From Actinomycetospora corticicola (lineage in GTDB: Bacteria; Actinomycetota; Actinomycetes; Mycobacteriales; Pseudonocardiaceae), in assembly GCF_013409505.1 (NCBI RefSeq), contig NZ_JACCBN010000001.1, positions 310,001 through 374,000 of the forward strand: 64,000 nucleotides of DNA, written 5' to 3'. A program made the translations under genes and the position numbers. The notes beneath the pieces are model-generated. The model ran no database searches. It saw nothing but the letters and a program-made list of their open reading frames with translations, and was not told the origin of the DNA. Below, in pieces: positions 1 through 64,000 of this stretch (the first letter of the stretch is position 1; the number at the start of each line of letters is the position of its first letter).

Positions 1-313
1 CGCGGTAGGTGATGAGCGCGTACTCGGCGGCGCCGGCGTGGTCGTCGGAGATGCCGAAGAGCCGGTCGCCGACCGCCACGTCGGTGACCCCCTCGCCGAG
101 CTCGTCGACGACGCCCGCGACCTCGGCGCCCGTCGTCGAGGGCAGCGGCGCGCCGAAGTTCAGCGTGCCGGCGCGCAGCTTCGGGTCGGACGCGCTCACC
201 CCGACCGCGCGGACCGCGATGCGCACCTGGCCGGGGCCCGGGTGCGGGTCGGGCAGATCGACGATCTCGAGGACCTCGGGCCCTCCGTACTGCTCGAACC
301 GTGCTGCCTTCAT
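1..313 (-). CDS. NAD(P)H-dependent MDR oxidoreductase, quinone-reductase-like (N-terminal part only)
   Basis: The reverse strand reads MKAARFEQYGGPEVLEIVDL and continues in frame to the left edge, so about 104 N-terminal residues are present and the rest lies outside the window. The start, the PGPGQVRIAVRAVGVSASDPKLRAG-type segment and the TTGAEVAGVVDELG segment match the GroES-like domain of medium-chain dehydrogenases of the quinone oxidoreductase subgroup. The Cys/His zinc ligands of alcohol dehydrogenases are not seen, so a zinc-free NAD(P)H-dependent reductase is likely. It is divergent from the TetR gene at 382, with a palindrome in the 68-bp gap, so that TetR probably represses it. The substrate cannot be read from the sequence. 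Confidence 0.85.
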   Translation of the reverse strand, partial: MKAARFEQYGGPEVLEIVDLPDPHPGPGQVRIAVRAVGVSASDPKLRAGTLNFGAPLPSTTGAEVAGVVDELGEGVTDVAVGDRLFGISDDHAGAAEYALITYR

Positions 314-337
314 GGCTGCCCCTTCCGTCGGTCAGCA

Positions 338-354
338 ACTTATCAGTGGTAAGT
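338..354. promoter_or_regulatory. Palindromic operator between oxidoreductase and TetR
   Basis: The 17-bp sequence ACTTATCAGTGGTAAGT has inverted ACTTA/TAAGT ends. It sits between the divergent starts at 313 and 382. Size and position fit an operator bound by the adjacent TetR-family protein; binding is inferred. Confidence 0.6.
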
Positions 355-381
355 CGCTATGTCGCCGGATAGTCTGCGGGC

Positions 382-1056
382 GTGACCAAGGACGTCCTGT
401 GGCTGCGGGACCAGCCGGCGGCCGCCGGGCGGCGGGCCGAGCCGTTGAGCGTGGAGCGGATCGTCACCGCGGCGGTGGCGGAGCTCGACGAGCACGGCGC
501 CGAGCGCCTGACGATGCGGCGGCTCGCGCAGCGCCTCGACGTCACCTCGACGGCGCTCTACTGGCACGTCCGCACCAAGGAGGACGTGCTCGACCTGGCC
601 GTCGACCACGTCCTGGGCGAGGTGCCGATCCCGTCCGGCGTCGAGCCGCGGATCGCCGCGCGCGCCCTGCTGGTCGACTGGCGGGCGGCGATGCTGCGCC
701 ACCCCTGGTCGCCGGGGCTGCTCGGGCGTCCGCTCCTGGGCCCGAACGTGCTCGCGCGGATCGAGTTCCTGCAGGCCACGCTGGTGCGGGCGGGCCTGTC
801 GGGCGCCGACCTGCAGGTCGCGACGAAGCTGCTCTCGAACGTCGTCATCGGCACCGCGATGAACGACTCGTCGTGGCGCCGCCTCGACGCCCCGGCCGTC
901 ATGGTCCAGGTGCGGGACCACATCGCGGGCCGGGGCGACCTCTATCCCACGCTCGGGTCCTCGGGATTTCTCGACGACGGGTCGTCCGACGACGAGCTCT
1001 TCGAGCGCGGGTTGGACCGGGTGCTCGATGCGGTAGGGCTCAGCTCTCCGGCGTGA
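382..1056 (+). CDS. TetR-family regulator with TetR_C-type ligand domain
   Basis: This 224-residue protein has an N-terminal TetR helix-turn-helix (SVERIVTAAVAELDEHGAER, then MRRLAQRLDVTSTALYWHVR at about residues 50-70). The ALYWHV recognition helix followed by KEDVLDLAVDHVLGE is typical of the branch with the TetR_C ligand domain. The start is GTG, 68 bp from the divergent MDR oxidoreductase. It most likely binds the palindrome at 338-354 and represses the oxidoreductase, itself or both. Its 3' end overlaps the convergent ABM gene by 17 bp. The inducer is unknown. Confidence 0.88.
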   Translation: MTKDVLWLRDQPAAAGRRAEPLSVERIVTAAVAELDEHGAERLTMRRLAQRLDVTSTALYWHVRTKEDVLDLAVDHVLGEVPIPSGVEPRIAARALLVDWRAAMLRHPWSPGLLGRPLLGPNVLARIEFLQATLVRAGLSGADLQVATKLLSNVVIGTAMNDSSWRRLDAPAVMVQVRDHIAGRGDLYPTLGSSGFLDDGSSDDELFERGLDRVLDAVGLSSPA

Positions 1057-1387
1057 AGGCGACCGTCGGGCGGTAGAGGCCGGGGAACTGCGCGGGGCGA
1101 GGGGCGCTCGGGTCGCTGCCGAAGCGGGTCGCCGCCTCGCGCATCGCCGGGTTCGTGGACGCGTCACGCCAGGCCTGCTCGCTGTCCCAGCGGGCGATGT
1201 TGACGAGCTGGAACCGTGCCTCGTCGTTCACGGCCTCGTGGAGCTGCGCACCCCGGAACCCGGCTGCCGCCGCCATGATCGCCGCGAGCTGCTGCCAGCC
1301 GACCTTGAACGTCTCCACGTCCTCGCGGGCGATCTCGAAGATGTTGATGAAGGTGACGCCGTCGTCCTGTCCCGCGTTCTGGTCCAT
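1040..1387 (-). CDS. Antibiotic biosynthesis monooxygenase (ABM) family protein
   Basis: The protein is about 115 residues from ATG 1387 (MDQNAGQDDGVTFINIFEIA). It shows the ABM ferredoxin-like fold pattern: a first strand FINIFEIA, a helix through FKVGWQQLAAIMAAAAGFRG, then FQLVNIARWDSEQAWRDA. Members include small cofactor-free monooxygenases and related dimeric enzymes; no substrate is indicated. A longer reading to 1432 would run into the PAL-A palindrome, so ATG 1387 is preferred. The start codon lies inside the palindrome CCATTGACCAATGG, so expression is probably controlled there, perhaps by the divergent TetR at 1487. Confidence 0.8.
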   Translation of the reverse strand: MDQNAGQDDGVTFINIFEIAREDVETFKVGWQQLAAIMAAAAGFRGAQLHEAVNDEARFQLVNIARWDSEQAWRDASTNPAMREAATRFGSDPSAPRPAQFPGLYRPTVAFTPES

Positions 1388-1397
1388 TGACCAATGG
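1384..1397. promoter_or_regulatory. Palindrome over the ABM start codon
   Basis: CCATTGACCAATGG is a 14-bp palindrome with 6-bp arms. It covers the ATG of the ABM gene and faces the TetR gene at 1487. An operator role is inferred only from position and symmetry. Confidence 0.4.
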
Positions 1398-1411
1398 TAG
1401 GTGCTGCGCAG

Positions 1412-1451
1412 GTGAGTAGAAAGTGGGGTCATAGGCCCACTTAGTGCTCAC
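1412..1451. repeat. PAL-A palindromic repeat, copy 1
   Basis: This 40-bp imperfect palindrome begins GTGAGTAGAAAGTGGGG and ends CCCACTTAGTGCTCAC. It is one of eight copies in the window (consensus GTGAGCACTAAGTGGGGC, TATA, and the reverse complement). A small hairpin, TGGCCGGAGGCCA, follows directly. This copy lies between two 5' ends (ABM and TetR), so here it is not placed as a terminator. Confidence 0.85.
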
Positions 1452-1486
1452 CTGGCCGGAGGCCACCTCCTCTATCGTCGGCGACC

Positions 1487-2221
1487 ATGAGCGCGCCCGA
1501 GCCGACCTCCGACGAGACCCCCGCCCGGCGGCCTCGTCGGGAGCTGGTGGAGGCGCAGATCTACGAGCAGGCGACCCGGCTGTTCGCCGAACGGGGCTTC
1601 GCAGGGACGTCGCTGCAGGACATCGCCGACGCCATGGGGATGACCCGGCCGTCGCTCTACTACTACGTCAAGAACAAGGACCAGCTGCTCGCCCGGCTCG
1701 TCACCGAGATCACCGAGGCGCCGGCCGCGGCGACCGAGGAGATCGCCGCGCGCGAACTCGACGCGGTGACCAAGCTCGGCGAGCTGGTCCGGCTGATCGC
1801 GGGCCAGCAGGCGCGGCACGCGGCGCGGTTCCAGCTCGTCATCCGCTCGGAGTCCGAGCTGCCCGACGACCTCGCCGTGGCCCACCAGGCCGCGAAGCGC
1901 CGGGTGCTGGACGGGTTCGCCCGCGTCGTGGACCAGGGCATCCGCAGTGGCGAGTTCCGCCCGCGCGAGGTCCGGACGACGGCGCTCGCGCTCATCGGCA
2001 TGTGCAACTGGATCGCCTGGTGGTACCGCCCAAGCGGCGCGCAGTCGCCCGAGGACGTCGCCGACCAGATGGCCGAGATGGCGGTCGCGATGGTCGCGCA
2101 GGCTCCGGACCGGCTCCCCGAGACGCCGCGGCCCGACGATCCGGCCGCCGCGCTGAGCCTGCTGCGCCAGGACCTGGACTACCTCGAGCGCATCATCGCT
2201 ACGTCGCCGTCGAAAGATTGA
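1487..2221 (+). CDS. TetR-family regulator
   Basis: The 244-residue protein has a TetR N-terminal domain at about residues 20-75, with YEQATRLFAERGFAGTSLQD, then IADAMGMTRPSLYYYVKNKD as the recognition region. The C-terminal half is helical and ligand-binding. It starts at ATG 1487 and is followed 31 bp later by the VOC gene, so it is probably the local regulator of the VOC/small protein/hydrolase run, of the divergent ABM gene, or of both. A stem-loop at 2199-2232 spans its stop codon. The ligand is unknown. Confidence 0.87.
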   Translation: MSAPEPTSDETPARRPRRELVEAQIYEQATRLFAERGFAGTSLQDIADAMGMTRPSLYYYVKNKDQLLARLVTEITEAPAAATEEIAARELDAVTKLGELVRLIAGQQARHAARFQLVIRSESELPDDLAVAHQAAKRRVLDGFARVVDQGIRSGEFRPREVRTTALALIGMCNWIAWWYRPSGAQSPEDVADQMAEMAVAMVAQAPDRLPETPRPDDPAAALSLLRQDLDYLERIIATSPSKD

Positions 2222-2232
2222 CGCCGACGTAG
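2199..2232 (+). terminator. Stem-loop over the TetR stop codon
   Basis: CTACGTCGCCGTC (from 2199) pairs with GACGCCGACGTAG (to 2232) with one mismatch around an 8-nt loop. No T-run follows, as is common for GC-rich actinomycetes. It could terminate or attenuate transcription before the VOC gene at 2253. Confidence 0.45.
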
Positions 2233-2252
2233 ACAGCTCCTACGCTGAGGGC

Positions 2253-2885
2253 ATGGCACTGGAGCACAAGGTCCGCGGTGTCGACCACGCGGCGTTCCCG
2301 ACGTTCGATCCCGCTGGGACCGTCCGCTTCTACCGCGACGTCCTCGGCTTCCCGGTGGTGCACTCGATCTGCGCGGCGGGCTGGGGTCCGGAGAACCATC
2401 CCGACTTCATCCACTTCTTCTTCGACATCGGCAACGACGACCGGATCGCGTTCTTCTACTACTTCGGCCTGGAGCCCCAGCACGCCCATGAGCGCGGGGA
2501 CGTCTACGCCGGGTTCGGGCCGGAGGTGCCGGAGTTCTTCGTGCGGTCGCGCCACCTCGCGATCCACGTCGACGACGAGGCCGACCTCCTGGAGTACCGG
2601 CGCCGGCTCGACGACTCGCAGTGGCCGGTCGAGATGCAGATCCAGCACGAGACCATCGAGTCGATCTACACCCACGACCCCAACGGCTACATGGTCGAGT
2701 TCACCCGCGCGATGCGTCCGGTGACGCCGCAGGAGGACCTCGACGCGAACCTGACGATCGACGCGCTGCTCGACGTCGTCACCGCGCCGGACCCGTCGTT
2801 CGGGAAGCTGCTGGCCCGCAAGGCCGAGCTGATCGTCGAGCGGGCGGCCGACTGGGAAGCGGCTCGGGAAGGTGCGCAGGTATGA
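2253..2885 (+). CDS. VOC-superfamily (glyoxalase/dioxygenase-fold) protein
   Basis: The 210-residue protein has paired VOC modules. The first begins RGVDHAAFPTFD, giving a candidate metal ligand His12, and has the FYRDVLGFPVV helix/strand. The second contains SRHLAIHVDD with His101/His105, and DPNGYMVEFTRA with Glu149. The His/His/Glu pattern fits a metal-dependent lyase, isomerase or ring-cleavage dioxygenase. The unusually aromatic stretch FIHFFFDIGNDDRIAFFYYF would line the cavity. It overlaps the next gene by 4 bp (ATGA) and is co-transcribed with it and the hydrolase at 3124. The substrate is unknown. Confidence 0.8.
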   Translation: MALEHKVRGVDHAAFPTFDPAGTVRFYRDVLGFPVVHSICAAGWGPENHPDFIHFFFDIGNDDRIAFFYYFGLEPQHAHERGDVYAGFGPEVPEFFVRSRHLAIHVDDEADLLEYRRRLDDSQWPVEMQIQHETIESIYTHDPNGYMVEFTRAMRPVTPQEDLDANLTIDALLDVVTAPDPSFGKLLARKAELIVERAADWEAAREGAQV

Positions 2886-3127
2886 CCGCGCTCTACGTCC
2901 TCGACGTCCCGGAGAACACCTCGGTGGCGAAGGTGGCGGCGGAGGACCCGGCGGTGACGGTCGGGAAGATCGGCCCGTACTTCGAGATCCGGGCGGACGG
3001 TCCGATCGTCATCGACCGTCGGGCCACGGGCTGTCGGCACGCGGTCTGGTACAGCTGCGTCGCCGGGGTCGGCGGCGGGCGGATCGTGCAGCACGACAAG
3101 AACGCCCTGCAGGTCGACCCGGTATGA
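2882..3127 (+). CDS. Small conserved-looking protein of unknown function
   Basis: This is an 81-residue protein starting MTALYVLDVPENTSVAKVAA. ATGA overlaps couple it to both neighbours, the VOC gene upstream and the hydrolase downstream, which is strong evidence that it is a real gene. It has two Cys (GCRHAVWYSCVAG) and an alternating beta-strand pattern, with no signal peptide or membrane segment. The family is not recognised. Its place in the operon suggests an accessory subunit or ligand-binding partner for the VOC enzyme or hydrolase, which is inference. Confidence 0.65.
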   Translation: MTALYVLDVPENTSVAKVAAEDPAVTVGKIGPYFEIRADGPIVIDRRATGCRHAVWYSCVAGVGGGRIVQHDKNALQVDPV

Positions 3128-4374
3128 GTGCGCCCACGCGGCTCGGGGCCGGTCGGTACGTTGCGGCCGACGAGCGCCCCGCGGTCACGACGACGATCGT
3201 GCACGAGCTGACGACGGCGGACGGCGCCTCCGTCCGCGGTGTGCTCGCGACGGTGCCCGGCGCGCGGACTGTCGTGGTCCTCATGCACCCGCGTCAGGAC
3301 GTCACCCACCACCCGCTCGTCCCGCCGCTGCTGCAAGCCGGTGCTGCGGTCTGGACGCAGCACACGCGGTCGGTCAACAACGACCTCACGCTCGTGCACG
3401 AGCAGGCGCTGCTCGACGTCGCGGCCGGGCTCGCGTTCCTGCGCGACCGCGGCTTCGAGTCGGTCGTGACGCTCGGGCACTCCGGCGGCGGGACCCTCTT
3501 CGCCTTCTACGCCGAGCAGGCAGGCCTGGCCGGCGCTGACCGCATCGCGACGACGCCGGGTGGACGCCCGACGAAGCTGGGGGAGGCCCTGCTGCCCCCG
3601 GTCGACGCGGCGGTGTTCCTGGCCCCGCACCCCGGGCAGGGGCGGCTGCTGCTCGGATGCATCGACCCCTCGGTCGCCGACGAGGCCGACCCGCTCGCGG
3701 CGGTGCCGGACCTGGACCCGTTCGACCCGCGCAACGGCTTCGCGGAGCCGCCGACCAGCTCGTCCTACCCGTCCGAGTTCCTCGAGCGGTTCCGCGCGGC
3801 GCAGCGCGACCGGGTCGCCCGGATCGACGCGCGGGCCCACGCGGCGCTCGCCCGGGCTGCCGAGGCCCGCGCTGTGCACAAGCGCACGGGTGCACCCGCG
3901 GACCGTCGCCGCGCCCTGGCGCCGGAGATCATCACGGTGTTCCGCACCGACGCCGACCCGCGGTGCGTGGACCTGTCGCTGGACCCCAGCGACCGGCCCT
4001 ACGGGTCGCTGTTCGGCTCCCGGCCCGACCTCATCAACTACGGGCAGGTCGGGTTCTGCCGGCTCACGACGCCGGAGGCGTGGCTCTCGACCTGGTCGGG
4101 GCTGTCGTCGAACGCCGACTTCGTGCGGTGCGCGCCGGGCGTACAGGCACCGACGCTCTTCGTCGAGCTCACCGGTGACCAGGCCGCGTTCCCCGAGGAC
4201 TCGCAGCGCATGGTGGCCGCGCTGGGGGCATCCGACCTGACGCACGTGAGCGTGCGCGGCACCCACTTCGGGGGAGCGATCGGTCCGGACGAGCCCACCG
4301 GCAACGAGCTCGCGGCCCGACAGATCGTCGACTGGCTCGCCCAGCGACACGAGCTCGCGCCGTCGCAGGGGTGA
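3124..4374 (+). CDS. Alpha/beta-hydrolase-fold enzyme
   Basis: The 416-residue protein has the nucleophile elbow GHSGGGTLFAFY with Ser120, preceded by strands VVVLMHPRQD and VVTLGHSGGG. A C-terminal TLFVELTGDQAAFPEDSQRM segment should carry the acid, and VRGTHFGG carries the likely catalytic His. A long insertion (about residues 150-310, rich in Arg/Ala/Asp) forms a lid-like region larger than in small hydrolases. The ATGA overlap with the gene before it makes it the last gene of the TetR/VOC/small protein/hydrolase run. An esterase or C-C hydrolase role is possible; the substrate is not evident. Confidence 0.8.
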   Translation: MSAPTRLGAGRYVAADERPAVTTTIVHELTTADGASVRGVLATVPGARTVVVLMHPRQDVTHHPLVPPLLQAGAAVWTQHTRSVNNDLTLVHEQALLDVAAGLAFLRDRGFESVVTLGHSGGGTLFAFYAEQAGLAGADRIATTPGGRPTKLGEALLPPVDAAVFLAPHPGQGRLLLGCIDPSVADEADPLAAVPDLDPFDPRNGFAEPPTSSSYPSEFLERFRAAQRDRVARIDARAHAALARAAEARAVHKRTGAPADRRRALAPEIITVFRTDADPRCVDLSLDPSDRPYGSLFGSRPDLINYGQVGFCRLTTPEAWLSTWSGLSSNADFVRCAPGVQAPTLFVELTGDQAAFPEDSQRMVAALGASDLTHVSVRGTHFGGAIGPDEPTGNELAARQIVDWLAQRHELAPSQG

Positions 4375-4445
4375 ACCCGGTCCGGATCGTGCCGAGAGGA
4401 CGACGATGTCCGGCCACGGCCGACCCGTCGTCGGGAAGCGCGCGA

Positions 4446-4470
4446 GAACCTAGGAAGAATCCCTAGGTTC
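4446..4470. promoter_or_regulatory. Perfect hairpin/palindrome upstream of secreted protein gene
   Basis: GAACCTAGG at 4446-4454 pairs exactly with CCTAGGTTC at 4462-4470 around a 7-nt loop. It lies 72 bp after the hydrolase stop and 112 bp before the next start. It could end the upstream operon or be an operator for the secreted-protein gene. Confidence 0.5.
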
Positions 4471-4581
4471 CGTGCGGAGATCCTTCCGCAGACTGCGTGC
4501 GCATCGCTGCACCGAACCCGGTGATGCCGAGGTCGTACGGGGACGCCTTGAATGACTCGACGTCTTGGGGGCGTACGAAGC

Positions 4582-6033
4582 ATGGCTGCCTGGAACCCGG
4601 TCCGGACCCGGACCGCGATGGGGCTGAGCGCCCTGGTGCTCGCCGCCGCGACCACGGCGGGCCTCCCGCTGGTCGCGATGGGCGAGACGTGCACCGCGGT
4701 CGAGGGGCGGGCGGTCTGCACGGCGGGCGACGGCACGCAGGCCGACGCCCGTGGCGCCGGCACCGGAGGGCCGTCGGCGGGGTCGAGCCGCGCCACAACT
4801 GGCAGCGCTGCCTCCGGGTCGGCCACCGACTCCGGAACGAGCGGCGGCGCGGGGTCCTCGGGCGCGGGGGCTGCGACCTACGTGCCCGCGACTGCAACCA
4901 CCCCGGCCAACGCATCGGCTTCCGCAGGGGCCGGCGCGGGCAGCGGAGGCGGCCCGGCGACCGCGGCGACCGCGTCGACCTCGACGGCGCCCGGCACGGC
5001 CGCGGGAAGCGCCGCCACGAGCAAGAGCAGCGCCGGAGCCACGGCGAATCCCGACCCCTTCTACGCCAGTGGGGGTGCGGGCGCAGACGCAAGCGCAGGC
5101 GCAGTCAACGGTTCGGACCAGTCCGGCGCGGCGGGCGCAGGTAGCGCCGGCACGTTCAACGACGGCAGCCCGACCACCGCGAGCAGCAGCGGTGGCGGGT
5201 ACGGCGACAACCCCCCGCCCCCCGCGACCGCGTCGACCACCTCCTCGGGGGCGCCGGCCGCGGCGAGCGCGTCCGGGAGCAGTACCTCGACCTCGAGCAC
5301 CGGCAGCCCGACGGGGGCGGCGGCGAGCTCGGGGGCGAAGAATTCGACTGCCACGGCGTCCGCGCCGGGCGACGGCGCGCAGGCGTCGTCGACCGCCGTG
5401 GACGCCTCTCAGGCCACCTCGACCGCCTCCGGGTCATCGTCGAAGGCGGCTTCGGCAGCGTCGACGAACTCGACGGCGACGTCCGAGGCGAAGGGTGCGA
5501 ATTCGACGGCGGGGTCGGCGGCGTCGGACAGCAGCACGGCGAAGGCGACGGCGGCGGGGGACAACTCGACCGCTCGGGCGTCGGCGACGGGGAACGACAA
5601 GTCGGTGGCGTACGCGGGGAAGAACGCGACGGCGACGGCGTCGAGCGCGCAGAACGGGGCGCCCGCCTCGGTGAGCTGTGGCGGTGGGAACGCCTATGCC
5701 GTGAACCAGAACGGTCACACGTTCTGCGTGAGCGGGAAGTACTACTCGTTCACCTACGCGCCGAACAAGATCGACCTGACGCTCGACCTGCCGACCGCGC
5801 CGCCGAAGAAGTCCTCGTCGTCGTCCTCGACGGTGCAGAAGGCCTCGACCAGCACCGGGTCGTCGTCGAGCAAGGGTTCGTCGAGCAAGGACTCCTCGAG
5901 CACGAAGAGCTCGTCGTCCGGGAGCAAGGACTCGTCGTCGGGCAAGGGCTCGTCGTCGGAAAGCAAGGGGTCGGGTAGCACGAACTCGGGCAGCGGCGCG
6001 ACGAAGCTGGTGACGCTGACCAAGAAGAACTAG
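4582..6033 (+). CDS. Secreted Ser/Ala/Thr-rich low-complexity protein
   Basis: The product is about 483 residues from ATG 4582. The N-terminus (MAAWNPVRTRTAMGLSALVL, then AAATTAGLPLVAMG) is a Sec-type signal peptide. A short Cys pair follows (ETCTAVEGRAVCTAG), then about 300 residues of Ala/Ser/Thr/Gly-rich sequence. Part of this has a loose repeat of the style NSTAxAxAxGDNSxARAxAxG, resembling the solvent side of beta-roll head repeats. A compact segment around CGGGNAYAVNQNGHTFCVSG has another Cys pair, and the tail is almost pure Ser/Lys/Gly. A cell-surface or cell-wall role is inferred; the family is not identified. Its TAG stop overlaps the convergent Rieske stop within CTAG. Confidence 0.75.
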   Translation: MAAWNPVRTRTAMGLSALVLAAATTAGLPLVAMGETCTAVEGRAVCTAGDGTQADARGAGTGGPSAGSSRATTGSAASGSATDSGTSGGAGSSGAGAATYVPATATTPANASASAGAGAGSGGGPATAATASTSTAPGTAAGSAATSKSSAGATANPDPFYASGGAGADASAGAVNGSDQSGAAGAGSAGTFNDGSPTTASSSGGGYGDNPPPPATASTTSSGAPAAASASGSSTSTSSTGSPTGAAASSGAKNSTATASAPGDGAQASSTAVDASQATSTASGSSSKAASAASTNSTATSEAKGANSTAGSAASDSSTAKATAAGDNSTARASATGNDKSVAYAGKNATATASSAQNGAPASVSCGGGNAYAVNQNGHTFCVSGKYYSFTYAPNKIDLTLDLPTAPPKKSSSSSSTVQKASTSTGSSSSKGSSSKDSSSTKSSSSGSKDSSSGKGSSSESKGSGSTNSGSGATKLVTLTKKN

Positions 6034-6467
6034 GTCACGACGACGGACTGCCCCTGGATCTGCACCGGAATCGCCGGCAGGGGTCGGTCCGCCGGCCCCT
6101 GCTCCACGGCGCCCGTGGCCGCGTCGAACACGGAGCCGTGGCAGGGGCAGCTCAGGGTCGGGCCGCGGCCCGAGACCGCGCAGCCCTGGTGGGTGCAGAC
6201 CGCGCTGTGCGCCACGACGGTGCCGGCGTTCGGCCGGACGAGGGCGACCGGGGCGCCGTTCGGGCTGGTCACGACGACGGTGCCGCCCACGGGCACCTGG
6301 TCCAGCGAGGCCAGGGGACCGGGCGCCGGGACGGTGGGCGTGGTCTGCGGACCACCGCACGCCGAGAGCGCTCCGAGCCCGACCAACGCGGCCCCACCCG
6401 AGAGGCAGCCCTGCAGCAGCGGACGCCGCGCGAGCGCCGGCGGGTCGGTCGGTTCCGGTCGGCTCAT
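6030..6467 (-). CDS. Rieske [2Fe-2S] lipoprotein
   Basis: This 145-residue protein has both Rieske cluster motifs, CTHQGC and SCPCHGS, separated by about 15 residues, which bind a 2Fe-2S centre through two Cys and two His. The N-terminus has a twin-arginine-like ARRPLLQG followed by a hydrophobic stretch and LSACGG, a plausible lipobox. It is therefore probably exported folded via Tat and lipid-anchored. It is a small stand-alone Rieske protein, not a cytochrome bc1 subunit. It is translationally coupled (4-bp overlap) to the membrane esterase upstream on the same strand. The electron partner is unknown. Confidence 0.88.
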   Translation of the reverse strand: MSRPEPTDPPALARRPLLQGCLSGGAALVGLGALSACGGPQTTPTVPAPGPLASLDQVPVGGTVVVTSPNGAPVALVRPNAGTVVAHSAVCTHQGCAVSGRGPTLSCPCHGSVFDAATGAVEQGPADRPLPAIPVQIQGQSVVVT

Positions 6468-7858
6468 GATCGCACCGTAGGAGCACCTACTGCGGACGGC
6501 AGCCCGAGGCGCCCGGCCAACCACGGCAGTGCGTCGGCGAACGCGGCGTGCGCGAACTGCCACGTGTGCTTCCCGGGGCTGATGTGGACGCTGCAGGTGA
6601 TGCCGCGGGCCGTCGCCTCGGCGCACAGGGTCCGTGCCTCGGTGGCCTGTTGCCCCTGCATCGTCGCGGGGGCCGGGTCCTTGCGGCCGCCCATGCCCGC
6701 TCGCGGGTCGGCCGGTGGCGCGGTGGTCGGGGCGTGTCGAGCGGGCCGTGTGGAGGGGTTGTCGGCGAACCACCCGGCGGAGTCCGGGTACGGGGCGTGG
6801 TGGGCGAGCACCGTGGTCGGGTCGAAGGCGGCCTGCGCGGCGGCGTTCCCGCCGTAGAGCTGAGCGAGGGTCTGCTGGGCGCCGCCCGCGTTGGGCGCGA
6901 GGTCGCCCTGGATGTCCTCGAAGGCGGAGAAGGCGTCGGGCCGGGTGACGCCGAGGTCGACCGCGCACGTCCCGCCCGTCGACCAGCCGACGACGCCCCA
7001 CTGCGCCGGCGACGCATCCGCCGCGAAGTGCGCGACGACGTACGGGCGGACCTCGTCGACGAGGTGCGTGGCCGCGTTGCCCCGTGGGCCGTCGACGCAC
7101 TCGGTGTCGTTGCGGAACGAGCCGGTCGAGTCGGCGAACACGAGGATCGGCGCGAGGCCGCCGTGGGTGCGCGCGTAGGCGTCGGCGGTGACGACCGCGT
7201 CGCCGGTGCGGATCCAGTCCGTGGGCGTGGCGAACTCGCCGCCGACCATCATCACGGCCGGGAGGCTCGGCGCGTGCGGGGCGAACCACGCGGGCGGCAG
7301 GTAGACGTACTCGGTGCGGTGGGCAAAGTGGCTGACGTCGTCCGGGGTGGTCATCGGTACGACGACGCCGGTGGTGCGCGGGGTCCCGCGCATCGCGTCG
7401 ACAGCCGCGGGAGACGCCTCGTCGGGAAGGGGTGCCGCGGTGAGCTGGGCGTACGCCTCGGCCACCGTCGGGAAGTAGCCGACCCACACGTTGGCCTGGA
7501 CCCCGGCCGCGAGGAGGGCGAGCAGGAGGGTCCCGACGGCGAGGCCCCGCCGCCACCAGCCGCGCCTCACCACGGCGGCCACGAGCAGGACCAGCGCCAC
7601 GGCGGCGAGCGCCGCCCACACCCACAGCGCCACGGGCGGCGGGTCGGCCTGCAGGTCCTGGTCCCGCAACGACCACCGCGTCCCGACGACGGCGAGCGCG
7701 GCTGCCGCTGCGGCGACGACGAGCGTCACGACGACGGGCCGCGGGCGCGCGCCGCGCAGCAGCCATACCGCGAGGAGCACCAGCAGGACGGCCGCGAGAG
7801 CCTGGATCGTGATGGGGAGCCACCCCTGGAGCAGGGACACCCCGGTGCGACGGGACAT
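6464..7858 (-). CDS. Membrane-anchored esterase (mycolyltransferase/esterase D-like alpha/beta hydrolase)
   Basis: The protein is about 464 residues. Its first about 120 residues hold four hydrophobic segments (TIQALAAVLLVLLAVWLL, VVVTLVVAAAAAALAVV, VALWVWAALAAVALVLLVA, GLAVGTLLLALLAAG). An extracytoplasmic hydrolase domain follows, with EYVYLPPAWFAP, AVMMVGGEF and the nucleophile motif GWSTGGTCAVDLGV. The late PGKHTWQFAHAAFADALPWL gives the His. This matches the Esterase D/antigen 85-like family found on actinobacterial membranes. GTG 7867 is an alternative start. Activity on cell-envelope lipids is possible but not shown. The coupled Rieske gene follows. Confidence 0.82.
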   Translation of the reverse strand: MSRRTGVSLLQGWLPITIQALAAVLLVLLAVWLLRGARPRPVVVTLVVAAAAAALAVVGTRWSLRDQDLQADPPPVALWVWAALAAVALVLLVAAVVRRGWWRRGLAVGTLLLALLAAGVQANVWVGYFPTVAEAYAQLTAAPLPDEASPAAVDAMRGTPRTTGVVVPMTTPDDVSHFAHRTEYVYLPPAWFAPHAPSLPAVMMVGGEFATPTDWIRTGDAVVTADAYARTHGGLAPILVFADSTGSFRNDTECVDGPRGNAATHLVDEVRPYVVAHFAADASPAQWGVVGWSTGGTCAVDLGVTRPDAFSAFEDIQGDLAPNAGGAQQTLAQLYGGNAAAQAAFDPTTVLAHHAPYPDSAGWFADNPSTRPARHAPTTAPPADPRAGMGGRKDPAPATMQGQQATEARTLCAEATARGITCSVHISPGKHTWQFAHAAFADALPWLAGRLGLPSAVGAPTVRS

Positions 7859-7993
7859 GGGTGCCACCGTGGCGCCGGGGCCTGAGAGGACCCCGGCGGA
7901 CGGCCTCGGTCCCGGACGATCTTCAGCGGATCCACAGCTGCGGAGCCGCTCGTTCTCACGGCGCGATCACCAGTGGCGCGGACACTCGTTCGC

Positions 7994-8662
7994 ATGGGTC
8001 AACGACACGGGGTGGCGCGGAGCGTGCGCGGAGCACGGTGGGTCGTGCTCGTGGGGATCGTGCTGGGTGCTCTCGCCGGGCTGTTCGCGGACCTGCACAT
8101 CGACCACACCCCGGTGAGCTCGACGTCGCAGGTGCTGGTGTCCGACGGGGGGATCGGGCTCGCGTCCGCCGACGCCGCGTCGACCGAGGACCAGTACATC
8201 GCGGCCCGGATGGACACCTACGCGCAGCTCGGGACCGACACCGCGGTGCTCGCCCCCGCGGCCGCGCAGCTCGACACCACGGTCGACGCACTGCGCCAGG
8301 TGGTGCGGGTGACCCCGGTGTCCGACACGACGATGCTCTCGGTCGCGGTGCGCGCCGCGACCCCGCAGGAGGCCGCCACGGCGGACGGCGTGGTCGGGCG
8401 GTCCCTGGTGCAGGCGATCACCGCCGCCGAGACGGTCGGCACGAGCCCGTCCCGGGTCACCGTCAGCACGGTCTCGCCGCCGAACCTCCCCGAGGCCCGC
8501 TCGGCGCCGCCGCTCGGCGTCGTCACGGTGGCCGGTGCCTTCGCGGGCGGCCTGCTCGTGCTGCTCGGCGCCGTGCTGTGGGGTTCCGGGCTGCTGCAAC
8601 GGCTGGGACGACGGGTGGACGACGTCGTGTTCGGCGACCCCGCCGACACCGTCCGTCCCTGA
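7994..8662 (+). CDS. Wzz/YveK-like polysaccharide chain-length or capsule protein
   Basis: The product is about 222 residues from ATG 7994 (GTG 7973 is possible). It has two membrane segments bracketing an extracytoplasmic domain: VVLVGIVLGALAGLFADL near the N-terminus and VVTVAGAFAGGLLVLLGAVLW near residue 190. The first is followed by the S-S-T-S-Q-V-L-V type strand seen in Wzz proteins, and the second is preceded by a Pro-rich PPNLPEARSAPPLG stretch, both typical of Wzz/BY-kinase activator domains. No tyrosine kinase or polysaccharide genes adjoin it, so its partner must be elsewhere. It may also be a degenerate paralogue. Confidence 0.65.
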   Translation: MGQRHGVARSVRGARWVVLVGIVLGALAGLFADLHIDHTPVSSTSQVLVSDGGIGLASADAASTEDQYIAARMDTYAQLGTDTAVLAPAAAQLDTTVDALRQVVRVTPVSDTTMLSVAVRAATPQEAATADGVVGRSLVQAITAAETVGTSPSRVTVSTVSPPNLPEARSAPPLGVVTVAGAFAGGLLVLLGAVLWGSGLLQRLGRRVDDVVFGDPADTVRP

Positions 8663-9067
8663 TCAGGCGTCGGGCAGCGCGTCGGGGTCGGCGGCGAGGG
8701 CCGGTGCCCGCCACACGGTCGACTCCGGGAGCTCGGCGAGGAACGTCCGGGCGAGATCGAGCCAGCGGCGTGCGGGGACGCCGGTCTCGCCCTCGAGCCG
8801 GGCGCAGGCCGCGGGCAGGTCCCACGCGTCGTCGCGCAGTTGGGGCACGGCGAGGCCGCGGGAGAACACCCACTGGGCGACCTTCAGCCCGCGTCGACCG
8901 GGACTCGAGCGCATCGTCCCGACGACGGCCGGGGTCCGCCGGACGGTCGGGTACCGCGTCACCCACGGCCACGTCTGCAGAGCACGGCGCAGCGCCTCGT
9001 CGGCCTCGGCGGGATCGAGGCCGGTCACACCCTCGACGAGACACCCGACGGCGAGGCCTTCACCCAT
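8663..9067 (-). CDS. Hypothetical protein
   Basis: A reverse-strand reading frame encodes 134 residues from ATG 9067 (MGEGLAVGCLVEGVTGLDPA). It has a plausible soluble composition (DEALRRALQTWPWVTRYPTV, DDAWDLPAACARLEGETGVP) and begins 1 bp after the stop of the Wzz-like gene. The open frame continues upstream to 9397, but that part is Arg/Pro-rich and looks non-coding. The family is not recognised; no signal or membrane segment is seen. Confidence 0.5.
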   Translation of the reverse strand: MGEGLAVGCLVEGVTGLDPAEADEALRRALQTWPWVTRYPTVRRTPAVVGTMRSSPGRRGLKVAQWVFSRGLAVPQLRDDAWDLPAACARLEGETGVPARRWLDLARTFLAELPESTVWRAPALAADPDALPDA

Positions 9068-9193
9068 CTCGGTCTGCTGCCGCGCTCGTGTCGGTCCCGG
9101 TGGCACCTGCCCACGGTGCCGGATCGCGGTGCGGATCCTCGGCGGGCGCGCGGGTCCGATCGGGATCGGACGCGCCGGACCTGCCGCAGACAT

Positions 9194-9256
9194 GATCACC
9201 AGGACATCGCGGATCTCCGCGCCCGGCGCCCGAATCCGCGACGTCCCGATGATTAT
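9194..9256. other. Imperfect long inverted repeat in intergenic region
   Basis: ATCACCAGGACATCGCGGAT is matched by the reverse complement of ATCCGCGACGTCCCGATGAT at 16 of 20 positions, around a GC-rich loop. It lies in the 239-bp gap between the hypothetical gene and the end of the SMP-30 gene, and so may be the terminator of the latter. Confidence 0.4.
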
Positions 9257-9306
9257 GGTCCGGCAGGCGCGCGGGCGGTTGGGATCGTGGACCCTGGTCA
9301 GGACGA

Positions 9307-10116
9307 TCAGACCCGCGGGACGTCCTCGAGGGCGACCACGAAGACCCGTGACGACCGGCGGGCCAGGACCTCGGCGGCCTTCTCGAAGCCCTCCCACTCG
9401 TTGCAGAGCAGGAACAGGTGCTCGTCGCTGACCGTGCAGGCGAAGCAGGGCATCGGGGTCTCGATGCGATGGGTGATCTCCCCGCCGTCCAGTACCCGAA
9501 CGACCGCACCCGCCGGCGCGGACGGGTCACCGCTGTGGGCGAACGTGTCGGCGGTCTGGGCCCAGATGCCGCCGGCCGCGTCGATCGCGATGCCGTCGGG
9601 GCCGAGGCCGTCGGCCCAGGTCCGCCGCCCGTCGAGCGACCCGTCGTCGCGCAGGTCGAAGGCGGTGAGGCACCCGCCGACGGACTCGGCGATCACCAGC
9701 GTCGAGCCGTCGGGGGTGACGACCATGCCGTTGGGGAAGCGGATGTCGTCGGCGACGCGGCGGGACGTGCCGTCGGGGGAGACGAGGTCGATCCACCCGG
9801 GCTCGGTGAAGGAGAACCCGCCGTCGATCCCGTCGACGAAGACGTGGCCGCGCGGGTCCACCACCACCTCGTTGGCGCCGCCCTCGCGGACGATCTCACC
9901 GTCGATGCGAATCGCGTCGCCGGTCGTGACGCGGCGCCCGTCGGGCAGCCAGTCGAACGCCCACCCCATCTGCTCGGGCCCGGGCGCGACGACCTCGGCC
10001 TTCCCGTCGAGGTCCACCGCGATCACCTCACCGACGCCCCAGTGCGCGAACCACAGACGCCCGTCGTGCCAGCGGGCGCCCTCCACCATGGCCAGACCGT
10101 CGAGGAGCGTCTCCAT
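9307..10116 (-). CDS. SMP-30/gluconolactonase/LRE family protein
   Basis: The 269-residue protein has the six-bladed beta-propeller pattern of SMP-30 lactonases. GLAMVEGARWHDGRLWFAHW carries the first metal-ligand Glu. GANEVVVDPRGHVFVDG supplies an Asn, DIRFPNGMVVTPDGSTLVIA a second Asn, and LGPDGIAIDAAGGIWAQ the Asp. These enzymes hydrolyse sugar or other lactones with a divalent metal. The short spacer to the YjbR gene (34 bp, AT-richer than its surroundings) may carry the promoter. Substrate and pathway are not indicated. Confidence 0.88.
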   Translation of the reverse strand: METLLDGLAMVEGARWHDGRLWFAHWGVGEVIAVDLDGKAEVVAPGPEQMGWAFDWLPDGRRVTTGDAIRIDGEIVREGGANEVVVDPRGHVFVDGIDGGFSFTEPGWIDLVSPDGTSRRVADDIRFPNGMVVTPDGSTLVIAESVGGCLTAFDLRDDGSLDGRRTWADGLGPDGIAIDAAGGIWAQTADTFAHSGDPSAPAGAVVRVLDGGEITHRIETPMPCFACTVSDEHLFLLCNEWEGFEKAAEVLARRSSRVFVVALEDVPRV

Positions 10117-10150
10117 GTCGGAAAACTAACAGAGAAGTCCTGAAAGACAA

Positions 10151-10522
10151 CTACGGTGCCCACGCCGACGGGGCCTGGATGCGGTAGGAGTCCTGGAGCA
10201 GCTCGGCGAGCTCCTCCCAGTCGCTGTGCTCGTCGAGCAGCAGCCCGATCACGTTCGACCCCCAGGAAACCGTGAAGTACGGCGGCCCCATGTGGCCGAA
10301 CGCGGCGACCTCGTCGGGCTCGCCGCGGAAGGTGATGCGGAACCGGCCGTCCTCGCCACCGAAGACGTGGGCGATCGTCGCGCCGCGGACCTTCCATCGC
10401 GTGCCGACCCAGGCGCGCTCCTGCGTGACGCCCTGCCACGCCCGCAGCACGGTGTCGATCCGCTCGACGAACTCCTCGGGGACGTCCGGCCGCTCACCCA
10501 CGTCGACACCCTGGCACGACAC
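10151..10522 (-). CDS. MmcQ/YjbR-family protein
   Basis: This protein of about 123 residues has the YjbR-like alpha/beta fold pattern: ERIDTVLRAWQGVTQERAWV, then FRITFRGEPDEVAAF, then the terminal LLLDEHSDWEELAELLQDSYR helix. The fold resembles the CyaY/double-wing DNA-binding type, but the function of the family is unknown. It is upstream of the SMP-30 gene on the same strand and divergent from the small membrane protein at 10609. Confidence 0.75.
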   Translation of the reverse strand: MSCQGVDVGERPDVPEEFVERIDTVLRAWQGVTQERAWVGTRWKVRGATIAHVFGGEDGRFRITFRGEPDEVAAFGHMGPPYFTVSWGSNVIGLLLDEHSDWEELAELLQDSYRIQAPSAWAP

Positions 10523-10608
10523 CCCGACACCGTTGCGCCGGTCGCGGTGGAGGTACCGGCACTCGGCGGATGTTCCACGGGTGGTGCCACTCGATAGCGT
10601 CCGATCCC

Positions 10609-10989
10609 ATGACCGTCTCCACCGCCGTCGCGGAGCTCAACGCCGGCGAACGTCTCAAGAACTGTGGCGAGCGACTGGCCGTCGCGGTGATCGACCGGCT
10701 CGCCGGGATCGCCGCCGACAAGGTGGACGACCTCTCCGACCAGGTCGAGAAGATGGCCTCGGGCGGCGGACTCAAGCTCGGGGCGATCTTCGGCGCCGGC
10801 AACGCGCTGATGGCGGGCAAGAACCCGGTGATCGGCGCGATGAAGGGTGCCTGGGGCGCCCTCGGCACCGGGCCGAAGATCGCGATCATCGTCGGGCTCG
10901 TCCTGCTCGGGGTACTGAGCCCGGTGGCCCTCCTGCTCCTGCTCGTCGGCCTGCTGGTCGCCGCGATCGTCTCGGCGGTGAAGAACTAG
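10609..10989 (+). CDS. Small protein with one C-terminal membrane hairpin
   Basis: The 126-residue protein starts at ATG 10609. The first 60 residues are amphipathic and charged (ELNAGERLKNCGERLAVAVI, DKVDDLSDQVEKMA). A Gly/Ala-rich stretch follows, then a long hydrophobic end (KIAIIVGLVLLGVLSPVALLLLLVGLLVAAIVSAVKN) that could form one or two membrane helices. No family is recognised. Its stop overlaps that of the convergent ABC permease by 4 bp. Confidence 0.65.
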   Translation: MTVSTAVAELNAGERLKNCGERLAVAVIDRLAGIAADKVDDLSDQVEKMASGGGLKLGAIFGAGNALMAGKNPVIGAMKGAWGALGTGPKIAIIVGLVLLGVLSPVALLLLLVGLLVAAIVSAVKN

Positions 10990-11798
10990 CGGCTGGCGGC
11001 CCGCCGGTACTGCGCGCTCGCGAGCGGGGCGAACACCGCGACCACGGCCACGGCCCAGATCAGCGTGTACAGCTGCGGGTGCTGCAGCGACCACGCCTGG
11101 GACACCGTCGCGGCCGGGTTCGGGTCGGGGTTGCCGAACAGCTCCCGGGCCGCCTGCGTCACCGCGGAGACCGGGTTCCACTCCGCGAACACCCGCAGCG
11201 GACCGGGCAGCGTGTCGAGCGGGACGAACGTGTTCGCGACGAAGGTCAGCGGGAAGATCACGATGAACGAGGCGTTGTTGATGACCTCGGGGCTCGGGAT
11301 CAGCAGGCCCAGCCACGCCATGATCCACGAGACGGCGTAGGCGAAGATCAGCAGCAGGGCGAAGCCCCACAGCGCCTCCAGCGGGCCGGTGTTGATGCGC
11401 CAGCCGACCAGCAGCCCCGTGATCGACATGACGACGAGCACGATCACGTTGTTGACCACGTCGGACAGCGTCCGGCCGGTGAGCACCGCCGACGGCGCCA
11501 TCGGCAGCGACCGGAACCGGTCGATGATGCCCTTCTTGACGTCCTCGGCGAGGCCGGCGCCGGTGTTGGTCGCCCCGAACACCACGGTCTGCGCGAAGAT
11601 CCCCGCGATGAGGAACTCGCGGTAGGCGGCCCCGCCGCCGGTCGGGTCGATCGCACCGCCGAACACGTAGGCGAACAGCAGCACGAACATGATCGGCGAG
11701 AGCGTGGTGAAGACCAGCAGGTCGGGCACCCGCTTGATCTTGATGAGGTTGCGCTTGGCGACGACCGCCGCGTCGGTCACGACGTCGAGCGTGCTCAC
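10986..11798 (-). CDS. ABC-2 type permease, DrrB-like
   Basis: The 270-residue permease has six hydrophobic segments and the ABC-2 signature region (AEDVKKGIIDRFRSLPMAPS). FPLTFVANTFVPLDTLPGPL before the last pair of helices is typical of daunorubicin-resistance DrrB-type exporters. It overlaps the ATPase gene upstream by 4 bp, so the two form a dimeric export pump. The substrate may be a lipid, antibiotic or envelope glycolipid; the neighbourhood does not decide. Confidence 0.88.
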   Translation of the reverse strand: MSTLDVVTDAAVVAKRNLIKIKRVPDLLVFTTLSPIMFVLLFAYVFGGAIDPTGGGAAYREFLIAGIFAQTVVFGATNTGAGLAEDVKKGIIDRFRSLPMAPSAVLTGRTLSDVVNNVIVLVVMSITGLLVGWRINTGPLEALWGFALLLIFAYAVSWIMAWLGLLIPSPEVINNASFIVIFPLTFVANTFVPLDTLPGPLRVFAEWNPVSAVTQAARELFGNPDPNPAATVSQAWSLQHPQLYTLIWAVAVVAVFAPLASAQYRRAASR

Positions 11799-12748
11799 GA
11801 CGCGTCCTCCTCGGTGGTCGAGCCGGTCAGCGTGAGGAAGACGTCGTCGAGGGTGGGGCGCCGGACCCCGGCGTCGTCGACGTCCAGGCCCTCGGCCTCC
11901 AACAGGTCCAGCGCCTGCCGCAACGCCTTCACCCCGCCCGACACGGGCATCGTCAGGGACCTCCGGTGCTCGTCGGTGACCGCCGGCGCGACGCCGAGCG
12001 GCGTGACCAGGCGCCGCGCCTCGTCGAGCCGGCCCGGGTCGGTGACGGTGAGCTCGAGACGCTCGCCGCCGATCTGGGCCTTGAGCTGGTCGGCCGTGCC
12101 GCGCGCGATGGCGCGGCCGTGGTCGATGACGACGATGTCGTCAGCCAGCACGTCGGCCTCCTCCAGGTACTGCGTGGTGAGCAGCAGGGTGGTGCCGCCC
12201 GCGACCAGCTGCTGGATCACGCCCCACATCTCCGTGCGGCTGCGCGGGTCGAGCCCTGTGGTCGGCTCGTCGAGGAAGAGCACCGGGGGAGCGGCGACGA
12301 GGGCGCCCGCGAGGTCGAGGCGCCGGCGCATGCCGCCGGAGTAGGTCCGGGCGGGACGGTCCCCGGCGTCGGACAGGCTGAACTGCGCGAGCAGCTCCCG
12401 GGCGCGCTCCCGGCTGCGGCGCCGCCCGAGGTGGTAGAGCCGCCCGATCATGTCGAGGTTCTCGAACCCCGTCAGGTACTCGTCGACCGCCGCGTACTGC
12501 CCGGAGAGCCCCAACCGTCGGCGCACCTCGCGGGGCTGGGCCAGCACGTCGATCCCGTCGATCGTCGCCCGCCCGGCGTCGGGCTGCAGGAGCGTGGTGA
12601 GGATGCGGACGATGGTCGTCTTCCCCGCACCGTTGGGCCCGAGGAGTCCGAGCACGGTGCCGCGCGGGACCTGCAGGTCGACGCCGTCGAGGGCGGTGAC
12701 GCCGCCGTAGCGTTTGACCAGCCCGGCGACCTCGATCGCCACGTCCAT
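11795..12748 (-). CDS. ABC transporter ATPase, DrrA-like
   Basis: The 317-residue ATPase has Walker A GPNGAGKTT (about residues 38-46), the Q-loop, signature YSGGMRRRLDLAGAL, Walker B VLFLDEPTTGLD and the switch-region His in LLLTTQYLEEAD. A DrrA-type C-terminal extension follows (about residues 230-317, with the ELTVTDPGRLDEARR region). It precedes and overlaps the permease. The TetR gene at 12813 on the same strand, 64 bp upstream, is the likely regulator. Confidence 0.92.
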   Translation of the reverse strand: MDVAIEVAGLVKRYGGVTALDGVDLQVPRGTVLGLLGPNGAGKTTIVRILTTLLQPDAGRATIDGIDVLAQPREVRRRLGLSGQYAAVDEYLTGFENLDMIGRLYHLGRRRSRERARELLAQFSLSDAGDRPARTYSGGMRRRLDLAGALVAAPPVLFLDEPTTGLDPRSRTEMWGVIQQLVAGGTTLLLTTQYLEEADVLADDIVVIDHGRAIARGTADQLKAQIGGERLELTVTDPGRLDEARRLVTPLGVAPAVTDEHRRSLTMPVSGGVKALRQALDLLEAEGLDVDDAGVRRPTLDDVFLTLTGSTTEEDAS

Positions 12749-12812
12749 GAAGCCCCCTGATGTCCGAAACCGGCGCGAGCGTAGCGACGGGGTCCGACAG
12801 CGTCGTCCGGAT

Positions 12813-13415
12813 TCAGGCGCGGGCGGTCGCCTGCACCGCGGCCTCGACCGCCACGGCCAGGGTGTCCAGGTACGCGTCGTCGCACCGCTCCCGGGTGACG
12901 AGGATCCGGAGGAGCAGCGGGGCGATCAGCAGGTCCACGGCGAGGTCGACGTCGACGGTGTCGGGGAGCTCGCCCCGCGCGACCGCGGCCCGGACCACCG
13001 TCTCGCCGGCGACCCGCCGCGGCGCCGTCACGTCCGTCCGGAGGACCTCGGAGAGGGCCGGGGTGTGCCGGACCTCTGCGAACAGTGTCGGGCCGACGGC
13101 GGCGACCATCGGGTCCGCGACCTGGTCGCGAAGGGTCCCGAGCAGTTCCCGCAGGTCGCTCGCGAGGGCACCCGTCGTCGGGACCGGCGGGAGGGTGTCC
13201 GCGACCGACTGTCGGACGAGGTCGACCAGCATGGCCTCCTTGGAGGGCCAGCGCCGGTAGAGCGCCGCCTTGCCCACCCCGGCCCGCCGCGCCACGGCCT
13301 CCATCGACAGCCGGGCGTACCCGGCGTCGGCCAGCTCCGCGAAGGCCGCGGCCACGATCGCGTCGGTGACGCGCGGCCGCAGCACCGCGCCGCCGCTCGC
13401 CCGCCGCTCCGCCAT
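12813..13415 (-). CDS. TetR-family regulator
   Basis: The 200-residue protein has an HTH at about residues 12-60 (VTDAIVAAAFAELADAGYAR, then EAVARRAGVGKAALYRRWPSKEAML). The WPSKEAML form and the C-terminal helices match the TetR_C-11-like group. It is divergent from the NTF2-like gene at 13522, with two matching operator-like sequences in the gap, and lies directly upstream of the ABC exporter, which it may also control. The ligand is unknown. Confidence 0.88.
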   Translation of the reverse strand: MAERRASGGAVLRPRVTDAIVAAAFAELADAGYARLSMEAVARRAGVGKAALYRRWPSKEAMLVDLVRQSVADTLPPVPTTGALASDLRELLGTLRDQVADPMVAAVGPTLFAEVRHTPALSEVLRTDVTAPRRVAGETVVRAAVARGELPDTVDVDLAVDLLIAPLLLRILVTRERCDDAYLDTLAVAVEAAVQATARA

Positions 13416-13430
13416 GCGACCAGCGTAAGC

Positions 13431-13500
13431 GAACGAGACGGTTGCGTTCCACTCACACCGCGCCTAGCGTCGACAGCAACGGAACGGGACCGTCTCGTTC
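13431..13500. promoter_or_regulatory. Twin TetR-type operators
   Basis: Two 19-bp sites, GAACGAGACGGTTGCGTTC (13431-13449) and GAACGGGACCGTCTCGTTC (13482-13500), are inverted copies of each other. Each has GAACG/CGTTC ends. Together they lie between the divergent starts at 13415 and 13522. A DNA-bound TetR pair at both sites would repress both directions; that is inferred. Confidence 0.7.
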
Positions 13501-13521
13501 GCGAAACCCGAGGAGGATGCC

Positions 13522-13935
13522 GTGACCACGGCGACGAGCACCCGCGCCCGCGTGCTGACCCGGAGCCTCGACGCCTTCCACCGCGCCGACGTCGACACGT
13601 TCATGGCGATGTACGCCGAGGACGCGGTCCACGAGTTCCCGTTCGCCCCGGAGGGGATGCCGACGCGGCTCGAGGGCCGGGCGGCCATCGAGGCCTGGAT
13701 GCGCCAGGTCCCGGACATCCTCACGCTCGACGGCGGGATGCACGACCTGCGGATCCACGAGGGCGCGGACACCCTGACCGTCGAGTGGTCGTCGACCGGT
13801 CACTTCGCCGACGGCAGCCCCGCGGCGGTCTCCTACGTCGCCGTGGTGACGTTCGAGGGCGACCTCGTCGTGCGGTACCGCGACTACATCAACCCCCTGG
13901 ACCTGCGGCCGGCGACGTTCCCGCCCCGGGGCTGA
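13522..13935 (+). CDS. NTF2-like (SnoaL-fold) protein
   Basis: The 137-residue protein begins at GTG 13522, after an AGGAGG-like site. The opening helix (RVLTRSLDAFHRADVDTFMAMY) and the AEDAVHEFPFAPEG and RLEGRAAIEAWM segments match the SnoaL-like NTF2 cone fold. Such proteins are small isomerases, hydratases or ligand carriers. Its promoter region carries the twin operators of the divergent TetR, so it is probably induced by that regulator's ligand. Confidence 0.82.
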   Translation: MTTATSTRARVLTRSLDAFHRADVDTFMAMYAEDAVHEFPFAPEGMPTRLEGRAAIEAWMRQVPDILTLDGGMHDLRIHEGADTLTVEWSSTGHFADGSPAAVSYVAVVTFEGDLVVRYRDYINPLDLRPATFPPRG

Positions 13936-13972
13936 CCCCTCCGGCGCGTCCCGCGCCTGCGAGGCTGCCCGC

Positions 13973-15643
13973 GTGACGGAGCTGCTCGTCGTGCTGGTGA
14001 CCGGGTTCGTCGTGATCGCCGCGGCGGCCGTCGTCGGTCCGCGGCTGGGGATCGCCGCCCCGCTGGTGCTCGTGGTGGTCGGGGTGGGCGCGAGCTTCCT
14101 CCCGCTCTTCACGGCCGTGGAGATCGAGCCGGAGTGGATCCTCGAGGGGGTCCTGCCGCCGCTGCTCTACTCGTCCGCGGTGTCGATGCCCGCCATGAAC
14201 TTCCGTCGCGAGTTCGGCGCCATCAGCGGGCTGTCGGTGGTCCTCGTCGTGGCCAGCTCGCTCGTGCTCGGGGTGTTCTTCGCCCTCGTCGTGCCGGGCC
14301 TCGGCTTCGCCTGGGGCGTCGCGCTCGGGGCGATCGTCAGCCCGACCGACGCGGTCGCCACCTCGATCATCAAGCGCACCCCGACGTCGAAGCGGGTCGT
14401 CGCGATGCTCGAGGGCGAGAGTCTGCTCAACGACGCGACCGCGCTCGTCATCCTGCGCACGGCCATCGTCGCGACGGCCGCGGCCTTCTCCTTCTGGGGT
14501 GCGCTGGGGTCCTTCGCCTACTCGGTGGCCGTCGCGGTCGTGCTCGGGGGCGCCGTCGGGGTGCTCGCCCTGCAGGTCCGCAAGCGGGTGTCGGACCCGA
14601 CCGTCACCACCGTCATCTCGTTCGCCGTGCCCTTCGTCGCCAGCGTCCCGGCCGAGCTGCTCGAGGCCTCCGGCCTGGTCGCCGCCGTCGTCGCGGGCCT
14701 GGTCACCGGCGTGCGCGCCCCGCGCGACCTCTCCGTCCGGAACCGCCTGTCGGACTCGCAGAACTGGTGCACGGTCGAGCTCGTGCTCGAGGGCGCGGTC
14801 TTCCTGACGATGGGGCTGCAGATCCGGACGATCGTCGAGTCCGTCGAGCGGGATCACGCCGGGGTCGCCACGGCCGTGCTCGTCGCGGTGGGGGCCCTCG
14901 TCCTGACGGTGCTCCTCCGCGCGGCCTACGTCGCGCCCCTGCTCAAGGTCCTCGCCGTCCGGTCCCGACGCAGCGGGCGGCTCCGCGACCGCATGCAGGA
15001 GATGCAGGGCCGGATGACGACGCCGGAGGGACAGCAGGAGGCCTTCGCCGAGGTCAACCGCCGTCGTCGGGAGCCCTCGGGCCGCCAACTCGAACGCTTC
15101 GCCTCCCGCGTGACCCAGGTCGTCGCCGACATCGACTACTTCCTGCGGCAGCCGCTCGGCTGGCGCGAGGGCACGACGGTGGTGTGGGCCGGCATGCGCG
15201 GCGCGGTCACCGTGGCGGCGGCGCAGACGCTCCCGGAGTCGACGCCCCAACGGTCGGTGCTCGTCCTCGTCGCCTTCACGGTCGCGACGCTGTCGCTGCT
15301 GGTGCAGGGCGGGACCATCGGCCCCCTGGTGCGACGCCTCGCGCCGCCGGCCGACCCCGACGCGACCGATGAGCAGGCGGAGGCCGACCGCCTCCGGCTC
15401 CTCGAGCTCATGCGCCATGCGGGCGACGACCTACCCGAACCCGTCCCGGCCGAGGGCGAGTCCCGGACTGCGACCGTGCAGGCGCAGGTCCGGTGGCGGA
15501 TCGCCGTCCTGGAGGCGCAGCGCGCGGCCCTGCTCGACGCCCGGGACCACGGGACCTTCGACGCGGACGCCCTCGAGGAGGCCCTCGCCAACCTGGACGC
15601 CTCCCAGATCGCGATCGAGCTGCGGGTGCGGCCCGCCGACTGA
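13973..15643 (+). CDS. Cation/proton antiporter, CPA1 (NhaP/NhaX) type
   Basis: The 556-residue protein has about 12 membrane helices in the first about 430 residues. The CPA1 hallmarks include VSPTDAVATSII, with the Asp of the unwound helix, and EGESLLNDATALVIL, with the Asn-Asp ion-binding pair. The C-terminal about 130 residues are cytoplasmic and charged (DPDATDEQAEADRLRLLELM), a regulatory tail. It exchanges Na+ or K+ for H+. The GTG start at 13973 is 37 bp after the NTF2-like gene. Confidence 0.9.
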   Translation: MTELLVVLVTGFVVIAAAAVVGPRLGIAAPLVLVVVGVGASFLPLFTAVEIEPEWILEGVLPPLLYSSAVSMPAMNFRREFGAISGLSVVLVVASSLVLGVFFALVVPGLGFAWGVALGAIVSPTDAVATSIIKRTPTSKRVVAMLEGESLLNDATALVILRTAIVATAAAFSFWGALGSFAYSVAVAVVLGGAVGVLALQVRKRVSDPTVTTVISFAVPFVASVPAELLEASGLVAAVVAGLVTGVRAPRDLSVRNRLSDSQNWCTVELVLEGAVFLTMGLQIRTIVESVERDHAGVATAVLVAVGALVLTVLLRAAYVAPLLKVLAVRSRRSGRLRDRMQEMQGRMTTPEGQQEAFAEVNRRRREPSGRQLERFASRVTQVVADIDYFLRQPLGWREGTTVVWAGMRGAVTVAAAQTLPESTPQRSVLVLVAFTVATLSLLVQGGTIGPLVRRLAPPADPDATDEQAEADRLRLLELMRHAGDDLPEPVPAEGESRTATVQAQVRWRIAVLEAQRAALLDARDHGTFDADALEEALANLDASQIAIELRVRPAD

Positions 15644-15657
15644 AACCACTGCGCGTT

Positions 15658-15696
15658 GTGCAGGACAGCACACCACGCAAACTTGCACGCTGTGCA
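15658..15696. promoter_or_regulatory. Pair of GTGC/GCAC operator-like palindromes
   Basis: GTGCAGGACAGCAC (15658-15671) and TGCACGCTGTGCA (15684-15696) are two palindromes in the short region upstream of the DHA2 exporter. They are good candidates for the operator of the downstream TetR (17628), whose gene is coupled to the exporter. Confidence 0.55.
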
Positions 15697-15765
15697 GAGA
15701 TGCGTAATGTGAAGGACGGCGCCACGGGCAGGCCGTGGCGACTCCTCTCGCAAAGGCCGCACCCC

Positions 15766-17631
15766 ATGACCACCGCCGCACCCGCGCGCACCAGCCGGCG
15801 CGCCGTGCTCATCCCGCTCTCGGGCCTGCTGATGGCGCTGTTCGTCGCCATCCTCAGCTCGACGATCGTGTCCAACGCCCTGCCGCGGATCATCGGCGAG
15901 CTGGGCGGCACCCAGGCGCAGTACACCTGGGTCGTCACCGCCTCGCTGCTGGCGATGACCGCGTCCACCCCGATCTGGGGCAAGCTCGCGGACCTCTTCT
16001 CCAAGAAGCTGCTGGTCCAGCTCGCCATCGGCGTGTTCATCGTCGGCTCGATGCTCGCCGGGCTGTCGACCTCGACGCCGATGCTGATCGGGTTCCGCGT
16101 GCTGCAGGGCCTGGGCATGGGCGGTCTGACGGCCCTCGCGCAGGTCGTGATCGCCGCGATCATCCCGCCCCGCGAGCGCGGCCGGTACTCCGGCTACCTC
16201 GGCGCGATCATGGCCGTGGCCACCGTCGGCGGCCCGCTCATCGGCGGCGTCATCGTCGACACCATCGGCTGGCGCTGGTGCTTCTACGTCACCGTGCCGA
16301 TCGCCGTCGTCGCCCTCGTCGTGCTCCAGCGGACCCTGACCGTGCCCACCGAGAAGCGCGAGGTGCACATCGACTACCTCGGCGCGCTGCTCATCGCCGG
16401 CGGCGTCTCGGCCCTGCTGATCTGGACCTCGCTGGGCGGCAAGAACTTCGCCTGGGTCTCCTGGGCGTCGCTGGCCTGGCTCGCCGTCGGGATCGTCGCG
16501 CTCGTGCTCGCCGTCCTCGTCGAGTCGCGGGCGAAGGAGCCGGTGATCCCGCTCCAGCTCTTCCGCAACCGCACCGTCGCGCTCGCCACGGTCGCCGGCC
16601 TGTTCGTCGGCGTCGCGATGTTCGGCTCCTCGGTGTTCCTGTCGCAGTTCTTCCAGCTCGCACGAGGTGCCTCCGCGACCGAGGCCGGGCTGCTGACCCT
16701 CCCGATGATCGCCGCCCTGTTCCTCGCCTCCACCGTCGTCGGGCAGTTGATCTCCCGCACCGGGAAGTGGAAGGTCTACCTGGTCGGCGGCGGTGTCTCG
16801 CTGGTCGCCGGGCTGCTCATGCAGGGCCTCGTGATGAGCGCGGACGCGCCGTACTGGGAGCTCGCCGTCGCGATGGCCCTCGTCGGGCTCGGCGTCGGCG
16901 CCACCCAGCAGAACCTCGTGCTCGCCGTCCAGAACCAGGTCGCCCTGCGCGACATGGGTGCTGCCAGCTCCACCGTCGCGTTCTTCCGGTCGCTCGGCGG
17001 TGCCGCCGGCGTCGCCGCGCTGGGGGCGCTGCTCTCCAGCCACGTCTCCGCGGCCATCACCTCCGGGCTCACGGCGGTGGGCATCCCCGCATCCGCGACC
17101 TCGTCGTCGAGCGGGCAGATCCCGAACGTCGCGACGCTGCCCGAGCCGATCCGCTCCGTCGTCGAGAACGCCTACGGCGACTCGGTCGCGCTGATGTTCC
17201 TGGTCGCGGCGCCGCTGGCGCTCGTCGCCCTGATCGCGATCCTGTTCCTCCGCGAGGTGCCGCTGCGCGACACGATCGACCTCGAGGCCTCGGCCCCGGC
17301 CGCCTCGGAGACCGCGGAGCCGGCCTCGCTCGTCACCGGGACCGTGCGGGACGGCAAGCGCCCGGCGGTCGGCGCGGTGCTCACCCTCGTCGACCGCACC
17401 GGCCACCAGCTCGCCCGGGCCACCGCCGACGACGAGGGCCGGTACCGGCTCCCCGTCGAGGACGACGTGGCGCCGCACCTGCTCATCGCGCAGTACCGCG
17501 GCACCCCGCACGTCGAGATGCTCGCCGGCACGGTCGGCGCCCAGCGCCGCGACCTGAGGCTCGGCGAGGAGCTCACCGGGCGGCACGCGCTGGATGCCAC
17601 CACCGAGGCCATGTCCGCGGTGACACGATGA
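15766..17631 (+). CDS. DHA2-family (14-helix) MFS drug exporter with C-terminal carboxypeptidase-regulatory-like domain
   Basis: The 621-residue protein starts at ATG 15766. It has the MFS motif A region KLADLFSKK and the GFRVLQGLGMGGL segment of EmrB/QacA exporters, and 14 hydrophobic segments. Unusually, after the last helix (residues about 495-515) it carries a tail of about 100 residues, SLVTGTVRDGKRPAVGAVLT, followed by TADDEGRYRLPV. This is a carboxypeptidase regulatory-like beta-sandwich, normally found in extracellular proteins. It is coupled by ATGA to a TetR gene, so it is probably drug-induced. Confidence 0.9.
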   Translation: MTTAAPARTSRRAVLIPLSGLLMALFVAILSSTIVSNALPRIIGELGGTQAQYTWVVTASLLAMTASTPIWGKLADLFSKKLLVQLAIGVFIVGSMLAGLSTSTPMLIGFRVLQGLGMGGLTALAQVVIAAIIPPRERGRYSGYLGAIMAVATVGGPLIGGVIVDTIGWRWCFYVTVPIAVVALVVLQRTLTVPTEKREVHIDYLGALLIAGGVSALLIWTSLGGKNFAWVSWASLAWLAVGIVALVLAVLVESRAKEPVIPLQLFRNRTVALATVAGLFVGVAMFGSSVFLSQFFQLARGASATEAGLLTLPMIAALFLASTVVGQLISRTGKWKVYLVGGGVSLVAGLLMQGLVMSADAPYWELAVAMALVGLGVGATQQNLVLAVQNQVALRDMGAASSTVAFFRSLGGAAGVAALGALLSSHVSAAITSGLTAVGIPASATSSSSGQIPNVATLPEPIRSVVENAYGDSVALMFLVAAPLALVALIAILFLREVPLRDTIDLEASAPAASETAEPASLVTGTVRDGKRPAVGAVLTLVDRTGHQLARATADDEGRYRLPVEDDVAPHLLIAQYRGTPHVEMLAGTVGAQRRDLRLGEELTGRHALDATTEAMSAVTR

Positions 17632-18239
17632 CCACCGTGGAGCTCGGACGCCGGGAGCGGAAGAAACTGGCCACGCGGACCGCCCTGAGCGAGGCCGCGC
17701 TCGGCCTGTCGCTCGAGCACGGCGTCGAGAACGTGACGATCGAGCAGATCGCCGACGCCGCCGACGTCTCGCTGCGCACCTTCTTCAACTACTTCTCCAG
17801 CAAGGAGGAGGCCGTCGTCGCGGGCGACGCGGCGCGCGGCGACGTCCTCGTCGAGCTCGTGGCGGAGCGCCCGGCCGACGAGGACGTGCTCACCGCCCTG
17901 CGGGTCGCGGTCCTGCAGCACGTCGAGGAGCTCGCGGGGGACGACCGGCTCGATGCGCTGCGGCTGATGCGCGAGACGCCGTCGTTGCTCCCGGCCCAGC
18001 TCGCCGCCTACGCGGCCCGCGAACGCGAGCTCGCGGTCGTGATCGCGGGGCGGCTGGGGGAGGTGCTTCACGACGACGGGGCGGTGAGCCTGCGGGCCGC
18101 CGTCGCGGCTGCCACGGTGCTGGCCGGGGTGCGGGTGGTGATGCAGCGCTGGACCGACCGCGGTACGCGCGACCGGGCGGTGCTGCGGGCGAAGCTGACG
18201 GAGATGTTCGACCAGCTCGCGGCGGGGCTGGACCGGTGA
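17628..18239 (+). CDS. TetR-family regulator of the DHA2 exporter
   Basis: The 203-residue protein has the TetR HTH with IADAADVSLRTFFNYFSSKE at about residues 36-55. The RTFFNYF helix belongs to the subgroup that often regulates MFS exporters. The ATG at 17628 overlaps the exporter stop. The likely operators are the palindromes at 15658-15696. Confidence 0.9.
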   Translation: MTTVELGRRERKKLATRTALSEAALGLSLEHGVENVTIEQIADAADVSLRTFFNYFSSKEEAVVAGDAARGDVLVELVAERPADEDVLTALRVAVLQHVEELAGDDRLDALRLMRETPSLLPAQLAAYAARERELAVVIAGRLGEVLHDDGAVSLRAAVAAATVLAGVRVVMQRWTDRGTRDRAVLRAKLTEMFDQLAAGLDR

Positions 18240-18246
18240 TCTCCGC

Positions 18247-18639
18247 CTAGGCCGGGCGTCCCCGGCGCAGCCGCTGCGGGGCACGCCGAACCATCGCCGG
18301 CAGGCGCGGGAGAGGGTGCTCTGCTCGGTGTAGCCCAGCATCGTCGCGATTTGGGGGAGCGGGCGCTCGGAGTAGCAGACGGACTGCTCGGCGAGGTCGC
18401 GGCGCACCTCGTCGAGCGTCACCTCGAACGACGTGCCCTCGTCGCGGAGGCGCCGCTGCAGGGTGCGCGGGTGCAGGCCGAGGTGCTGGGCGACGGTGCC
18501 GATGGTGGCCTGCCCCGTCGGCAGGAGGCGGTCCACGAGCTCCGGGACGTGTGAGCATCAGCAGCGCGGGACCGGCGCCGAGCTCGGTGACCAGCGTGTC
18601 GAACCCCTGGAGCGAGGCCGACCGGACGAGCGCGTCCAC
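18247..18639 (-). pseudogene. AraC-family regulator remnant (internal deletion and frameshifts)
   Basis: The 5' end reads MDALVRSASLQGFDTLVTEL, then GAGPALLMLT, the start of an OruR/ArcR-type AraC protein (usually about 330 residues). After about 33 residues the sequence jumps, in another frame, to the C-terminal DNA-binding domain: VDRLLPTGQATIGTVAQHLG, LHPRTLQRRLRDEGTSF, and SVCYSERPLPQIATMLGYTE. Near the end a second frame shift separates RRWFG from PQRLRRGRPA and the stop. About 150-170 residues of the ligand-binding domain are missing. The gene should be inactive. It was probably the regulator of the broken alcohol dehydrogenase divergent from it. Confidence 0.8.
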
Positions 18640-18739
18640 TGTCGCGAAGAGTCAAAGACCTGTCGCTCGGAGTCAAGCCCGCGAGGCCTGCAGATGGTTG
18701 TCTCGATCCGACCACCACCGCCTCGACGAGGAGAGCGAG

Positions 18740-18817
18740 ATGCCGACGAGCACGGGACCGGTCGACCTCTGGGGTGACGAGGCGGGCTTCACCGGGTCCA
18801 CCCCCGTGGGGCACTGA
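18740..18817 (+). CDS. Possible 25-residue small protein or gene remnant
   Basis: ATG 18740 follows a GGAGAG-type site and encodes MPTSTGPVDLWGDEAGFTGS then TPVGH. Its stop forms TGATG with the start of the next gene. It could be a short coupled peptide, but both neighbours carry internal deletions, so it may equally be the start of a deleted gene. Confidence 0.3.
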   Translation: MPTSTGPVDLWGDEAGFTGSTPVGH

Positions 18818-19532
18818 TGCGCAGCGTCCTCATGCAGGATCGGGAGGTCCGGGTCGCGGAGGTGCCCGACCCGGAGCCCGGTCCGGGCGAGGTCGTCGTC
18901 GACGTCCTCGCCTGCGGGGTGTGCGGGTCCGACCTGCATTGCGTCGCGCACGGCGCCGACGTCAACGCCGCGACCCGCAACGCGCTCGGCGTCGAGCTGA
19001 TGGACCTCTCGCGTCCCGTCAGCTTCGGCCACGAGTTCGTCGGCGCCGTGGCGGAGTACGGCGCGAACACCCAGCAGACCCTGCCGGTGGGCACCCGCGT
19101 GGTCTCGATGGCGGCGCTGCTGCGGGAGACCCCGGCGTTCGTGGGGTTCTGCGGCCCGGAGGTGCCCGGCGGCTACTCCGAGCGGATGCTGCTCTCCGAG
19201 CCGCTGCTCATGCCGGTACCCGACCACGTCGACACGGCGATCGCGGCGCTCACCGGGTCGCTCGCGGTCGCGTCGCGGGCCGTCGCGAAGGCGGAGCTCG
19301 GGCCGGACGACGTCGCGCTCGTCGTCGGGTGCGGGCCGATCGGTCTCGCAGTGCTCGCCGCGCCGGGAAGCTCGACGTGGCGACGATGATCTCGGGGCAC
19401 GTCTCGCTCGACGAGGTGCCGGAGACCTTCGCGCGCCACGCGACGAACCCGGTCGACGCGAAGCTCCTGGTCGACCCGTCGAGGGCGGCGCCGGTCGGTG
19501 TCGCGCGGGAGGTCGAGGTCGCCCAGGCCTGA
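18817..19532 (+). pseudogene. Zinc-dependent alcohol dehydrogenase with internal deletion
   Basis: The first about 185 residues are a good MDR alcohol dehydrogenase: catalytic zinc ligands in ACGVCGSDLH and FGHEFVG, and the start of the Rossmann domain (GPDDVALVVGCGPIGLAVLA). There the frame breaks. The remainder appears in another frame, with KLDVATMISGHVSLDEVPET then FARHATNPVDAKLLVDP, which is the C-terminal end of the same family. About 100 residues of the nucleotide-binding domain are lost at about 19368. In the first frame it would give a non-functional 190-residue protein. It is divergent from the broken AraC gene. Confidence 0.82.
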
Positions 19533-19593
19533 CGGAGCCGGATTCCCTGGCACCGGGTGCATGCAGCGACGCATGGCCGGCACCCGGAAGCGG

Positions 19594-19899
19594 TCAGGGC
19601 GCGGAGCTCGCCGTCCGGAGGCCGTCGCCGTCGAGGACGAGGTGGTCCTGCCCGTGTTCGCGCACGAGCAGGGCCTCCTCGATCTGCGCGAGCAGGGACT
19701 GCAGGCGGTCGGCCTCGTGGTCGTCGTCGGCCGGGGCGCCCAGGTGTTCGGTGAGGCTCGCGGCGTCGACGTGCAGCTGCACCGGCGGCTCGATCGGTTC
19801 GCCGTCGAGGGCGGCCAACGCGAGCCCCGGGGTGTCGGCGAGGTCGGCGCGGAAGCCGAGCGCCGAGCGGAAGCGGTCGAAGCGTTCCTGTGGGTCCAT
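19594..19899 (-). CDS. Hypothetical acidic protein
   Basis: This is a 101-residue protein from ATG 19899 (MDPQERFDRFRSALGFRADL). It is Leu/Asp/Glu-rich with helical segments (ADDDHEADRLQSLLAQIEEA) and a strand-like HGQDHLVLDGDGLR near the end. A GGAGG-like site precedes the ATG. The composition is normal for a soluble cytoplasmic protein. No family is recognised. Confidence 0.55.
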   Translation of the reverse strand: MDPQERFDRFRSALGFRADLADTPGLALAALDGEPIEPPVQLHVDAASLTEHLGAPADDDHEADRLQSLLAQIEEALLVREHGQDHLVLDGDGLRTASSAP

Positions 19900-20003
19900 G
19901 GGGTCCTCCGGGTGCGGGAGCCACCGATGGTCCGCACGTACCGCGAGGTACGCCACGAGGGGCGGGTGTGACGTCGGGCCCTGCGGCCGTGACGTCCCCG
20001 ACG

Positions 20004-20053
20004 ATGTGGCGTTGCTGCCACTGGACGCCAGCGACGACGCTTCGCTGCCACAT
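20004..20053. promoter_or_regulatory. Interrupted inverted repeat upstream of amidase
   Basis: ATGTGGC (20004-20010) and GCCACAT (20047-20053) bracket two further GCTGCCA-containing half-sites. The structure ends 17 bp before the amidase start and may be an operator or a leader hairpin. Confidence 0.35.
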
Positions 20054-20070
20054 CCTGGGGAGCCCGCCGC

Positions 20071-21414
20071 ATGACCGACGACGCCCTCGGCGACGACGAC
20101 ACGACCGCCCTGGTGGCCCGGCTCCGCCGGCGTGAGGTGTCGCCGGCGGAGCTGCGTACCGCCGTCGCGGAGCGGCTCGCGGTCGTCGACCCCACGGTCC
20201 GCGGCCTCGGGCTCGACCGGACGGGAGCACCCGTCGTCGGGAATCCCGACGGGCCCCTCGCGGGCGTGCCGACGCTGGTCAAGGAGAACACCGACGTCGC
20301 CGGGTGGTCCACGACGAACGGCTCGGCGGCCTACGTGCCGACCCCGTCGGCGGCGCACTCCGCGGTGACGCACCAGCTGCTCGCGGCGGGGCTCGACCTG
20401 GTGGGCACGAGCCGGATGCCGGAGTTCGGGCTGAACGCGACCACCGAGTTCGTCGACGCGGAGCCGACCTGCAACCCGCACGACCCGGCGTACTCCGCAG
20501 GCGCCTCGTCCGGCGGGGCGGCGGCGCTCGTGGCCGCGGGCGCGGTCCCGCTGGCCCACGCGAACGACGGCGGCGGCTCGATCCGCATCCCGGCGGCGGC
20601 GTGCGGGCTGGTCGGGCTGAAACCGGGCCGCGGACGCCTGGCGCGCAGCGCGCACGGACGGCTGATGCCGATCGACCTGGTGGCCGACGGGGTGGTCACC
20701 CGCACGGTCCGCGACTCCGCGCTCGCCTTCGCGGCGTTCAGCGGGGAGCTGCGGGTCGAGGGACCGGGCCGGCGGCTGCGCGTGGGGGTGGTGCTGCACA
20801 GCCCGGCCGGCGGCGAGGTCGACGCCGCGACCCGGGCGGCGGTGCGGCGCAGCGCGGCCGCCCTCGAGGCCGCGGGGCACCGCGTCGAGCCGCACACCCC
20901 CGCCGTCGGGAAGGCCTTCGTCGACGACTTCCTCGTCTACTGGGGGATGCTCGCGTTCTCGATCGCGGCCGGTGGCCGCGCGGCGTTCGGGCCGAGCTTC
21001 GACCGGTCCCGGCTCGACCCGCTCACGCGCGGCCTCGCCCGCCACTTCCGGACGGCGGGTCCGCGTCGCCCCGGGTTCCTCCGGCGGCTGCGGGCGCTCC
21101 CGTACGCCGAGGAGTTCACCCATCACGACGTGCTCCTCTCGCCCGTCCTGGCGCACCGGACGCCGCCGCTCGGGTGGCTCAACCCGGCGGTGCCGTTCGA
21201 CGAGCTGGCCGAGCGCCTCGTGCGCTACGTCGGCTTCACGCCGCTGCAGAACGTCGCGGGCGCCCCGGCGATCGCGGTGCCGGCGGGGTGGGACGGGAGG
21301 CTGCCGGTCGGGGTCCAGATCGCGGGCCTCCCGGGCGACGAGGCGACGTTGCTGGAGCTGGCCTTCGAACTCGAGGCGGCCGAGCGGGTGTTCGCCCCGG
21401 TCCGAAGCGCGTAG
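20071..21414 (+). CDS. Amidase-signature family hydrolase
   Basis: The 447-residue protein has the complete amidase-signature triad: Lys71 (LVKENTDV), the cis-Ser at 146 (AGASSGGAA) and the nucleophile Ser170 (NDGGGSIRIPAAACGLVGLK). The 75- and 24-residue spacings are those of fatty-acid amide hydrolase and its relatives. It cleaves a C-N amide bond; the acyl and amine parts are unknown. The start is ATG 20071. There are no GatB/GatC partners, so it is a free-standing amidase and not part of Glu-tRNA amidotransferase. Confidence 0.92.
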   Translation: MTDDALGDDDTTALVARLRRREVSPAELRTAVAERLAVVDPTVRGLGLDRTGAPVVGNPDGPLAGVPTLVKENTDVAGWSTTNGSAAYVPTPSAAHSAVTHQLLAAGLDLVGTSRMPEFGLNATTEFVDAEPTCNPHDPAYSAGASSGGAAALVAAGAVPLAHANDGGGSIRIPAAACGLVGLKPGRGRLARSAHGRLMPIDLVADGVVTRTVRDSALAFAAFSGELRVEGPGRRLRVGVVLHSPAGGEVDAATRAAVRRSAAALEAAGHRVEPHTPAVGKAFVDDFLVYWGMLAFSIAAGGRAAFGPSFDRSRLDPLTRGLARHFRTAGPRRPGFLRRLRALPYAEEFTHHDVLLSPVLAHRTPPLGWLNPAVPFDELAERLVRYVGFTPLQNVAGAPAIAVPAGWDGRLPVGVQIAGLPGDEATLLELAFELEAAERVFAPVRSA

Positions 21415-21538
21415 CGGACCGTGGCCGGCCTACGGCATCCGGAGGAGACGGCCGCCATCGTCAGGAGCCACCGGATGGCGGCTGATTCCCAGGCTCCGGC
21501 CGCGAAAGATCCCTCTCGTCGTCGGCGATGGAGGTCGG

Positions 21539-22237
21539 ATGTCGGTAGGGATCGCGACCGGACGCTCGGCAGCTTGGGAGCTCCGTTACGAGGTCCCTCG
21601 GACCGATCACACCGTGATCGTGAGCAGCCCCGAGGCCCGGCCCGACCTCTGGGACGCCTACCTCGCGGGAGTCGTCGAGGTCTACGGCTCGTACGGCGTC
21701 GTGCCCGCCCTCGAGCTCGACCGGGACCTGACCTCGCTGGTGTTCGTGGCCTTCGACCGCGACGGACGCGCCCGCGGCGGCATCCGGTCGCAGGGCCCCT
21801 ACGACCACCCGTCCCAGGCGCAGGCCCTCGCGGTGTGGGAGAACGACGCACGCGTCCGTCGGCTCGTCCGGGAGCGTCTCGCCGACGGTCTGGTCGAGAC
21901 CAAGGGACTGTGGGTCGAGCGCGACTTCCCCGGCCGTCGCGAGCTGGTGCACACCTTCGGCCGGACGCCGGTCCACGCGAGCACCATCCTGGGGGCGCGC
22001 TACGGGCTCGGCACCACCGCCGCACACACCGAGGCGCTCTGGATGTCGTCCGGGGCGGTGCTGCGCTACGACGTGCCCCCGGTGCCCTATCCCGACGAGC
22101 GCTACCGCACCCACCTCATGTTCTGGGACCGATGGCACCTTCCCGCGAGCGTCACGGACGCCGACCGACGGGCGCTCGACCTCGAGACCGCCCAGCTGAT
22201 GGGAGTCGAGGTGCCCGCACCCCGGTCGGGGCGATGA
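21539..22237 (+). CDS. Unidentified protein, possibly GNAT/acyl-homoserine-lactone-synthase-like acyltransferase
   Basis: This is a 232-residue protein from ATG 21539. The alternating strand/helix pattern (LTSLVFVAFDRDGRARGGIR, then LVETKGLWVERDFPGRRELV, then a long helical middle) looks like an acyl-CoA N-acyltransferase core of the FeeM/LuxI type. No decisive motif is visible, so this is a weak inference. It overlaps the next gene by ATGA, and that gene overlaps the c-di-GMP enzyme, so the three are one transcription unit. Confidence 0.6.
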   Translation: MSVGIATGRSAAWELRYEVPRTDHTVIVSSPEARPDLWDAYLAGVVEVYGSYGVVPALELDRDLTSLVFVAFDRDGRARGGIRSQGPYDHPSQAQALAVWENDARVRRLVRERLADGLVETKGLWVERDFPGRRELVHTFGRTPVHASTILGARYGLGTTAAHTEALWMSSGAVLRYDVPPVPYPDERYRTHLMFWDRWHLPASVTDADRRALDLETAQLMGVEVPAPRSGR

Positions 22238-24285
22238 CCGCCGCAGCGGGAGGTCACCGCGCGATCCCGGTCGACGCACCTCCGCCCGGTGCCGTGGTCC
22301 TCGACCGGAGCGCCGAGCAGCAGGCTGACCTCGCGTCGCTCACCTCCGACGCACCGCCCGACGCCGAACTGCGTTGGGTGTACTACCCCTGGCGGAACAC
22401 CGTGGTCGCGGTGCTCGGTCCCGGGGCGTTCCGGCGGGTGCGCCAGGACCGGAACCGGAACAAGATCACGGCCGCTGAGCAGGGACGGCTCGCGGGGACG
22501 ACCGTGGGCGTGGCCGGGCTGTCGGTCGGGCACGCCATCGCCCACACCCTCGCGCTCGAGGGCCTGTGCGGGCGTCTGCGCCTGGCCGACTTCGACGCGA
22601 TCGACCTGTCGAACCTCAACCGCATTCCGGCCACGGTGTTCGATCTCGGCGTCAACAAGGCCGTCGTCACCGCTCGCCGGATCGCCGAGCTGGACCCGTG
22701 GTTGCCCACCGACGTGCATCCGGAGGGCATCACGGACGCGACGATCGACGGCTTCCTGGACGGGTTGGACGTGCTCGTCGAGGAGGCCGACTCGATCGAC
22801 ATCAAGGTGCGGCTGCGCGAGGGGGCTCGAGCACGCGGAATCCCCGTCGTCATGGTGACGAGCGACCGAGGCCTGCTCGACGTCGAGCGCTTCGACCTCG
22901 AGCCCGATCGCCCGCTCTTCCACGGGCTCGTCGGCGACCTCGACTCCGCTGCGCTGGCCAGTCTGTCCACCCGCGACAAGGTCCCCTACGTCATGCGCAT
23001 CCTCGGCGCGGCGGAGCTCTCGCCGCGGATCGCCGCGTCGATGGTCGAGGTGGGCACGACCCTGTCGACCTGGCCGCAGCTCGGCGGGGACGTCGTCCTG
23101 GGCGCCGCGCAGGTCGCGGCCGTCGTGCGGCGCCTCGGGCTGGGGCACGACCTGCCGTCGGGACGGGTCCGGCTCGACCTCGAGGAGACCCTGGATGCGC
23201 TGGTGGCCGAGCCCGCCACGGTTCCGGGGACGTCCGAGGCGGAGGAATCCGCCGGGCCCGACGACATCCTGGAGGCGATCCGGCGCGCACCCTCGGGTGG
23301 GAACGTGCAGCCGTGGCGGGTCGAGCGCGACGAGGACGAGGTCCGGCTCTTCCTCGACGAGGCCCGGACGACCACCATGGACGTCGACTTCCGGGGCAGC
23401 CATGTGGCCCTGGGGGCCGCGCTGTTCAACGCCCGGGTCGCGGCGGCCCGGGCTCGCCGTCTGGGGGAGTTCGCGATCCTTCCCGACGACGCGCGCCCGG
23501 ACCTGGTCGCGACGCTGCGCCTGGGGCGCGGGACCGACGAACGTCTGGCGGACCTCGACGTGCTCTCACGCGGCACGAACCGCGCCTTCGGGGTGGCGCA
23601 GCCAGTCGACCCGGCCCTGAAGGGCGCGCTGGCGGCGGCGGCGGCGGCGGAGGGGGGCCGGCTGCACCTGGTCGAGCCGGGGGAGGCGATGACCCGCGCC
23701 GGTGCGGCCATGGCCCGGGCCGACCGCATCCGCTACCTGACCGACCGACTGCACCGCGAGATGTTCGAGGAATTGATCTGGCCCGGGGGCGACACCAGCA
23801 CGGGCATCGACGTCGCCACCCTCGGACTCGACGAGGGGGATCTGGCGAAGCTGACCATCGCGCGGCGCCCCGAGGTCATGGCGCTCCTCGCCGAGTGGGG
23901 CGCCGGTTCGGCGCTCGCCGACGACACGCGCGACCGGGTGGCGTCGAGTTCCGCTCTCGCGGTGGTGACGGTGCCTGGCACGACGAAGCGTCACTTCGTG
24001 TACGGAGGAATGGCGGTCGAGGCCGTCTGGGTAGCGGCCGAACGGTCGGGCCTGGCCGTCCACCCGGTCTCGCCGGTCTTCCTCTATGCGGTCGAACAGG
24101 ACGACTTGCGCACTCTCTCCGAGCCTTTCGAGGACGCGCTCGCCGAACTCCGTCAGGAATTCCGCACCGCGGTCGGTGTCGCGGATGACGAGGCGGTGGC
24201 TCTCGTGTTAAGGCTGAGCCACGGAGGGGCGACACCCGTGCGGAGCAGACGTCGCCCAGTCGGGGGGGTCCCTCGTCATGCCTGA
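22234..24285 (+). CDS. E1-like (ThiF/MoeB-type) adenylating domain fused to nitroreductase, MoeY-like
   Basis: The 683-residue protein has two enzymatic halves. Residues about 70-300 are ThiF/MoeB-like: VRQDRNRNKIT (arginine-finger region), the nucleotide loop VGVAGLSVGHAIAHTLALEG, then LADFDAIDLSNLNRI. Residues about 343-640 are nitroreductase-like: ILEAIRRAPSGGNVQPWRV (FMN phosphate region), HVALGAALFNARVAA, and a C-terminal VYGGMAVEAVWVAAERSGLA. No obvious catalytic Cys of classical E1 enzymes is seen, so it may adenylate a substrate without forming a thioester. I recall the M. tuberculosis protein Rv1355c (named MoeY) as the same fusion, also next to a GGDEF-EAL gene. A molybdopterin role is not supported by the nitroreductase half. 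Confidence 0.8.
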   Translation: MTAAAGGHRAIPVDAPPPGAVVLDRSAEQQADLASLTSDAPPDAELRWVYYPWRNTVVAVLGPGAFRRVRQDRNRNKITAAEQGRLAGTTVGVAGLSVGHAIAHTLALEGLCGRLRLADFDAIDLSNLNRIPATVFDLGVNKAVVTARRIAELDPWLPTDVHPEGITDATIDGFLDGLDVLVEEADSIDIKVRLREGARARGIPVVMVTSDRGLLDVERFDLEPDRPLFHGLVGDLDSAALASLSTRDKVPYVMRILGAAELSPRIAASMVEVGTTLSTWPQLGGDVVLGAAQVAAVVRRLGLGHDLPSGRVRLDLEETLDALVAEPATVPGTSEAEESAGPDDILEAIRRAPSGGNVQPWRVERDEDEVRLFLDEARTTTMDVDFRGSHVALGAALFNARVAAARARRLGEFAILPDDARPDLVATLRLGRGTDERLADLDVLSRGTNRAFGVAQPVDPALKGALAAAAAAEGGRLHLVEPGEAMTRAGAAMARADRIRYLTDRLHREMFEELIWPGGDTSTGIDVATLGLDEGDLAKLTIARRPEVMALLAEWGAGSALADDTRDRVASSSALAVVTVPGTTKRHFVYGGMAVEAVWVAAERSGLAVHPVSPVFLYAVEQDDLRTLSEPFEDALAELRQEFRTAVGVADDEAVALVLRLSHGGATPVRSRRRPVGGVPRHA

Positions 24286-26191
24286 ATGGCCGAATATTCG
24301 TTACGCTCTGTACGTGGACCAGCCGGATCACGACCGAGAGCCCGCCAACCTGGACGAGTTGGTGACGTCGGTCGCGACGACCCTCATGGGGATCGACTCC
24401 GCCGGTCTGCGGGAGGCCTCGGGGTGCGTCCTCTCCCGGCTGGTGCAGTACTTCGGGGTGGACCTGAGCTTCTTGCGCTTCCACGACGACCGGGAACGCG
24501 CGACGGTGCTCGTCGCAGAATGGCCGCCCCGCCCCGACATCCCCGACCCGGACCCGCTCGGCGTCATCCCGTTCGCCACCGCCGACCCGATCTTCGCCGC
24601 CAGCGAGCACCAGACGGAGATCATGGTCATCCGTCCGGCCGAGTCGCCGGACTACCAGGAGCGGGTCCGCAACGGGTCAGGCGTGGAGCTGACCTCGCTC
24701 GCCGTCGTACCCCTGCGCCTCGACGGTCGGACGACCGGTGGCCTGGGGTTTATCAAGTACGGCGACCGGGGCTGGGAGGACGACGAGCTCCGGGCGCTGA
24801 AGACCATCGCGCTGCTGTTCGCCCAGATGCAGGGCCGGATGGCCGCGGAGGAGCGGCTGCGGCACATCGCCCACCACGACGAGCTCACCGGGCTACCGAA
24901 CCGGCGGGCGCTGATGGAGCACCTGACGGGCGTGCTGGCGGCGGCCGAGACCGGCACCCGGGCGCTGCTGTTCATCGACGTCGACCGGCTCAAGGCGATG
25001 AACGACTTCCTCGGCCACGAGGCGGGGGACCGGTTCATCGTCGAGATCGCCGAGCGCCTGCGGGCCGCGGTCGACCCGTCGGACGTCGTCGCGCGGCTGG
25101 GCGGGGACGAGCTCGTCGTGTCGGTCGGCGGGACGTGCGACGAGTCGCGGGCCGTCGCGCTCGCGGAGCGGATCCAGCGGGCGATCGCGCAGCCGATCCA
25201 GCTGGGCGGGCAGTCGCTCGGACGCACCGTCAGCGTCGGGATCGCCGTGATGGAGCCCGCGTCCGTGTCGCTGGCGCAGTGGCTGCGCTCGGCCGACCAC
25301 GCGGTCCTGGTGGCGAAGAAGCGCGGCGGCAACAACGTCGTGGTGTTCACCGCCGAGATGGAGAAGCGCGAGCAGGTGCGCGTCGCAGTGGAGATGAACC
25401 TGCTGACGGCGATCCGCGACGGCTCGCTCACGGTGGCCTACCAGCCCATCGTCGACCTGCGCACCCGCATCCCGGTGGGCGTCGAGACCCTCGTGCGGTG
25501 GAACCACCCGACGCTCGGACCGGTGGCGCCGGAGCTGTTCGTCGGGGTCGCCGAGGCCACCAACCTCGCGGGGGAGCTGGGCGACTGGGTGCTCGGCGAG
25601 GCCTGCCGGCAGTTCGCGACGTGGCGGGCGGAGCTGCCCGCCGGGGTGATGGACGGGTTCGCGATCTCGGTGAACATCTCCCCGGTTCAGCTCATCGCCA
25701 TCGACTTCGTGAGCACCGTGGCGAACACCCTCGAGCGCTACGGCCTCTCCGGCCGCGACCTCATCCTCGAGGTCACCGAGCACGCCGTGGTCAGTGACGA
25801 CGCCGCCGCCCGCACGACGCTGCACGGCCTGCGCGCGCTCGGCGTGGCCATCGCGATCGACGACTTCGGCACCGGGTACAGCTCGCTCGCGCAGCTCAAG
25901 GCGTTCCCGGTGAACACGCTCAAGATCGACCGCGGGTTCGTCCTCGACCTCGGGCACAGCCTCGACGACCACGCCATCGTCCGCTCGATCATCAAGCTCG
26001 CCGAGTCGTTCGGGCTCGACCTGATCGCGGAGGGCGTGGAGAGCGAGGAGGCGGCGGCCACCCTGGTCGAGCTCGGCTGCCGCGTCGCGCAGGGGTACCT
26101 GTTCTCGCGGCCGCTGCCCGCCGAGAAGGTCGCGGCCGCGCTCCTCAGCCGGAGCAGCGGGACGGCGTGGACCCGTCGGGCGACGGGCTAG
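24278..26191 (+). CDS. GAF-GGDEF-EAL c-di-GMP enzyme (Rv1354c-like)
   Basis: The 637-residue protein has an N-terminal GAF-like domain (about 30-190). The GGDEF domain (about 195-360) carries the slightly changed signature RLGGDELVV (Asp/Glu at about 274-276, Leu in place of Phe). The EAL domain (about 375-625) has ETL instead of EAL at about 403. The metal and catalytic residues appear intact in the EAL domain: VNISPVQL, EVTEHAV, IDDFGTGYSSL, LKIDRGF, IAEGVES and AQGYLFSRPL. It probably both makes and degrades c-di-GMP, with GAF sensing. It overlaps the MoeY-like gene by 8 bp. Membrane segments are absent. Confidence 0.9.
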   Translation: MPEWPNIRYALYVDQPDHDREPANLDELVTSVATTLMGIDSAGLREASGCVLSRLVQYFGVDLSFLRFHDDRERATVLVAEWPPRPDIPDPDPLGVIPFATADPIFAASEHQTEIMVIRPAESPDYQERVRNGSGVELTSLAVVPLRLDGRTTGGLGFIKYGDRGWEDDELRALKTIALLFAQMQGRMAAEERLRHIAHHDELTGLPNRRALMEHLTGVLAAAETGTRALLFIDVDRLKAMNDFLGHEAGDRFIVEIAERLRAAVDPSDVVARLGGDELVVSVGGTCDESRAVALAERIQRAIAQPIQLGGQSLGRTVSVGIAVMEPASVSLAQWLRSADHAVLVAKKRGGNNVVVFTAEMEKREQVRVAVEMNLLTAIRDGSLTVAYQPIVDLRTRIPVGVETLVRWNHPTLGPVAPELFVGVAEATNLAGELGDWVLGEACRQFATWRAELPAGVMDGFAISVNISPVQLIAIDFVSTVANTLERYGLSGRDLILEVTEHAVVSDDAAARTTLHGLRALGVAIAIDDFGTGYSSLAQLKAFPVNTLKIDRGFVLDLGHSLDDHAIVRSIIKLAESFGLDLIAEGVESEEAAATLVELGCRVAQGYLFSRPLPAEKVAAALLSRSSGTAWTRRATG

Positions 26192-26283
26192 TCGTCCTCG
26201 TCGGTCGGTTCCGGATCGGGATCGTCGGTCCCGTCCCACAGGTCGCCGATGAGATCGCGGAGATTCCCGAGCAACAGGCTCAT
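26188..26283 (-). CDS. Possible 31-residue acidic small protein
   Basis: ATG 26283, preceded by a GGGGGGA run, encodes MSLLLGNLRDLIGDLWDGTD then DPDPEPTDEDD. The sequence has an amphipathic start and an acidic tail. Its stop overlaps the stop of the c-di-GMP gene within CTAG. It is short and unmatched, so it needs expression evidence. Confidence 0.4.
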   Translation of the reverse strand: MSLLLGNLRDLIGDLWDGTDDPDPEPTDEDD

Positions 26284-26428
26284 CGTGGTCCCCCCGCTGT
26301 CATCCCCGCGCTTTCCGGCCGCCCGCTTCGTTTCCCGCGTGCCCGGATCCGTAGCACGGTAACCGCTCCGCCGCCCGCGATCGGTACCTGACCGATCCCG
26401 AAGCGCTCCGCGGTCTACCGTGCACGCC

Positions 26429-28318
26429 GTGACCCCGGTGACCTCGGATCTCGTCGTGACCGCTGCCGTCCGCCTCGACGCGGCCGTCCCCGACCGCGGC
26501 GGCGTCGTCTGGGGCGAGGGCCGCGCCGCCGACGGCGGCCGGGTGCAGCTCGTGCGCCGTGCCGCCGACGGGACGACCCACGACCTGCTCCCCGAGGGCT
26601 CCAACGCCCGCACCGCCGTGCACGAGTACGGCGGCGGGGCCTGGTGGGTCCACGGCGGCGTCGTGTTCACCGTCGACTGGTCCGACCAGCGGCTGCGCCG
26701 GGTCGACGACGGCGTCGTCACGCTGCTGACGCCGGAGCCGGCCGTCCCGCGCGGCGACCGCTACGCCGACGGCGACGTCGCCCCGGACGGCTCCTGGCTG
26801 GTGTGCGTCCGGGAGCACCACCCGACGGCGGGTGCACCGGCGACCGACGTCGTCAACGAGGTCGTGCGGCTGTCGGCGGTCGAGCTGTCGGAACCGGAGG
26901 TGCTGGTCAGCGGCCCGGACTTCGTGGCCGCGCCGCGTCTGTCGCGCGACGGGCGCCGCCTGGCCTGGCTGTCGTGGGACCACCCGTCGATGCCGTGGGA
27001 CGACGTCGTCCTCACGGTGCGCTCGCTGGACTCCGGCGAGGAGACCGTCGTCGCCGGGGGTCCGGGCGAGTCGGTCTCCGAGCCCGCCTGGCACGACGAC
27101 GGGTCGCTCACCTTCATCTCCGACCGCACCGGGTGGTGGAACCTCTACCGCTGGACCGGCTCCTCCGTGGAGCCGCTGGTCGTGCTCGACGCCGAGATCG
27201 GGGAGCCCGGCTGGCAGCTCGGCGGGTCGCGCTACGCCGTTCTCGACGACGGGTCGCTTGTCTTTGCGCGGTCGTCCGACGGCTTCGACGTGCTGGTGGT
27301 GCGGGCGGTGTCCGGGGAGCTCACCGAGCTCGACACCAGCTTCAGCGCGATCCGCTCGGTGCGCGCCGACGGTGACGGCGTCGTCTGCATCGCGGGCAGC
27401 CCGGTCGCCGAGCCGGGGGTGCACCGGGTGTCGGTCGCCGGCGCGGTGGAGACGCTGCGCCCGCCGCGGGACCTCGGCCTCGATCCGGACACCATCTCCG
27501 TACCCGAGCCGATGACGTTCCCGTCGGTCGACGGCGACGGGAACGCGAGGGACGCGCACGCGCTGTACTACCCGCCGTCGGGAAGCGTCTCCGGACCGCC
27601 GCCGCTGCTCGTGGTGATCCACGGTGGCCCGACCGGCGCCGCGACGCCGGTGCTCGCGGTGGGCCTGCAGTACTGGACGAGCCACGGGTTCGGCGTCGTC
27701 GACGTGAACTACGGCGGGTCGACCGGCTACGGCCGCGCCTACCGGGAGCAGCTGCAGGGTGCCTGGGGCATCGTCGACGTCGCCGACTGTCTGGCAGCGG
27801 CCCGGGCGTTGGCCTCGGCGGGCCGGGTGGACCCGGAGCGGCTGGCCATCCGGGGCGGGTCGGCGGGCGGGTTCACGGTCCTCGCGTCGCTGGCACGGCC
27901 CGACACCCCGTTCGCGGCCGGCGCCGACCACTTCGGCGTCGCCGACCTCGAGGCGCTCGCCCGGGACACGCACAAGTTCGAGTCGCGCTACCTCGACGGC
28001 CTGGTCGGCCCGTACCCCGAGGCCCGCGACGTCTACGTGGCGCGGTCGCCGTTGACGCACGTCGGCGAGTTCTCGACGCCGTTGATCGTGCTGCAGGGCG
28101 ACGAGGACGCGATCGTGCCACCGAACCAGTCGGAGATGATCGTCTCGGCGTTGCGCGACAAGGGCGTGCCGGTCGCCTACCTGCTCTTCGCGGGGGAGCA
28201 GCACGGTTTCCGGGCCGCCGAGAACATCAAGCGTGCCCTCGACGCCGAGCTGGCCTTCTACGCCCGCTTGTTCGGGCTCACCGTGGACGTGCCGCCGGTG
28301 GAGATCGAGAACCTGTAG
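26429..28318 (+). CDS. S9-family (prolyl-oligopeptidase-type) peptidase
   Basis: The protein is about 629 residues, from one of several close GTG codons (26420, 26429). The N-terminal about 370 residues form a beta-propeller with WD-like repeats (APRLSRDGRRLAWLSWDHPS; SLTFISDRTGWWNLYRW). The C-terminal alpha/beta-hydrolase domain has nucleophile RGGSAGGF, acid in QGDEDAIVPPNQS and His in GEQHGF. This is the acylaminoacyl-peptidase/dipeptidyl-peptidase type of S9, with no signal peptide, hence cytosolic. It stands alone; a hairpin follows at 28339. Confidence 0.92.
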   Translation: MTPVTSDLVVTAAVRLDAAVPDRGGVVWGEGRAADGGRVQLVRRAADGTTHDLLPEGSNARTAVHEYGGGAWWVHGGVVFTVDWSDQRLRRVDDGVVTLLTPEPAVPRGDRYADGDVAPDGSWLVCVREHHPTAGAPATDVVNEVVRLSAVELSEPEVLVSGPDFVAAPRLSRDGRRLAWLSWDHPSMPWDDVVLTVRSLDSGEETVVAGGPGESVSEPAWHDDGSLTFISDRTGWWNLYRWTGSSVEPLVVLDAEIGEPGWQLGGSRYAVLDDGSLVFARSSDGFDVLVVRAVSGELTELDTSFSAIRSVRADGDGVVCIAGSPVAEPGVHRVSVAGAVETLRPPRDLGLDPDTISVPEPMTFPSVDGDGNARDAHALYYPPSGSVSGPPPLLVVIHGGPTGAATPVLAVGLQYWTSHGFGVVDVNYGGSTGYGRAYREQLQGAWGIVDVADCLAAARALASAGRVDPERLAIRGGSAGGFTVLASLARPDTPFAAGADHFGVADLEALARDTHKFESRYLDGLVGPYPEARDVYVARSPLTHVGEFSTPLIVLQGDEDAIVPPNQSEMIVSALRDKGVPVAYLLFAGEQHGFRAAENIKRALDAELAFYARLFGLTVDVPPVEIENL

Positions 28319-28338
28319 GCGGCGCCTGGGCTCCGGCG

Positions 28339-28385
28339 GAGATGTAGCGGATCCGATGGCTGGGCGTCCGGATCCGCTACATCTC
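28339..28385. repeat. PAL-B hairpin, copy 1
   Basis: The 17-bp arms GAGATGTAGCGGATCCG and CGGATCCGCTACATCTC are perfectly complementary around a 13-nt loop. It lies 21 bp after the S9 gene and contains the stop codon of the convergent AbiEi/DUF559 gene. A closely related copy is at 29328. Confidence 0.85.
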
Positions 28386-29282
28386 TGCCCTGACTGCCCG
28401 GCGGCGGACCTCGATGATGCGACGCAACTCGTCGAGCAGCTTCTCCGGACGGTGCACCAGGTCGTCCCACGTCACCTCGATCACCACCCAGCCCGCGGCG
28501 ACGAGGGCGCGCTTCCGGGCCCGGTCGTCCACGAACCGCGACGGGTCGACGTGGAAGGCCCATCCGTCGACCTCCAGCGCCAGCTTCAGCTCCAGGAACC
28601 CGAGGTCGACCACCGCGTCCCGACCGTCGGGCAACGTGACCTCGAGGTTGACCGTCCAGCCCGTGATCCCCCCGCGGCGGAGCAGGGTGAGCGTGCGGCG
28701 TTCCGCGGTCGAGGCGGCCCGGTCGGCGGCCTCGTCGAGCATACGGCGGGCGACCCCGGAGCCCTGTCGACCGACGTGCCGGTCCTGCACGGTGTTCAGC
28801 TCCTCGAGGGTGACCCGACCCTGCTGCAACGCCCGGTCGAGGAACTCCTGGCCCCGACCACCGAGCGCCACCGCCGTGTCGAGGACGGCGAGGGCCCGCG
28901 CGACGACCCACAGGCCGCGGTGTTCGATCCGGTCGCCGCGCAGGTCTCGGCGGATCATGGCGACACCGTCCGGGGCGCGCCGGGAGGAGTGCGGCGGGAC
29001 GACGACGCCCACGGGATGGGGCGAGTCGATCTCGAGGCCGAGCCACCAGGCGGCAGCCGGTCCGGCCAGGGCCCCGGTGGGGCGGGCCCACTCGGCGGCG
29101 ACCCGGACCTTGGCAGCAGGCGTCCACCGCCAGGCGATCGCGAAGTAGACGCCGGGGGCCCGCCGCAGCCATTCACCGCTGGCGACCTTCCGGGCGATCT
29201 GGTCGTCGCTGAGCCCACATGCGCGGGCCTGGGCGCGGGTGATCACGCCGTCGTGGGCGGCGAGGAATCGCTGGAGCTTCAC
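28377..29282 (-). CDS. AbiEi-type N-terminal domain plus DUF559 (Vsr-like nuclease-fold) protein
   Basis: The 301-residue protein starts at GTG 29282. The N-terminus (KLQRFLAAHDGVITRAQARA, then CGLSDDQIARKVASGEWLRR) is the winged-helix domain of AbiEi-type antitoxin-like proteins. The C-terminus is a DUF559 nuclease-fold domain: TLLRRGGITGWTVNLEVTLP, VVDLGFLELKLALEVDGWAF, then KRALVAAGWVVIEVTWDDLV. The Asp and Glu-x-Asp residues in these strands are the probable metal site. No AbiEii toxin partner adjoins. It is flanked on both sides by PAL-B hairpins; the first contains its stop codon. Confidence 0.82.
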   Translation of the reverse strand: MKLQRFLAAHDGVITRAQARACGLSDDQIARKVASGEWLRRAPGVYFAIAWRWTPAAKVRVAAEWARPTGALAGPAAAWWLGLEIDSPHPVGVVVPPHSSRRAPDGVAMIRRDLRGDRIEHRGLWVVARALAVLDTAVALGGRGQEFLDRALQQGRVTLEELNTVQDRHVGRQGSGVARRMLDEAADRAASTAERRTLTLLRRGGITGWTVNLEVTLPDGRDAVVDLGFLELKLALEVDGWAFHVDPSRFVDDRARKRALVAAGWVVIEVTWDDLVHRPEKLLDELRRIIEVRRRAVRAEM

Positions 29283-29327
29283 ACAGGCTCGGACGCAGCC
29301 CGGGTCGGCGCGGATCCACGATTCTCG

Positions 29328-29374
29328 GAGATGTAGCGGATCCGAGGGCTCAGCGTCCAGATCCGCTACAGCTG
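29328..29374. repeat. PAL-B hairpin, copy 2
   Basis: The left arm (29328-29344) is identical to that of copy 1 (GAGATGTAGCGGATCCG). The right arm (CAGATCCGCTACAGCTG) pairs with it at 14 of 17 positions. The loop is also similar (AGGGCTCAGCGTC against ATGGCTGGGCGTC). With copy 1, in direct orientation, it brackets the AbiEi/DUF559 gene. Confidence 0.8.
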
Positions 29375-29377
29375 ACG

Positions 29378-30958
29378 TCAGCCGGAGAGGGACGCCCGGA
29401 GGTCGGCGAGCAGATCGCTGCGGGACTCCGACCCGAGGCGCTGGCGCATGCCCCGGACGTGGTGCTCGACTGTCTTCGCGGTGATGAAGAGCCGGTCGCC
29501 GATCTCGCGGTAGGTCAGTCCCTCGAGGACGAGCTCCGCCACCTCGCGCTCCCGGTCGGACAGCACGCAGGGCCGCGGGGTGGGGGTCACGACGACGGGG
29601 GCGGCCGCGGCCTCGACGGTCACGGTCTCGGCGGGCACGGCCGGGCCGGCCAGGATGCCGCGGGCGAGGTTGAGCATGGCGGCGAGGACGCGCTTGTCGC
29701 TGGTGCGGACGGCGGCCTCCTTGGCGAGGCGCGCGCCGTCGTAGGCCATGCCCGCGTCGGACAGGGAGCCCGCGACGGCGCTGACGTCGTCGGCGTCCAC
29801 GTCGCCGGCGAGCACCCGCAGCCACGTGCGGGCGGCCCGGGAGAGGACCAGTGCGAGGGAGCCGGCGTGGGCGGCCACGTCGGCGGCGCCCTCGGCGAGG
29901 TGTGCGGCGTGGCGCTGGGCGGCGGGCGGGTCGTCGGAGGCGACGGCGGCGAGGAACGCGCACCAGTGCCACGGCGCGGCCCAGAGGACCGGTTCGCCGA
30001 GGGCGGTGAGCAGCTCGTCGCCGGCCTGGAGGTGCGGGGCGAGCCAGGCCAGCTGGCCGAGGCGGCCGGCCACGACGGCGAGCTCCCCGATCGCCAGCAG
30101 CGACCACAGGTCGACGGCGTGGCGCAGCACGGCCTCGCGGGCGCGGGACCAGACGGCGAGCAGCCCGCGCGTGTCACCGGCACGGCGCACCAGGCCCGCC
30201 TCCAGGGCGACCGCGACCAGCTCGTCCCGGGCGTGGACCGGCTCCGGACGGGCGTTCGCGGCGTCCAGTCCGGCACGCGCCGCGAGCAGGTCGCCGCCCG
30301 CCATGTCCGCCCACGCGCGCAGGAGCAGGTGGCGCCGACGGTACGGCGCGCCCCCGAGGTCGGCGGCTACCGCGCGGTCGACGAGGGTGCGGGCGAGGTC
30401 GGGCTCGCCCCGGTGCAGGGCGACGAGGGCACCGAGCGCGGCGGGGGAGTCGTCGTGCAGCACCGGCGTGGCGCGGCACTCGAGCATCGCGGCGGCCCGG
30501 GTCAGGTCGGACAGAGCCGACGCCGAGCCGGCGGGTCGCACGCTCGCGCGGACCGCCTTCCCGACGAGGCCGTCGGCGCCGGTCCGGAGTGTCGGCGGCG
30601 CGGGGCGGCCCGGGTCGGCCGGGGAGTCGGGCAGCTCCCGGCCGGTGCCGACGAGGGCGATCGCCGCGGCGGGGGAGGCCTTCGCGGGGGCGACCGCGGC
30701 GACCCAGGCGTGCAGCTCCGCGGCGTCGGCGAGCATCCCGCGGTGGGCGTGCACCCCGGCGAGGACCTGCGCGGCGCGGACGAGGTCGGTGACCGGGGCA
30801 TCGGCGGCGAGCACCTCGTCGGCGCACCGGGCGGCCTCGACGAGCTCACCGGTCAGCGCGGCCTGCTCGGCGAGGGTGACGAGGTCGCACGACGACGGGC
30901 GCCCGGAGTGGCCGAGGTCGTCGACACTCATCGGGCGGTCCAGCTCGGGGGCGCTCAC
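29378..30958 (-). CDS. LuxR-type regulator paired with Hsp70-like protein
   Basis: The 526-residue protein ends in a LuxR/NarL HTH domain (about residues 465-520): LSDREREVAELVLEGLTYRE, then IGDRLFITAKTVEHHVRGMR. Most of the rest is Ala/Leu/Arg-rich helical repeats like a TPR-type array, with no receiver domain and no MalT-like ATPase motif. The GTG start at 30958 overlaps the Hsp70 stop in GTGA, so the two are translationally coupled. A near paralogue with the same coupling is at 61711. Likely targets are the Ini operon and/or its own operon. Confidence 0.87.
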   Translation of the reverse strand: MSAPELDRPMSVDDLGHSGRPSSCDLVTLAEQAALTGELVEAARCADEVLAADAPVTDLVRAAQVLAGVHAHRGMLADAAELHAWVAAVAPAKASPAAAIALVGTGRELPDSPADPGRPAPPTLRTGADGLVGKAVRASVRPAGSASALSDLTRAAAMLECRATPVLHDDSPAALGALVALHRGEPDLARTLVDRAVAADLGGAPYRRRHLLLRAWADMAGGDLLAARAGLDAANARPEPVHARDELVAVALEAGLVRRAGDTRGLLAVWSRAREAVLRHAVDLWSLLAIGELAVVAGRLGQLAWLAPHLQAGDELLTALGEPVLWAAPWHWCAFLAAVASDDPPAAQRHAAHLAEGAADVAAHAGSLALVLSRAARTWLRVLAGDVDADDVSAVAGSLSDAGMAYDGARLAKEAAVRTSDKRVLAAMLNLARGILAGPAVPAETVTVEAAAAPVVVTPTPRPCVLSDREREVAELVLEGLTYREIGDRLFITAKTVEHHVRGMRQRLGSESRSDLLADLRASLSG

Positions 30959-33144
30959 GCCGTCTTCGTGGCGTCGGCAGCCGCCGCGGGCGGCGTGGAG
31001 GTCGTGGTCCCGCCGGGGGCGGGGGTGCCTCCGCCGGACGGCGTGCCGCCACCGGACGGGGTCCCGCCACCGGACGGCGTGCCCCCGCCGGAGGGAGCAC
31101 CACCCCCGGACGGGGTGCCCCCGCCGGGCGGGGTGGTGTCCCGGGGGGTCTGGGCCGGGGGAGTAGCGGTGTTGACGGGTGCCGGGTTGTTCACGGCGGG
31201 TGCCGGGGCGACAGCCGCAGGCGGCGGCACGACGGCGGGCGCCGCGACCGGGGCGACCGGCTTCTTGGCAGCTGGGGCCGTCGTGCGGTTGGACTTGGTC
31301 GCCGCCACGTTGGTGGCGTTCCCGCCGGAGGTGTCCGTGGCTCCCGATCCGCCGAGGGTGTTCGGGGGGAGGGTTCCGGCGTCGCCGACGGCGGGGGCGG
31401 CCGGCGCGGGCGACGCGGCGCCCGGCACGGCCGAGGCGGAGATGCTGGCGTCGCCGCTGGTGTTCTTGACCATCGGCACCGCGACGGCGACGACACCACC
31501 GGCGACCAGCACGGCGGCGGCGCCGGCACCGATCGCGAGGCGGCGCTTGCGGGTGTCGGGCTTCCCGGGCGGGGCGAGCTGTCCGGCCCACGGCGCCGGG
31601 GCGGCGACGTGCGCGGGCGGCAGGGCACCGGTCGGCATCGGGGTGCGGCTCGGCAGGCCGGCGCCGAGGGTGTCGGTGACCGGGTCGTCGTCGATCGTCC
31701 GGTAGCGCGGGTCGAGGCGGACCGGGCTGGTCGTCGGGTCCTCGGCGTGCGCGCGCAGCGCGGCGGCCGGGCCGACGAACTCGGTGCGCGGCTCCGCCTC
31801 GGCGTGCGCGAGCAGGGCGGCGGCGGGGCCGACGAACTCGGTCCGCGGCTCGGGTCGATCGAAGGGACCGGAGATGGGGGCGGCGATCGGGGCACGACCC
31901 GGCGTCGGGAAGGGGCCCGAGATCGGGGCACGACCCGGCGTCGGGAAGGGGCCGGAGACCGCGGGGAAGGCTCCCGACGGCGGGCGGACGACGCCGGAGG
32001 CGGCCGCGGCGGCCCAGGTGGCGCCGCGAGCGACGACGGTGGTCGGGTCGGGGTCGATCGAGACCGGGCGGCCCAGCTCGGCGGAGAGCATCCGGGCGAC
32101 CAGCGGGATGCGGGAGGAACCGCCGACGAGGAGGACCCCGTCGAGGTCGGCCGGGCGGACGCGGGCGGAGTCGAGCACCTCGCCGAGGACGTCGATCGTC
32201 TGGCGCAGGGCCGGGGCGATCATCTCCTCGAACTCGCCGCGCGTGACGCGCACGCGGGTGGAGACGTTGGGCAGGCGGACGTCGACGACGGCCTCGGTGT
32301 CGACCGACAGCGCCTCCTTCGCCGCCACGCAGGCCCGGCGGAGGCCGGCGACGGCGCGGACGGTGGAGGGGTCGGCCGGGTCGAGGGAGGCGACGGCGCC
32401 GCCGAGCTCGGAGCAGACGTGCCAGAACAGGGCCTCGTCGAAGTCGATGCCGCCGAGGGCCTCGATGCCCTGGCCGCGGCCGAGGACGGTGAGGCCGACC
32501 GGCGCGACGGGGGAGGCGGGGACGCCGCGGACGACGGCGGCGTCGAAGGTGCCGCCGCCGAGGTCGTACACGGCGACGGTGCGTCCCACCGGCAGGCGAC
32601 CGGCGGCGGCGTGCGCGGAGGCGGCGGCCTCGGGCTCGGTGAGCAGGACGACGTCGTGCAGGCCGACCTCGGCGAGCGCCTCGGTGAACACGCGACGGCG
32701 GTACGCGCCCCAGCCGGCCGGGTGGGCCACGGCGAGCCGGCGCGGCGCGCAGCCCTGCTGGCCGGCGACGCGGTCGGCGGTCCAGCGCACCATCTCGGCG
32801 GCGACACCGTCGGCGGAGAAGCCCTCACCGGCGACGACGATCGGGGTGTCGTCGCCCAGGCGACGCTTGAACTCGCGGACCACGCGCTGCGGGGCCCACG
32901 GAGCGCGGGCCTCGGCCTCGCCGCCGACGAGCAGCGACCCGTCGTCGTCGACGAGGAGCACGGAGGGGACCTGGACGGCGCCGCGGTCGAGGCCGACGAC
33001 GCGCACGTCCGGTGCGGGGGCGAGGTGGACGGCGGCGGCGGTGAAGGTGGTGCCGAGGTCGATGCCGAGGTCGTAGGCCACGGGCGTCCCGGGTCCTGTC
33101 GTCCCCGCCCGACGCGGGTCCACCATCGTCACACCCAGCTCCAT
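30955..33144 (-). CDS. Membrane-anchored Hsp70-like (DnaK-family) protein
   Basis: The 729-residue protein has a complete Hsp70 nucleotide-binding domain: phosphate-1 YDLGIDLGTTFTAAAV (about 25-38), phosphate-2 VYDLGGGTFDAAVV (about 190-203) and the adenosine motif VLLVGGSSRIPLVARML (about 335). The substrate-binding domain is replaced by a Pro-rich linker with two internal duplications (SGPFPTPGRAP twice; RTEFVGPAAAL twice). A single membrane helix follows (LAIGAGAAAVLVAGGVVAVAV, about 535-555), and then a long Ala/Pro/Thr tail with GGGTPS repeats that would lie outside the membrane. It is divergent from iniB. ATG 33126 is an alternative start. Confidence 0.9.
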   Translation of the reverse strand: MELGVTMVDPRRAGTTGPGTPVAYDLGIDLGTTFTAAAVHLAPAPDVRVVGLDRGAVQVPSVLLVDDDGSLLVGGEAEARAPWAPQRVVREFKRRLGDDTPIVVAGEGFSADGVAAEMVRWTADRVAGQQGCAPRRLAVAHPAGWGAYRRRVFTEALAEVGLHDVVLLTEPEAAASAHAAAGRLPVGRTVAVYDLGGGTFDAAVVRGVPASPVAPVGLTVLGRGQGIEALGGIDFDEALFWHVCSELGGAVASLDPADPSTVRAVAGLRRACVAAKEALSVDTEAVVDVRLPNVSTRVRVTRGEFEEMIAPALRQTIDVLGEVLDSARVRPADLDGVLLVGGSSRIPLVARMLSAELGRPVSIDPDPTTVVARGATWAAAAASGVVRPPSGAFPAVSGPFPTPGRAPISGPFPTPGRAPIAAPISGPFDRPEPRTEFVGPAAALLAHAEAEPRTEFVGPAAALRAHAEDPTTSPVRLDPRYRTIDDDPVTDTLGAGLPSRTPMPTGALPPAHVAAPAPWAGQLAPPGKPDTRKRRLAIGAGAAAVLVAGGVVAVAVPMVKNTSGDASISASAVPGAASPAPAAPAVGDAGTLPPNTLGGSGATDTSGGNATNVAATKSNRTTAPAAKKPVAPVAAPAVVPPPAAVAPAPAVNNPAPVNTATPPAQTPRDTTPPGGGTPSGGGAPSGGGTPSGGGTPSGGGTPSGGGTPAPGGTTTSTPPAAAADATKTA

Positions 33145-33455
33145 CCCGCCGTGGCCGCCCGGACGGGGCGGCCGTGTCGCTGACTCGTGCGCATCATCGA
33201 CCCGATCCGGGCGGTCGTTACACGTTCGTAGCTCTATCGAGTGACGGTAGTCCGTTCGGATGGTCGAGCTACATCACCTGCCGTGACCCCGGGGTGCCGA
33301 TCGGGGACCCCGGTCCGGATCCCCTAGGGGGTCGTCCGCGGAACCCGGCGGGAGCCCCGATGGCCCCGACGCCCCCGACGACGACTGTTCTCACCACGCC
33401 GCCCGGACCGACCAGGCCCGAGGCGCTCCCACCTTCTTCCTCAGGGGCAGACACC
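33145..33455. promoter_or_regulatory. Divergent control region between Hsp70 and iniB genes
   Basis: This is the 311-bp gap between two divergent operons. It holds an interrupted inverted repeat GTAGCTC (33228-33234) and GAGCTAC (33266-33272), and GC-rich hairpin-prone sequence with GGGGACCCC and CCCCTAGGGGG. No small gene is seen in it. The inverted repeat is a candidate binding site for the LuxR protein at 29378; this is inferred. Confidence 0.5.
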
Positions 33456-34391
33456 ATGGCTGAGCACAAGACCCTCCTCGAGTTCCTGATGGACCTCCTC
33501 AACAACCACGACGCGCTCGCCGAGTTCCGCGACGACCCGCACGCCGCGCTGCAGGCCGCCGGCCTCGGCAACGTCTGTGTCGACGACATCAAGGAGCTCC
33601 TCCCCGTCGTCCTCGAGAAGGTCGACGCCGAGAAGTGCGCGCAGTACGAGGACGACTGCGACGACGACAAGTGCTGGGACGCCGAGCCCAAGCACCACGA
33701 CGACCACGAGCACCACCACAAGCACATCGACTGCGACGACGAGGGCCGCCCGGCTCCGCACTGCACCGAGATCGACAAGGTCGTCACGCACCTCAACTAC
33801 GTGACGAACAACTACTCGTACGACTCGCACGACACGTTCGTCACGAACAACAACATCACCAAGATCTGGGCCGGCGACAACGCCGACATCAACGTCGACA
33901 ACCACAACACCACCGCCGGTGCGGGTGGCGTCGCGGTGGGCGGCGACAACAACGCCCCGATCGTCACCGGCGACCACAGCTTCGTGGGCGACGGCAACCA
34001 GGTCTCCGGCGACGGCTCGACCACCGCCTTCGGTGCGGGCAACGCCACCTCGCTGGACCACGTCGGCACCGGCCAGGGCGGCGTCATCTCCACCGGCTCC
34101 GGCACGGTCAACAACTCGAACGCCTTCGGCGAGGGCAACCAGGTCGCCGGCGCCAACGGCGTCAACACCGACTCGCACGCCGACAACTCGGTCCACACCG
34201 ACGCCTCGACCAACGACTCGGGCAACACGAAGATCGACAACTCGCACCAGGACAACCACTCCGAGGCGAACACCGACTCGTCGATCCACGACAACGACAC
34301 CAAGCTGGCGAGCGACAACCACCTGACCGACGACCACTCGCAGGTCGTCGACCACGGCCACATCGACAACGGCCTGCTGCCGATCGCCTGA
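33456..34391 (+). CDS. iniB: IniB-like protein with Cys/His/Asp-rich insert and Asn/Asp/Gly-rich repeat tail
   Basis: The 311-residue protein starts at ATG 33456. Its first about 45 residues (MAEHKTLLEFLMDLLNNHDA, then FRDDPHAALQAAGL) match the IniB N-terminal domain. A cluster follows at about residues 60-110 containing CAQYEDDCDDDKCWD, HHDDHEHHHKHIDCDDEG and PHC, a likely metal-binding stretch. The last 200 residues are a low-complexity Asn/Asp/Gly/Ser/Thr series (GDGNQVSGDGS, GEGNQVAGANG) resembling beta-solenoid repeats. There is no signal peptide. It precedes the two dynamin-like GTPases, as in mycobacterial iniBAC. Confidence 0.85.
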   Translation: MAEHKTLLEFLMDLLNNHDALAEFRDDPHAALQAAGLGNVCVDDIKELLPVVLEKVDAEKCAQYEDDCDDDKCWDAEPKHHDDHEHHHKHIDCDDEGRPAPHCTEIDKVVTHLNYVTNNYSYDSHDTFVTNNNITKIWAGDNADINVDNHNTTAGAGGVAVGGDNNAPIVTGDHSFVGDGNQVSGDGSTTAFGAGNATSLDHVGTGQGGVISTGSGTVNNSNAFGEGNQVAGANGVNTDSHADNSVHTDASTNDSGNTKIDNSHQDNHSEANTDSSIHDNDTKLASDNHLTDDHSQVVDHGHIDNGLLPIA

Positions 34392-34478
34392 GTGGTCACA
34401 CCCATCGGGTGACAGGCATCCGGGGACGAGCGGCACGGCGGTCGGAGCGGGCCGCGTAACGTCCCCGAGGTGACAACG

Positions 34479-34510
34479 AGGCCGGGACACGGAACTCCGT
34501 GTCCCGGCCT
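34479..34510 (+). terminator. Strong hairpin between iniB and iniA
   Basis: AGGCCGGGACACGG pairs with CCGTGTCCCGGCCT in a perfect 14-bp stem with a 4-nt loop. It ends 21 bp before the TTG start of the GTPase gene. It could be a partial terminator that lowers expression of the GTPases relative to iniB, or an mRNA stability element. Confidence 0.65.
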
Positions 34511-34531
34511 TCGTGCGCGTGGGGAGGGGTC

Positions 34532-36358
34532 TTGAACAGCAAGGACCTGGTCGACCTGGTCAAGGTCGCCCGTCAGGCGGCGACGGCCTACGGCCGCCCC
34601 GACCTGGAGAAGCGGCTGTCGATCGTGTCGGCGACGGTCGCGGACGACCGCGCCCGGGTGCTCGTCATGGGCGAGTTCAAGGCGGGCAAGACCGAGCTGG
34701 TCAACGCGGTCCTCGGCGGCCGCGCACTGCCGACCGACGCCCACCGCGCCACCACCGTGCCGACGGTCTGCGTCCACGGCGCGCAGCGGGCGGTCACCCT
34801 GGTCCGCGCGGTCGAGGGCGGGCAGGAACAGCAGCAGATCGGGCCCGGCCAGCTCGCCGAGCACGTCACCGAGGCGGGCAACCCCGACAACCGCGCCGGC
34901 TGGTCCCACGCCGAGGCCACCCTGCCGGTCGACGTGCTCGAGGGCATGCGCCTGGTCGACACCCCCGGGGCGGGTGGGCTCGCCTCGCCGGCGTCGGTGT
35001 CGACCATGGCCGAGCTGCCCGGCGCCGATGCCATGCTGCTGGTCTGTGACGCCGGGCGGGAACTGACCGCGCCCGAGCTCGCCCTGGTCCGCACCGCCGC
35101 GGCGGTCTGCCACACGGTCGCGGTCGTGCTCACCCGCACCGACCTGCACCCGCACTGGCGCCGCATCGCCGACCTCGACCGTGGGCACCTCGACCACGCC
35201 CACGAGTCCCTGCGCCGGGTCCCGGTGCTGCCGACCTCGGCGGCGCTGGCGCTGCACGCGGCCGAGCACGACGAGGCGTCCCTGCTCGCCGAGTCGGGCC
35301 TGCCGGAGCTGCGCGACCTGCTGCGCTCCGAGGTCGTCGGAGGCCGGCACGCCCGGCGGACGCGGATGGCGACCGACGAGGTCCTCGTGGTCTGCGAGCA
35401 GCTCGCCGCCCGGTTCCGCGCCGAGCGCGACGCCCTGGCCGACCCGGGCCGGGCGCAGCGGATCAGCGACGAGCTGGAGCGGTCGAAGGCCCGGGTCGTC
35501 GCCCTGCGCGACCGTGCCGCCCGTTGGCAGCAGACCCTCAACGACGGCACCCAGGACCTGGTCTCCGACATCGAGTACGACCTCCGCGACCGCCTGCGCA
35601 CCGTCACCACCGACGCCGAGGCGGCCCTCGACGACACCGACCCCGCGAAGACGTGGGAGCAGTTCGCCCCGTGGCTGCACCAGCAGGTGTCGGCCGCGGT
35701 CTCGACGAACGTCGTCTGGGCGGAGGAGCGGACCCGCTGGCTGGCGGAGCGGGTCGCCACCCACTTCGCCGAGGACGGCGCCGGGGTGCTGCCCCCGATG
35801 GCGTCACCCGAGGGCCAGGTGATGGCGGCCGACCCGGTCGGGCTGCTGGCCGCGCCGGACCACGAGAAGTTCGGGCTGTCGCAGTCGCTGATGATCGGGA
35901 TGCGCGGGTCCTACGGCGGCGTGCTCATGATCGGCATGATGACCACGATCGCCGGCATGGCCCTGCTCAACCCGTTCTCGGTCGGCGCCGGCCTGCTGCT
36001 CGGCTCGAAGACCCTCGTCGACGAGCGCAAGCGGGCGCTGCGTCGCCGGCAGGCCGAGGCCAAGCAGGCGGTGCGCCGCCACGTCGACGACGTCATCTTC
36101 CAGGCGGGCAAGAACTCCCGCGACATGCTCCGCGAGGTCCAGCGCACGCTGCGCGACCACTTCACGACGACGGCGGAGGAGCTCGAGCGCTCCCTCAACG
36201 CCACGTCGCAGGCGGCCAAGGCCGTGGAGGCCGACGGGGCGAAGCGCCAGGCACGGCTCGCCGACGTCGCGGCGGAGCTCGAACGCCTCGAGGCGCTGGA
36301 GAAGCGGGCCCGTCGGATCCGGGAGAGCGTCGGGGCCGCCCGGCTGGTCGGCGCGTGA
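34532..36358 (+). CDS. iniA: IniA-like dynamin-family GTPase
   Basis: This protein of about 608 residues is read from TTG 34532, 4 nt after a GGAGG-type site. GTPase motifs: G1 GEFKAGKTE (about 47-55), the G2 region ATTVPTVCV, G3 VDTPGAGG (about 142-149) and G4 LTRTDLH. The following about 300 residues are helical. A hydrophobic hairpin YGGVLMIGMMTTIAGMALL/VGAGLLLGSKT (about 462-495) should insert into the membrane, and a charged coiled-coil tail follows. IniA proteins are bacterial dynamin-like membrane-remodelling GTPases linked to cell-wall stress and isoniazid tolerance. It is coupled by GTGA to the second GTPase. Confidence 0.9.
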   Translation: MNSKDLVDLVKVARQAATAYGRPDLEKRLSIVSATVADDRARVLVMGEFKAGKTELVNAVLGGRALPTDAHRATTVPTVCVHGAQRAVTLVRAVEGGQEQQQIGPGQLAEHVTEAGNPDNRAGWSHAEATLPVDVLEGMRLVDTPGAGGLASPASVSTMAELPGADAMLLVCDAGRELTAPELALVRTAAAVCHTVAVVLTRTDLHPHWRRIADLDRGHLDHAHESLRRVPVLPTSAALALHAAEHDEASLLAESGLPELRDLLRSEVVGGRHARRTRMATDEVLVVCEQLAARFRAERDALADPGRAQRISDELERSKARVVALRDRAARWQQTLNDGTQDLVSDIEYDLRDRLRTVTTDAEAALDDTDPAKTWEQFAPWLHQQVSAAVSTNVVWAEERTRWLAERVATHFAEDGAGVLPPMASPEGQVMAADPVGLLAAPDHEKFGLSQSLMIGMRGSYGGVLMIGMMTTIAGMALLNPFSVGAGLLLGSKTLVDERKRALRRRQAEAKQAVRRHVDDVIFQAGKNSRDMLREVQRTLRDHFTTTAEELERSLNATSQAAKAVEADGAKRQARLADVAAELERLEALEKRARRIRESVGAARLVGA

Positions 36359-37914
36359 CCGGCGCCGCCGACACCCGCACCCGACTCACCGACCAGGCCC
36401 GATCCGTCGTCGGGAATGCCCAGCGGCTCTACGGGACCGGGGCGCCCGACGCGGCCAACGGGTGGGCGCGGGCGGTGCTGCAGGACGCGCGGGCCCGGCT
36501 CGACGAGCCCCTGCGGGTCGCGCTCGCCGGGACGCTGAAGGCGGGGAAGTCGACGCTGCTCAACGCGTTGGTGGGCGAGCGTGTGGCGGCCACCGACGCG
36601 GGCGAGTGCACGCGGCTGGTCACCTGGTATCGCGACGCCCCGTCGCCGACGGTGCTGCGCGAGGACCTCGACGGGCGCCGCGGACCGGTGCCGTTCGCCC
36701 AGGACCGGGAGGGCCTGCGGATCGACCTGCGCGGGGTCGACCCGGCGCGGGTCGGGCGGCTGCTCGTCGACTGGCCGTCGCGGGGGCTCGCGGAGACGAC
36801 GCTGGTCGACACCCCCGGCCTCGACTCGATCCGCGAGACCAACTCCCGGCGCACGCTCGCCTTCGTCACGCCCGACGACCGGCCCTCCGGCGCCGATGCG
36901 GTCGTCTACCTGATGCGCCACGCGCACCGCAACGACGTCGGGTTCCTCGAGGCGTTCGCCGACCTCGCCCGGGGCGGCGCGGGTGGGTTGGGCGCGGTGG
37001 GCGCCTCCGGGACGGTCGTGGTCCTCTCCCGCGCCGACGAGATCGGCGGCGGGGGACTGGACGCCATCACGACGGCGGGTCAGGTCGCCGACGCGTACCG
37101 CTCCGACCCGGCGCTGCGGCCGCTGTGCCAGACGGTCGTCGCCGTCGACGGGCTGCTCGCCGAGACCGCGCGGACCCTGCGTCAGGCCGAGTTCACCGCC
37201 CTGCGGGCGCTGGCCCGGGCCCCGCGGGCGGAGGTCGACGCCCTGCTGCTCTCGGTCGACCGGTTCTGCGCGGCCGAGCCCCCCGCCGTCGTCGCGGAGG
37301 CCCTCGCGTCCGACCCGGAGGGGGTGCGGCTCGACGCGCCGACCCGGCGGTCGTTGATGGACCGCTTCGGCGTCTACGGCATCCGCACCGCGACGACCGT
37401 GCTCCGTCGTGGCGCCCGCACCGGCCGCGGCGTGGTCGACTCGGCGTCGCTGGCCGAGGAGCTGGTGCGCCGCTCAGGGCTCGAGGAGCTGCGCGAGGTG
37501 CTCGCGTCGCGGGTGGTCGGGCGGCGCGACGTGCACAAGGCACGGTCGGCGCTGCTGGCGGTCGAGATGGTGCTCGCGCGGGCGCCCCGACCGGACACCG
37601 GGCCGCTCGCGGCCGAGCTGGAGCGCGTGCTCACCGGCGCCCACGAGTTCACCGAGCAGCGCCTGCTCGCCGCGCTGCGCCAGGGGCAGGTGACGATGCC
37701 GCCCGACACGCAACCGGAGGCCGAACGGCTCCTCGGCGGCGACGGTCCTGACCCGGCCGAACGTCTCGGCGGCGCCGACGACCCCCGCGGGGCGGCGCTC
37801 GAGGCGCTGGACCGCTGGCGCACCCGGGCGGAGTCGCCGTTGACCTCACGCGCGGCCGCCGAGGTGGCCCGCGCCGTCGTGCGGTCGTGCGAGGGAGTGC
37901 TGACGCACCTGTAG
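36355..37914 (+). CDS. iniC: IniC-like dynamin-family GTPase
   Basis: The 519-residue protein starts at the GTG overlapping the IniA stop. Motifs: G1 GTLKAGKSTLLNALVG (about 59-74), G2 AGECTRLVTWY, G3 VDTPGLDS (about 151) and G4 LSRADEI. The rest is helical with no clear membrane hairpin, unlike IniA, matching the shorter IniC class. The pair is expected to act together at the cytoplasmic membrane. Its last 69 bp overlap the truncated EamA remnant on the other strand. Confidence 0.88.
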   Translation: MTGAADTRTRLTDQARSVVGNAQRLYGTGAPDAANGWARAVLQDARARLDEPLRVALAGTLKAGKSTLLNALVGERVAATDAGECTRLVTWYRDAPSPTVLREDLDGRRGPVPFAQDREGLRIDLRGVDPARVGRLLVDWPSRGLAETTLVDTPGLDSIRETNSRRTLAFVTPDDRPSGADAVVYLMRHAHRNDVGFLEAFADLARGGAGGLGAVGASGTVVVLSRADEIGGGGLDAITTAGQVADAYRSDPALRPLCQTVVAVDGLLAETARTLRQAEFTALRALARAPRAEVDALLLSVDRFCAAEPPAVVAEALASDPEGVRLDAPTRRSLMDRFGVYGIRTATTVLRRGARTGRGVVDSASLAEELVRRSGLEELREVLASRVVGRRDVHKARSALLAVEMVLARAPRPDTGPLAAELERVLTGAHEFTEQRLLAALRQGQVTMPPDTQPEAERLLGGDGPDPAERLGGADDPRGAALEALDRWRTRAESPLTSRAAAEVARAVVRSCEGVLTHL

Positions 37915-38349
37915 GGCGACGGCGCCCAGCACCAGTGCGGCGCCCACCAGCACGACCGGTCGGAACTCCTCGCCGAGCACGAGCACACCGGTCAGGTAGG
38001 CGACGACGGGCACCGCGTACGCGTAGGTGCCGACCAGCGACACCGACGCGTGGCGCAGCAGCCACGTGAACAGCGCGAATCCGGCGAGCGAGTCGACGAC
38101 CAGGAGCACGGCCACGGCCGCCCACGAGGAGGCGTTCCCGACGATGGGCGTGGCCGGGTCGAGCACCAGACCGACGGTCAGCACCAGGGCGCCGCCGACG
38201 ACGAGCTGCACCGCCGTCGCGGCACCCGCCGCCGGGAGGACGACGCTGCGGGCGGCGACGAGCGTCCCGGTCGCCCACAGCACGCTCGACGCCACGATCA
38301 CCAGTGCCCACGGGGTCCAGCCCGGACCGCCCGCCTCGGCCAGCACCAA
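37846..38349 (-). pseudogene. EamA/DMT-family permease remnant (C-terminal half only)
   Basis: The reading frame gives about 167 residues with four or five hydrophobic segments (ALVIVASSVLWATGTLVAAR; AVAVLLVVDSLAGFALFTWL; YAVPVVAYLTGVLVLG; LVGAALVLGAVALQV). These match the second EamA repeat. Family members have two repeats and about 300 residues. An in-frame TAG six codons before the first start-like codon (TTG 38349) closes the frame, so the first repeat is missing. It is divergent from a LysR gene, the usual regulator/permease arrangement, so the 5' part has probably been lost. Confidence 0.7.
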
Positions 38350-38383
38350 CGACTTCGTCTCCTACCCGGCATGATGCGCACTC

Positions 38384-39220
38384 ATGGACGTCGCGCTCGC
38401 CCAGCTCGACGCCGTGCTCGCCCTCGCCGAGCACGGCAGCTTCACCCGCGCGGCGGCGGCCCTGGGGCGGACGCAGTCGGCCGTGAGCCGGTCGGTGGCG
38501 ACCCTCGAGCGCCGGCTCGGGGTGCCGGTCGCGCACCGCGGGCCGGTGGTGACGCTCACCGCCACCGGCCGGGAGGTCGCCGAGCACGCCCGCGCGGTGC
38601 GGGGGCACCTGGAGGCCGTGGCGGGGCTCGCGCAGCGCGGGGCGCGGGCGGACCTGCGCGTCGGCGCGGTGCACTCGGCGACGGTGCGGCTGGTGCCGGC
38701 GGTGGTCCGACGGGTGCCGGGCCGGGTGTGGGTGGTGCAGGGCGACGACGACGAGCTGGCCGCGTGGTTCGCGTCGGGGACGGTCGACCTGGCCGTGTCC
38801 ACGTGGGGTCCGGAGCACTTCGGCGCGGCCGACACGCACCTCGTGCGGGAGGACGCGTTCCTCGCCGTGCTCCCGGCGCGGCACCCGCTGGTGGGGCACG
38901 GCCCGGTCGGGCTCCGGGCGCTGGTCGAGGCCCGTGTGGCCGACCCCGGCGGCACCTGCGGGCCGCAGCTCGAGGACGGCTACCTGGCGCACGGGGAGTC
39001 GTGGGTGCCGGCGCACGTGGTGCGTGACGTCGGGACGGTGCTGGCGATGGCGGCGGCCGGGATCACGGTCGGTGTGCTCCCGGCGCTCGCGTTGCCCGAC
39101 CCGTTGCCGTCGGGGGTCGTGGTGCTGCCGCTCGACCCGCCGTTGGGCCGGACCGTGCACGTGCACACCCGGTCCGTCCCGGGCGCGGCCGACCTGGCGG
39201 AGCTCCTGGCGTCGGTCTGA
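38384..39220 (+). CDS. LysR-family regulator
   Basis: The 278-residue protein has an N-terminal winged HTH (LAQLDAVLALAEHGSFTRAA, then ALGRTQSAVSRSVATLERRL) and a LysR substrate-binding domain from about 90 (ADLRVGAVHSATVRLVP; STWGPEHFG). It is slightly short for the family (about 300). It lies next to and divergent from the EamA remnant, its likely former target. Confidence 0.88.
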   Translation: MDVALAQLDAVLALAEHGSFTRAAAALGRTQSAVSRSVATLERRLGVPVAHRGPVVTLTATGREVAEHARAVRGHLEAVAGLAQRGARADLRVGAVHSATVRLVPAVVRRVPGRVWVVQGDDDELAAWFASGTVDLAVSTWGPEHFGAADTHLVREDAFLAVLPARHPLVGHGPVGLRALVEARVADPGGTCGPQLEDGYLAHGESWVPAHVVRDVGTVLAMAAAGITVGVLPALALPDPLPSGVVVLPLDPPLGRTVHVHTRSVPGAADLAELLASV

Positions 39221-39257
39221 CCGGCCGGGCGACCGGGACCCGGTTACCGTCGGCGGC

Positions 39258-39839
39258 GTGATCGTTCTCGACCTCGGCGGCGTCCTCGTCGCGTCGGACC
39301 AGGTGATGACCGCCGTCGCGGAGCGGCTCGGCGTGCCCCGGCCGGCGCTCGAGGAGGTCTACTACGGGCCGCCCCGGCAGACGTTCGACCTCGGCGGGCC
39401 CGACCTGGAGTACTGGACCGCCGTGGGGGACGAGCTCGGCGTGTCCGTGACCCCCGAGGACGCCGCCGAGCTGACCGTGATCGACGCGCGCAAGTGGGCT
39501 GACCTCACGCCGGGCTCCGCCGAGTTCCTCGCCGCGCTCGCCGGGCACCGCACCGCGGTGCTCTCGAACGCCCCGGCGCACCTGGCGCGCACCGTGCGGG
39601 ACGCCGGGTGGTCGCGGGGGTTCGAGACGTTGGTGTTCTCCGCGGAGGTCGGCCTGGTGAAGCCGGACCCCGCGATCTACGCCGCGGCCGACGAGGCCTA
39701 CGGCACGACACCGTCCGAGTGCGTCTTCTTCGACGACCGCCCCCGCAACGTCGAGGCCGCCCGCGAGCACGGCTGGGAGGCCCACGTGTGGGAGGGGCCG
39801 ACCGCGGCGCTGGAGCGCCTCGGCGTCAGGACGGGGTGA
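39258..39839 (+). CDS. HAD-superfamily hydrolase
   Basis: The 193-residue protein from GTG 39258 shows HAD motif I as VLDLGGVLV, in which the second Asp of the DxD nucleophile pair is a Gly. This is typical of the YihX/epoxide-hydrolase-N-like subgroup. Motif II is LSNAPAHL, motif III Lys is in [10 protein letters not shown], and motif IV is [17 protein letters not shown]. It should be a small-molecule phosphatase or dehalogenase-like enzyme. It overlaps the convergent SDR by 14 bp. Confidence 0.87.
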
Positions 39840-40752
39840 GCCGCCCGACCAGCTCCTCCGAGACCTGCCAGACGCGCGCGGCCTCGGCGTCGTCGCGCAG
39901 CGGCTTGTAGAGCGCCTGCTCGGCGGGCCCGCCGCCGACGTGTCCGGGGCCGGACGGTCCGTAGAGGTGACCGCCGCGGGCGTCGGGGGAGGTTGCGGCG
40001 AGCAGCGCGGGCAGGGCGGCGCTCTCCGGGGTCCCGGTGAGACCGATCCGGGACAGGAGGCCGATCACGGCCCGACCGCGTGCCGGGCGCGCCCGGCCCA
40101 GCTCACTGCGCGCGTTGAGCAGGTTGGTCGGCGCGACACCGGGGTGGGACAGCACGCTGGTGATACCCCAGCCGTTCGCCCGGCTGCGCCGCTCCAGCTC
40201 GAGGCCGTAGAGCCCGAACGCGACCTTCGACTGGCGGTAGGCGGCCATGCCGTCGTAGGAGCGCTCCCACTGCAGGTCTTCCCAGTGGATCGGCCCGCGG
40301 GCCGCCGCCACGCTGATCTGGTGCACGACGCGGGCGTTCCCGGCCTGCAGCAGCGGCATCAACCCCGCGACGAGCGCGACGTGCCCGAGGTGGTTGGTGC
40401 CGAACTGCAGCTCGAACCCGTCGGCCGTGACCTGGCGGTCGGGCGGGGTCATCACGCCCGCATTGTTGATCAGCAGGTGGATCGGGCGGCCCTCGCGTCG
40501 CAGGGTGTCGCCGAGCGCGCGGACCGAGGCGAGCGAGGACAGGTCGAGGTCGCGCAACGCGACTCGGGCCGCCGGCGCCTGGCTGCGGATCGCGGCGAGC
40601 GCCGCCTCGCCCTTGCGCGGGTTGCGGACGGGCAGCAGGACCTCGGCGCCGGCGACCGCGAGCCGGGTCGCCAGGTGGAGGCCGACACCGTCGCTGCCGC
40701 CGGTGACGACGGCGAGGCGGCCGGTGAGGTCGGGGACGGTGATCTCCCGCAT
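39826..40752 (-). CDS. Short-chain dehydrogenase/reductase, retinol-dehydrogenase-like
   Basis: The 308-residue protein has the cofactor loop [14 protein letters not shown], the NNAGVM motif at about 97, Ser in [10 protein letters not shown], and the catalytic YRQSK (Tyr-x-x-x-Lys). [17 protein letters not shown] with the basic Arg after the second strand suggests NADP(H). The long C-terminus and the GTNHLGH motif place it with the RDH/WWOX-like classical SDRs. It is monocistronic. Confidence 0.9.
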
Positions 40753-40857
40753 GGCGACTCCTTGATCGGTGGGCTGGCACCGAGACTGCCGTCGCCCACC
40801 GGGGGCCACCACGGCCCGCTCATCAGGGGATCGGCGATCCGCCCCTACGGTCGGCGC

Positions 40858-41361
40858 GTGGAGCTGACCCTCGACGAGCTGCGCGCGGTGGCGGCCTTCG
40901 CGGTCGCGTGCGCCCGCCCGGTCCTCCCGCTGTTCGAGGCGAGCTTTCCCGACGACGAGCGGCCGCGGCTCGCGCTCGCGGCTGCGGCGGCCTTCGTCGA
41001 GGGCGGGCCCCGGACGAAGGCGATGCGCGACGGGGCGTGGGGTGCGCAGCGGTCGGCGATCGCGGCCCGCGACGCCGGCGAGCTCGTGGCGGAGCAGGCC
41101 GCGCGGGCCGCACTGGCGGCCGGCGGGGCGGGGTACCTGCACCCGGTGGCGGACGCCGCCCAGGTCCGGCACGTCGTGGGCGCCGCCGCCCACGCGCTGC
41201 GGGCCCGGGAACTGGCCGGTGGCCTCGCCCCGGTGGCGGCGACGGCGGAGCTGGCCGGACCCGTCGTCAGGATGGTGCTGCAGCGGTATCCGGCTGCACC
41301 GGCCAGTGGGGGACGGGTCGGCGAGCTGGTGCGGGAGGTGGATGAGGTGCTGCGCATGTGA
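40858..41361 (+). CDS. Imm5-like putative immunity protein/SbcC-annotated helical protein
   Basis: The 167-residue helical protein from GTG 40858 begins [20 protein letters not shown] then [20 protein letters not shown]. It contains the Ala-rich helix pairs of the Imm5-like family, which is often mislabelled exonuclease SbcC. In that family the His in [14 protein letters not shown] is usual. No toxin gene is adjacent. Its last codons (VLRM, stop) lie in the PAL-A repeat. Confidence 0.65.
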
Positions 41362-41397
41362 GCACAAAGGGTCGCGATGACGACCGTTTGTGCTCAC
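41358..41397. repeat. PAL-A palindromic repeat, copy 2
   Basis: The 40-bp palindrome begins GTGAGCACAAAGGGTCGC and ends GACCGTTTGTGCTCAC. The central stem is GGTCG/CGACC instead of the usual GGGGC/GCCCC, so pairing is kept. The TGA in GTGAGCAC is the stop of the Imm5-like gene. The hairpin TGCGCGGAGCGCA follows. Confidence 0.88.
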
Positions 41398-41422
41398 GTG
41401 CGCGGAGCGCACACTGACGGCC

Positions 41423-42073
41423 GTGCGCCGGCCCGAGGATCTCGACACCGTCCGGGAGTCCTACGACCGGGTCGCGGACGCCTACGTCGAGATGGTGGAG
41501 ACGACGGGGTTGGGCGACATCCGCACGCACCCCTGGCTGCAGGCGTCGGTGGACGCGTTCGCGGCGTCGGTGGCGGGACTCGGGCCCGTGCTGGACGTCG
41601 GGTGCGGGCCCGGGCTGGTGACGGCGTACCTCGCGGAACGGGGCCTCGACGTGACCGGCGTGGACCTGTCGCCGCGGATGGTCGAGCACGCCCGGCGGCT
41701 GTTCCCGACGTGCTCCTTCCAGGTGGCGTCGGCGACGGACCTGGACCTCGCCGACGCGACCTACGGCGGGCTGCTCGGCTGGTGGTCGCTGTTCAACCTG
41801 CCGCGGGACGTGCTGCCGGAGGTCCTCGCGTCGTTCGCCCGGGCGCTGGTGCCGGGCGGGCGACTGCTCGTCGCGACCCACGTGGGCGATGACGATCTGG
41901 AGCGGACGGAGGCCTATGGCGGCGTTCCGGTGCGGTGGACGACGCACCAGTGGCGGCCGGAGCAGCTGGCGAGCCTGCTCGAGGCGGCGAACCTGGCGGT
42001 CGTGGCCGACCTCCGGCTACCGGCCGAGCCGCCGATCGGGCCGACCGTGGTGATGTGCGCTGCGCGCAGGTGA
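41423..42073 (+). CDS. Class I SAM-dependent methyltransferase
   Basis: The 216-residue protein starts at GTG 41423. Motif I is [20 protein letters not shown], motif [18 protein letters not shown], and motif IV/post-[15 protein letters not shown], followed by [14 protein letters not shown]. This is the small ubiE/BioC-like class (Methyltransf_11/25). It sits between two PAL-A copies, and the second supplies its stop (CAARR, stop). The substrate is unknown. Confidence 0.88.
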
Positions 42074-42109
42074 GCACTTCGAGGGCCTATAGCCCCACTT
42101 TCTGCTCAC
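42070..42109. repeat. PAL-A palindromic repeat, copy 3
   Basis: This more degenerate 40-bp copy begins GTGAGCACTTCGAGGGCC and ends CCCCACTTTCTGCTCAC. Its TGA is the stop of the methyltransferase. The flanks TGCGCGCA and TGCGCGCAGCGCA extend the symmetry. Confidence 0.8.
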
Positions 42110-42177
42110 GTGCGCGCAGCGCACCCTGGGATCGGCAGGCCGTGGCTGACGGCGGAGGGGACCGGTAGGCAGGAACC

Positions 42178-43011
42178 GTGATCGATCGGACAGGGCTGGC
42201 GGAGTTCCTGCGACGCCGGCGGGAGTCGTTGCAGCCGGAGGACGTCGGGCTCGCACGCGGTGCGCGCCGCCGGACGAACGGGTTGCGTCGCGAGGAGGTC
42301 GCGGCGCTCTGTCACATGTCCACCGACTACTACTCGCGGCTCGAGCGGGAGCGGGGCCCGCAGCCGTCGGAGCAGATGGTCGCCTCGATCGCGCAGGGTC
42401 TGCACCTCTCGCTCGACGAGCGCGACCACCTGTTCCGGCTGGTCGGCCACGTCCCCCCGACGCGTGGGGGCTCGGGGGACCACATCGGCCCGGGGCTCCT
42501 GCGGGTGCTCGACCGCCTCGTCGACACGCCCGCGGAGATCACCACCGAGCTCGGGGAGACCCTCCGTCAGACCCCCCTCGGCGTCGCCCTGACCGGCGAC
42601 CTCACCCGGTTCCGGGGCAACGCCCGCAGCATCGGCTGGCGCTGGTTCACCGACCCGTCGGCCCGCGCGCGCTACCCGGAGGAGGACCACGACCACCTCT
42701 CCCGGATGTTCACCTCGGGCCTCCGGCAGATCGTGGGGCAGCGGGGTCGGGAGTCGGCGGCGGGACGGATGGCCGACGACCTGCTGGGCCGCAGCCCCGA
42801 GTTCCGCCGGTTGTGGGACCAGCACGAGGTCGGGGTGCGGCCGCAGGAGCCCAAGCGGTTCATGCACCCCGAGGTCGGGCTGCTGGAGCTGAACTGCCAG
42901 CACCTGCTCGACCCGGAGCAGTCGCACCGCCTGCTCGTCTACACCGCCGTCCCGGGCAGCGAGAGCCACGAGAAGCTCCAGCTGCTCGGGGTCATCGGGG
43001 CGCCGGTGTAG
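42178..43011 (+). CDS. XRE-family regulator with MmyB-like ligand domain
   Basis: The 277-residue protein from GTG 42178 has an HTH_31/XRE domain with LRREEVAALCHMSTDYYSRL (about 38-57) and LHLSLDERDHLFRLVGH. The MmyB-like C-terminal domain contains GNARSIGWRWFTDPSARARY and the LLELNCQHLLDPEQSHRLLV ending. This actinobacterial class often regulates neighbouring dehydrogenases. None is adjacent; the MFS gene is convergent. Confidence 0.88.
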   Translation: MIDRTGLAEFLRRRRESLQPEDVGLARGARRRTNGLRREEVAALCHMSTDYYSRLERERGPQPSEQMVASIAQGLHLSLDERDHLFRLVGHVPPTRGGSGDHIGPGLLRVLDRLVDTPAEITTELGETLRQTPLGVALTGDLTRFRGNARSIGWRWFTDPSARARYPEEDHDHLSRMFTSGLRQIVGQRGRESAAGRMADDLLGRSPEFRRLWDQHEVGVRPQEPKRFMHPEVGLLELNCQHLLDPEQSHRLLVYTAVPGSESHEKLQLLGVIGAPV

Positions 43012-43016
43012 GGGAC

Positions 43017-44309
43017 TCAGACCGACTCGGTCGCGGACCGCGGGGCGGCCGTGCGCTCCGGCTCCTTCGTCGCGAACAGCATGAGCAGCGCACCGATCAG
43101 CGCGAGCACGGACATCGTCACGAAGCCGCTGGTGAACGTGCCGGTGCTCTGCACGATGGCGCCCATCGCGACCGGCGCGATGACCCCGGAGATGGCGAAG
43201 GCGGCGTCGGCGAAACCGGCCGCGGTCCCCGGCTGGTTGGGCTCGGCGTCGATCGACGCGACCCACCAGATGCCGCCGGTGACGAACCCGAAGCCGACGC
43301 CGCACGAGATGAAGATCAGGGCGACGGTCAGGGTCGGGTCGAGGAACACCGGGATCAGCGAGGCACCGGAGCACAGCAGGGCGACGCCCATGATCGTGTA
43401 GCGGCTGCGCACGCTGCGGGTGCGGCGGTAGACCCGGTCGACGAGGAACCCGCCGACGAGGGCGCCCACGACGCCGGCCGCCCACGGGGCGATGGAGAAG
43501 GCGCCGACCGCCTTGATGGACAGGCCGTAGGACGTCGAGAGGAACTGGGGCAGCCAGTACATGAAGCCCCAGAACATGAAACCCCACGAGAAGTAGCCGA
43601 TCGCGCAGATCCACAGGTTCCGGTTCCGCAGGATCGCGCCCCAGTCGGTCCCGGTCGGGGCCTCGTGGCTCACCTCGGCCTCGCGCCCGGCGAGGATCAG
43701 GGCCCGCTCGGCGTCGTTGACCTGCGGGGCGTCCTCCGGCGCACTGCGGAGCAGGCCGATGGCCACGACGATCCAGAGCAGCCCGAGGCCGCCGATCACC
43801 CAGAACATCCCGCGCCAGCCGACGGCCCCGATGAGCTGCGTGAGCAGCGGACCGGCGATCAGGAGGCTGCCGGACACGGCGACCCCGCCGATGAGGGCGA
43901 GGGCGAAGCCACGCTCCGCGGCGGGCAGCCAGCGTCCCGCCGTCCGGGTGGCCGCGGGGAACGCCGGCGCCTCGGCGGCGCCGAGCACGATGCGGATGAG
44001 CAGGAGCCCGACGAACCCGCCCGCGAGGGGGACGAGCGCGGTGGTCAGCGAGAACAGGCCGACCGCCGTGATCAGGACCTTGCGCGGCCCGAACCGGTCC
44101 ACGAGCGGACCGGAGAGGAACGCGAAGACCGCGTAGCCGATGGAGAAGACGCTCGAGACCACGCCGTACTGCGTGTCGGTGATCCCGAACTCGGTCTTGA
44201 AGGGCGTGACCGCGTAGGAGATCGCGCTGCGGTCGATGTAGTTGATGACGATGAGGGCGACGATCAGTCCGATCGTGACCCAGCGAAAGCGGGTGGGCAT
44301 GGTCCTCAC
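43017..44309 (-). CDS. MFS transporter, anion:cation symporter (ACS) type
   Basis: The 430-residue transporter has 12 hydrophobic segments. NYIDRSAISYAVTPFKTEFG in helix 1 and the motif A region GPLVDRFGPRKVLI are typical of the ACS family (organic-acid uptake such as tartrate, phthalate or hexuronate). It is the last gene of the IclR cluster on this strand, with IclR-type operators at 44326 and 44434 just upstream, so it has its own regulated promoter. It probably imports the acid that the cluster degrades. Confidence 0.88.
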   Translation of the reverse strand: MRTMPTRFRWVTIGLIVALIVINYIDRSAISYAVTPFKTEFGITDTQYGVVSSVFSIGYAVFAFLSGPLVDRFGPRKVLITAVGLFSLTTALVPLAGGFVGLLLIRIVLGAAEAPAFPAATRTAGRWLPAAERGFALALIGGVAVSGSLLIAGPLLTQLIGAVGWRGMFWVIGGLGLLWIVVAIGLLRSAPEDAPQVNDAERALILAGREAEVSHEAPTGTDWGAILRNRNLWICAIGYFSWGFMFWGFMYWLPQFLSTSYGLSIKAVGAFSIAPWAAGVVGALVGGFLVDRVYRRTRSVRSRYTIMGVALLCSGASLIPVFLDPTLTVALIFISCGVGFGFVTGGIWWVASIDAEPNQPGTAAGFADAAFAISGVIAPVAMGAIVQSTGTFTSGFVTMSVLALIGALLMLFATKEPERTAAPRSATESV

Positions 44310-44325
44310 CTGTCCGGAGAATGTC

Positions 44326-44342
44326 GTTCCGCTGAAAGGAAC
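44326..44342. promoter_or_regulatory. IclR-type operator, site 1
   Basis: GTTCCGCTGAAAGGAAC has perfect GTTCC/GGAAC arms with a 7-bp spacer. It lies 17 bp before the MFS start. It matches the sites at 44434, 49494 and 49616. Confidence 0.7.
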
Positions 44343-44427
44343 AGCAGCCGAGTGGCGTTGGTGTGAAGAATGGCCGCGTCAGCGAGATCGGGTCAAGGCT
44401 CCCGGTAGAACCCGTGACACGGATTTC

Positions 44428-45897
44428 TCAATCGTTCCGCTGATAGGAACGTAATTCGGCGGCGAGGTCGCGTGGTGACAGATCCCCGCGCAGATCCCAC
44501 ACCCGGTCGGCGAGTTCGCGGGTCCCGCCGTTCATGGCGAACTTCGTCCCGTGCTCGGCAGGGGACAAGGGCCGGTACGGGCCACCGCGGTTGTCGCGCA
44601 CCCGCTCGGTGAGCGTCTCCCCGGAGTGCAGATGGGCGGTCAGGACGGCGGGGAAGGCGCGGGGGAAGCCCGCGGTCGCCTCGTCGTCGGGAACGCACTC
44701 CACCCGGGAGGCGAGGTCGAGACGGGCCGGGTCGGCGGCCGCGGCGTCGGTGAAGTCGGCGTGCGAGACGCCGAGCCCGCCACGGTCGCCGGTGAGGGCC
44801 GCCGCGACGGTGTAGGGCCCGGAGAACGCCCCGTGGTAGCCGGAGCGCGGCCGGGCCTTCTCCTCCGGCGGCTCCGCGATCGTGCGCATCACGGGCGCCG
44901 GGATACCGAGGACGAGGCGCTCGACGTCGTCGGGACGGACCCCGCGGTCGCGCAGCGCGAGCGCGGCGTCGATCCCGGCGTGGGTGAAGTGGTTGCAGGG
45001 GTAGGGCTTGTAGAAGACGCGCAGGGTCTCCCAGCGCTCGCCGAGCCCCTCGGTGACCTCGTCGATGCGCACCCGGTCGCCGCAGAACGCCTGCAGGAAG
45101 CCGAACCGGCCCTCCAGGACGGTCGGGGGCCCGGTCAGCCCGTGGCGCGCGAGGTCCGCGGCGGCCACCCCGGCGTGGGCGGCCCAGCCGCAGTGCACGC
45201 GCTTGACGGTGCCCCCGGTCCGGTTGGCCTCGATGACCCCGGCGCCCATCGACGCGGCGATCCCGATGGTCGACGTGAGCTGCTCCGCGGAGAGCCCCCG
45301 CAGCATCCCGGCCGCGACCGCCGCGCCGACCGCACCGCAGATCGCCGTCGCGTGCTGGCCGTACTCGAAGAAGACGGAGTTGCCGAGCTCCTCGTCGTAC
45401 CCGGCCATCCCGAGCCGACAGGTCAGCTCCACCCCGATCGCCGCGGCGTCGAGGAACGCGGGACCGCTCGCACCGACCGCCTCGGCCACCGCGAACGCCG
45501 CCGGCAGCACGGCGGCCGACGGGTGGAGCACCGACGGCAGGTGGGTGTCGTCGAAGTCGAGGGAGTGCGCCAGCGTGCCGTTGACCAGCGCGGCCGACGG
45601 CGCGGGCAGGCTCGAACCGTCCGCGAAGGAGGTCGACGTCCCGGTCCCGCCCCACTCGTCCACCACCGCCGAGACGATCCGCCCCGGCTCCTCGCGGCGG
45701 GCGCCCAGGCAGTTGCCGAGCAGGTCGACGGTGCGCGCGGCGAGGTCGTCGCGCAGCTCGGCGGGCAGCCCCTCGCGGGCCACGCGCGCGGCGAGGTCGG
45801 CGACCTGCTGGGCGGGGGTGCGCCCGTCGTCGTGAGGGGAGGATTCGAGCGCTCTTGTGGCGCGAGGGTTCCCCTCACGCGGCACGGAGGTGCTCAC
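44428..45897 (-). CDS. MmgE/PrpD-family protein
   Basis: The 489-residue protein from GTG 45897 (GTGA overlap with the cyclase) has the MmgE/PrpD helical domain. Markers are NGTLAHSLDFDDTHLPSVLH, where the active-site Asp/His lie, then GYDEELGNSVFFEYGQHATA and KPYPCNHFTHAGIDAA. The family includes 2-methylcitrate dehydratase, cis-aconitate decarboxylase and iminodisuccinate epimerase, all acting on small di- or tricarboxylates. The extra N-terminal 20 residues are encoded by a palindrome at 45831. Its last codons overlap operator 44434. Confidence 0.88.
   Translation of the reverse strand: MSTSVPREGNPRATRALESSPHDDGRTPAQQVADLAARVAREGLPAELRDDLAARTVDLLGNCLGARREEPGRIVSAVVDEWGGTGTSTSFADGSSLPAPSAALVNGTLAHSLDFDDTHLPSVLHPSAAVLPAAFAVAEAVGASGPAFLDAAAIGVELTCRLGMAGYDEELGNSVFFEYGQHATAICGAVGAAVAAGMLRGLSAEQLTSTIGIAASMGAGVIEANRTGGTVKRVHCGWAAHAGVAAADLARHGLTGPPTVLEGRFGFLQAFCGDRVRIDEVTEGLGERWETLRVFYKPYPCNHFTHAGIDAALALRDRGVRPDDVERLVLGIPAPVMRTIAEPPEEKARPRSGYHGAFSGPYTVAAALTGDRGGLGVSHADFTDAAAADPARLDLASRVECVPDDEATAGFPRAFPAVLTAHLHSGETLTERVRDNRGGPYRPLSPAEHGTKFAMNGGTRELADRVWDLRGDLSPRDLAAELRSYQRND
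44434..44450. promoter_or_regulatory. IclR-type operator, site 2
   Basis: GTTCCGCTGATAGGAAC lies in the last codons of the PrpD gene, 125 bp before the MFS start. It differs from site 1 by one base, and its symmetry extends one further base on each side. Confidence 0.7.
45831..45879. repeat. Palindrome inside the 5' coding end of the PrpD gene
   Basis: CGTGAGGGGA (45831-45840) and TCCCCTCACG (45870-45879) are perfect inverted arms around a 29-nt loop containing AGCGCT. It encodes the non-family residues EGNPRATRALESSPHDD near the PrpD N-terminus. Confidence 0.6.
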
Positions 45898-46706
45898 GCG
45901 ACCACCGCCACCGGGCGCACGGGCGAACCGGTGCCGCCGACGATCCGCAGCGGCGCCATGACGAAGAGGAACTCGGTGAGGCCCTCGGCCGAGGCGTCCT
46001 CCAGCGCCAGGTGCTCGATGATGTGGATGCCGTGCTCGACGAGCAGGATCCGGTGCACGGGCAGCACCCGGTGGCCCGCGCCCGGCGGGATGCACTCGAA
46101 CGCGGTGGTGTCCCCGCCGGCGGCGACCACGCCGCGCTCGGCGAGCCAGCGCGCGCCGCTCTCGTCGACCCCGGGCACGCCGTCGGCCTGCCCGAGGTAG
46201 GTGGGCGCGTCGCCGAAGTGGCGGGCCCAGCCGGTGCGCACCAGCGCGACATCCCCGCGGCGCGGTTCCGGGCCCGCCGCCGCCAGGTCCTCCGCCGTCA
46301 CGGCCTCGCCCGGCGCGAGGGAGTCCACACCGCGGGCGGCGGCCACGTCGAGCAGTACCCCGCGCGTGATCATCGGCGGGATCGTCTCCGCGCCGTGCTC
46401 GCGGTGCACGCCGCCGACCTGCGCGTCGTGAGCTGCGACCCCGCCGTGGAGGCAGCCCTCGTGGCTGACGTGGGAGAGCGCGTCGACGTGGGTGCCGACG
46501 TGCCCACCGGTCACGATCATCTCGTTGGACGCGGACCCGCCGTCGGGACGGACCATGTCGCCGTGCCGGCGGATGAGCGTCATCCGGAAGCCGGGATGGT
46601 TCGGCGAGCAGGGCATGCCGGTGAACAGCGGCTGCCCGAGCTCGACGGTGCGCACGCCGCCGGCGATCGCGTCGAGCAGGGCACGGGTCGAGGTCGCGCT
46701 GGTCAT
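45894..46706 (-). CDS. Cyclase-family (kynurenine-formamidase-like) metal hydrolase
   Basis: The 270-residue protein has the family's metal motif in GGHVGTHVDALSHVS (His-x-Gly-Thr-His-x-Asp-x(3)-His), plus CIPPGAGHRVLPVHRILLVE and HIIEHLAL. Relatives hydrolyse N-formylkynurenine, isatin or cyclic amides/lactones. It sits between the CitE-like lyase (TGATG start) and the PrpD gene, so it presumably opens or trims the cluster's substrate. Confidence 0.87.
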   Translation of the reverse strand: MTSATSTRALLDAIAGGVRTVELGQPLFTGMPCSPNHPGFRMTLIRRHGDMVRPDGGSASNEMIVTGGHVGTHVDALSHVSHEGCLHGGVAAHDAQVGGVHREHGAETIPPMITRGVLLDVAAARGVDSLAPGEAVTAEDLAAAGPEPRRGDVALVRTGWARHFGDAPTYLGQADGVPGVDESGARWLAERGVVAAGGDTTAFECIPPGAGHRVLPVHRILLVEHGIHIIEHLALEDASAEGLTEFLFVMAPLRIVGGTGSPVRPVAVVA

Positions 46707-47515
46707 CACGTCTCCTGGTTCTGGGCGAGCAGCGCCCGCGCGCCGGCGACGACGGCCGGGTCGACGAAGCGGCCGTCGGCGTCGAGGAAGGCGGTCTCGG
46801 TCGAGTCCTCCAGCGAGGCGAGCAGCGCCCGGGCGCGGGCGAGCTCGTCGGCGGAGGGGGTGAAGGCGCGGTGCACCACCGGCACCTGGCGGGGGTGGAT
46901 CACCGAGCGGCCGTGGAAGCCGCGTTCCCGCGCGGACGCGGAGTCCGCGGCGAGGCCGGTGAGGTCGGCGACGTCGGTCCAGACCGGTGCGACCGGGCTC
47001 GCGAGACCCCCCGCCCGGCTCGCGACGACGACCCGCTGCCGCGCCCACTCCAGCGCCGTCCGGTCGCGGACGCGGAGGTCGGCGGCCAGGTCGGCCTCGC
47101 CGAGGGAGAGCCCGACGACGTCGTCGTGCGCCCTCGCGAGCTCGAACGCCCGCTCGACGCCGAGCGCCGACTCGAGCAGCAGGTGCAGCGGACGCCCGAG
47201 CGCCTGCGCCACGTCCGTCACGACGGCGGGGTCGGTCGCCTTGGGCACGCGGACGCCGTCGAGCGGCAGCCCGGCGAGCGCCTCGAGGTCGAGGCGACCC
47301 TCCTCGTCGTCGGGACGGTTCATCCGCACCCAGAGCGGTTTCGTGCTCGTCAGCCCGGCCAGCGCCTCCCGGGCCAGGACCTTGGACCCCACCGGCACGG
47401 CGTCCTCGAGGTCGACGACGACGGCCTCGGCGTCGCCGGCGAGGGCCTTCGCGACGAGGTCGGGCCGGTGGCCGGGGACGTAGAGCCAGCTCCGGGCGAC
47501 CCCGTACCCGCTCAC
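46706..47515 (-). CDS. CitE-type (HpcH/HpaI) CoA-ester lyase
   Basis: The 269-residue protein has the CitE/malyl-CoA lyase core: RSWLYVPGHRPDLVAKAL, VVVDLEDAVP, VRMNRPDD, LLLESALGVERA, LGEADLAADL and FHGRSVIHPRQVPVV. The Glu and Asp in LESALG/LGEADL are the Mg ligands. Such lyases split malyl-, citramalyl- or related 3-hydroxyacyl-CoA to acetyl-CoA or propionyl-CoA and a 2-oxoacid. It overlaps the CoA-transferase by GTGA, so the CoA ester is likely made by that enzyme. Confidence 0.9.
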   Translation of the reverse strand: MSGYGVARSWLYVPGHRPDLVAKALAGDAEAVVVDLEDAVPVGSKVLAREALAGLTSTKPLWVRMNRPDDEEGRLDLEALAGLPLDGVRVPKATDPAVVTDVAQALGRPLHLLLESALGVERAFELARAHDDVVGLSLGEADLAADLRVRDRTALEWARQRVVVASRAGGLASPVAPVWTDVADLTGLAADSASARERGFHGRSVIHPRQVPVVHRAFTPSADELARARALLASLEDSTETAFLDADGRFVDPAVVAGARALLAQNQET

Positions 47516-48693
47516 ACCGCTCCCGCGGCGCGCAGCGCGGCGAGCCGGTCGGCGTCGACGCCGTGCTCGGCGAGGACCTCCGCGGTGTGCCGGCCGAGCG
47601 CCGGTCCGGCGGTGCGGATCGCGCCCGGGGTCTCGGAGAGGCGGAACGGGACGTTCTGGAAGCGGACCGGCCCGAGCTCGTCGTCGTCGACGGTGACGAT
47701 GCTGCCCAGGGCGTCGTACTGCGGGTCGGCGAGCACGTCGGCCGCCGTGTAGATCGGCGCGACCGCCGCCTCGGCCTTCTCGAACGCCGCGACCACCTCG
47801 TCGCGGTCACGGGCGGCGATCCACGCACCGACGGCCTCGTCGAGCTCGTCGGCGTGCTGCGCGCGCGACCACCCTGCCGCGAACCACGGCTCGTCGATCA
47901 GCTCGGGTCGGCCGACCAGCCGCATGACGCGCTCCGCGATCGACTGCGCGCTCGTCGAGACCGCGACCCAGCGGCCGTCGGCGCACTCGTAGGTGTTGCG
48001 CGGCGCGTTGTTCGACGACCGGTTGCCGTGCCGGGGCTGGAGCTCGCCGAGCTGGTCGTAGGCGATGACCTGCGGCCCGAGCACCGTGAGGAGCGGCTCG
48101 ATGATCGCCATGTCGACGTCCTGGCCGCGTCCGGTCTGCTCGCGGGCCCGCAACGCCGTCATGATCGCGAAGGCCGTGGTGAGCGCGGTGACGCCGTCGG
48201 CGAGGCCGAACGGGGGCAGGGTCGGCGGGCCGTCGGGCTCGCCGGTGATCGCGGCGAAGCCGCTCATGGCCTCGGCGAGCGTGCCGAAGCCCGGTCTGGA
48301 GGCGTACGGCCCGAACTGGCCGAAGCCCGTGACGCGGGCGAGGACGAGGCCGGGGTTGCGCTCGCGCAGGACATCCGGCCCGAGACCCCACCGCTCCAAC
48401 GTGCCGGGGCGGAAGTTCTCGATGATCACGTCGGCGTCCGCCGCGAGCTCGCGGAACACCTCCTGCCCCTCCGGCGTGGAGAGCACGAGCGTGATCGAGC
48501 GCTTGTTGCGGCCGAGCATCTTCCACCACAGGCCGACGCCGTCCTTGGAGGCGCCGTGGGTGCGGCTCGGGTCGCCGCGGGGGTGCTCGATCTTGATGAC
48601 GTCCGCGCCGTGGTCGCCGAGCAGGGTGGCGGCCAGCGGGCCGGCGAACAGGGTCGCGACGTCGAGGACCTTGAGTCCGGCGAGGGCTGTCAT
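47512..48693 (-). CDS. CaiB/BaiF-family (family III) CoA-transferase
   Basis: The 393-residue protein has the family III pattern: LKVLDVATLFAGPLAATLLG, DVIKIEHPRGDPSRTHG, then GRNKRSITLVLSTPEGQEVF and ENFRPGTLERWGLGPDVL. The catalytic Asp is in GQDVDMAIIE. It moves CoA from succinyl-CoA, or a similar donor, to the pathway carboxylate. It is the second gene of the reverse-strand operon IclR-CaiB-CitE-cyclase-PrpD. Confidence 0.93.
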   Translation of the reverse strand: MTALAGLKVLDVATLFAGPLAATLLGDHGADVIKIEHPRGDPSRTHGASKDGVGLWWKMLGRNKRSITLVLSTPEGQEVFRELAADADVIIENFRPGTLERWGLGPDVLRERNPGLVLARVTGFGQFGPYASRPGFGTLAEAMSGFAAITGEPDGPPTLPPFGLADGVTALTTAFAIMTALRAREQTGRGQDVDMAIIEPLLTVLGPQVIAYDQLGELQPRHGNRSSNNAPRNTYECADGRWVAVSTSAQSIAERVMRLVGRPELIDEPWFAAGWSRAQHADELDEAVGAWIAARDRDEVVAAFEKAEAAVAPIYTAADVLADPQYDALGSIVTVDDDELGPVRFQNVPFRLSETPGAIRTAGPALGRHTAEVLAEHGVDADRLAALRAAGAV

Positions 48694-49478
48694 GCGGTCC
48701 TTTCCGGGCGCCGCGGGGCGGCGCCGAGACGGTGGGAGATGCGATCGGCCACGGCGACGACGCGCGGGGCGATCGCGGTGACGAACTCGTCGGTGACGCG
48801 GTAGCGGGGCCCGCACACCGAGATGGCGCCGAGCACCTCCCCGGAGACCCCGAACACCGGGGCCGCGACGGACCCGGCGTCGGCCTGGCGCTCGCCCATC
48901 GAGGCGGCGTAGCCGGCGGCGACGATCCGGTCGAGCTCGGGACGCAGCACGGCGGGGTCGACGACCGTGCCCGGCGTCAGGGACTCCAGCGGCTCGGCGA
49001 GGACCTGGTCGCGTTCCTCCGCGGAGAGGAACGCGAGCATGCACTTGCCCGAGCTGCCGGCGTGCAGCGGGAACCGCCGGCCCAGCTCGACGGTCATCTT
49101 GATCTCGTGGGTCCCGACGACCTGGTCGAGGTAGACGCGGCCGTGCGGCACCGGGGTGGAGAGCGTCGCGGTCTCGCGCGTCTCGTCACGCAGCTCGCGC
49201 AGGAGCGGCAGCGCGGCCTGGCGCAGGTCGGACTCGCGCAGGGCCCGTGCGCCGATCGCGGCCGCCGCCGGACCCAGCCGGTACTCGCGGGTGACCGGGT
49301 CGAGGGCCACCATCCCGCGCCCTGCGAGCGAGGTCAGGATCCGGTGCACCACCGCCTTGGAGAGGCCGAGCTCCCGCGCGATGTGCGAGACGCCCTGGCT
49401 CGACGGGCCGTCGACGAACAACAGCAGGACGTCCGCCACGCGGGCGGTCGCCTCGGTCCCACCGGTCTGCTCGGGCAC
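48690..49478 (-). CDS. IclR-family regulator of the catabolic cluster
   Basis: The 262-residue protein is read from GTG 49478, which has a GGAGG site 5 nt upstream (GTG 49490 is possible). It has a winged HTH (VADVLLLFVDGPSSQGVSHI, then ARELGLSKAVVHRILTSLAG) and an IclR effector domain (LRELRDETRETATLSTPVPH; HAGSSGKCMLAFLS; AGYAASMGERQADAGSVAAP). It overlaps the CoA-transferase start by 4 bp. Operator 49494 lies just upstream of its own gene, and another, 49616, faces the divergent flavoprotein. Confidence 0.93.
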   Translation of the reverse strand: MPEQTGGTEATARVADVLLLFVDGPSSQGVSHIARELGLSKAVVHRILTSLAGRGMVALDPVTREYRLGPAAAAIGARALRESDLRQAALPLLRELRDETRETATLSTPVPHGRVYLDQVVGTHEIKMTVELGRRFPLHAGSSGKCMLAFLSAEERDQVLAEPLESLTPGTVVDPAVLRPELDRIVAAGYAASMGERQADAGSVAAPVFGVSGEVLGAISVCGPRYRVTDEFVTAIAPRVVAVADRISHRLGAAPRRPERTA

Positions 49479-49493
49479 CCGTACCTCCACCTC

Positions 49494-49510
49494 GTACCGC
49501 TGGACGAAAC
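49494..49510. promoter_or_regulatory. IclR-type operator, site 3 (autoregulatory)
   Basis: GTACCGCTGGACGAAAC shares GTxCCGCTGxxxGxAAC with the other sites. It lies 15 bp upstream of the IclR start codon. Confidence 0.55.
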
Positions 49511-49615
49511 ACAGCGTTCATCGTGGAGGCGGGCGGCGTCAAGTCCGTTGATCCCTGCCGTTGTGCTGGGCGGTCCGAGCTGCTCTCATGGGTCGAAGAG
49601 CGGAGAACGAGCATT

Positions 49616-49632
49616 GTTTCTCTGAGCGGAAC
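49616..49632. promoter_or_regulatory. IclR-type operator, site 4
   Basis: GTTTCTCTGAGCGGAAC retains the GTTxC/GGAAC arms with 7-bp spacing and ends 10 bp before the flavoprotein start. Binding there would block the forward operon. Confidence 0.6.
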
Positions 49633-49642
49633 GGAGGCCGGG

Positions 49643-51061
49643 ATGGCGGACGTCGACCTGCTGGTGGCCGGCGCGGGCGGTGGTCTGGCCGGCGCCCTGC
49701 GGGCCGCCGAGCGGGGACTGCAGGTGGTGGTGGCCGAGGCCAACCCGCACTTCCGGCGGGGGAACAACACCGCGATGTCGACGGCGATGATCCCGGGCCC
49801 GGGCAGCCGCTTCCAGCGCGCCGCGGGTGTCGAGGACTCCCAAGAGCGCTTCCTCGCCGACGTGGCCGCGAAGACCCGCGGCGAGGCCGACCCCGTCGTC
49901 GCCAAGACCCTCGCCGGGGTCGGGGCCGAAGTCGTCGAGTGGCTCGCCGACCACGTGGGGCTGCCGGTCGAACTCGCCGCCGTCGACTACCCGGGCCACT
50001 CCGTGCGCCGCTGCCACACGCTGCCCGGCCACCACGGTTCGACGTTGCTGCGCGGGCTCGCCGACGCCGTCGAGGCGTCGTCGTCGATCGACCTGCTGGT
50101 CCCGGCGCGGCTGACCGGGCTGGAGCCGGTCCCGGTCTCGAGCGACGGTGCCCCTCGCTCGGAACGGCAGGAGTGGCGGGTCACGCTCACCCGTCCCGAC
50201 GGCGGGTCGGAGCAGCTGACCGCCGCCGCCGTCCTGCTCGCGACGAACGGCTACGGCGCCTCGCCCGAACTCGTCGGCCGCCATCTCCCCGAGATCGCCG
50301 GGGCGGCCTACCACGGCAGCGAGTACTCGACCGGCGACGCGCTGCGGCTCGGCGGCGAGCTCGGTGCGGCGACCGGGTTCCTCGACGCCTACCAGGGCCA
50401 CGCCGGGCTGTCGGCCGCCGCCCGGACGCTCGTGACCTGGACGACCGTCATGGCCGGCGGCATCGTCGTCGACGCCGACGGCCGCCGCTTCGGCGACGAG
50501 ACCGTGGGCTACTCCGAGTACGCCGCGATGCTCGCCGCCCGGCCCGGCGCGCGCGGCTGGGCGGTGTTCGACGCCCGGATCGACGCGGCGACGCAGGGGT
50601 TCACCGACTACCGCGACGTCGTCGAGGCCGGCGCGGTGCGCTGGGGCGCGACGGTCCCCGAGCTCGCCGACCGGATCGGGGTCGACCCCGCCGTGCTGGA
50701 GGAGGAGATCGCCGACGCCGCGGCGGTGGCCCGCGGGGAGGTCGTCGCCGACCGCGTCGGGCGCCGCTCGGTCACCGCACCCCTCGAGGCCCCCTACGCC
50801 GCCGTCGGGATCGTGCCCGCCCTCTTCCACACCCAGGGCGGGCTCGCCGTCGACGCCGACGCCCGCGTGCTCGACCCGGCCGGGCGCCCGCTCGGCTCCC
50901 TCCACGCCTCGGGCGGCGCCGCGGTCGGGATGTCCGGCCACGGCGCCGCCGGCTACCTGGCCGGCAACGGCCTCCTGCCCGCCCTCGGCCTCGCCTACCG
51001 GGCGGCCGACCACGTGGCCTCCGCAGCCTCCACCCACCCCGTCAGGAAGGTTCACGCATGA
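49643..51061 (+). CDS. FAD-dependent oxidoreductase, fumarate reductase/ketosteroid dehydrogenase type
   Basis: The 472-residue protein from ATG 49643 (GGAGG upstream) has the dinucleotide-binding start VDLLVAGAGGGLAGALRAAE, then VVVAEANPHFRRGNNTAMS. The FAD_binding_2 middle contains VLLATNGYGASPELV and GGIVVDADGRRFGDE. The C-terminal flavin end is SLHASGGAAVGMSGHGAAGYLAGNG. The family oxidises or reduces C-C double bonds next to a carbonyl (fumarate, 3-ketosteroids, urocanate). It is coupled by ATGA to the amidohydrolase. Confidence 0.9.
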   Translation: MADVDLLVAGAGGGLAGALRAAERGLQVVVAEANPHFRRGNNTAMSTAMIPGPGSRFQRAAGVEDSQERFLADVAAKTRGEADPVVAKTLAGVGAEVVEWLADHVGLPVELAAVDYPGHSVRRCHTLPGHHGSTLLRGLADAVEASSSIDLLVPARLTGLEPVPVSSDGAPRSERQEWRVTLTRPDGGSEQLTAAAVLLATNGYGASPELVGRHLPEIAGAAYHGSEYSTGDALRLGGELGAATGFLDAYQGHAGLSAAARTLVTWTTVMAGGIVVDADGRRFGDETVGYSEYAAMLAARPGARGWAVFDARIDAATQGFTDYRDVVEAGAVRWGATVPELADRIGVDPAVLEEEIADAAAVARGEVVADRVGRRSVTAPLEAPYAAVGIVPALFHTQGGLAVDADARVLDPAGRPLGSLHASGGAAVGMSGHGAAGYLAGNGLLPALGLAYRAADHVASAASTHPVRKVHA

Positions 51062-52521
51062 CGCACGACCTGATCCTCCGCAACGTCCGCGTCGTCCGTC
51101 CCGGCGTCGACGACGCCTCCCTCGGCGACATCGCCGTCGACGGCGGGCGAGTCACCGAGGTCGGACCCGACCTCGGGACGGATGCCCACGAGGTCGTCGA
51201 CGGGCGCGGTCAGCTCGCGTTCCCCGGTGTCGTGGACGCCCACCAGCACTGGGGCATCTACAACCCGCTCGAGGAGGACACGGCCACCGAGAGCCGTGCG
51301 TGCGCCCAGGGCGGGGTGACCACCTCGCTGACCTACATGCGCACCGGGCAGTACTACCTGAACACCGGCGGGCCGTACTCCGAGTTCTTCCCGCGGGTGC
51401 TCGCTGCCTCGGACGGGCGCTCGTACGTCGACTACGCCTTCCACCTCGCGCCGATGTCGGCCGGGCACATCGACGAGATCCCGACGCTCGTGGACGAGCA
51501 CGGCGTCACGTCGTTCAAGATCTTCATGTTCTACGGCAGCCACGGGCTGCACGGGCGGTCGAACGCCCAGAACGACTTCCTCATGATCCCCGAGGGCGAG
51601 CGCTACGACATCGCCCACTTCGAGTTCGTCATGCGCGGCATCCAGCGCGCCCGCGAGGGCCGGCCCGACATCGCCGACGCCATCTCGCTGTCGCTGCACT
51701 GCGAGACCGCCGAGATCATGACGGCGTACACGAAGATCGTGGAGCAGGAGGGGCGCCTGTCCGGCCTGGAGGCCTACAGCGCGTCGCGGCCGCCGCACTC
51801 GGAGGGGCTCGCCGTCACGATCGCCTCCTATCTCGCGCACGAGACCGGACTCCCGACGATCAACCTGCTCCACCTGTCGTCGGGAAAGGCGCTCGAGGCC
51901 GCCATGCTGATGGCGCAGACGTTCCCGCACGTCGACTTCCGGCGGGAGGTGACCGTCGGGCACCTGCTCGCCGACATCCACACCGCCGACGGCGTGGGCG
52001 GCAAGGTCAACCCGCCGCTGCGGCCGCGCGAGGACGTCGAGGCGCTGTGGCGGCACGTGCTCGCGGGTGACGTGTCGTGGGTCGTCTCCGACCACGCGTG
52101 CTGCAAGGAGGCGACGAAGTTCGGCGACGACCACGAGGACGTCTTCGCGGCCAAGTCCGGCTTCGGCGGCACCGAGTACCTGCTGCCCGGCCTCGTGGGG
52201 GAGGGGCTCAAGCGCGGACTGCCGCTGTCGCGGATCGCGGAACTGACCTCGACGGCCCCGGCGCAGCGGTTCGGGCTCGGCGCCACCAAGGGCGACCTGG
52301 CGCCGGGCTTCGACGCCGACATCGCCCTCGTCGACCCCGACCGCTCGTGGACCGTCGACCCGGCCGACTCCGAGTCGACCCAGGAGTACACGCCCTTCCG
52401 TGGGCTGGAGATCGGATCGACCGTCACGCGGACGTTCCTCCGTGGTCGGACGGTCTACGTCGACGGCGCGGTCGTCGGCGAGCCGCAGGGTCGCTTCCTG
52501 AGGAGGCCTACGGCCCTGTGA
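51058..52521 (+). CDS. Dihydropyrimidinase/hydantoinase-like amidohydrolase
   Basis: The 487-residue protein shows the cyclic-amidohydrolase metal site. PGVVDAHQHWG has His-x-His, SFKIFMFYG carries the carboxylated Lys, SLHCETAE and NLLHLSSGKA supply two His, and VVSDHACC the Asp. The closing APGFDADIALVDPDRSW beta-sandwich fits dihydropyrimidinase, hydantoinase and allantoinase. It would open a cyclic ureide or imide; in this cluster it may act first. Its stop TGA lies in the PAL-A copy at 52518. Confidence 0.92.
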   Translation: MTHDLILRNVRVVRPGVDDASLGDIAVDGGRVTEVGPDLGTDAHEVVDGRGQLAFPGVVDAHQHWGIYNPLEEDTATESRACAQGGVTTSLTYMRTGQYYLNTGGPYSEFFPRVLAASDGRSYVDYAFHLAPMSAGHIDEIPTLVDEHGVTSFKIFMFYGSHGLHGRSNAQNDFLMIPEGERYDIAHFEFVMRGIQRAREGRPDIADAISLSLHCETAEIMTAYTKIVEQEGRLSGLEAYSASRPPHSEGLAVTIASYLAHETGLPTINLLHLSSGKALEAAMLMAQTFPHVDFRREVTVGHLLADIHTADGVGGKVNPPLRPREDVEALWRHVLAGDVSWVVSDHACCKEATKFGDDHEDVFAAKSGFGGTEYLLPGLVGEGLKRGLPLSRIAELTSTAPAQRFGLGATKGDLAPGFDADIALVDPDRSWTVDPADSESTQEYTPFRGLEIGSTVTRTFLRGRTVYVDGAVVGEPQGRFLRRPTAL

Positions 52522-52557
52522 GTACCTTTCCGTGCCAGGACACGGAGAAGTACTCAC
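52518..52557. repeat. PAL-A palindromic repeat, copy 4
   Basis: The 40-bp copy begins GTGAGTACCTTTCCGTG and ends CACGGAGAAGTACTCAC. Both arms changed together (GAGTAC/GTACTC, CCGTG/CACGG), so pairing is preserved despite a different sequence. It provides the amidohydrolase stop. Confidence 0.88.
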
Positions 52558-52572
52558 AGGCGCGGAGCGCAC

Positions 52573-53601
52573 ATGACGGCGATGGAGGGCGGCGGGCGGT
52601 ACAACGCCCACGCCTCGGCGCAGGCCGCGTCGGCGGAGTTCGCGCTCGACCTGGTGCGGGAGGCCGCGCGGACCGCGCCGGTCGGGCCGGACGGGACGGT
52701 CACCGTCGTCGACTACGGCGCCTCGGAGGGCCGCAACTCCCTGGCGCCCGTGAACGCCGCCGTCGAGACCCTCCGGGCGGTCCACGGCGAGGAGCAGCCG
52801 ATCTGGGTGGTCCACACCGACCTGCCCGACAACGACTTCTCCTCGCTCTTCCACGTCGTCGCCGACGACTCGCGGAGCTACCGGCGGCCCGGCGTCCACA
52901 CGGCGGCGGTCGGCCGGTCGTTCTACGAGCAGCTGCTCCCGATCGGCTCCGTCGGGCTCGGGTGGAGCTCGATCGCCGTGCACTGGCTGCGCGACGTCCC
53001 GGGGCCCCTCGACGGGTTCTGGCCGGGGAACGCGACCGGGGAGCAGGCTGCGACTTGGGAGCGCGCCGCGGCCGCCGACTGGTCCGCGTTCCTGACGGCG
53101 AGGTCGGCCGAGCTGCGGCCCGGGGCGCGGCTCGTGGTCGTCTCCGGTGCCGCGTACGACGACGAGCCGCCGCGGCGGTCGGGCGCGGAGCGGGTCATGG
53201 ACGAGGTCGCCCGTGGTCTGGCGGCCCTCGTCGAGCGTGAGGTGCTGACCGTGGCGGAGCGGGACGCCATGGTGGTCCCGGCGTGGTACCGCACGGAGGT
53301 CGAGTGGCGGGCCCCGTTCACCGGGGACCTCGGCCTGGAGCTGGAGCGGTACGAGTCGGTCGAGCTGGGCGACCCGTTGTGGCAGCAGCACGGGGACGGC
53401 GCCGACTACGGACGGGCGGCCGCGGCGGCGATCCGGGTGTCCTTCGGGCAACCGCTGCTGCAGGGCCTGGAGCCGTCGCGACGGGAGGCCGTGGCCGCCG
53501 CCCTGTTCGACGAGCACCTCGCGAACGCGATCGCGGCGGGCCCGCCCGGGCCGTGGTTCGACTGGCGGCTGGCGATCATGTGCTTCGCACGTGAGCACTA
53601 A
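52573..53601 (+). CDS. SABATH-type carboxyl methyltransferase
   Basis: The 342-residue protein begins with MEGGGRYNAHASAQAASAEF, resembling the N-terminus of plant salicylate/jasmonate methyltransferases. It has VTVVDYGASEGRNSLAPVNA (SAM motif) and WVVHTDLPDNDFSSLF. The strongly SABATH-like FYEQLLPIGSVGLGWSSIAV then HWLRDVPG follows. Such enzymes methylate carboxyl groups of small acids or ring nitrogens. In bacteria they are uncommon. ATG 52582 is an alternative start. Its last residues REH and the TAA stop come from PAL-A copy 5. Confidence 0.85.
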   Translation: MTAMEGGGRYNAHASAQAASAEFALDLVREAARTAPVGPDGTVTVVDYGASEGRNSLAPVNAAVETLRAVHGEEQPIWVVHTDLPDNDFSSLFHVVADDSRSYRRPGVHTAAVGRSFYEQLLPIGSVGLGWSSIAVHWLRDVPGPLDGFWPGNATGEQAATWERAAAADWSAFLTARSAELRPGARLVVVSGAAYDDEPPRRSGAERVMDEVARGLAALVEREVLTVAERDAMVVPAWYRTEVEWRAPFTGDLGLELERYESVELGDPLWQQHGDGADYGRAAAAAIRVSFGQPLLQGLEPSRREAVAAALFDEHLANAIAAGPPGPWFDWRLAIMCFAREH

Positions 53602-53612
53602 GGGGGGCTATA
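53591..53612. repeat. PAL-A copy 5, left half (split by IS)
   Basis: GTGAGCACTAAGGGGGGC plus TATA is the left half of a PAL-A repeat. The right half is at 55266. Removing the IS and one TATA restores a 40-bp palindrome. Confidence 0.9.
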
Positions 53613-53664
53613 GAGCCTGTCGGCTTTTGTAGACCGGCGCCAGCGCCTCTGATTGGATCTTGGG

Positions 53665-55119
53665 GTGGCTCGTGACTTCCGTCCGGTGGATCGTGACACC
53701 GGGTTCCTGCTGCCCCCGGATGTGCGGGACTGGCTGCCCGAGGGGCATCTGGCCTGGACGGTGATCGACGCGGTCGAGATGTTGGATCTGACCGCGTTGA
53801 TCTCCACCTACCGGCTGGGGGGTCGCGGCCGGCGGGCCTACGACCCGGCGATGATGCTCGCGTTGTTGATCTACGCGTATGCGGTGGGTCTGACGTCCTC
53901 ACGCGGGATCGAACGCGCCTGCGGCCACGACGTGGCGTTCCGGGTGATCACCGCCAACCAGGTCCCTGATCACGACACCATCGCCGCGTTCCGGGTCCGG
54001 CACCGCGAGGTGTTCAAGGACCTGTTCATCGAGGTCCTCAAGGTCTGCGCGGCCGCGGGGCTGGGGCGGGTCGGGACGATCTCGGTCGATGGCAGCAAGA
54101 TCGCCGCGAACGCCTCGTCGCGGCGCAACCGCACCGCGGCGGGGATCGCCAAAGCCCAGGCCGAACTGGGTGAGCCGGAGCCCGATGACCGGGGTCTGGC
54201 GGGGGTGGTCGAGGACCGCCTGGAACGGGCCGAGTCCAGCGACGCCGCCGAGGACGCCGAGCACGGGCCGGGACGACGGGGCGACGAGCCGCCCGAGGAC
54301 ATGAACGACCCGACCGCGCGGCGGGCCCGGCTGGCCCGGGCCGCGGCGAAGGTCGCCGAGCAGAACGCCGCCCGGGCGGCGGAAGCGGCCGCCCAGCAGC
54401 AACGCTACGAGACCAAGCTCGCGGCCCGGAACGCCCACCACGCCACCCACGGGCGCTTCCCGAAAGGCCGGCCCCCGAAGGCACCGGCCACCGCGACCGA
54501 GAGCACCCCGGCCGAGAGCACCCCGGCCGGGGACAAGCCGGTGCGGGCGAACACCACCGACCCCGACTCCCGGCCGTTGCGGACCGCGCAGGGGTTCCTG
54601 CAGGGCTTCAACTCCCAGGCCGTGGTCGGCGACGACCAGGTCGTGATCGCGGTCGAGGTCGTCGACCAGGCCAACGACGCCGGTCTGCTCGCCCCGATGA
54701 CCGCCGCCGCGCTGGACAACCTCGCCCGCGCCGGGATCGACGCCCCGGTCGAGACCGTGCTCGCTGACACCGGCTACTTCACCGCCGGAGACATCACCGC
54801 CCTCGATGACGTCCACCAGCAGGGGCGGGGCCCCCGACCGCTGGTCGCGCCCACACGTGATGCGCTGCGCGACCCCGAGCAGCAACAACCACCCCGGCAG
54901 GAGTCGCGGGTGCGCCGCCGGATGCGCGAACGGCTCGCCGAGCCCGAGGCGCGCGAGCGCTACCGACGTCGCAAAGTCACCGTCGAACCGGTCTTCGGGC
55001 AGATCAAGAACCGGATCGCCGACCGGTTCCGGGTTCGGGGTCTCGTCGCGGTCCGCGCCGAGCTCACCCTGATCTCCACCGCCCACAACCTGCTCAAGCT
55101 CCACACCGCAACCACCTGA
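53665..55119 (+). CDS. IS1182-family transposase
   Basis: The protein is about 484 residues from GTG 53665 (VARDFRPVDRDTGFLLPPDV). The N-terminal DUF772 domain has YDPAMMLALLIYAYAVGLTS, then SSRGIERACGHDVAFRVI. The DDE residues are in TISVDGSKIAANAS (Asp), VLADTGYFTAGD (Asp) and VEPVFGQIKNRIADRF (Glu). A charged hinge includes a short duplication, ESTPAESTPA. The reading frame is intact, so the element may still be active. Confidence 0.93.
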   Translation: MARDFRPVDRDTGFLLPPDVRDWLPEGHLAWTVIDAVEMLDLTALISTYRLGGRGRRAYDPAMMLALLIYAYAVGLTSSRGIERACGHDVAFRVITANQVPDHDTIAAFRVRHREVFKDLFIEVLKVCAAAGLGRVGTISVDGSKIAANASSRRNRTAAGIAKAQAELGEPEPDDRGLAGVVEDRLERAESSDAAEDAEHGPGRRGDEPPEDMNDPTARRARLARAAAKVAEQNAARAAEAAAQQQRYETKLAARNAHHATHGRFPKGRPPKAPATATESTPAESTPAGDKPVRANTTDPDSRPLRTAQGFLQGFNSQAVVGDDQVVIAVEVVDQANDAGLLAPMTAAALDNLARAGIDAPVETVLADTGYFTAGDITALDDVHQQGRGPRPLVAPTRDALRDPEQQQPPRQESRVRRRMRERLAEPEARERYRRRKVTVEPVFGQIKNRIADRFRVRGLVAVRAELTLISTAHNLLKLHTATT

Positions 55120-55152
55120 GAAGCGGGCCACGGCGCCCTCCGGGCGCCGCAG

Positions 55153-55208
55153 CCCGCCCTCAGGAACCCGCCGTCAGGAACCCGCCGTCAGGAACCCGCC
55201 GTCAGGAA
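55153..55208. repeat. Four 14-bp tandem repeats inside the IS 3' end
   Basis: The unit CCCGCCGTCAGGAA occurs four times head to tail (the first has CCCT for CCGT). It lies between the transposase stop and the right inverted repeat, where it may bind the transposase. Confidence 0.85.
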
Positions 55209-55265
55209 CCCGGAATCAGCGACTGACTCCGAGCACCCACCGGACTTACAAAGTCCGACAGGCTC

Positions 55266-55287
55266 TATAGCCCCACTTAGTGCTCAC
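55266..55287. repeat. PAL-A copy 5, right half
   Basis: TATA plus GCCCCACTTAGTGCTCAC completes the palindrome begun at 53591. The TAA of its reverse strand ends the TetR gene at 55277. Confidence 0.9.
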
Positions 55288-55810
55288 ATGCGGAGCACAC
55301 CAGGTCCATTAATCGCGCCGTCCGGGCGCGGTCGTCGGCGCCCTGCAGCGTGACGAACGCGCCGACCAGCAGCGTCACGACGTCGTCCGCCTCGACCCCG
55401 GGACGGAGCGAGCCGTCGGCCGCACCCGCCGTCAGGAAGGTGCCGACCGCCGCGTCGACGGACTCGCGCGTGCGCAGCGAGGCGAGCGAGCCGTCGGCGA
55501 CCATCGCGCGGAAGGTGTCGGCCATGCCGCGCTTGGTGAGGACGAACTCGGCGTAGCGGTCGAGCCAGGCGCGGAACGCGGTGGCGGCGTGCGGGCCGGG
55601 GTCGACGTCGCGGCACAGCGACTCGAGCTCCGTGCGGTAGACGGCCTCGACGAGCGCCTCGCGGGTGGGGAAGTGCCGGTAGAGCGTCCCGATCCCGACG
55701 CCGGCGTCGCGCGCGATCTTCTCCAACGTCGGGTCGCCCCCGGCGAGGAACGCGGCGGCCGCCGCCTCGAGGAGGCGGGCGCGGTTGCGGGCGGCATCGG
55801 CGCGGGGCAT
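55277..55810 (-). CDS. TetR-family regulator
   Basis: The 177-residue protein has an HTH with LEKIARDAGVGIGTLYRHFP (about 29-48). The C-terminal region is of the SBP_bac/TetR_C_33 type, with LDRYAEFVLTKRGMADTFRA and VTLLVGAFVTLQGADD. It is divergent from the aldo-keto reductase, with twin operators between, so it likely represses that operon. The C-terminal residues ACEH are encoded by PAL-A. Confidence 0.88.
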   Translation of the reverse strand: MPRADAARNRARLLEAAAAAFLAGGDPTLEKIARDAGVGIGTLYRHFPTREALVEAVYRTELESLCRDVDPGPHAATAFRAWLDRYAEFVLTKRGMADTFRAMVADGSLASLRTRESVDAAVGTFLTAGAADGSLRPGVEADDVVTLLVGAFVTLQGADDRARTARLMDLVCSACEH

Positions 55811-55871
55811 ATCCGGAGGTGCCTCCGTTTCGGTGGTAGCGTCCTCGTTGGAACCGGAGGCTACTCCGGAT
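55811..55871. promoter_or_regulatory. Twin operators between TetR and aldo-keto reductase
   Basis: A site of 21 bp at 55811-55831 (starting ATCCGGAGGTGCCTCCG) and its inverted copy at 55851-55871 (ending CTACTCCGGAT) match at 18 of 21 positions. They fill the space between the two start codons. Confidence 0.65.
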
Positions 55872-55893
55872 CGTGACGACGAGGGGTGGAGCC

Positions 55894-56751
55894 ATGCGTC
55901 CCGGAGGAACCGCGAAGCTGGGGGAGCGCGAGGTCGCGCGCGTGGGGTACGGCGCGATGCAGCTGCGGGAGGAGGGGCCCGACGACGGTCCGGTCGCCGT
56001 CCTGCGCCGCGCCCGGGAGCTCGGGGTCGACCACCTCGACACCGCCGAGTTCTACGGCGACGGCGTCGTGAACCGGCGCATCCGGGCGGCGCTCGGGCCG
56101 GACGACGACGTCGTGGTCGCCACCAAGGTCGGCGCGGAGCCGGCGAGCGGCGTGATCGACCTGCGCCTCGCCCAGCGCCCGGAGCAGCTGCGCGCCCAGG
56201 TCGAGGCGAACCTGCGCTCGCTCGGCGCGGAGCGGCTCGACGTCGTGAACCTCCGCCGCGCCGATGCCCCGCCCGGGCTCGTCGCCGAGGGCGACCAGGT
56301 CGTCGACCTCGACGACCAGCTCGCCGTCCTGACCGCCCTGCGCGACGCGGGCACCATCGGCGCGATCGGGCTCTCGCAGGTGTCGGCGGACCAGCTGCGC
56401 CGGGCTCTCCCGGTCGGCATCGTCTGCGTGCAGAACGCGTACTCGCTGGTCGACCGGTCGTCCGAGCCCGTGCTCGACCTCTGCCGCGAGCACGGGATCG
56501 CCTGGGTGCCCTACTTCCCGCTCGGCAGCGGGTTCGCCGGTCAGACCCACGTGACGACGCTCCCGTCCGTGCGGTCCGTGGCGGACCGGATCGGGGCGAC
56601 GCCGTCGCAGGTCGGGCTCGCCTGGGTCCTCTCGCGGTCGCCCGGGTCGATGGTCATCCCCGGGACGCGGTCCGTGGGGCACCTCGAGGAGAACGTCGGC
56701 GCCGGGTCGGTGTCGCTCTCGGCGGAGGACCTCGCGACACTCGACGCGTGA
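55894..56751 (+). CDS. Aldo-keto reductase, YdbC-like
   Basis: The 285-residue protein from ATG 55894 has the AKR pattern: GYGAMQLREE, GVDHLDTAEFYGDG with Asp and Tyr, and VVVATKVG with Lys. The position usually held by the catalytic His has DVVNLRRA, as in E. coli YdbC-type reductases, so the tetrad is not standard. NADPH-binding is suggested by VIPGTRSVGHLEEN. It is coupled by GTGA to the hydrolase after it. Confidence 0.9.
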   Translation: MRPGGTAKLGEREVARVGYGAMQLREEGPDDGPVAVLRRARELGVDHLDTAEFYGDGVVNRRIRAALGPDDDVVVATKVGAEPASGVIDLRLAQRPEQLRAQVEANLRSLGAERLDVVNLRRADAPPGLVAEGDQVVDLDDQLAVLTALRDAGTIGAIGLSQVSADQLRRALPVGIVCVQNAYSLVDRSSEPVLDLCREHGIAWVPYFPLGSGFAGQTHVTTLPSVRSVADRIGATPSQVGLAWVLSRSPGSMVIPGTRSVGHLEENVGAGSVSLSAEDLATLDA

Positions 56752-57407
56752 CCCGGATCGTCCTCGTGCACGGCGCCGGCAGCGGCGCGGCGTACTGGTG
56801 GCGGGTGCTCCCGCTGCTGCCCGACGCGGTCGCGGTCGACCTCCCGCCCGACGCCGCGACCTGGGAGGAGTGCGTGGAGGTCGTGCACGAGGCCGCCGAT
56901 GACGGAGCGGTGCTCGTCGGGCAGTCGATGGGCGCCTTCGTCGTCGCCCTCGCAGCCGCTTCCTTCCCGACGTCGGGTGTGGTGCTGCTGGCGCCGATGG
57001 TCCCGGCGCCGGGGGAGACCGCCGGGGCGTGGTGGGAGAACACCGGGCACGCCGAGGCGGCCGCCGCCGGCGCCCGGGCGCAGGGGCTCGACCCCGCCGT
57101 CGTCGTGCCTGGGCCGGAGTTCGACGTGGACGTGACCTTCCTGCACGACGTGCCGCCCGAGGTGCTCCCGGAGCAGCTCGACCCGTCGTGGCCGCCGGGC
57201 GCCCTGTTCGACGCGCCGTACCCGCTCGAGGCGTGGCCCGACGTCCCCACCCGGGTCCTCGCCGCCCGGGACGACCGGCTCTTCCCGCTGCCGTTCGTGC
57301 AGCGGCTGGCCCGGGAACGGCTCGGCGTCGAGGCGGAGGTGCTCCCGGGTGGGCACGTCGTCGCCCTCGCGCAGCCGGCCGCCGTCGCCACCGCCCTGAG
57401 GGCGTGA
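56748..57407 (+). CDS. Small alpha/beta hydrolase
   Basis: The 219-residue protein (GTG 56748) has the oxyanion start VLVHGAGSGAAYWWRVLPLL, nucleophile VGQSMGAFVVALA (Ser), acid in LAARDDRLFP and His in PGGHVVAL. The short lid and EstA/MhpC-like order fit a small esterase or C-C hydrolase. It is in an operon with the aldo-keto reductase, under the same TetR. Confidence 0.85.
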   Translation: MTRIVLVHGAGSGAAYWWRVLPLLPDAVAVDLPPDAATWEECVEVVHEAADDGAVLVGQSMGAFVVALAAASFPTSGVVLLAPMVPAPGETAGAWWENTGHAEAAAAGARAQGLDPAVVVPGPEFDVDVTFLHDVPPEVLPEQLDPSWPPGALFDAPYPLEAWPDVPTRVLAARDDRLFPLPFVQRLARERLGVEAEVLPGGHVVALAQPAAVATALRA

Positions 57408-57413
57408 CACGGT

Positions 57414-57432
57414 GGAATCCATGGTGGATTCC
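57414..57432. promoter_or_regulatory. Palindrome at the sirtuin start
   Basis: GGAATCCATGGTGGATTCC is a 19-bp palindrome with 8-bp arms covering the ATG at 57421. It could be an operator or a translation-start hairpin. Confidence 0.45.
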
Positions 57433-58185
57433 GGGGCGGACGACATCGAGCGGGCCCGCGAGCTGATCGCCCGCGCGCAGCGGATCACGGTCCTCACGGG
57501 CGCCGGGGTGTCGACCGACTCCGGCATCCCCGACTTCCGCGGCCCGCAGGGCGTGTGGACGCTCAACCCCGCCGCCGAGCTGATCTGGAACTACGAGAAC
57601 TACGTCGCCGACCCCGAGGTCCGGCGCACGGCGTGGCAGGAACGGGTCGAGCACCCGATGTTCCGCGCCGTGCCCGGGAAAGCCCACGCCGCGCTCGTCG
57701 AGCTCGAGCGCTCCGGGAAGCTGCTCGCCCTGCTGACGCAGAACATCGACGGACTGCACCAGAAGGCGGGCTCCTCGTCCGAGCTCGTCGCCGAGCTGCA
57801 CGGGTCGAACCACGGGACGGTGTGCCTGAGCTGCGGGACGGTCACGCCGATGGCCGACGCCCTGGAGCGGGTGCGCGCCGGCGACGACGACCCGACCTGC
57901 GAGCGCTGCGGCGGCATCCTCAAGGCGACGACGATCATGTTCGGGGAGATGCTCGACTCCGAGGTCATCATGCGGGCCCGCGACGCCGCGCTCGCCTGCG
58001 ACCTGTTCCTCGCCGTCGGCACCTCGCTCGGGGTGCACCCGGCGGCGGGGCTCGTCGGGGTCGCCGCCCAGGTCGGGGCCGACGTGATCATCGTGAACGC
58101 CGAGCCGACGCCGTACGACGACGTCGCCTCGGTGGTGCTCCGGGGCGGGATCGGCGAGGTGCTCCCCGAGGTGCTCCGCATGTGA
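57421..58185 (+). CDS. NAD-dependent protein deacylase (sirtuin)
   Basis: The protein is about 254 residues (ATG 57421; GTG 57412 possible). The NAD site is VLTGAGVSTDSGIPDFRGPQ, then TQNIDGLHQKAG. The catalytic His is in ELHGSNHG. The zinc Cys pairs are CLSCG and CERCGG, and the Rossmann end is AVGTSLGVHPAAG and IIVNAEPTPYD. All key residues are present. It starts 13 bp after the hydrolase. The C-terminus VLRM is supplied by PAL-A. Confidence 0.94.
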   Translation: MVDSGADDIERARELIARAQRITVLTGAGVSTDSGIPDFRGPQGVWTLNPAAELIWNYENYVADPEVRRTAWQERVEHPMFRAVPGKAHAALVELERSGKLLALLTQNIDGLHQKAGSSSELVAELHGSNHGTVCLSCGTVTPMADALERVRAGDDDPTCERCGGILKATTIMFGEMLDSEVIMRARDAALACDLFLAVGTSLGVHPAAGLVGVAAQVGADVIIVNAEPTPYDDVASVVLRGGIGEVLPEVLRM

Positions 58186-58221
58186 GCACAAAGGGGGCTG
58201 ATAGCCCCACTTAGTGCTCAC
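58182..58221. repeat. PAL-A palindromic repeat, copy 6
   Basis: The 40-bp copy begins GTGAGCACAAAGGGGGCTGA and ends CCCCACTTAGTGCTCAC. It supplies the sirtuin stop and is followed by TGCGCGGAGCGCA. Confidence 0.9.
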
Positions 58222-58246
58222 CTGCGCGGAGCGCACACTGGCTCCC

Positions 58247-59200
58247 ATGACGCGGTTCGGAGCGGTACGACGACGGGTCGCGGACTCCGCACCCGTCGTC
58301 CGGCTGGTCCGTACGGTCGGGCGCTACCGCGACCGGGACGGCAACCACCACGCCGCCGCGCTCACGTTCTTCACCCTGCTCGCCCTCGTGCCGCTGCTGA
58401 TGCTCGCCGTGGCGGCGACCGGGTTCGTGCTCGCGGCGGACGGCGTGGTGCTCGCCCAGCTCGACGCCGCGCTCGCCGTCGCCCTGCCGGTGGGGGCGTC
58501 CGGTGCGGTCGGCGGGGTGGTGCACACCGTGGTGGCCGAGCGGGGCCGGCTCGGGATCCTCGCGCTCGCGATCGCCCTGTTCTCCGGCTGGAGCTGGATC
58601 GCCCACGTCCGCGACTCGGTGACGGTGATGCTCGGCCAGCCCCGCCCGCGCGGTCGGCTGTGGCGCACGGTCCTCTCCGACGTCGTGACCCTGCTCGGCA
58701 TCGGGGTCGCGATGGTGCTGTCGTTCGCCTCCGCGGCCCTCACCGGCCGGATCGGGACGCGCGTGCTCGAGACGCTCGGGCTCGGCGGCACGCCGGTCGC
58801 CCGGATCGTGCTCACGGCCGGGTCGCTGGTGATCGGGCTGGTGGCGAACTGGGTGGTGGTCGGCTGGTGCCTCGCCAAGCTCCCGCGGGCCCGGCGTCCG
58901 GTGCGGGAGGTGCTGGTGCCCGCCGCGGTCGGGGCGCTGGGCCTCGCCGCGCTGCAGCAGCTCGGCGGCCTGTACCTGCGGCTGCTGACGCACTCACCCG
59001 CCGTCGCGACCCTCGGCGCCCTCGTCGGGCTGCTCCTGTTCGTCTACACGCTGATGCGCTGGCTGCTGCTGGTCACGGTGTGGAGCGCGACCTCGGCGAC
59101 CGACGCGGAGGTCACGACGACGGGTGGCCTGCGCCGGGCGGGAGGGACGCTGGCCGTCGGCGCGTCGGCGGGGCTGGCCGCGAAGGTGCTGCGAATGTGA
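58247..59200 (+). CDS. YihY/BrkB-family membrane protein
   Basis: The 317-residue protein from ATG 58247 has six hydrophobic segments. YRDRDGNHHAAALTFFTLLA and LVPLLMLAVA are the usual YihY opening, and WSWIAHVRDSVTVMLG and VYTLMRWLLLVTVWSA are later family segments. The role of the family (often labelled ribonuclease BN in error) is unclear. It lies between two PAL-A copies and ends VLRM. Confidence 0.9.
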   Translation: MTRFGAVRRRVADSAPVVRLVRTVGRYRDRDGNHHAAALTFFTLLALVPLLMLAVAATGFVLAADGVVLAQLDAALAVALPVGASGAVGGVVHTVVAERGRLGILALAIALFSGWSWIAHVRDSVTVMLGQPRPRGRLWRTVLSDVVTLLGIGVAMVLSFASAALTGRIGTRVLETLGLGGTPVARIVLTAGSLVIGLVANWVVVGWCLAKLPRARRPVREVLVPAAVGALGLAALQQLGGLYLRLLTHSPAVATLGALVGLLLFVYTLMRWLLLVTVWSATSATDAEVTTTGGLRRAGGTLAVGASAGLAAKVLRM

Positions 59201-59236
59201 GCACTAAGTGGGGCTATAGCCCCACTTAGTGCTCAC
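59197..59236. repeat. PAL-A palindromic repeat, copy 7 (perfect)
   Basis: The best copy is GTGAGCACTAAGTGGGGC, TATA, then its exact reverse complement, 40 bp with no mismatch. Its TGA ends the YihY gene. The mini-hairpin TGGCCGAAGGCCA follows. Confidence 0.95.
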
Positions 59237-59257
59237 CTGGCCGAAGGCCACCTTGCG

Positions 59258-59273
59258 TTCGAGCGCGCTCGAA
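59258..59273. promoter_or_regulatory. Perfect 16-bp palindrome before the CoxL-like gene
   Basis: TTCGAGCGCGCTCGAA lies 17 bp upstream of the GTG at 59291. It is a candidate operator for an unlinked regulator. Confidence 0.45.
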
Positions 59274-59290
59274 GGCCTAGCGTCAGCGGC

Positions 59291-61654
59291 GTGCCAGGAT
59301 CGATTCTCGGAACTGCCGTCCGCCGCGTCGAGGACCCGGAGCTGATCCGCGGTCACGCCACGTACGTCGACAACATCGTTCCCCCGGGTGCCCTGCACGT
59401 CGTGTTCGTCCGCTCGCCGCTGGCGCACGCGCGGCTGGAGGGCGTGAGCGTCGACAAGGCCCGCGAGGCTCCCGGCGTCGTGGCGGTGCTGACCGCCGAC
59501 GACCTCGTCGACCTGCCCGACCATCGGCCGTTCATGGTCCTCAACGACGCCTGCGCCCGGCCGCTGCTCGCACGCGGGAAGGTGCGCTTCGTCGGCGACA
59601 TGGTGGCCGCGATCGTCGCGACGACCACGGCCGAGGCGGTCGACGCCGCCGAGCTGGTCGAGGTGGACTACGACCGGCTCGAGGCCGTCGTCGACCCCGA
59701 GGCCGCGCTCGCCGCCGACGCCCCGCTGCAGTTCGAGGAGCTCGGCTCCAACCTCGCGGCCGGGATGCGCGACGCCGAGGAGGTCGACCCGCTGGCCGAC
59801 GCCGACGTCGTGGTGCGCGCCCGCATCGTCAACCAGCGCCTCGCCGTCGCGCCCATGGAGGGCAACTCGGTGACCGCCGAGCCCGCCTCGGGCGACTACG
59901 ACGCCACCATCCACGTCTCCACCCAGATGCCGCACGGGCTGCGCGACCAGGTCGCGAAGCAGTGGGGCTGGGACCCCGAGCGCGTCCGCGTGATCGCCCC
60001 GCACGTCGGCGGCGGCTTCGGCGGTAAGGCCGGCCTCGCGCCGGAGCACGCCGTGGTCATCGAGCTGGCCCGCCGGCTCGGGCGGCCGGTCACCTGGACC
60101 GAGACCCGCAGCGAGAACCTCACCGCGATGCCGCACGGTCGCGGTCAGGTGCAGTACGCGGAGCTCGGGCTGCGGCGCGACGGGACCATCGTCGGCCTGC
60201 GCGCCCGGGTCGTCGGCGACGCCGGGGCCTACGCCGGGTTCGGCGGCGCCCTCGCGCTCGGCCCGACCCGCAACATGGCCCAGGGCGTCTACCGCATCCC
60301 CGCCATCTCCTACGGCGCCGCGGCCGCCCTCACCACGACGACGCCGGTGGGCGCCTTCCGCGGGGCGGGTCGCCCCGAGGCCGCGGCCATGCTCGAGCGG
60401 ATCATGGACCTCGCCGCGCTCGAGCTCGACGTCGACCCCGCCGAGCTGCGCCGCCGGAACTTCCTCGCCCCCGACCAGTTCCCGTACACCACCGTCACCG
60501 GCTCGCTCTACGACTCCGGCGACTACGCCAAGCCCCTCGACGAGGCGCTGCGTCTCGCTGGGTACGACGAGCTCCGGGCCGAGCAGGCCCGTCGTCGGGA
60601 ACGGGGCGACCGCGTGGTGCTCGGCATCGGCCTCGGGGTCTACGTCGAGGTCACCGCGGGGGGCGCGGCGCAGGAGTACGGGAAGGTCAGCGTCGACGAC
60701 GACGGCGGGGCGACCGTCGCGGTGGGCACGTCGGGGCACGGGCAGGGGCACGCGACGTCGTTCGCGATGATCGTCGCCGACCGGCTCGGCATCCCGATGG
60801 AGCGCATCCGCTTCGTCCAGTCCGACACCGCGGCCGTCCCGCACGGCGGCGGCACGGGCGGCTCGCGGTCGCTGCAGCTCGCCGGGTCGAGCGTGCTCGT
60901 CGCCGCCGACACGGTCCTCTCCCGCGCGCGCGAGGTGGTCGCGTCGGTCTTCGAGGCCGCTCCGGAGGACATCGCGGTTCTCGACGACGGGTCGGTCGGC
61001 GTGGCAGGCGTCCCCGGCCGGTCGATGACGTGGACCGAGGTCGCCGCCGCCGCGCACGAGCAGGGCGTGTCGCTGGCCGAGGCGCGCGACGAGTCGCAGC
61101 CGGGCGCGACCTACCCGTTCGGCGCGCACGTCAGCGTCGTCGAGGTCGACCTGGACACGGGGCGGGTCACGCCCACCCGGCACATCGCGGTCGACGACTG
61201 CGGGCGCGTGCTCAACCCGACCCTGGTCGCCGGTCAGCAGCACGGCGGGCTGGTGCAGGGCATCTCGCAGGCGCTGTGGGAGGGCTTCTCCTACGACGCC
61301 GACGGCAACCCGGTGACGGGCTCGTTCGCCGCCTACCTGCTCCCGACCGCCGCGGAGCTGCCCACCTTCGAGGCCGCCTCCACCGAGACCCCGACCCCCT
61401 ACAACCCGCTCGGCGCGAAGGGGATCGGCGAGGCGGCGACGATCGGGTCGACGCCGGCCGTGCAGAACGCGGTGGTCGACGCGCTCGCGCACCTCGGCGT
61501 CCGGCACGTCGACATGCCGCTCACCCCGGACCGGGTCTGGCACGCGATCCGCGACGCCGAGGCCGGGACGCTCGCCGACCCGTGGTCGGAGCCGCCGGCG
61601 GTGTTCGCCACCCTCCCGGTCCGCGGCGCCTCGGCCGACCCGGAGGCGGCGTAG
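59291..61654 (+). CDS. Molybdopterin-binding large subunit, form II CoxL-like
   Basis: The 787-residue protein (GTG start) belongs to the xanthine oxidase/CO dehydrogenase large-subunit family. The start [20 protein letters not shown] is typical. The molybdopterin region has [16 protein letters not shown] (about 238-253), and the active-site loop has [12 protein letters not shown] (about 352), the form II signature rather than form I AYxCSFR. The catalytic Glu is in [10 protein letters not shown] (about 713). Form II proteins act on aldehydes, purines or other aromatic rings. The FAD and 2Fe-2S subunits are not in the window. Confidence 0.92.
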
Positions 61655-61681
61655 GTGGACGTGTAGGTGCGCTGCGCGCAT

Positions 61682-61721
61682 GTGAGCAGTAAAGGTCGCT
61701 ATCGCGACCTTCAGTGCTCAC
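61682..61721. repeat. PAL-A palindromic repeat, copy 8
   Basis: The 40-bp copy begins GTGAGCAGTAAAGGTCGC and ends GCGACCTTCAGTGCTCAC. The inner stem is GGTCGC/GCGACC instead of GGGGC/GCCCC. It holds the stop of the reverse-strand LuxR gene. GTGCGCTGCGCGCA precedes it. Confidence 0.9.
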
Positions 61722-63267
61722 ATGCGACCAGCACCTTCAGCTCGCTGAACAGCTCGGCGCGGCTCTCCGACCCGAGACGACGGCGGATGCGGGCCACGTG
61801 GTGCTCGACCGTCTTCGTCGACAGGAAGAGCCGGCCCGCGATCTCGCGGTAGGTCAGCCCCTCGAGGACGAGTTCGGCGATGTCGCGCTCGCGGTCGGTC
61901 AGCGTCGCCGACGCCTCGCGCCGGGCGCGGGTCACCGCGACGGTGCGGGAGGTCCCGGCGTCGGGAAGCGGCTCCGGGGCCGGGCCGGGGGCGGTCGGGA
62001 CCCGACCGGCCTGCAGCGCGCGGGCGCAGGCGAGGAGGGCGGCGGAGTCGGCGCGGTCGGTCGTGCGGATGGCGGCCTCGCCGGCGAGGCGGGCACCGTC
62101 CCACCCGAGCCCGACCGCGCGCAGGGCCGTCGCGGTCGCCGTCACGGCGTCGGCGTCGATGTCGCCGGCGAGCACCGCCAGCCACACGCGGGCGGCGCGG
62201 GCGGGGGCGACGGCGCGGTCGTTGGCCTGCGCGGCGTCCTCGAGGGCGGCCGCGTGGGCGCGGGCGGCGTCGTGGTCGTCGGCGGTGATGGCGGCGTGCA
62301 GCCGCGCCCAGTGCCAGGCGGTCGACCACGACGGCGGGTCGCCGAGGGCCGCGAGCAGCGCGGTCGCCTCGGCGAGGTGCGGGTCGACCCACCGACCCTC
62401 GCCGAGCCGGGCCGCGGCGATCGCGAGTTCGCCGACCGGCAGCAGGCAGTAGAGGTCGACCGGGTGGCGGAGCAGCGCCTGGCGTGCGCTGGCCCAGAGG
62501 TCCAGCAGCCGGCGGGTGTCCCCGGCGCGGCGGGCCAGGGCGACCTCGCACGCGACGGTCATCAGCGCGTCGCGCGGCTCCGGGGTGCCCGGGAGGTCGT
62601 CGGCGACCGCCAGCGCGGCCCGGGCGGCGGCCTCGTCGTCGCGGAGCATCGCCGACCAGGCCCGCAGGAGCACGTGGCGGCGGCGCAGGGCGGGACCGCC
62701 TAGATCGGCGTCGACGGCGAGGTCGAGCAGCGGCTCGGCGAGCTCGGGCTCCCCGCGGTGCAGCGCGAGCAGGGCACCGAGCGCGGCGGGGGAGTCGGCG
62801 GCCGGGCTCTGTTCCCCCGAGGCGGCGAGCGAGGTCGTCGCGCGGACGAGCAGGGACAGCGACGTGCCGGCGGTGCGGTCGCGCCCGTCGATCGAGGCGA
62901 GGAGGCCCTCGGCGGTCAGCGCGTCCGCACCGTCGCGCAGTCCGGGCAGGACGTCGTCGGCGGGGGCGACGGCGGCGCGCGCCTCCGCGGGGGAGCCGGT
63001 CCCGAGCAGGCTCACCACCGCACCCGGCGTGCCCGCGCCCTGGCGGGCCAGCCAGCGGTGCACCTCGGCGGCCCGGGCGAGCAGCCCGCGCTGCGGGAGG
63101 ACCGCCGCGAGCACCCGGGCGCCGAGGAGGCGGTCCGGACCGTCCCCCGTGCGCAGCGCGTCGTCGGCCAGCCGCAGCGCGGTGTCCGAGTCGCCGGCGA
63201 GCGCCGCGCGGGCGGCGGCCGCTCCACCGCCGGGCAGGTCGACCGGGGCGGGGTCGGGGGCGGTCAC
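61711..63267 (-). CDS. LuxR-type regulator, paralogue of the one at 29378
   Basis: The 518-residue protein has the same layout as the 29378 LuxR: an Ala/Leu/Arg-rich helical array, then the HTH LTDRERDIAELVLEGLTYRE, IAGRLFLSTKTVEHHVARIR and RRLGSESRAELFSELK. The GTG start overlaps the stop of the Hsp70-tail gene in GTGA, again like the first pair. The final residues VACEH are encoded by PAL-A copy 8. Its targets are probably outside the window. Confidence 0.88.
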   Translation of the reverse strand: MTAPDPAPVDLPGGGAAAARAALAGDSDTALRLADDALRTGDGPDRLLGARVLAAVLPQRGLLARAAEVHRWLARQGAGTPGAVVSLLGTGSPAEARAAVAPADDVLPGLRDGADALTAEGLLASIDGRDRTAGTSLSLLVRATTSLAASGEQSPAADSPAALGALLALHRGEPELAEPLLDLAVDADLGGPALRRRHVLLRAWSAMLRDDEAAARAALAVADDLPGTPEPRDALMTVACEVALARRAGDTRRLLDLWASARQALLRHPVDLYCLLPVGELAIAAARLGEGRWVDPHLAEATALLAALGDPPSWSTAWHWARLHAAITADDHDAARAHAAALEDAAQANDRAVAPARAARVWLAVLAGDIDADAVTATATALRAVGLGWDGARLAGEAAIRTTDRADSAALLACARALQAGRVPTAPGPAPEPLPDAGTSRTVAVTRARREASATLTDRERDIAELVLEGLTYREIAGRLFLSTKTVEHHVARIRRRLGSESRAELFSELKVLVACEH

Positions 63268-64000
63268 GAGGCCGTCCCGGTGGTCGGGGCCGCGCTCCCG
63301 GAGGGCGCGGGTCCGGAGGCGACCGGGGTCTCGGCGGTCGGGGCGGCCGCGCTCGACGGCGCCTGCGCCACGGGGCTCGCGACGTCGGGCGACGGTGCCA
63401 CCGCGGCGGGGGCGGGGTTCCCGACGACGGGTGAGGGCGCGGCCGGAGCGGCCGGTGCGGCGGGGGCCGGAGCGAGGGCCGCCGGTGCGGCGGCCCCGGC
63501 CTGCGGCCGCAGGTTCTGCGCGGTCGGCGTCCGGGAGGAGCGGGTGGTCGTGGTCGTGGCCGGGCGCCGTGTGGTCGTGCCGGTCGGCGACGAGCTCCCC
63601 GAGGTCTCCGTAGCGGCCTGCCCGCCCACGGAAGGCTCGGTGGACGGCTCCGTCGCGGGGGAGGGGGCCGCAGGGGCGGTGGCCGCGAGGGGCGGCGCCG
63701 CCGGGGCCGCGGCCGGCGTGGGTGCGGTGGTGGTCGGGAGGGGGGTGCTCGTGGAGGTGCGGGCCGAGGTGAGCCCCGGGATCGGCACGGCGACGGCCAC
63801 GACGGCCAGCGCGATCAGGGCGACGGCCAGCAGGATCCAGGCGCGGTAGCGGCGCAGCGGGCCCACGGGGGCCAGGTCGCCGACCGGGGCGGCCGCCGTC
63901 GCGACCGGCGGGCGCGGCACGTCGTCCCCGACGATCCGGGGACGTTCCATCAGGGCCGTCGACCCCGACCGCGCGGGGCGCCGGAGCTCCTCCTCGGGAG
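63264..64000 (-). CDS. C-terminal part of a second membrane-anchored Hsp70-like protein (cut by right edge)
   Basis: The frame is open to the right edge. The first visible residues are PEEELRRPARSGSTALMERP. A single membrane helix follows (YRAWILLAVALIALAVVAVAV), and then about 180 residues of Ala/Pro/Thr-rich sequence (TRRPATTTTTRSSRTPTAQN). This matches the linker, helix and tail of the Hsp70-like protein at 30955, and it is coupled to a LuxR paralogue in the same way. The ATPase domain would lie beyond the window. A start at 63950 would make a stand-alone protein, which is less likely. Confidence 0.72.
   Translation of the reverse strand, partial: PEEELRRPARSGSTALMERPRIVGDDVPRPPVATAAAPVGDLAPVGPLRRYRAWILLAVALIALAVVAVAVPIPGLTSARTSTSTPLPTTTAPTPAAAPAAPPLAATAPAAPSPATEPSTEPSVGGQAATETSGSSSPTGTTTRRPATTTTTRSSRTPTAQNLRPQAGAAAPAALAPAPAAPAAPAAPSPVVGNPAPAAVAPSPDVASPVAQAPSSAAAPTAETPVASGPAPSGSAAPTTGTAS

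Follow-up and report, generated by a model that had tools for sequence, protein, structure and literature searches.

It is a question not yet settled how envelope damage is sensed, and how iniBAC is switched on, in mycobacteria and their kin. The mycobacterial orthologues of IniR were found to bind in front of iniBAC and to activate it, and the cue known to act on IniR is trehalose, according to the portions of that report drawn on here (Boot et al. 2017, PMC5760070). The literature passages covered here name no protein partner of IniR. A related arrangement is described for the GTPase-centric conflict systems, in which GTPases and an HSP70 without a peptide-binding domain occur in one actinobacterial neighborhood; the sections consulted name other GTPases (GAP1-N2 systems), and neither "dynamin" nor "IniA" is present in the main text (PMC7159879). 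The literature searched yielded no paper on IniR together with Hsp70, and none on NBD-only or membrane Hsp70 proteins coupled with regulators. The pairing of an Hsp70 with iniBAC is widespread in related bacteria and has drawn hardly any notice in the literature. With an Hsp70 gene overlapping iniR in most of the loci examined, and with a candidate operator mapped, the question of how iniBAC is switched on becomes directly testable in harmless species.

Gene content of the locus

The window is the whole stretch of 64,000 nucleotides of Actinomycetospora corticicola DNA that was analyzed. The features of interest are as follows.

29378..30958, reverse strand: short IniR ("LuxR"), a predicted MalT domain III-like TPR superhelix plus a LuxR/GerE HTH, without an ATPase domain
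30955..33144, reverse strand: Hsp70-type protein, an NBD with an intact catalytic core, one transmembrane segment (TM), and an outer tail, without a substrate-binding domain
33145-33455: Hsp70-IniB intergenic region
33299..33307, reverse strand: possible box (TCCCCGATC), seen in the window sequence only
33321..33330, forward strand: distal box CCCCTAGGGG; the proximal box follows 34 bp downstream
33355..33363, forward strand: proximal box CCCCGATGG
33456..34391, forward strand: IniB, an IniB N-terminal domain followed by a long low-complexity part rich in Asn, Asp, His, and Gly
34535..36358, forward strand: IniA, a dynamin-like GTPase; TTG start assumed (alternative GTG start at 34499)
36355..37914, forward strand: IniC, a dynamin-like GTPase, with a 4-bp overlap with the end of IniA
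61714..63267, reverse strand: second short IniR (paralogue), start estimated

A sequence-only reading had described an Hsp70-LuxR pair divergent from an operon resembling mycobacterial iniBAC, and both the arrangement and the likeness were confirmed. IniB matched the IniB N-terminal domain model NF038175 with 60.8 bits (cut-off 40), IniA matched the solved IniA structure 6j72 over residues 6-586 (E 6e-106), and Dynamin_N was matched in both IniA and IniC, the gene order being IniB, IniA, IniC. The family match makes IniC a dynamin GTPase, and its identity as IniC was placed by synteny. We read the locus as one of the iniBAC envelope-stress type whose IniR has lost its ATPase domain; the gene identities, the ATPase loss, the linkage, the overlap, and the box array were all shown computationally. 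The genome contains three Hsp70-ini loci that arose by duplication, one of them with a full-length IniR. The locus that holds the second short IniR, also an Hsp70-IniR-IniBAC locus, runs past the end of the window.

The window locus shares with mycobacterial iniR/iniBAC (Rv0339c) the IniB N-terminal domain, the two dynamin GTPases, and an adjoining activator of the IniR family. It differs from that system, as presented in the portions of the source used here, in that its IniR has no ATPase domain and is overlapped by an Hsp70 gene whose product has a TM and an intact active site (PMC5760070).

The short IniR and the Hsp70-type protein

The LuxR protein of the window carries a GerE HTH at 465-516 (Pfam), and a family profile search for a receiver or ATPase family gave no match, in agreement with the sequence-only reading; the IniR model NF038181 adds an origin for the protein. 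The alignment covers profile positions 330-825 of 827 (E 1.9e-98), with a score of 330.9 bits that is below the curated cut-off of 750 bits. Full-length IniR relatives outside one Mycobacterium-like genus also score under this cut-off. Judged from the aligned region, the LuxR protein is derived from IniR and corresponds to the C-terminal part of the known iniBAC activator. It has the TPR/MalT-III-like middle, the LuxR HTH, and the position beside iniBAC; it has neither the N-terminal ATPase domain nor the STAND NTPase domain found in IniR and MalT. Because the N-terminal ATPase domain of NF038181 is missing, we name the protein "IniR-derived, ATPase-less" and not IniR proper.

MalT domain III (1hz4) gave the best fit to the structural model among 954 aligned chains (Z 21.2, 339 residues, rmsd 4.6); the Rap TPR proteins came next (Z 20.0). 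As modeled, the protein combines a superhelix resembling MalT domain III with an HTH. The TPR fold and the LuxR HTH are thus predicted to be common to this protein and MalT, the STAND protein that activates the maltose regulon of E. coli, whereas the STAND ATPase of MalT is absent here. The partners of MalT are MalK, MalY, and Aes; the candidate partner of the short IniR is the Hsp70-type protein. The short IniR is under purifying selection (dN/dS 0.09-0.29 versus five relatives). In three near-complete genomes of the genus (G009, G010, and G015; 96-97%), the matches listed, of which at most 13 per genome were scored, include short IniRs but none of full length.

The Pfam HSP70 match of the second protein is limited to the NBD, and its best stretch extends over profile positions 103-377 of 599. 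Since no substrate-binding domain was matched, we refer to an Hsp70-type NBD protein rather than to DnaK. Residues 538-556 form the single hydrophobic segment, or TM. The basic stretch KPDTRKRRL precedes it on the side of the NBD, and an outer tail of 173 residues, in which A, P, G, T, and S abound, follows it; a search of this tail for a Pfam match gave none. A membrane-anchored Hsp70 without a classical substrate domain had been anticipated from the sequence, and the protein fits that description. The catalytic core is intact, with all of the residues present that we take to be catalytic in DnaK numbering. The structural model, which spans residues 1-395, matches the NBD fold of 7kru and 2v7y (E about 1e-29). 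The NBD fold and catalytic residues are thus those of DnaK/Hsp70; the missing substrate-binding domain, the TM, and the outer tail set the window protein apart, and most of its ini-locus relatives are catalytically broken. The NBD is under purifying selection (dN/dS 0.03-0.22 versus five relatives).

Linkage, catalysis, and the role of the Hsp70-type protein

The sequence-only reading depended on conserved linkage in other genomes, and such linkage was found. Of 80 named loci, 73 have the Hsp70 gene either upstream of IniR or in divergent orientation to IniB (the other 7 are cut), as do 57 of 65 order-wide loci; both sets were drawn by IniR. A dnaK-like gene also adjoins iniR in M. smegmatis. 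The linkage was found in what are presumably, from the genus names, Pseudonocardiaceae, Micromonosporaceae, Geodermatophilaceae, and Nocardiaceae, plus Mycobacterium-like genomes, and it was kept through rearrangement and through the duplication to three loci. In the window the GTG start of the short IniR and the Hsp70 stop share 4 bp (GTGA); a 4-bp overlap is present at 105 of 143 Hsp70-IniR junctions, a count that still includes genomes fetched twice. No natural one-frame fusion of the two genes was seen in the stretches scanned. Hsp70 is directly upstream of IniR in type A loci and apart from it in type B loci, and there is none beside IniR in L072, L091, L092, L098, L196, and L222. Six Actinomycetospora genomes without an IniR match (G002, G004, G005, G008, G011, and G012) still have the Hsp70 gene with IniA-IniC, on the strand of IniC and downstream of it. 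In a seventh genome of the genus (G017) the sole trace of IniR is a C-terminal fragment on another contig.

Among 114 type A loci whose IniR bears an ATPase, 109 encode an Hsp70 with a degenerate catalytic core; by hydropathy, 64 of these 109 proteins show no TM and 45 retain it. Of 24 other Hsp70s, 11 from stretches without IniR (type C) and 13 of type B, 23 have a complete core. These counts are lineage-bound and include some genomes twice (e.g., L060/L123 and L046/L122), and "ATPase-less" in them denotes a domain match that is absent or below 80% (L084 and L103 are partial). In copy 2 of the genus (seven stretches, one from the genome of the window) an ATPase-less IniR is found beside a core-broken Hsp70, with K70 changed to S or T in 7/7 and T199 to R in 5/7; L089 has the same combination. 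The proposal that Hsp70 replaces the lost ATPase of IniR, one of the two always being active, was rejected because copy 2 and L089 have neither. A second proposal, that the two ATPases decay together, was dropped as well: in the alignment the Walker A Lys is kept in 109/112 IniR ATPases and the Walker B Asp in 112/112. The alignment superseded a strict Walker A expression that had missed 59/113. On a tree reduced to 81 of 166 rows by an identity limit of under 72%, the decay of Hsp70 with ATPase-bearing IniR amounts to 6 changes, with 2 independent pairs if supported branches alone are counted and 5 if all are, and the association of Hsp70 catalysis with IniR architecture was not significant, the events being few.

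In the explanation that we favor, which we consider about evenly poised between right and wrong, the Hsp70-type protein is a dedicated partner of the short IniR and perhaps its nucleotide switch. The short IniR would be a MalT-like activator cut down to the TPR arm and HTH, which would bind the putative operator boxes between Hsp70 and IniB and activate iniB-iniA-iniC; the activation is taken by analogy from the mycobacterial experiments, in the portions of that work used here (PMC5760070). The IniA and IniC dynamins would then remodel or seal the membrane during envelope stress. Hsp70 would bind IniR, probably at the TPR platform, and set its activity in a direction that we can only infer. 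In most relatives a catalytically broken NBD would act on an ATPase-bearing IniR, and in copy 1 of the genus an Hsp70 with an ATP site and a membrane anchor may stand in for the nucleotide switch and for the tether missing from IniR. The stronger form, a transcription factor of envelope stress gated by an Hsp70, in which a membrane-anchored NBD reaching outside serves as an in-trans ATP switch for an activator without its STAND ATPase and a dead "pseudo-Hsp70" regulates the ATPase-bearing IniR of sister lineages, is unlikely to hold in full. If the favored explanation is correct, the NBD was kept, presumably for regulation, after its catalytic residues were lost.

Copy 2, L089, the six loci with no Hsp70 beside IniR, the Hsp70 genes with IniA-IniC in IniR-less genomes, and the separation in type B loci all count against a dedicated partner of IniR. 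The last two fit an Hsp70 that works with the effectors, as a membrane chaperone or scaffold of the NBD type that serves IniA/IniC (and IniB) and is co-regulated with them while the short IniR works independently. Hsp70 accompanies IniA-IniC in all three layouts (A, B, and C), including those six Actinomycetospora genomes, its core is complete in 23 of the 24 proteins of types B and C, and over types A and B the Hsp70 distances track IniC (0.43) more than the ATPase domain (0.29) or IniR (0.17). The 4-bp overlap is with IniR, however, and the loss of the core and of the TM in type A loci with an ATPase-bearing IniR would be unexpected in a membrane chaperone serving dynamins whose P-loop is kept (164/172 IniA, 140/141 IniC; 116/172 and 77/141 for the stricter string DTPG). 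Within type A the partial correlations of Hsp70 distances were 0.52 with IniR, 0.22 with IniA, and 0.20 with IniC (means of 70% subsamples, ATPase domain left out), and when the ATPase domain was added as a fifth gene they lay closer together, at 0.29 for IniR, 0.26 for the ATPase, 0.25 for IniC, and 0.11 for IniA. We regard the effector-side role as a real possibility, though a rather unlikely one.

The sequence-only reading had joined the parts into a possible chain. In its full form, the outer tail would sense the wall, the nucleotide state of the NBD would shift, IniR would be released or activated, and the dynamins would be induced. The strong linkage and the derivation of the LuxR protein from IniR stand. 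The chain is not general, because the core is broken in 109/114 type A loci with an ATPase-bearing IniR, IniR-less genomes keep Hsp70, and the type B Hsp70 does not adjoin IniR; the family can do without the outer tail and the ATPase, and the TM is missing from 64/109. For the window the chain is possible, every part being intact: a TM with its basic flank, a long outer tail, a complete core, and an ATPase-less IniR in an overlapping frame. It seems quite improbable as a whole, given also a tail without a Pfam match and a mycobacterial IniR that responds to trehalose, in the portions of the report used (PMC5760070). That Hsp70 is a neighbor by inheritance alone, sharing the divergent promoter region and having no role in envelope stress, would agree with its absence beside IniR in six loci and with the decay of its active site in many lineages. 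Linkage over many genera that survived rearrangement and duplication, and purifying selection on copy 1, make such a bystander highly improbable.

Conserved boxes in the Hsp70-IniB intergenic region

The conserved box array is probably the operator of IniR, a prediction from the following counts. The sequence TCCCCGATG is present in 51 of 83 non-redundant intergenic regions, and any 9-mer reached at most 11 in 20 first-order Markov shuffles. In 36/83 regions, and in 0 of 200 shuffle rounds, CCCCTA precedes C(C/A)CCGATG by 57-59 bp; this pair is missing from the other 47/83, Mycobacterium-like loci included, where CCCCTAA boxes are present and the 58/66 bp pair is not. The boxes of the window can be likened to what we take to be the MalT box, GGGGAT on one strand. 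Their spacing of 34 bp differs from the 58/66 bp of full-length-IniR loci in other families. The HpoR and MtrA motifs at iniB promoters, as given in the parts of the sources used, differ from the array (PMC13413693, PMC2945938). Alland et al. 2000, in their work on the iniBAC promoter, may already have noted the boxes.

A spacing of 34/35 bp is found in 13 of 15 short-IniR stretches of the genus, the exceptions being L049 and L054; the count leaves out L122 (a repeat of L046), and copy 2 was scored with the looser TCCCCC and CACCGATG. The full-length-IniR locus of the genome that holds the window has 66 bp and CCCCTGT. The spacing was rejected as a clean mark of ATPase loss, because it is 33 bp in the full-length-IniR loci L099 and L064 and no box pair was seen in the ATPase-less L055, L089, and L161. 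The 11 type C stretches without IniR have no box match, but neither does the IniR-bearing L193. The tandem box pattern occurs in 5 of 200 genomes, in 5/5 cases at the ini locus of an IniR-bearing genome (control 0), and so in just 5 of the 61 IniR-bearing genomes. The pattern of the window has one occurrence in the 6.17-Mb genome.

Three ini loci with Hsp70 in one genome

The sequence-only reading had paired a membrane-anchored Hsp70 with a LuxR-type regulator lacking an ATPase domain, divergent from genes resembling iniBAC. All five genes are present where it placed them, and its identities for IniB, IniA, and IniC were borne out by family, domain, and structure matches. The host genome (6.17 Mb, single contig) contains three ini loci, and Hsp70 is found in all three.

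29378-30958, minus strand: short IniR (copy 1, the window locus)
30955-33144, minus strand: Hsp70
33456-34391, plus strand: IniB
34535-36358, plus strand: IniA
36355-37914, plus strand: IniC
61714-63267: IniR of the second short-IniR locus (copy 2), which continues past the window end (L039:9714-18811)
5.07-5.09 Mb: third ini locus, with a full-length IniR

The regulator matches NF038181 (isoniazid response ATPase/transcriptional regulator IniR) with an E-value of 1.9e-98 across positions 330-825 of the 827-position profile, at a score of 330.9 bits, under the cutoff of 750. It lacks the N-terminal ATPase part; the sequence-only reading had likewise noted no ATPase domain. Of 300 confirmed relatives the 80 best were considered, and the closest named one among them is from Actinomycetospora soli (90% identity). 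The AlphaFold2 model (mean pLDDT 90.2) is an all-helical superhelix with a C-terminal HTH, for which the top match among 954 aligned chains was MalT domain III (Z 21.2, 339 residues), followed by Rap TPR proteins (Z 20.0). The model of the nucleotide-binding domain (NBD) of the window Hsp70 (residues 1-395, mean pLDDT 90.4) is matched by DnaK structures at E about 1e-29. All seven residues that we take, by their E. coli DnaK numbers, to form the catalytic core are present in this protein, which also has a transmembrane segment at residues 538-556 followed by a 173-residue tail.

Copy 2 is a complete Hsp70-short IniR/IniBAC locus about 31 kb from the window locus, and the catalytic core of its Hsp70 is broken. 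A G+C peak of 0.815 at 62001-64000 overlaps its IniR and Hsp70 tail. Four other genomes (G001, G006, G014, and G016) have the same two short and one full-length IniR matches. The short IniR can apparently do without a full-length paralogue, since in G009, G010, and G015 it stands alone among the 13 scored matches per genome. The full-length-IniR locus of G006 contains a tandem pair of Hsp70-type genes (L193:17312-19965).

Linkage and conservation of Hsp70

Two sets of loci were selected by IniR, blind to Hsp70. In the named set (the best 80 of 300 confirmed relatives), Hsp70 lies directly upstream of IniR (type A) in 64 of 80 loci and elsewhere but divergent from IniB (type B) in 9; it was not seen in 7, six of them in stretches that break off 5' of the locus and one in L113, which stops shortly past IniB. 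The order set comprises 65 stretches from the 61 of 200 genomes with IniR at E <= 1e-18. Type A accounts for 55 of these and type B for 2, including the third locus of the window's own genome, whose Hsp70 sits in the adjacent stretch L040. Two stretches (L196 and L222) have an Hsp70-like gene only beyond IniC, four of the 65 have no Hsp70 (L072, L091, L092, and L098), and two more are cut. In these IniR-selected loci the linkage of Hsp70, which the sequence-only reading had proposed to check as co-occurrence, is strong. At 105 of 143 Hsp70-IniR junctions the Hsp70 stop and an IniR start codon share a 4-bp overlap, some genomes being counted twice; in the window the overlap is GTGA.

The new finding is that iniBAC loci so widely contain an NBD-only Hsp70. 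Among the papers searched, none has IniR and Hsp70 as words together; Boot et al. (PMC5760070) note in one sentence that in M. smegmatis a dnaK-like gene lies downstream of iniR.

The NBDs of 164 Hsp70s from ini stretches were scored together with two other Hsp70s of the window's genome, a complete core being 7/7 residues with Ser accepted for T199.

Hsp70 catalytic core, complete/incomplete (the broken-core pattern represents few events on the tree, and the counts are statistically non-independent)
Upstream of ATPase-bearing IniR: 5/109
Upstream of ATPase-less or partial IniR: 11/9
Type B: 12/1
Type C (with IniA-IniC), no IniR in stretch: 11/0
Type C, IniR in stretch: 2/4

By hydropathy, a transmembrane segment is found in 45 of the 109 broken-core proteins upstream of ATPase-bearing IniR and in 20/20 beside ATPase-less or partial IniR. 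The Walker A lysine is kept in 109 of 112 full-length IniR copies and the P-loop in 164/172 IniA and 140/141 IniC. Judged from sequence, most of these loci can thus do without catalysis and anchoring by Hsp70, while they retain the gene, its position, and the overlap with iniR.

Hsp70 as partner of IniR or of IniA and IniC

IniR activates iniBAC (PMC5760070), and IniA mediates membrane fission according to the title of PMC6715688. We think that Hsp70 is a putative partner of IniR, because the reading frames overlap, broken forms without a transmembrane segment exist, and type A Hsp70 distances track those of IniR more closely (partial r 0.52) than those of IniA (0.22) or IniC (0.20). With the ATPase domain added, the values are 0.29 for IniR, 0.26 for the ATPase, 0.25 for IniC, and 0.11 for IniA. 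This tracking supports a partnership weakly, because linked genes have a shared history.

That Hsp70 belongs instead with IniA and IniC, on the effector side, is a serious alternative, because six IniR-less genomes still have Hsp70 beside IniA-IniC and because its distances, taken for types A and B together, track IniC better (0.43). In the Actinomycetospora stretches without IniR (L180-L190), IniA, IniC, and Hsp70 all lie on one strand; the source genomes include those six, G017 with an IniR fragment, and G009, G010, and G015, whose short IniR is located elsewhere. The boldest form of the partnership with IniR is that Hsp70 may gate the ATPase-less IniR of the window. Copy 2, which has neither an intact Hsp70 catalytic core nor an IniR ATPase, counts against a strict need for such gating.

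Candidate operator and neighboring genes

There are 130 Hsp70/IniB intergenic regions, 116 of them under 600 bp and 83 of those non-redundant. TCCCCGATG is present in 51 and CCCCTAACG in 39 of the 83; in 20 first-order Markov shuffles any 9-mer occurred in at most 11. In 36 of 83 regions C(C/A)CCGATG is preceded by CCCCTA at a distance of 57-59 bp, an arrangement that arose in none of 200 rounds of shuffling. At 65-67 bp, 8 bp further out, there are 23 pairs. The 57-59 bp pair is absent from 47 of 83, including Mycobacterium-like loci, which have CCCCTAA boxes only. GGGGAT, the complement of the box, resembles what we take to be the MalT box. The window boxes are

33321: CCCCTAGGGG
33355: CCCCGATGG, 34 bp from the CCCCTAGGGG box

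and CCCCTA-N24-62-CCCCGATG occurs once genome-wide, at these boxes. A stricter tandem pattern matched once in each of 5 of the 200 order genomes, about 1.4-2.2 kb from IniR (control 0), and is absent from the other 56 IniR-bearing order genomes. The conserved array is probably an IniR site, because of its position and because M. tuberculosis IniR binds in front of iniBAC by ChIP-seq (PMC5760070).

In L182, one of the IniR-less stretches, IniA-IniC-Hsp70 has two neighbors: an AAA_16-LuxR regulator of 930 aa, which is convergent, and a Pro/Thr/Glu-rich protein of 535 aa. Directly downstream of the window IniR is

28377-29336, minus strand: AbiEi_4 plus DUF559/MTES_1575-type gene

bracketed by two 48-nt imperfect palindromes that are 90% identical direct repeats. 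The whole element (28337-29373) is perhaps a mobile cassette. Looser copies of the palindrome are found in the genome at 560183 (3 mismatches) and 4094327 (2 mismatches).
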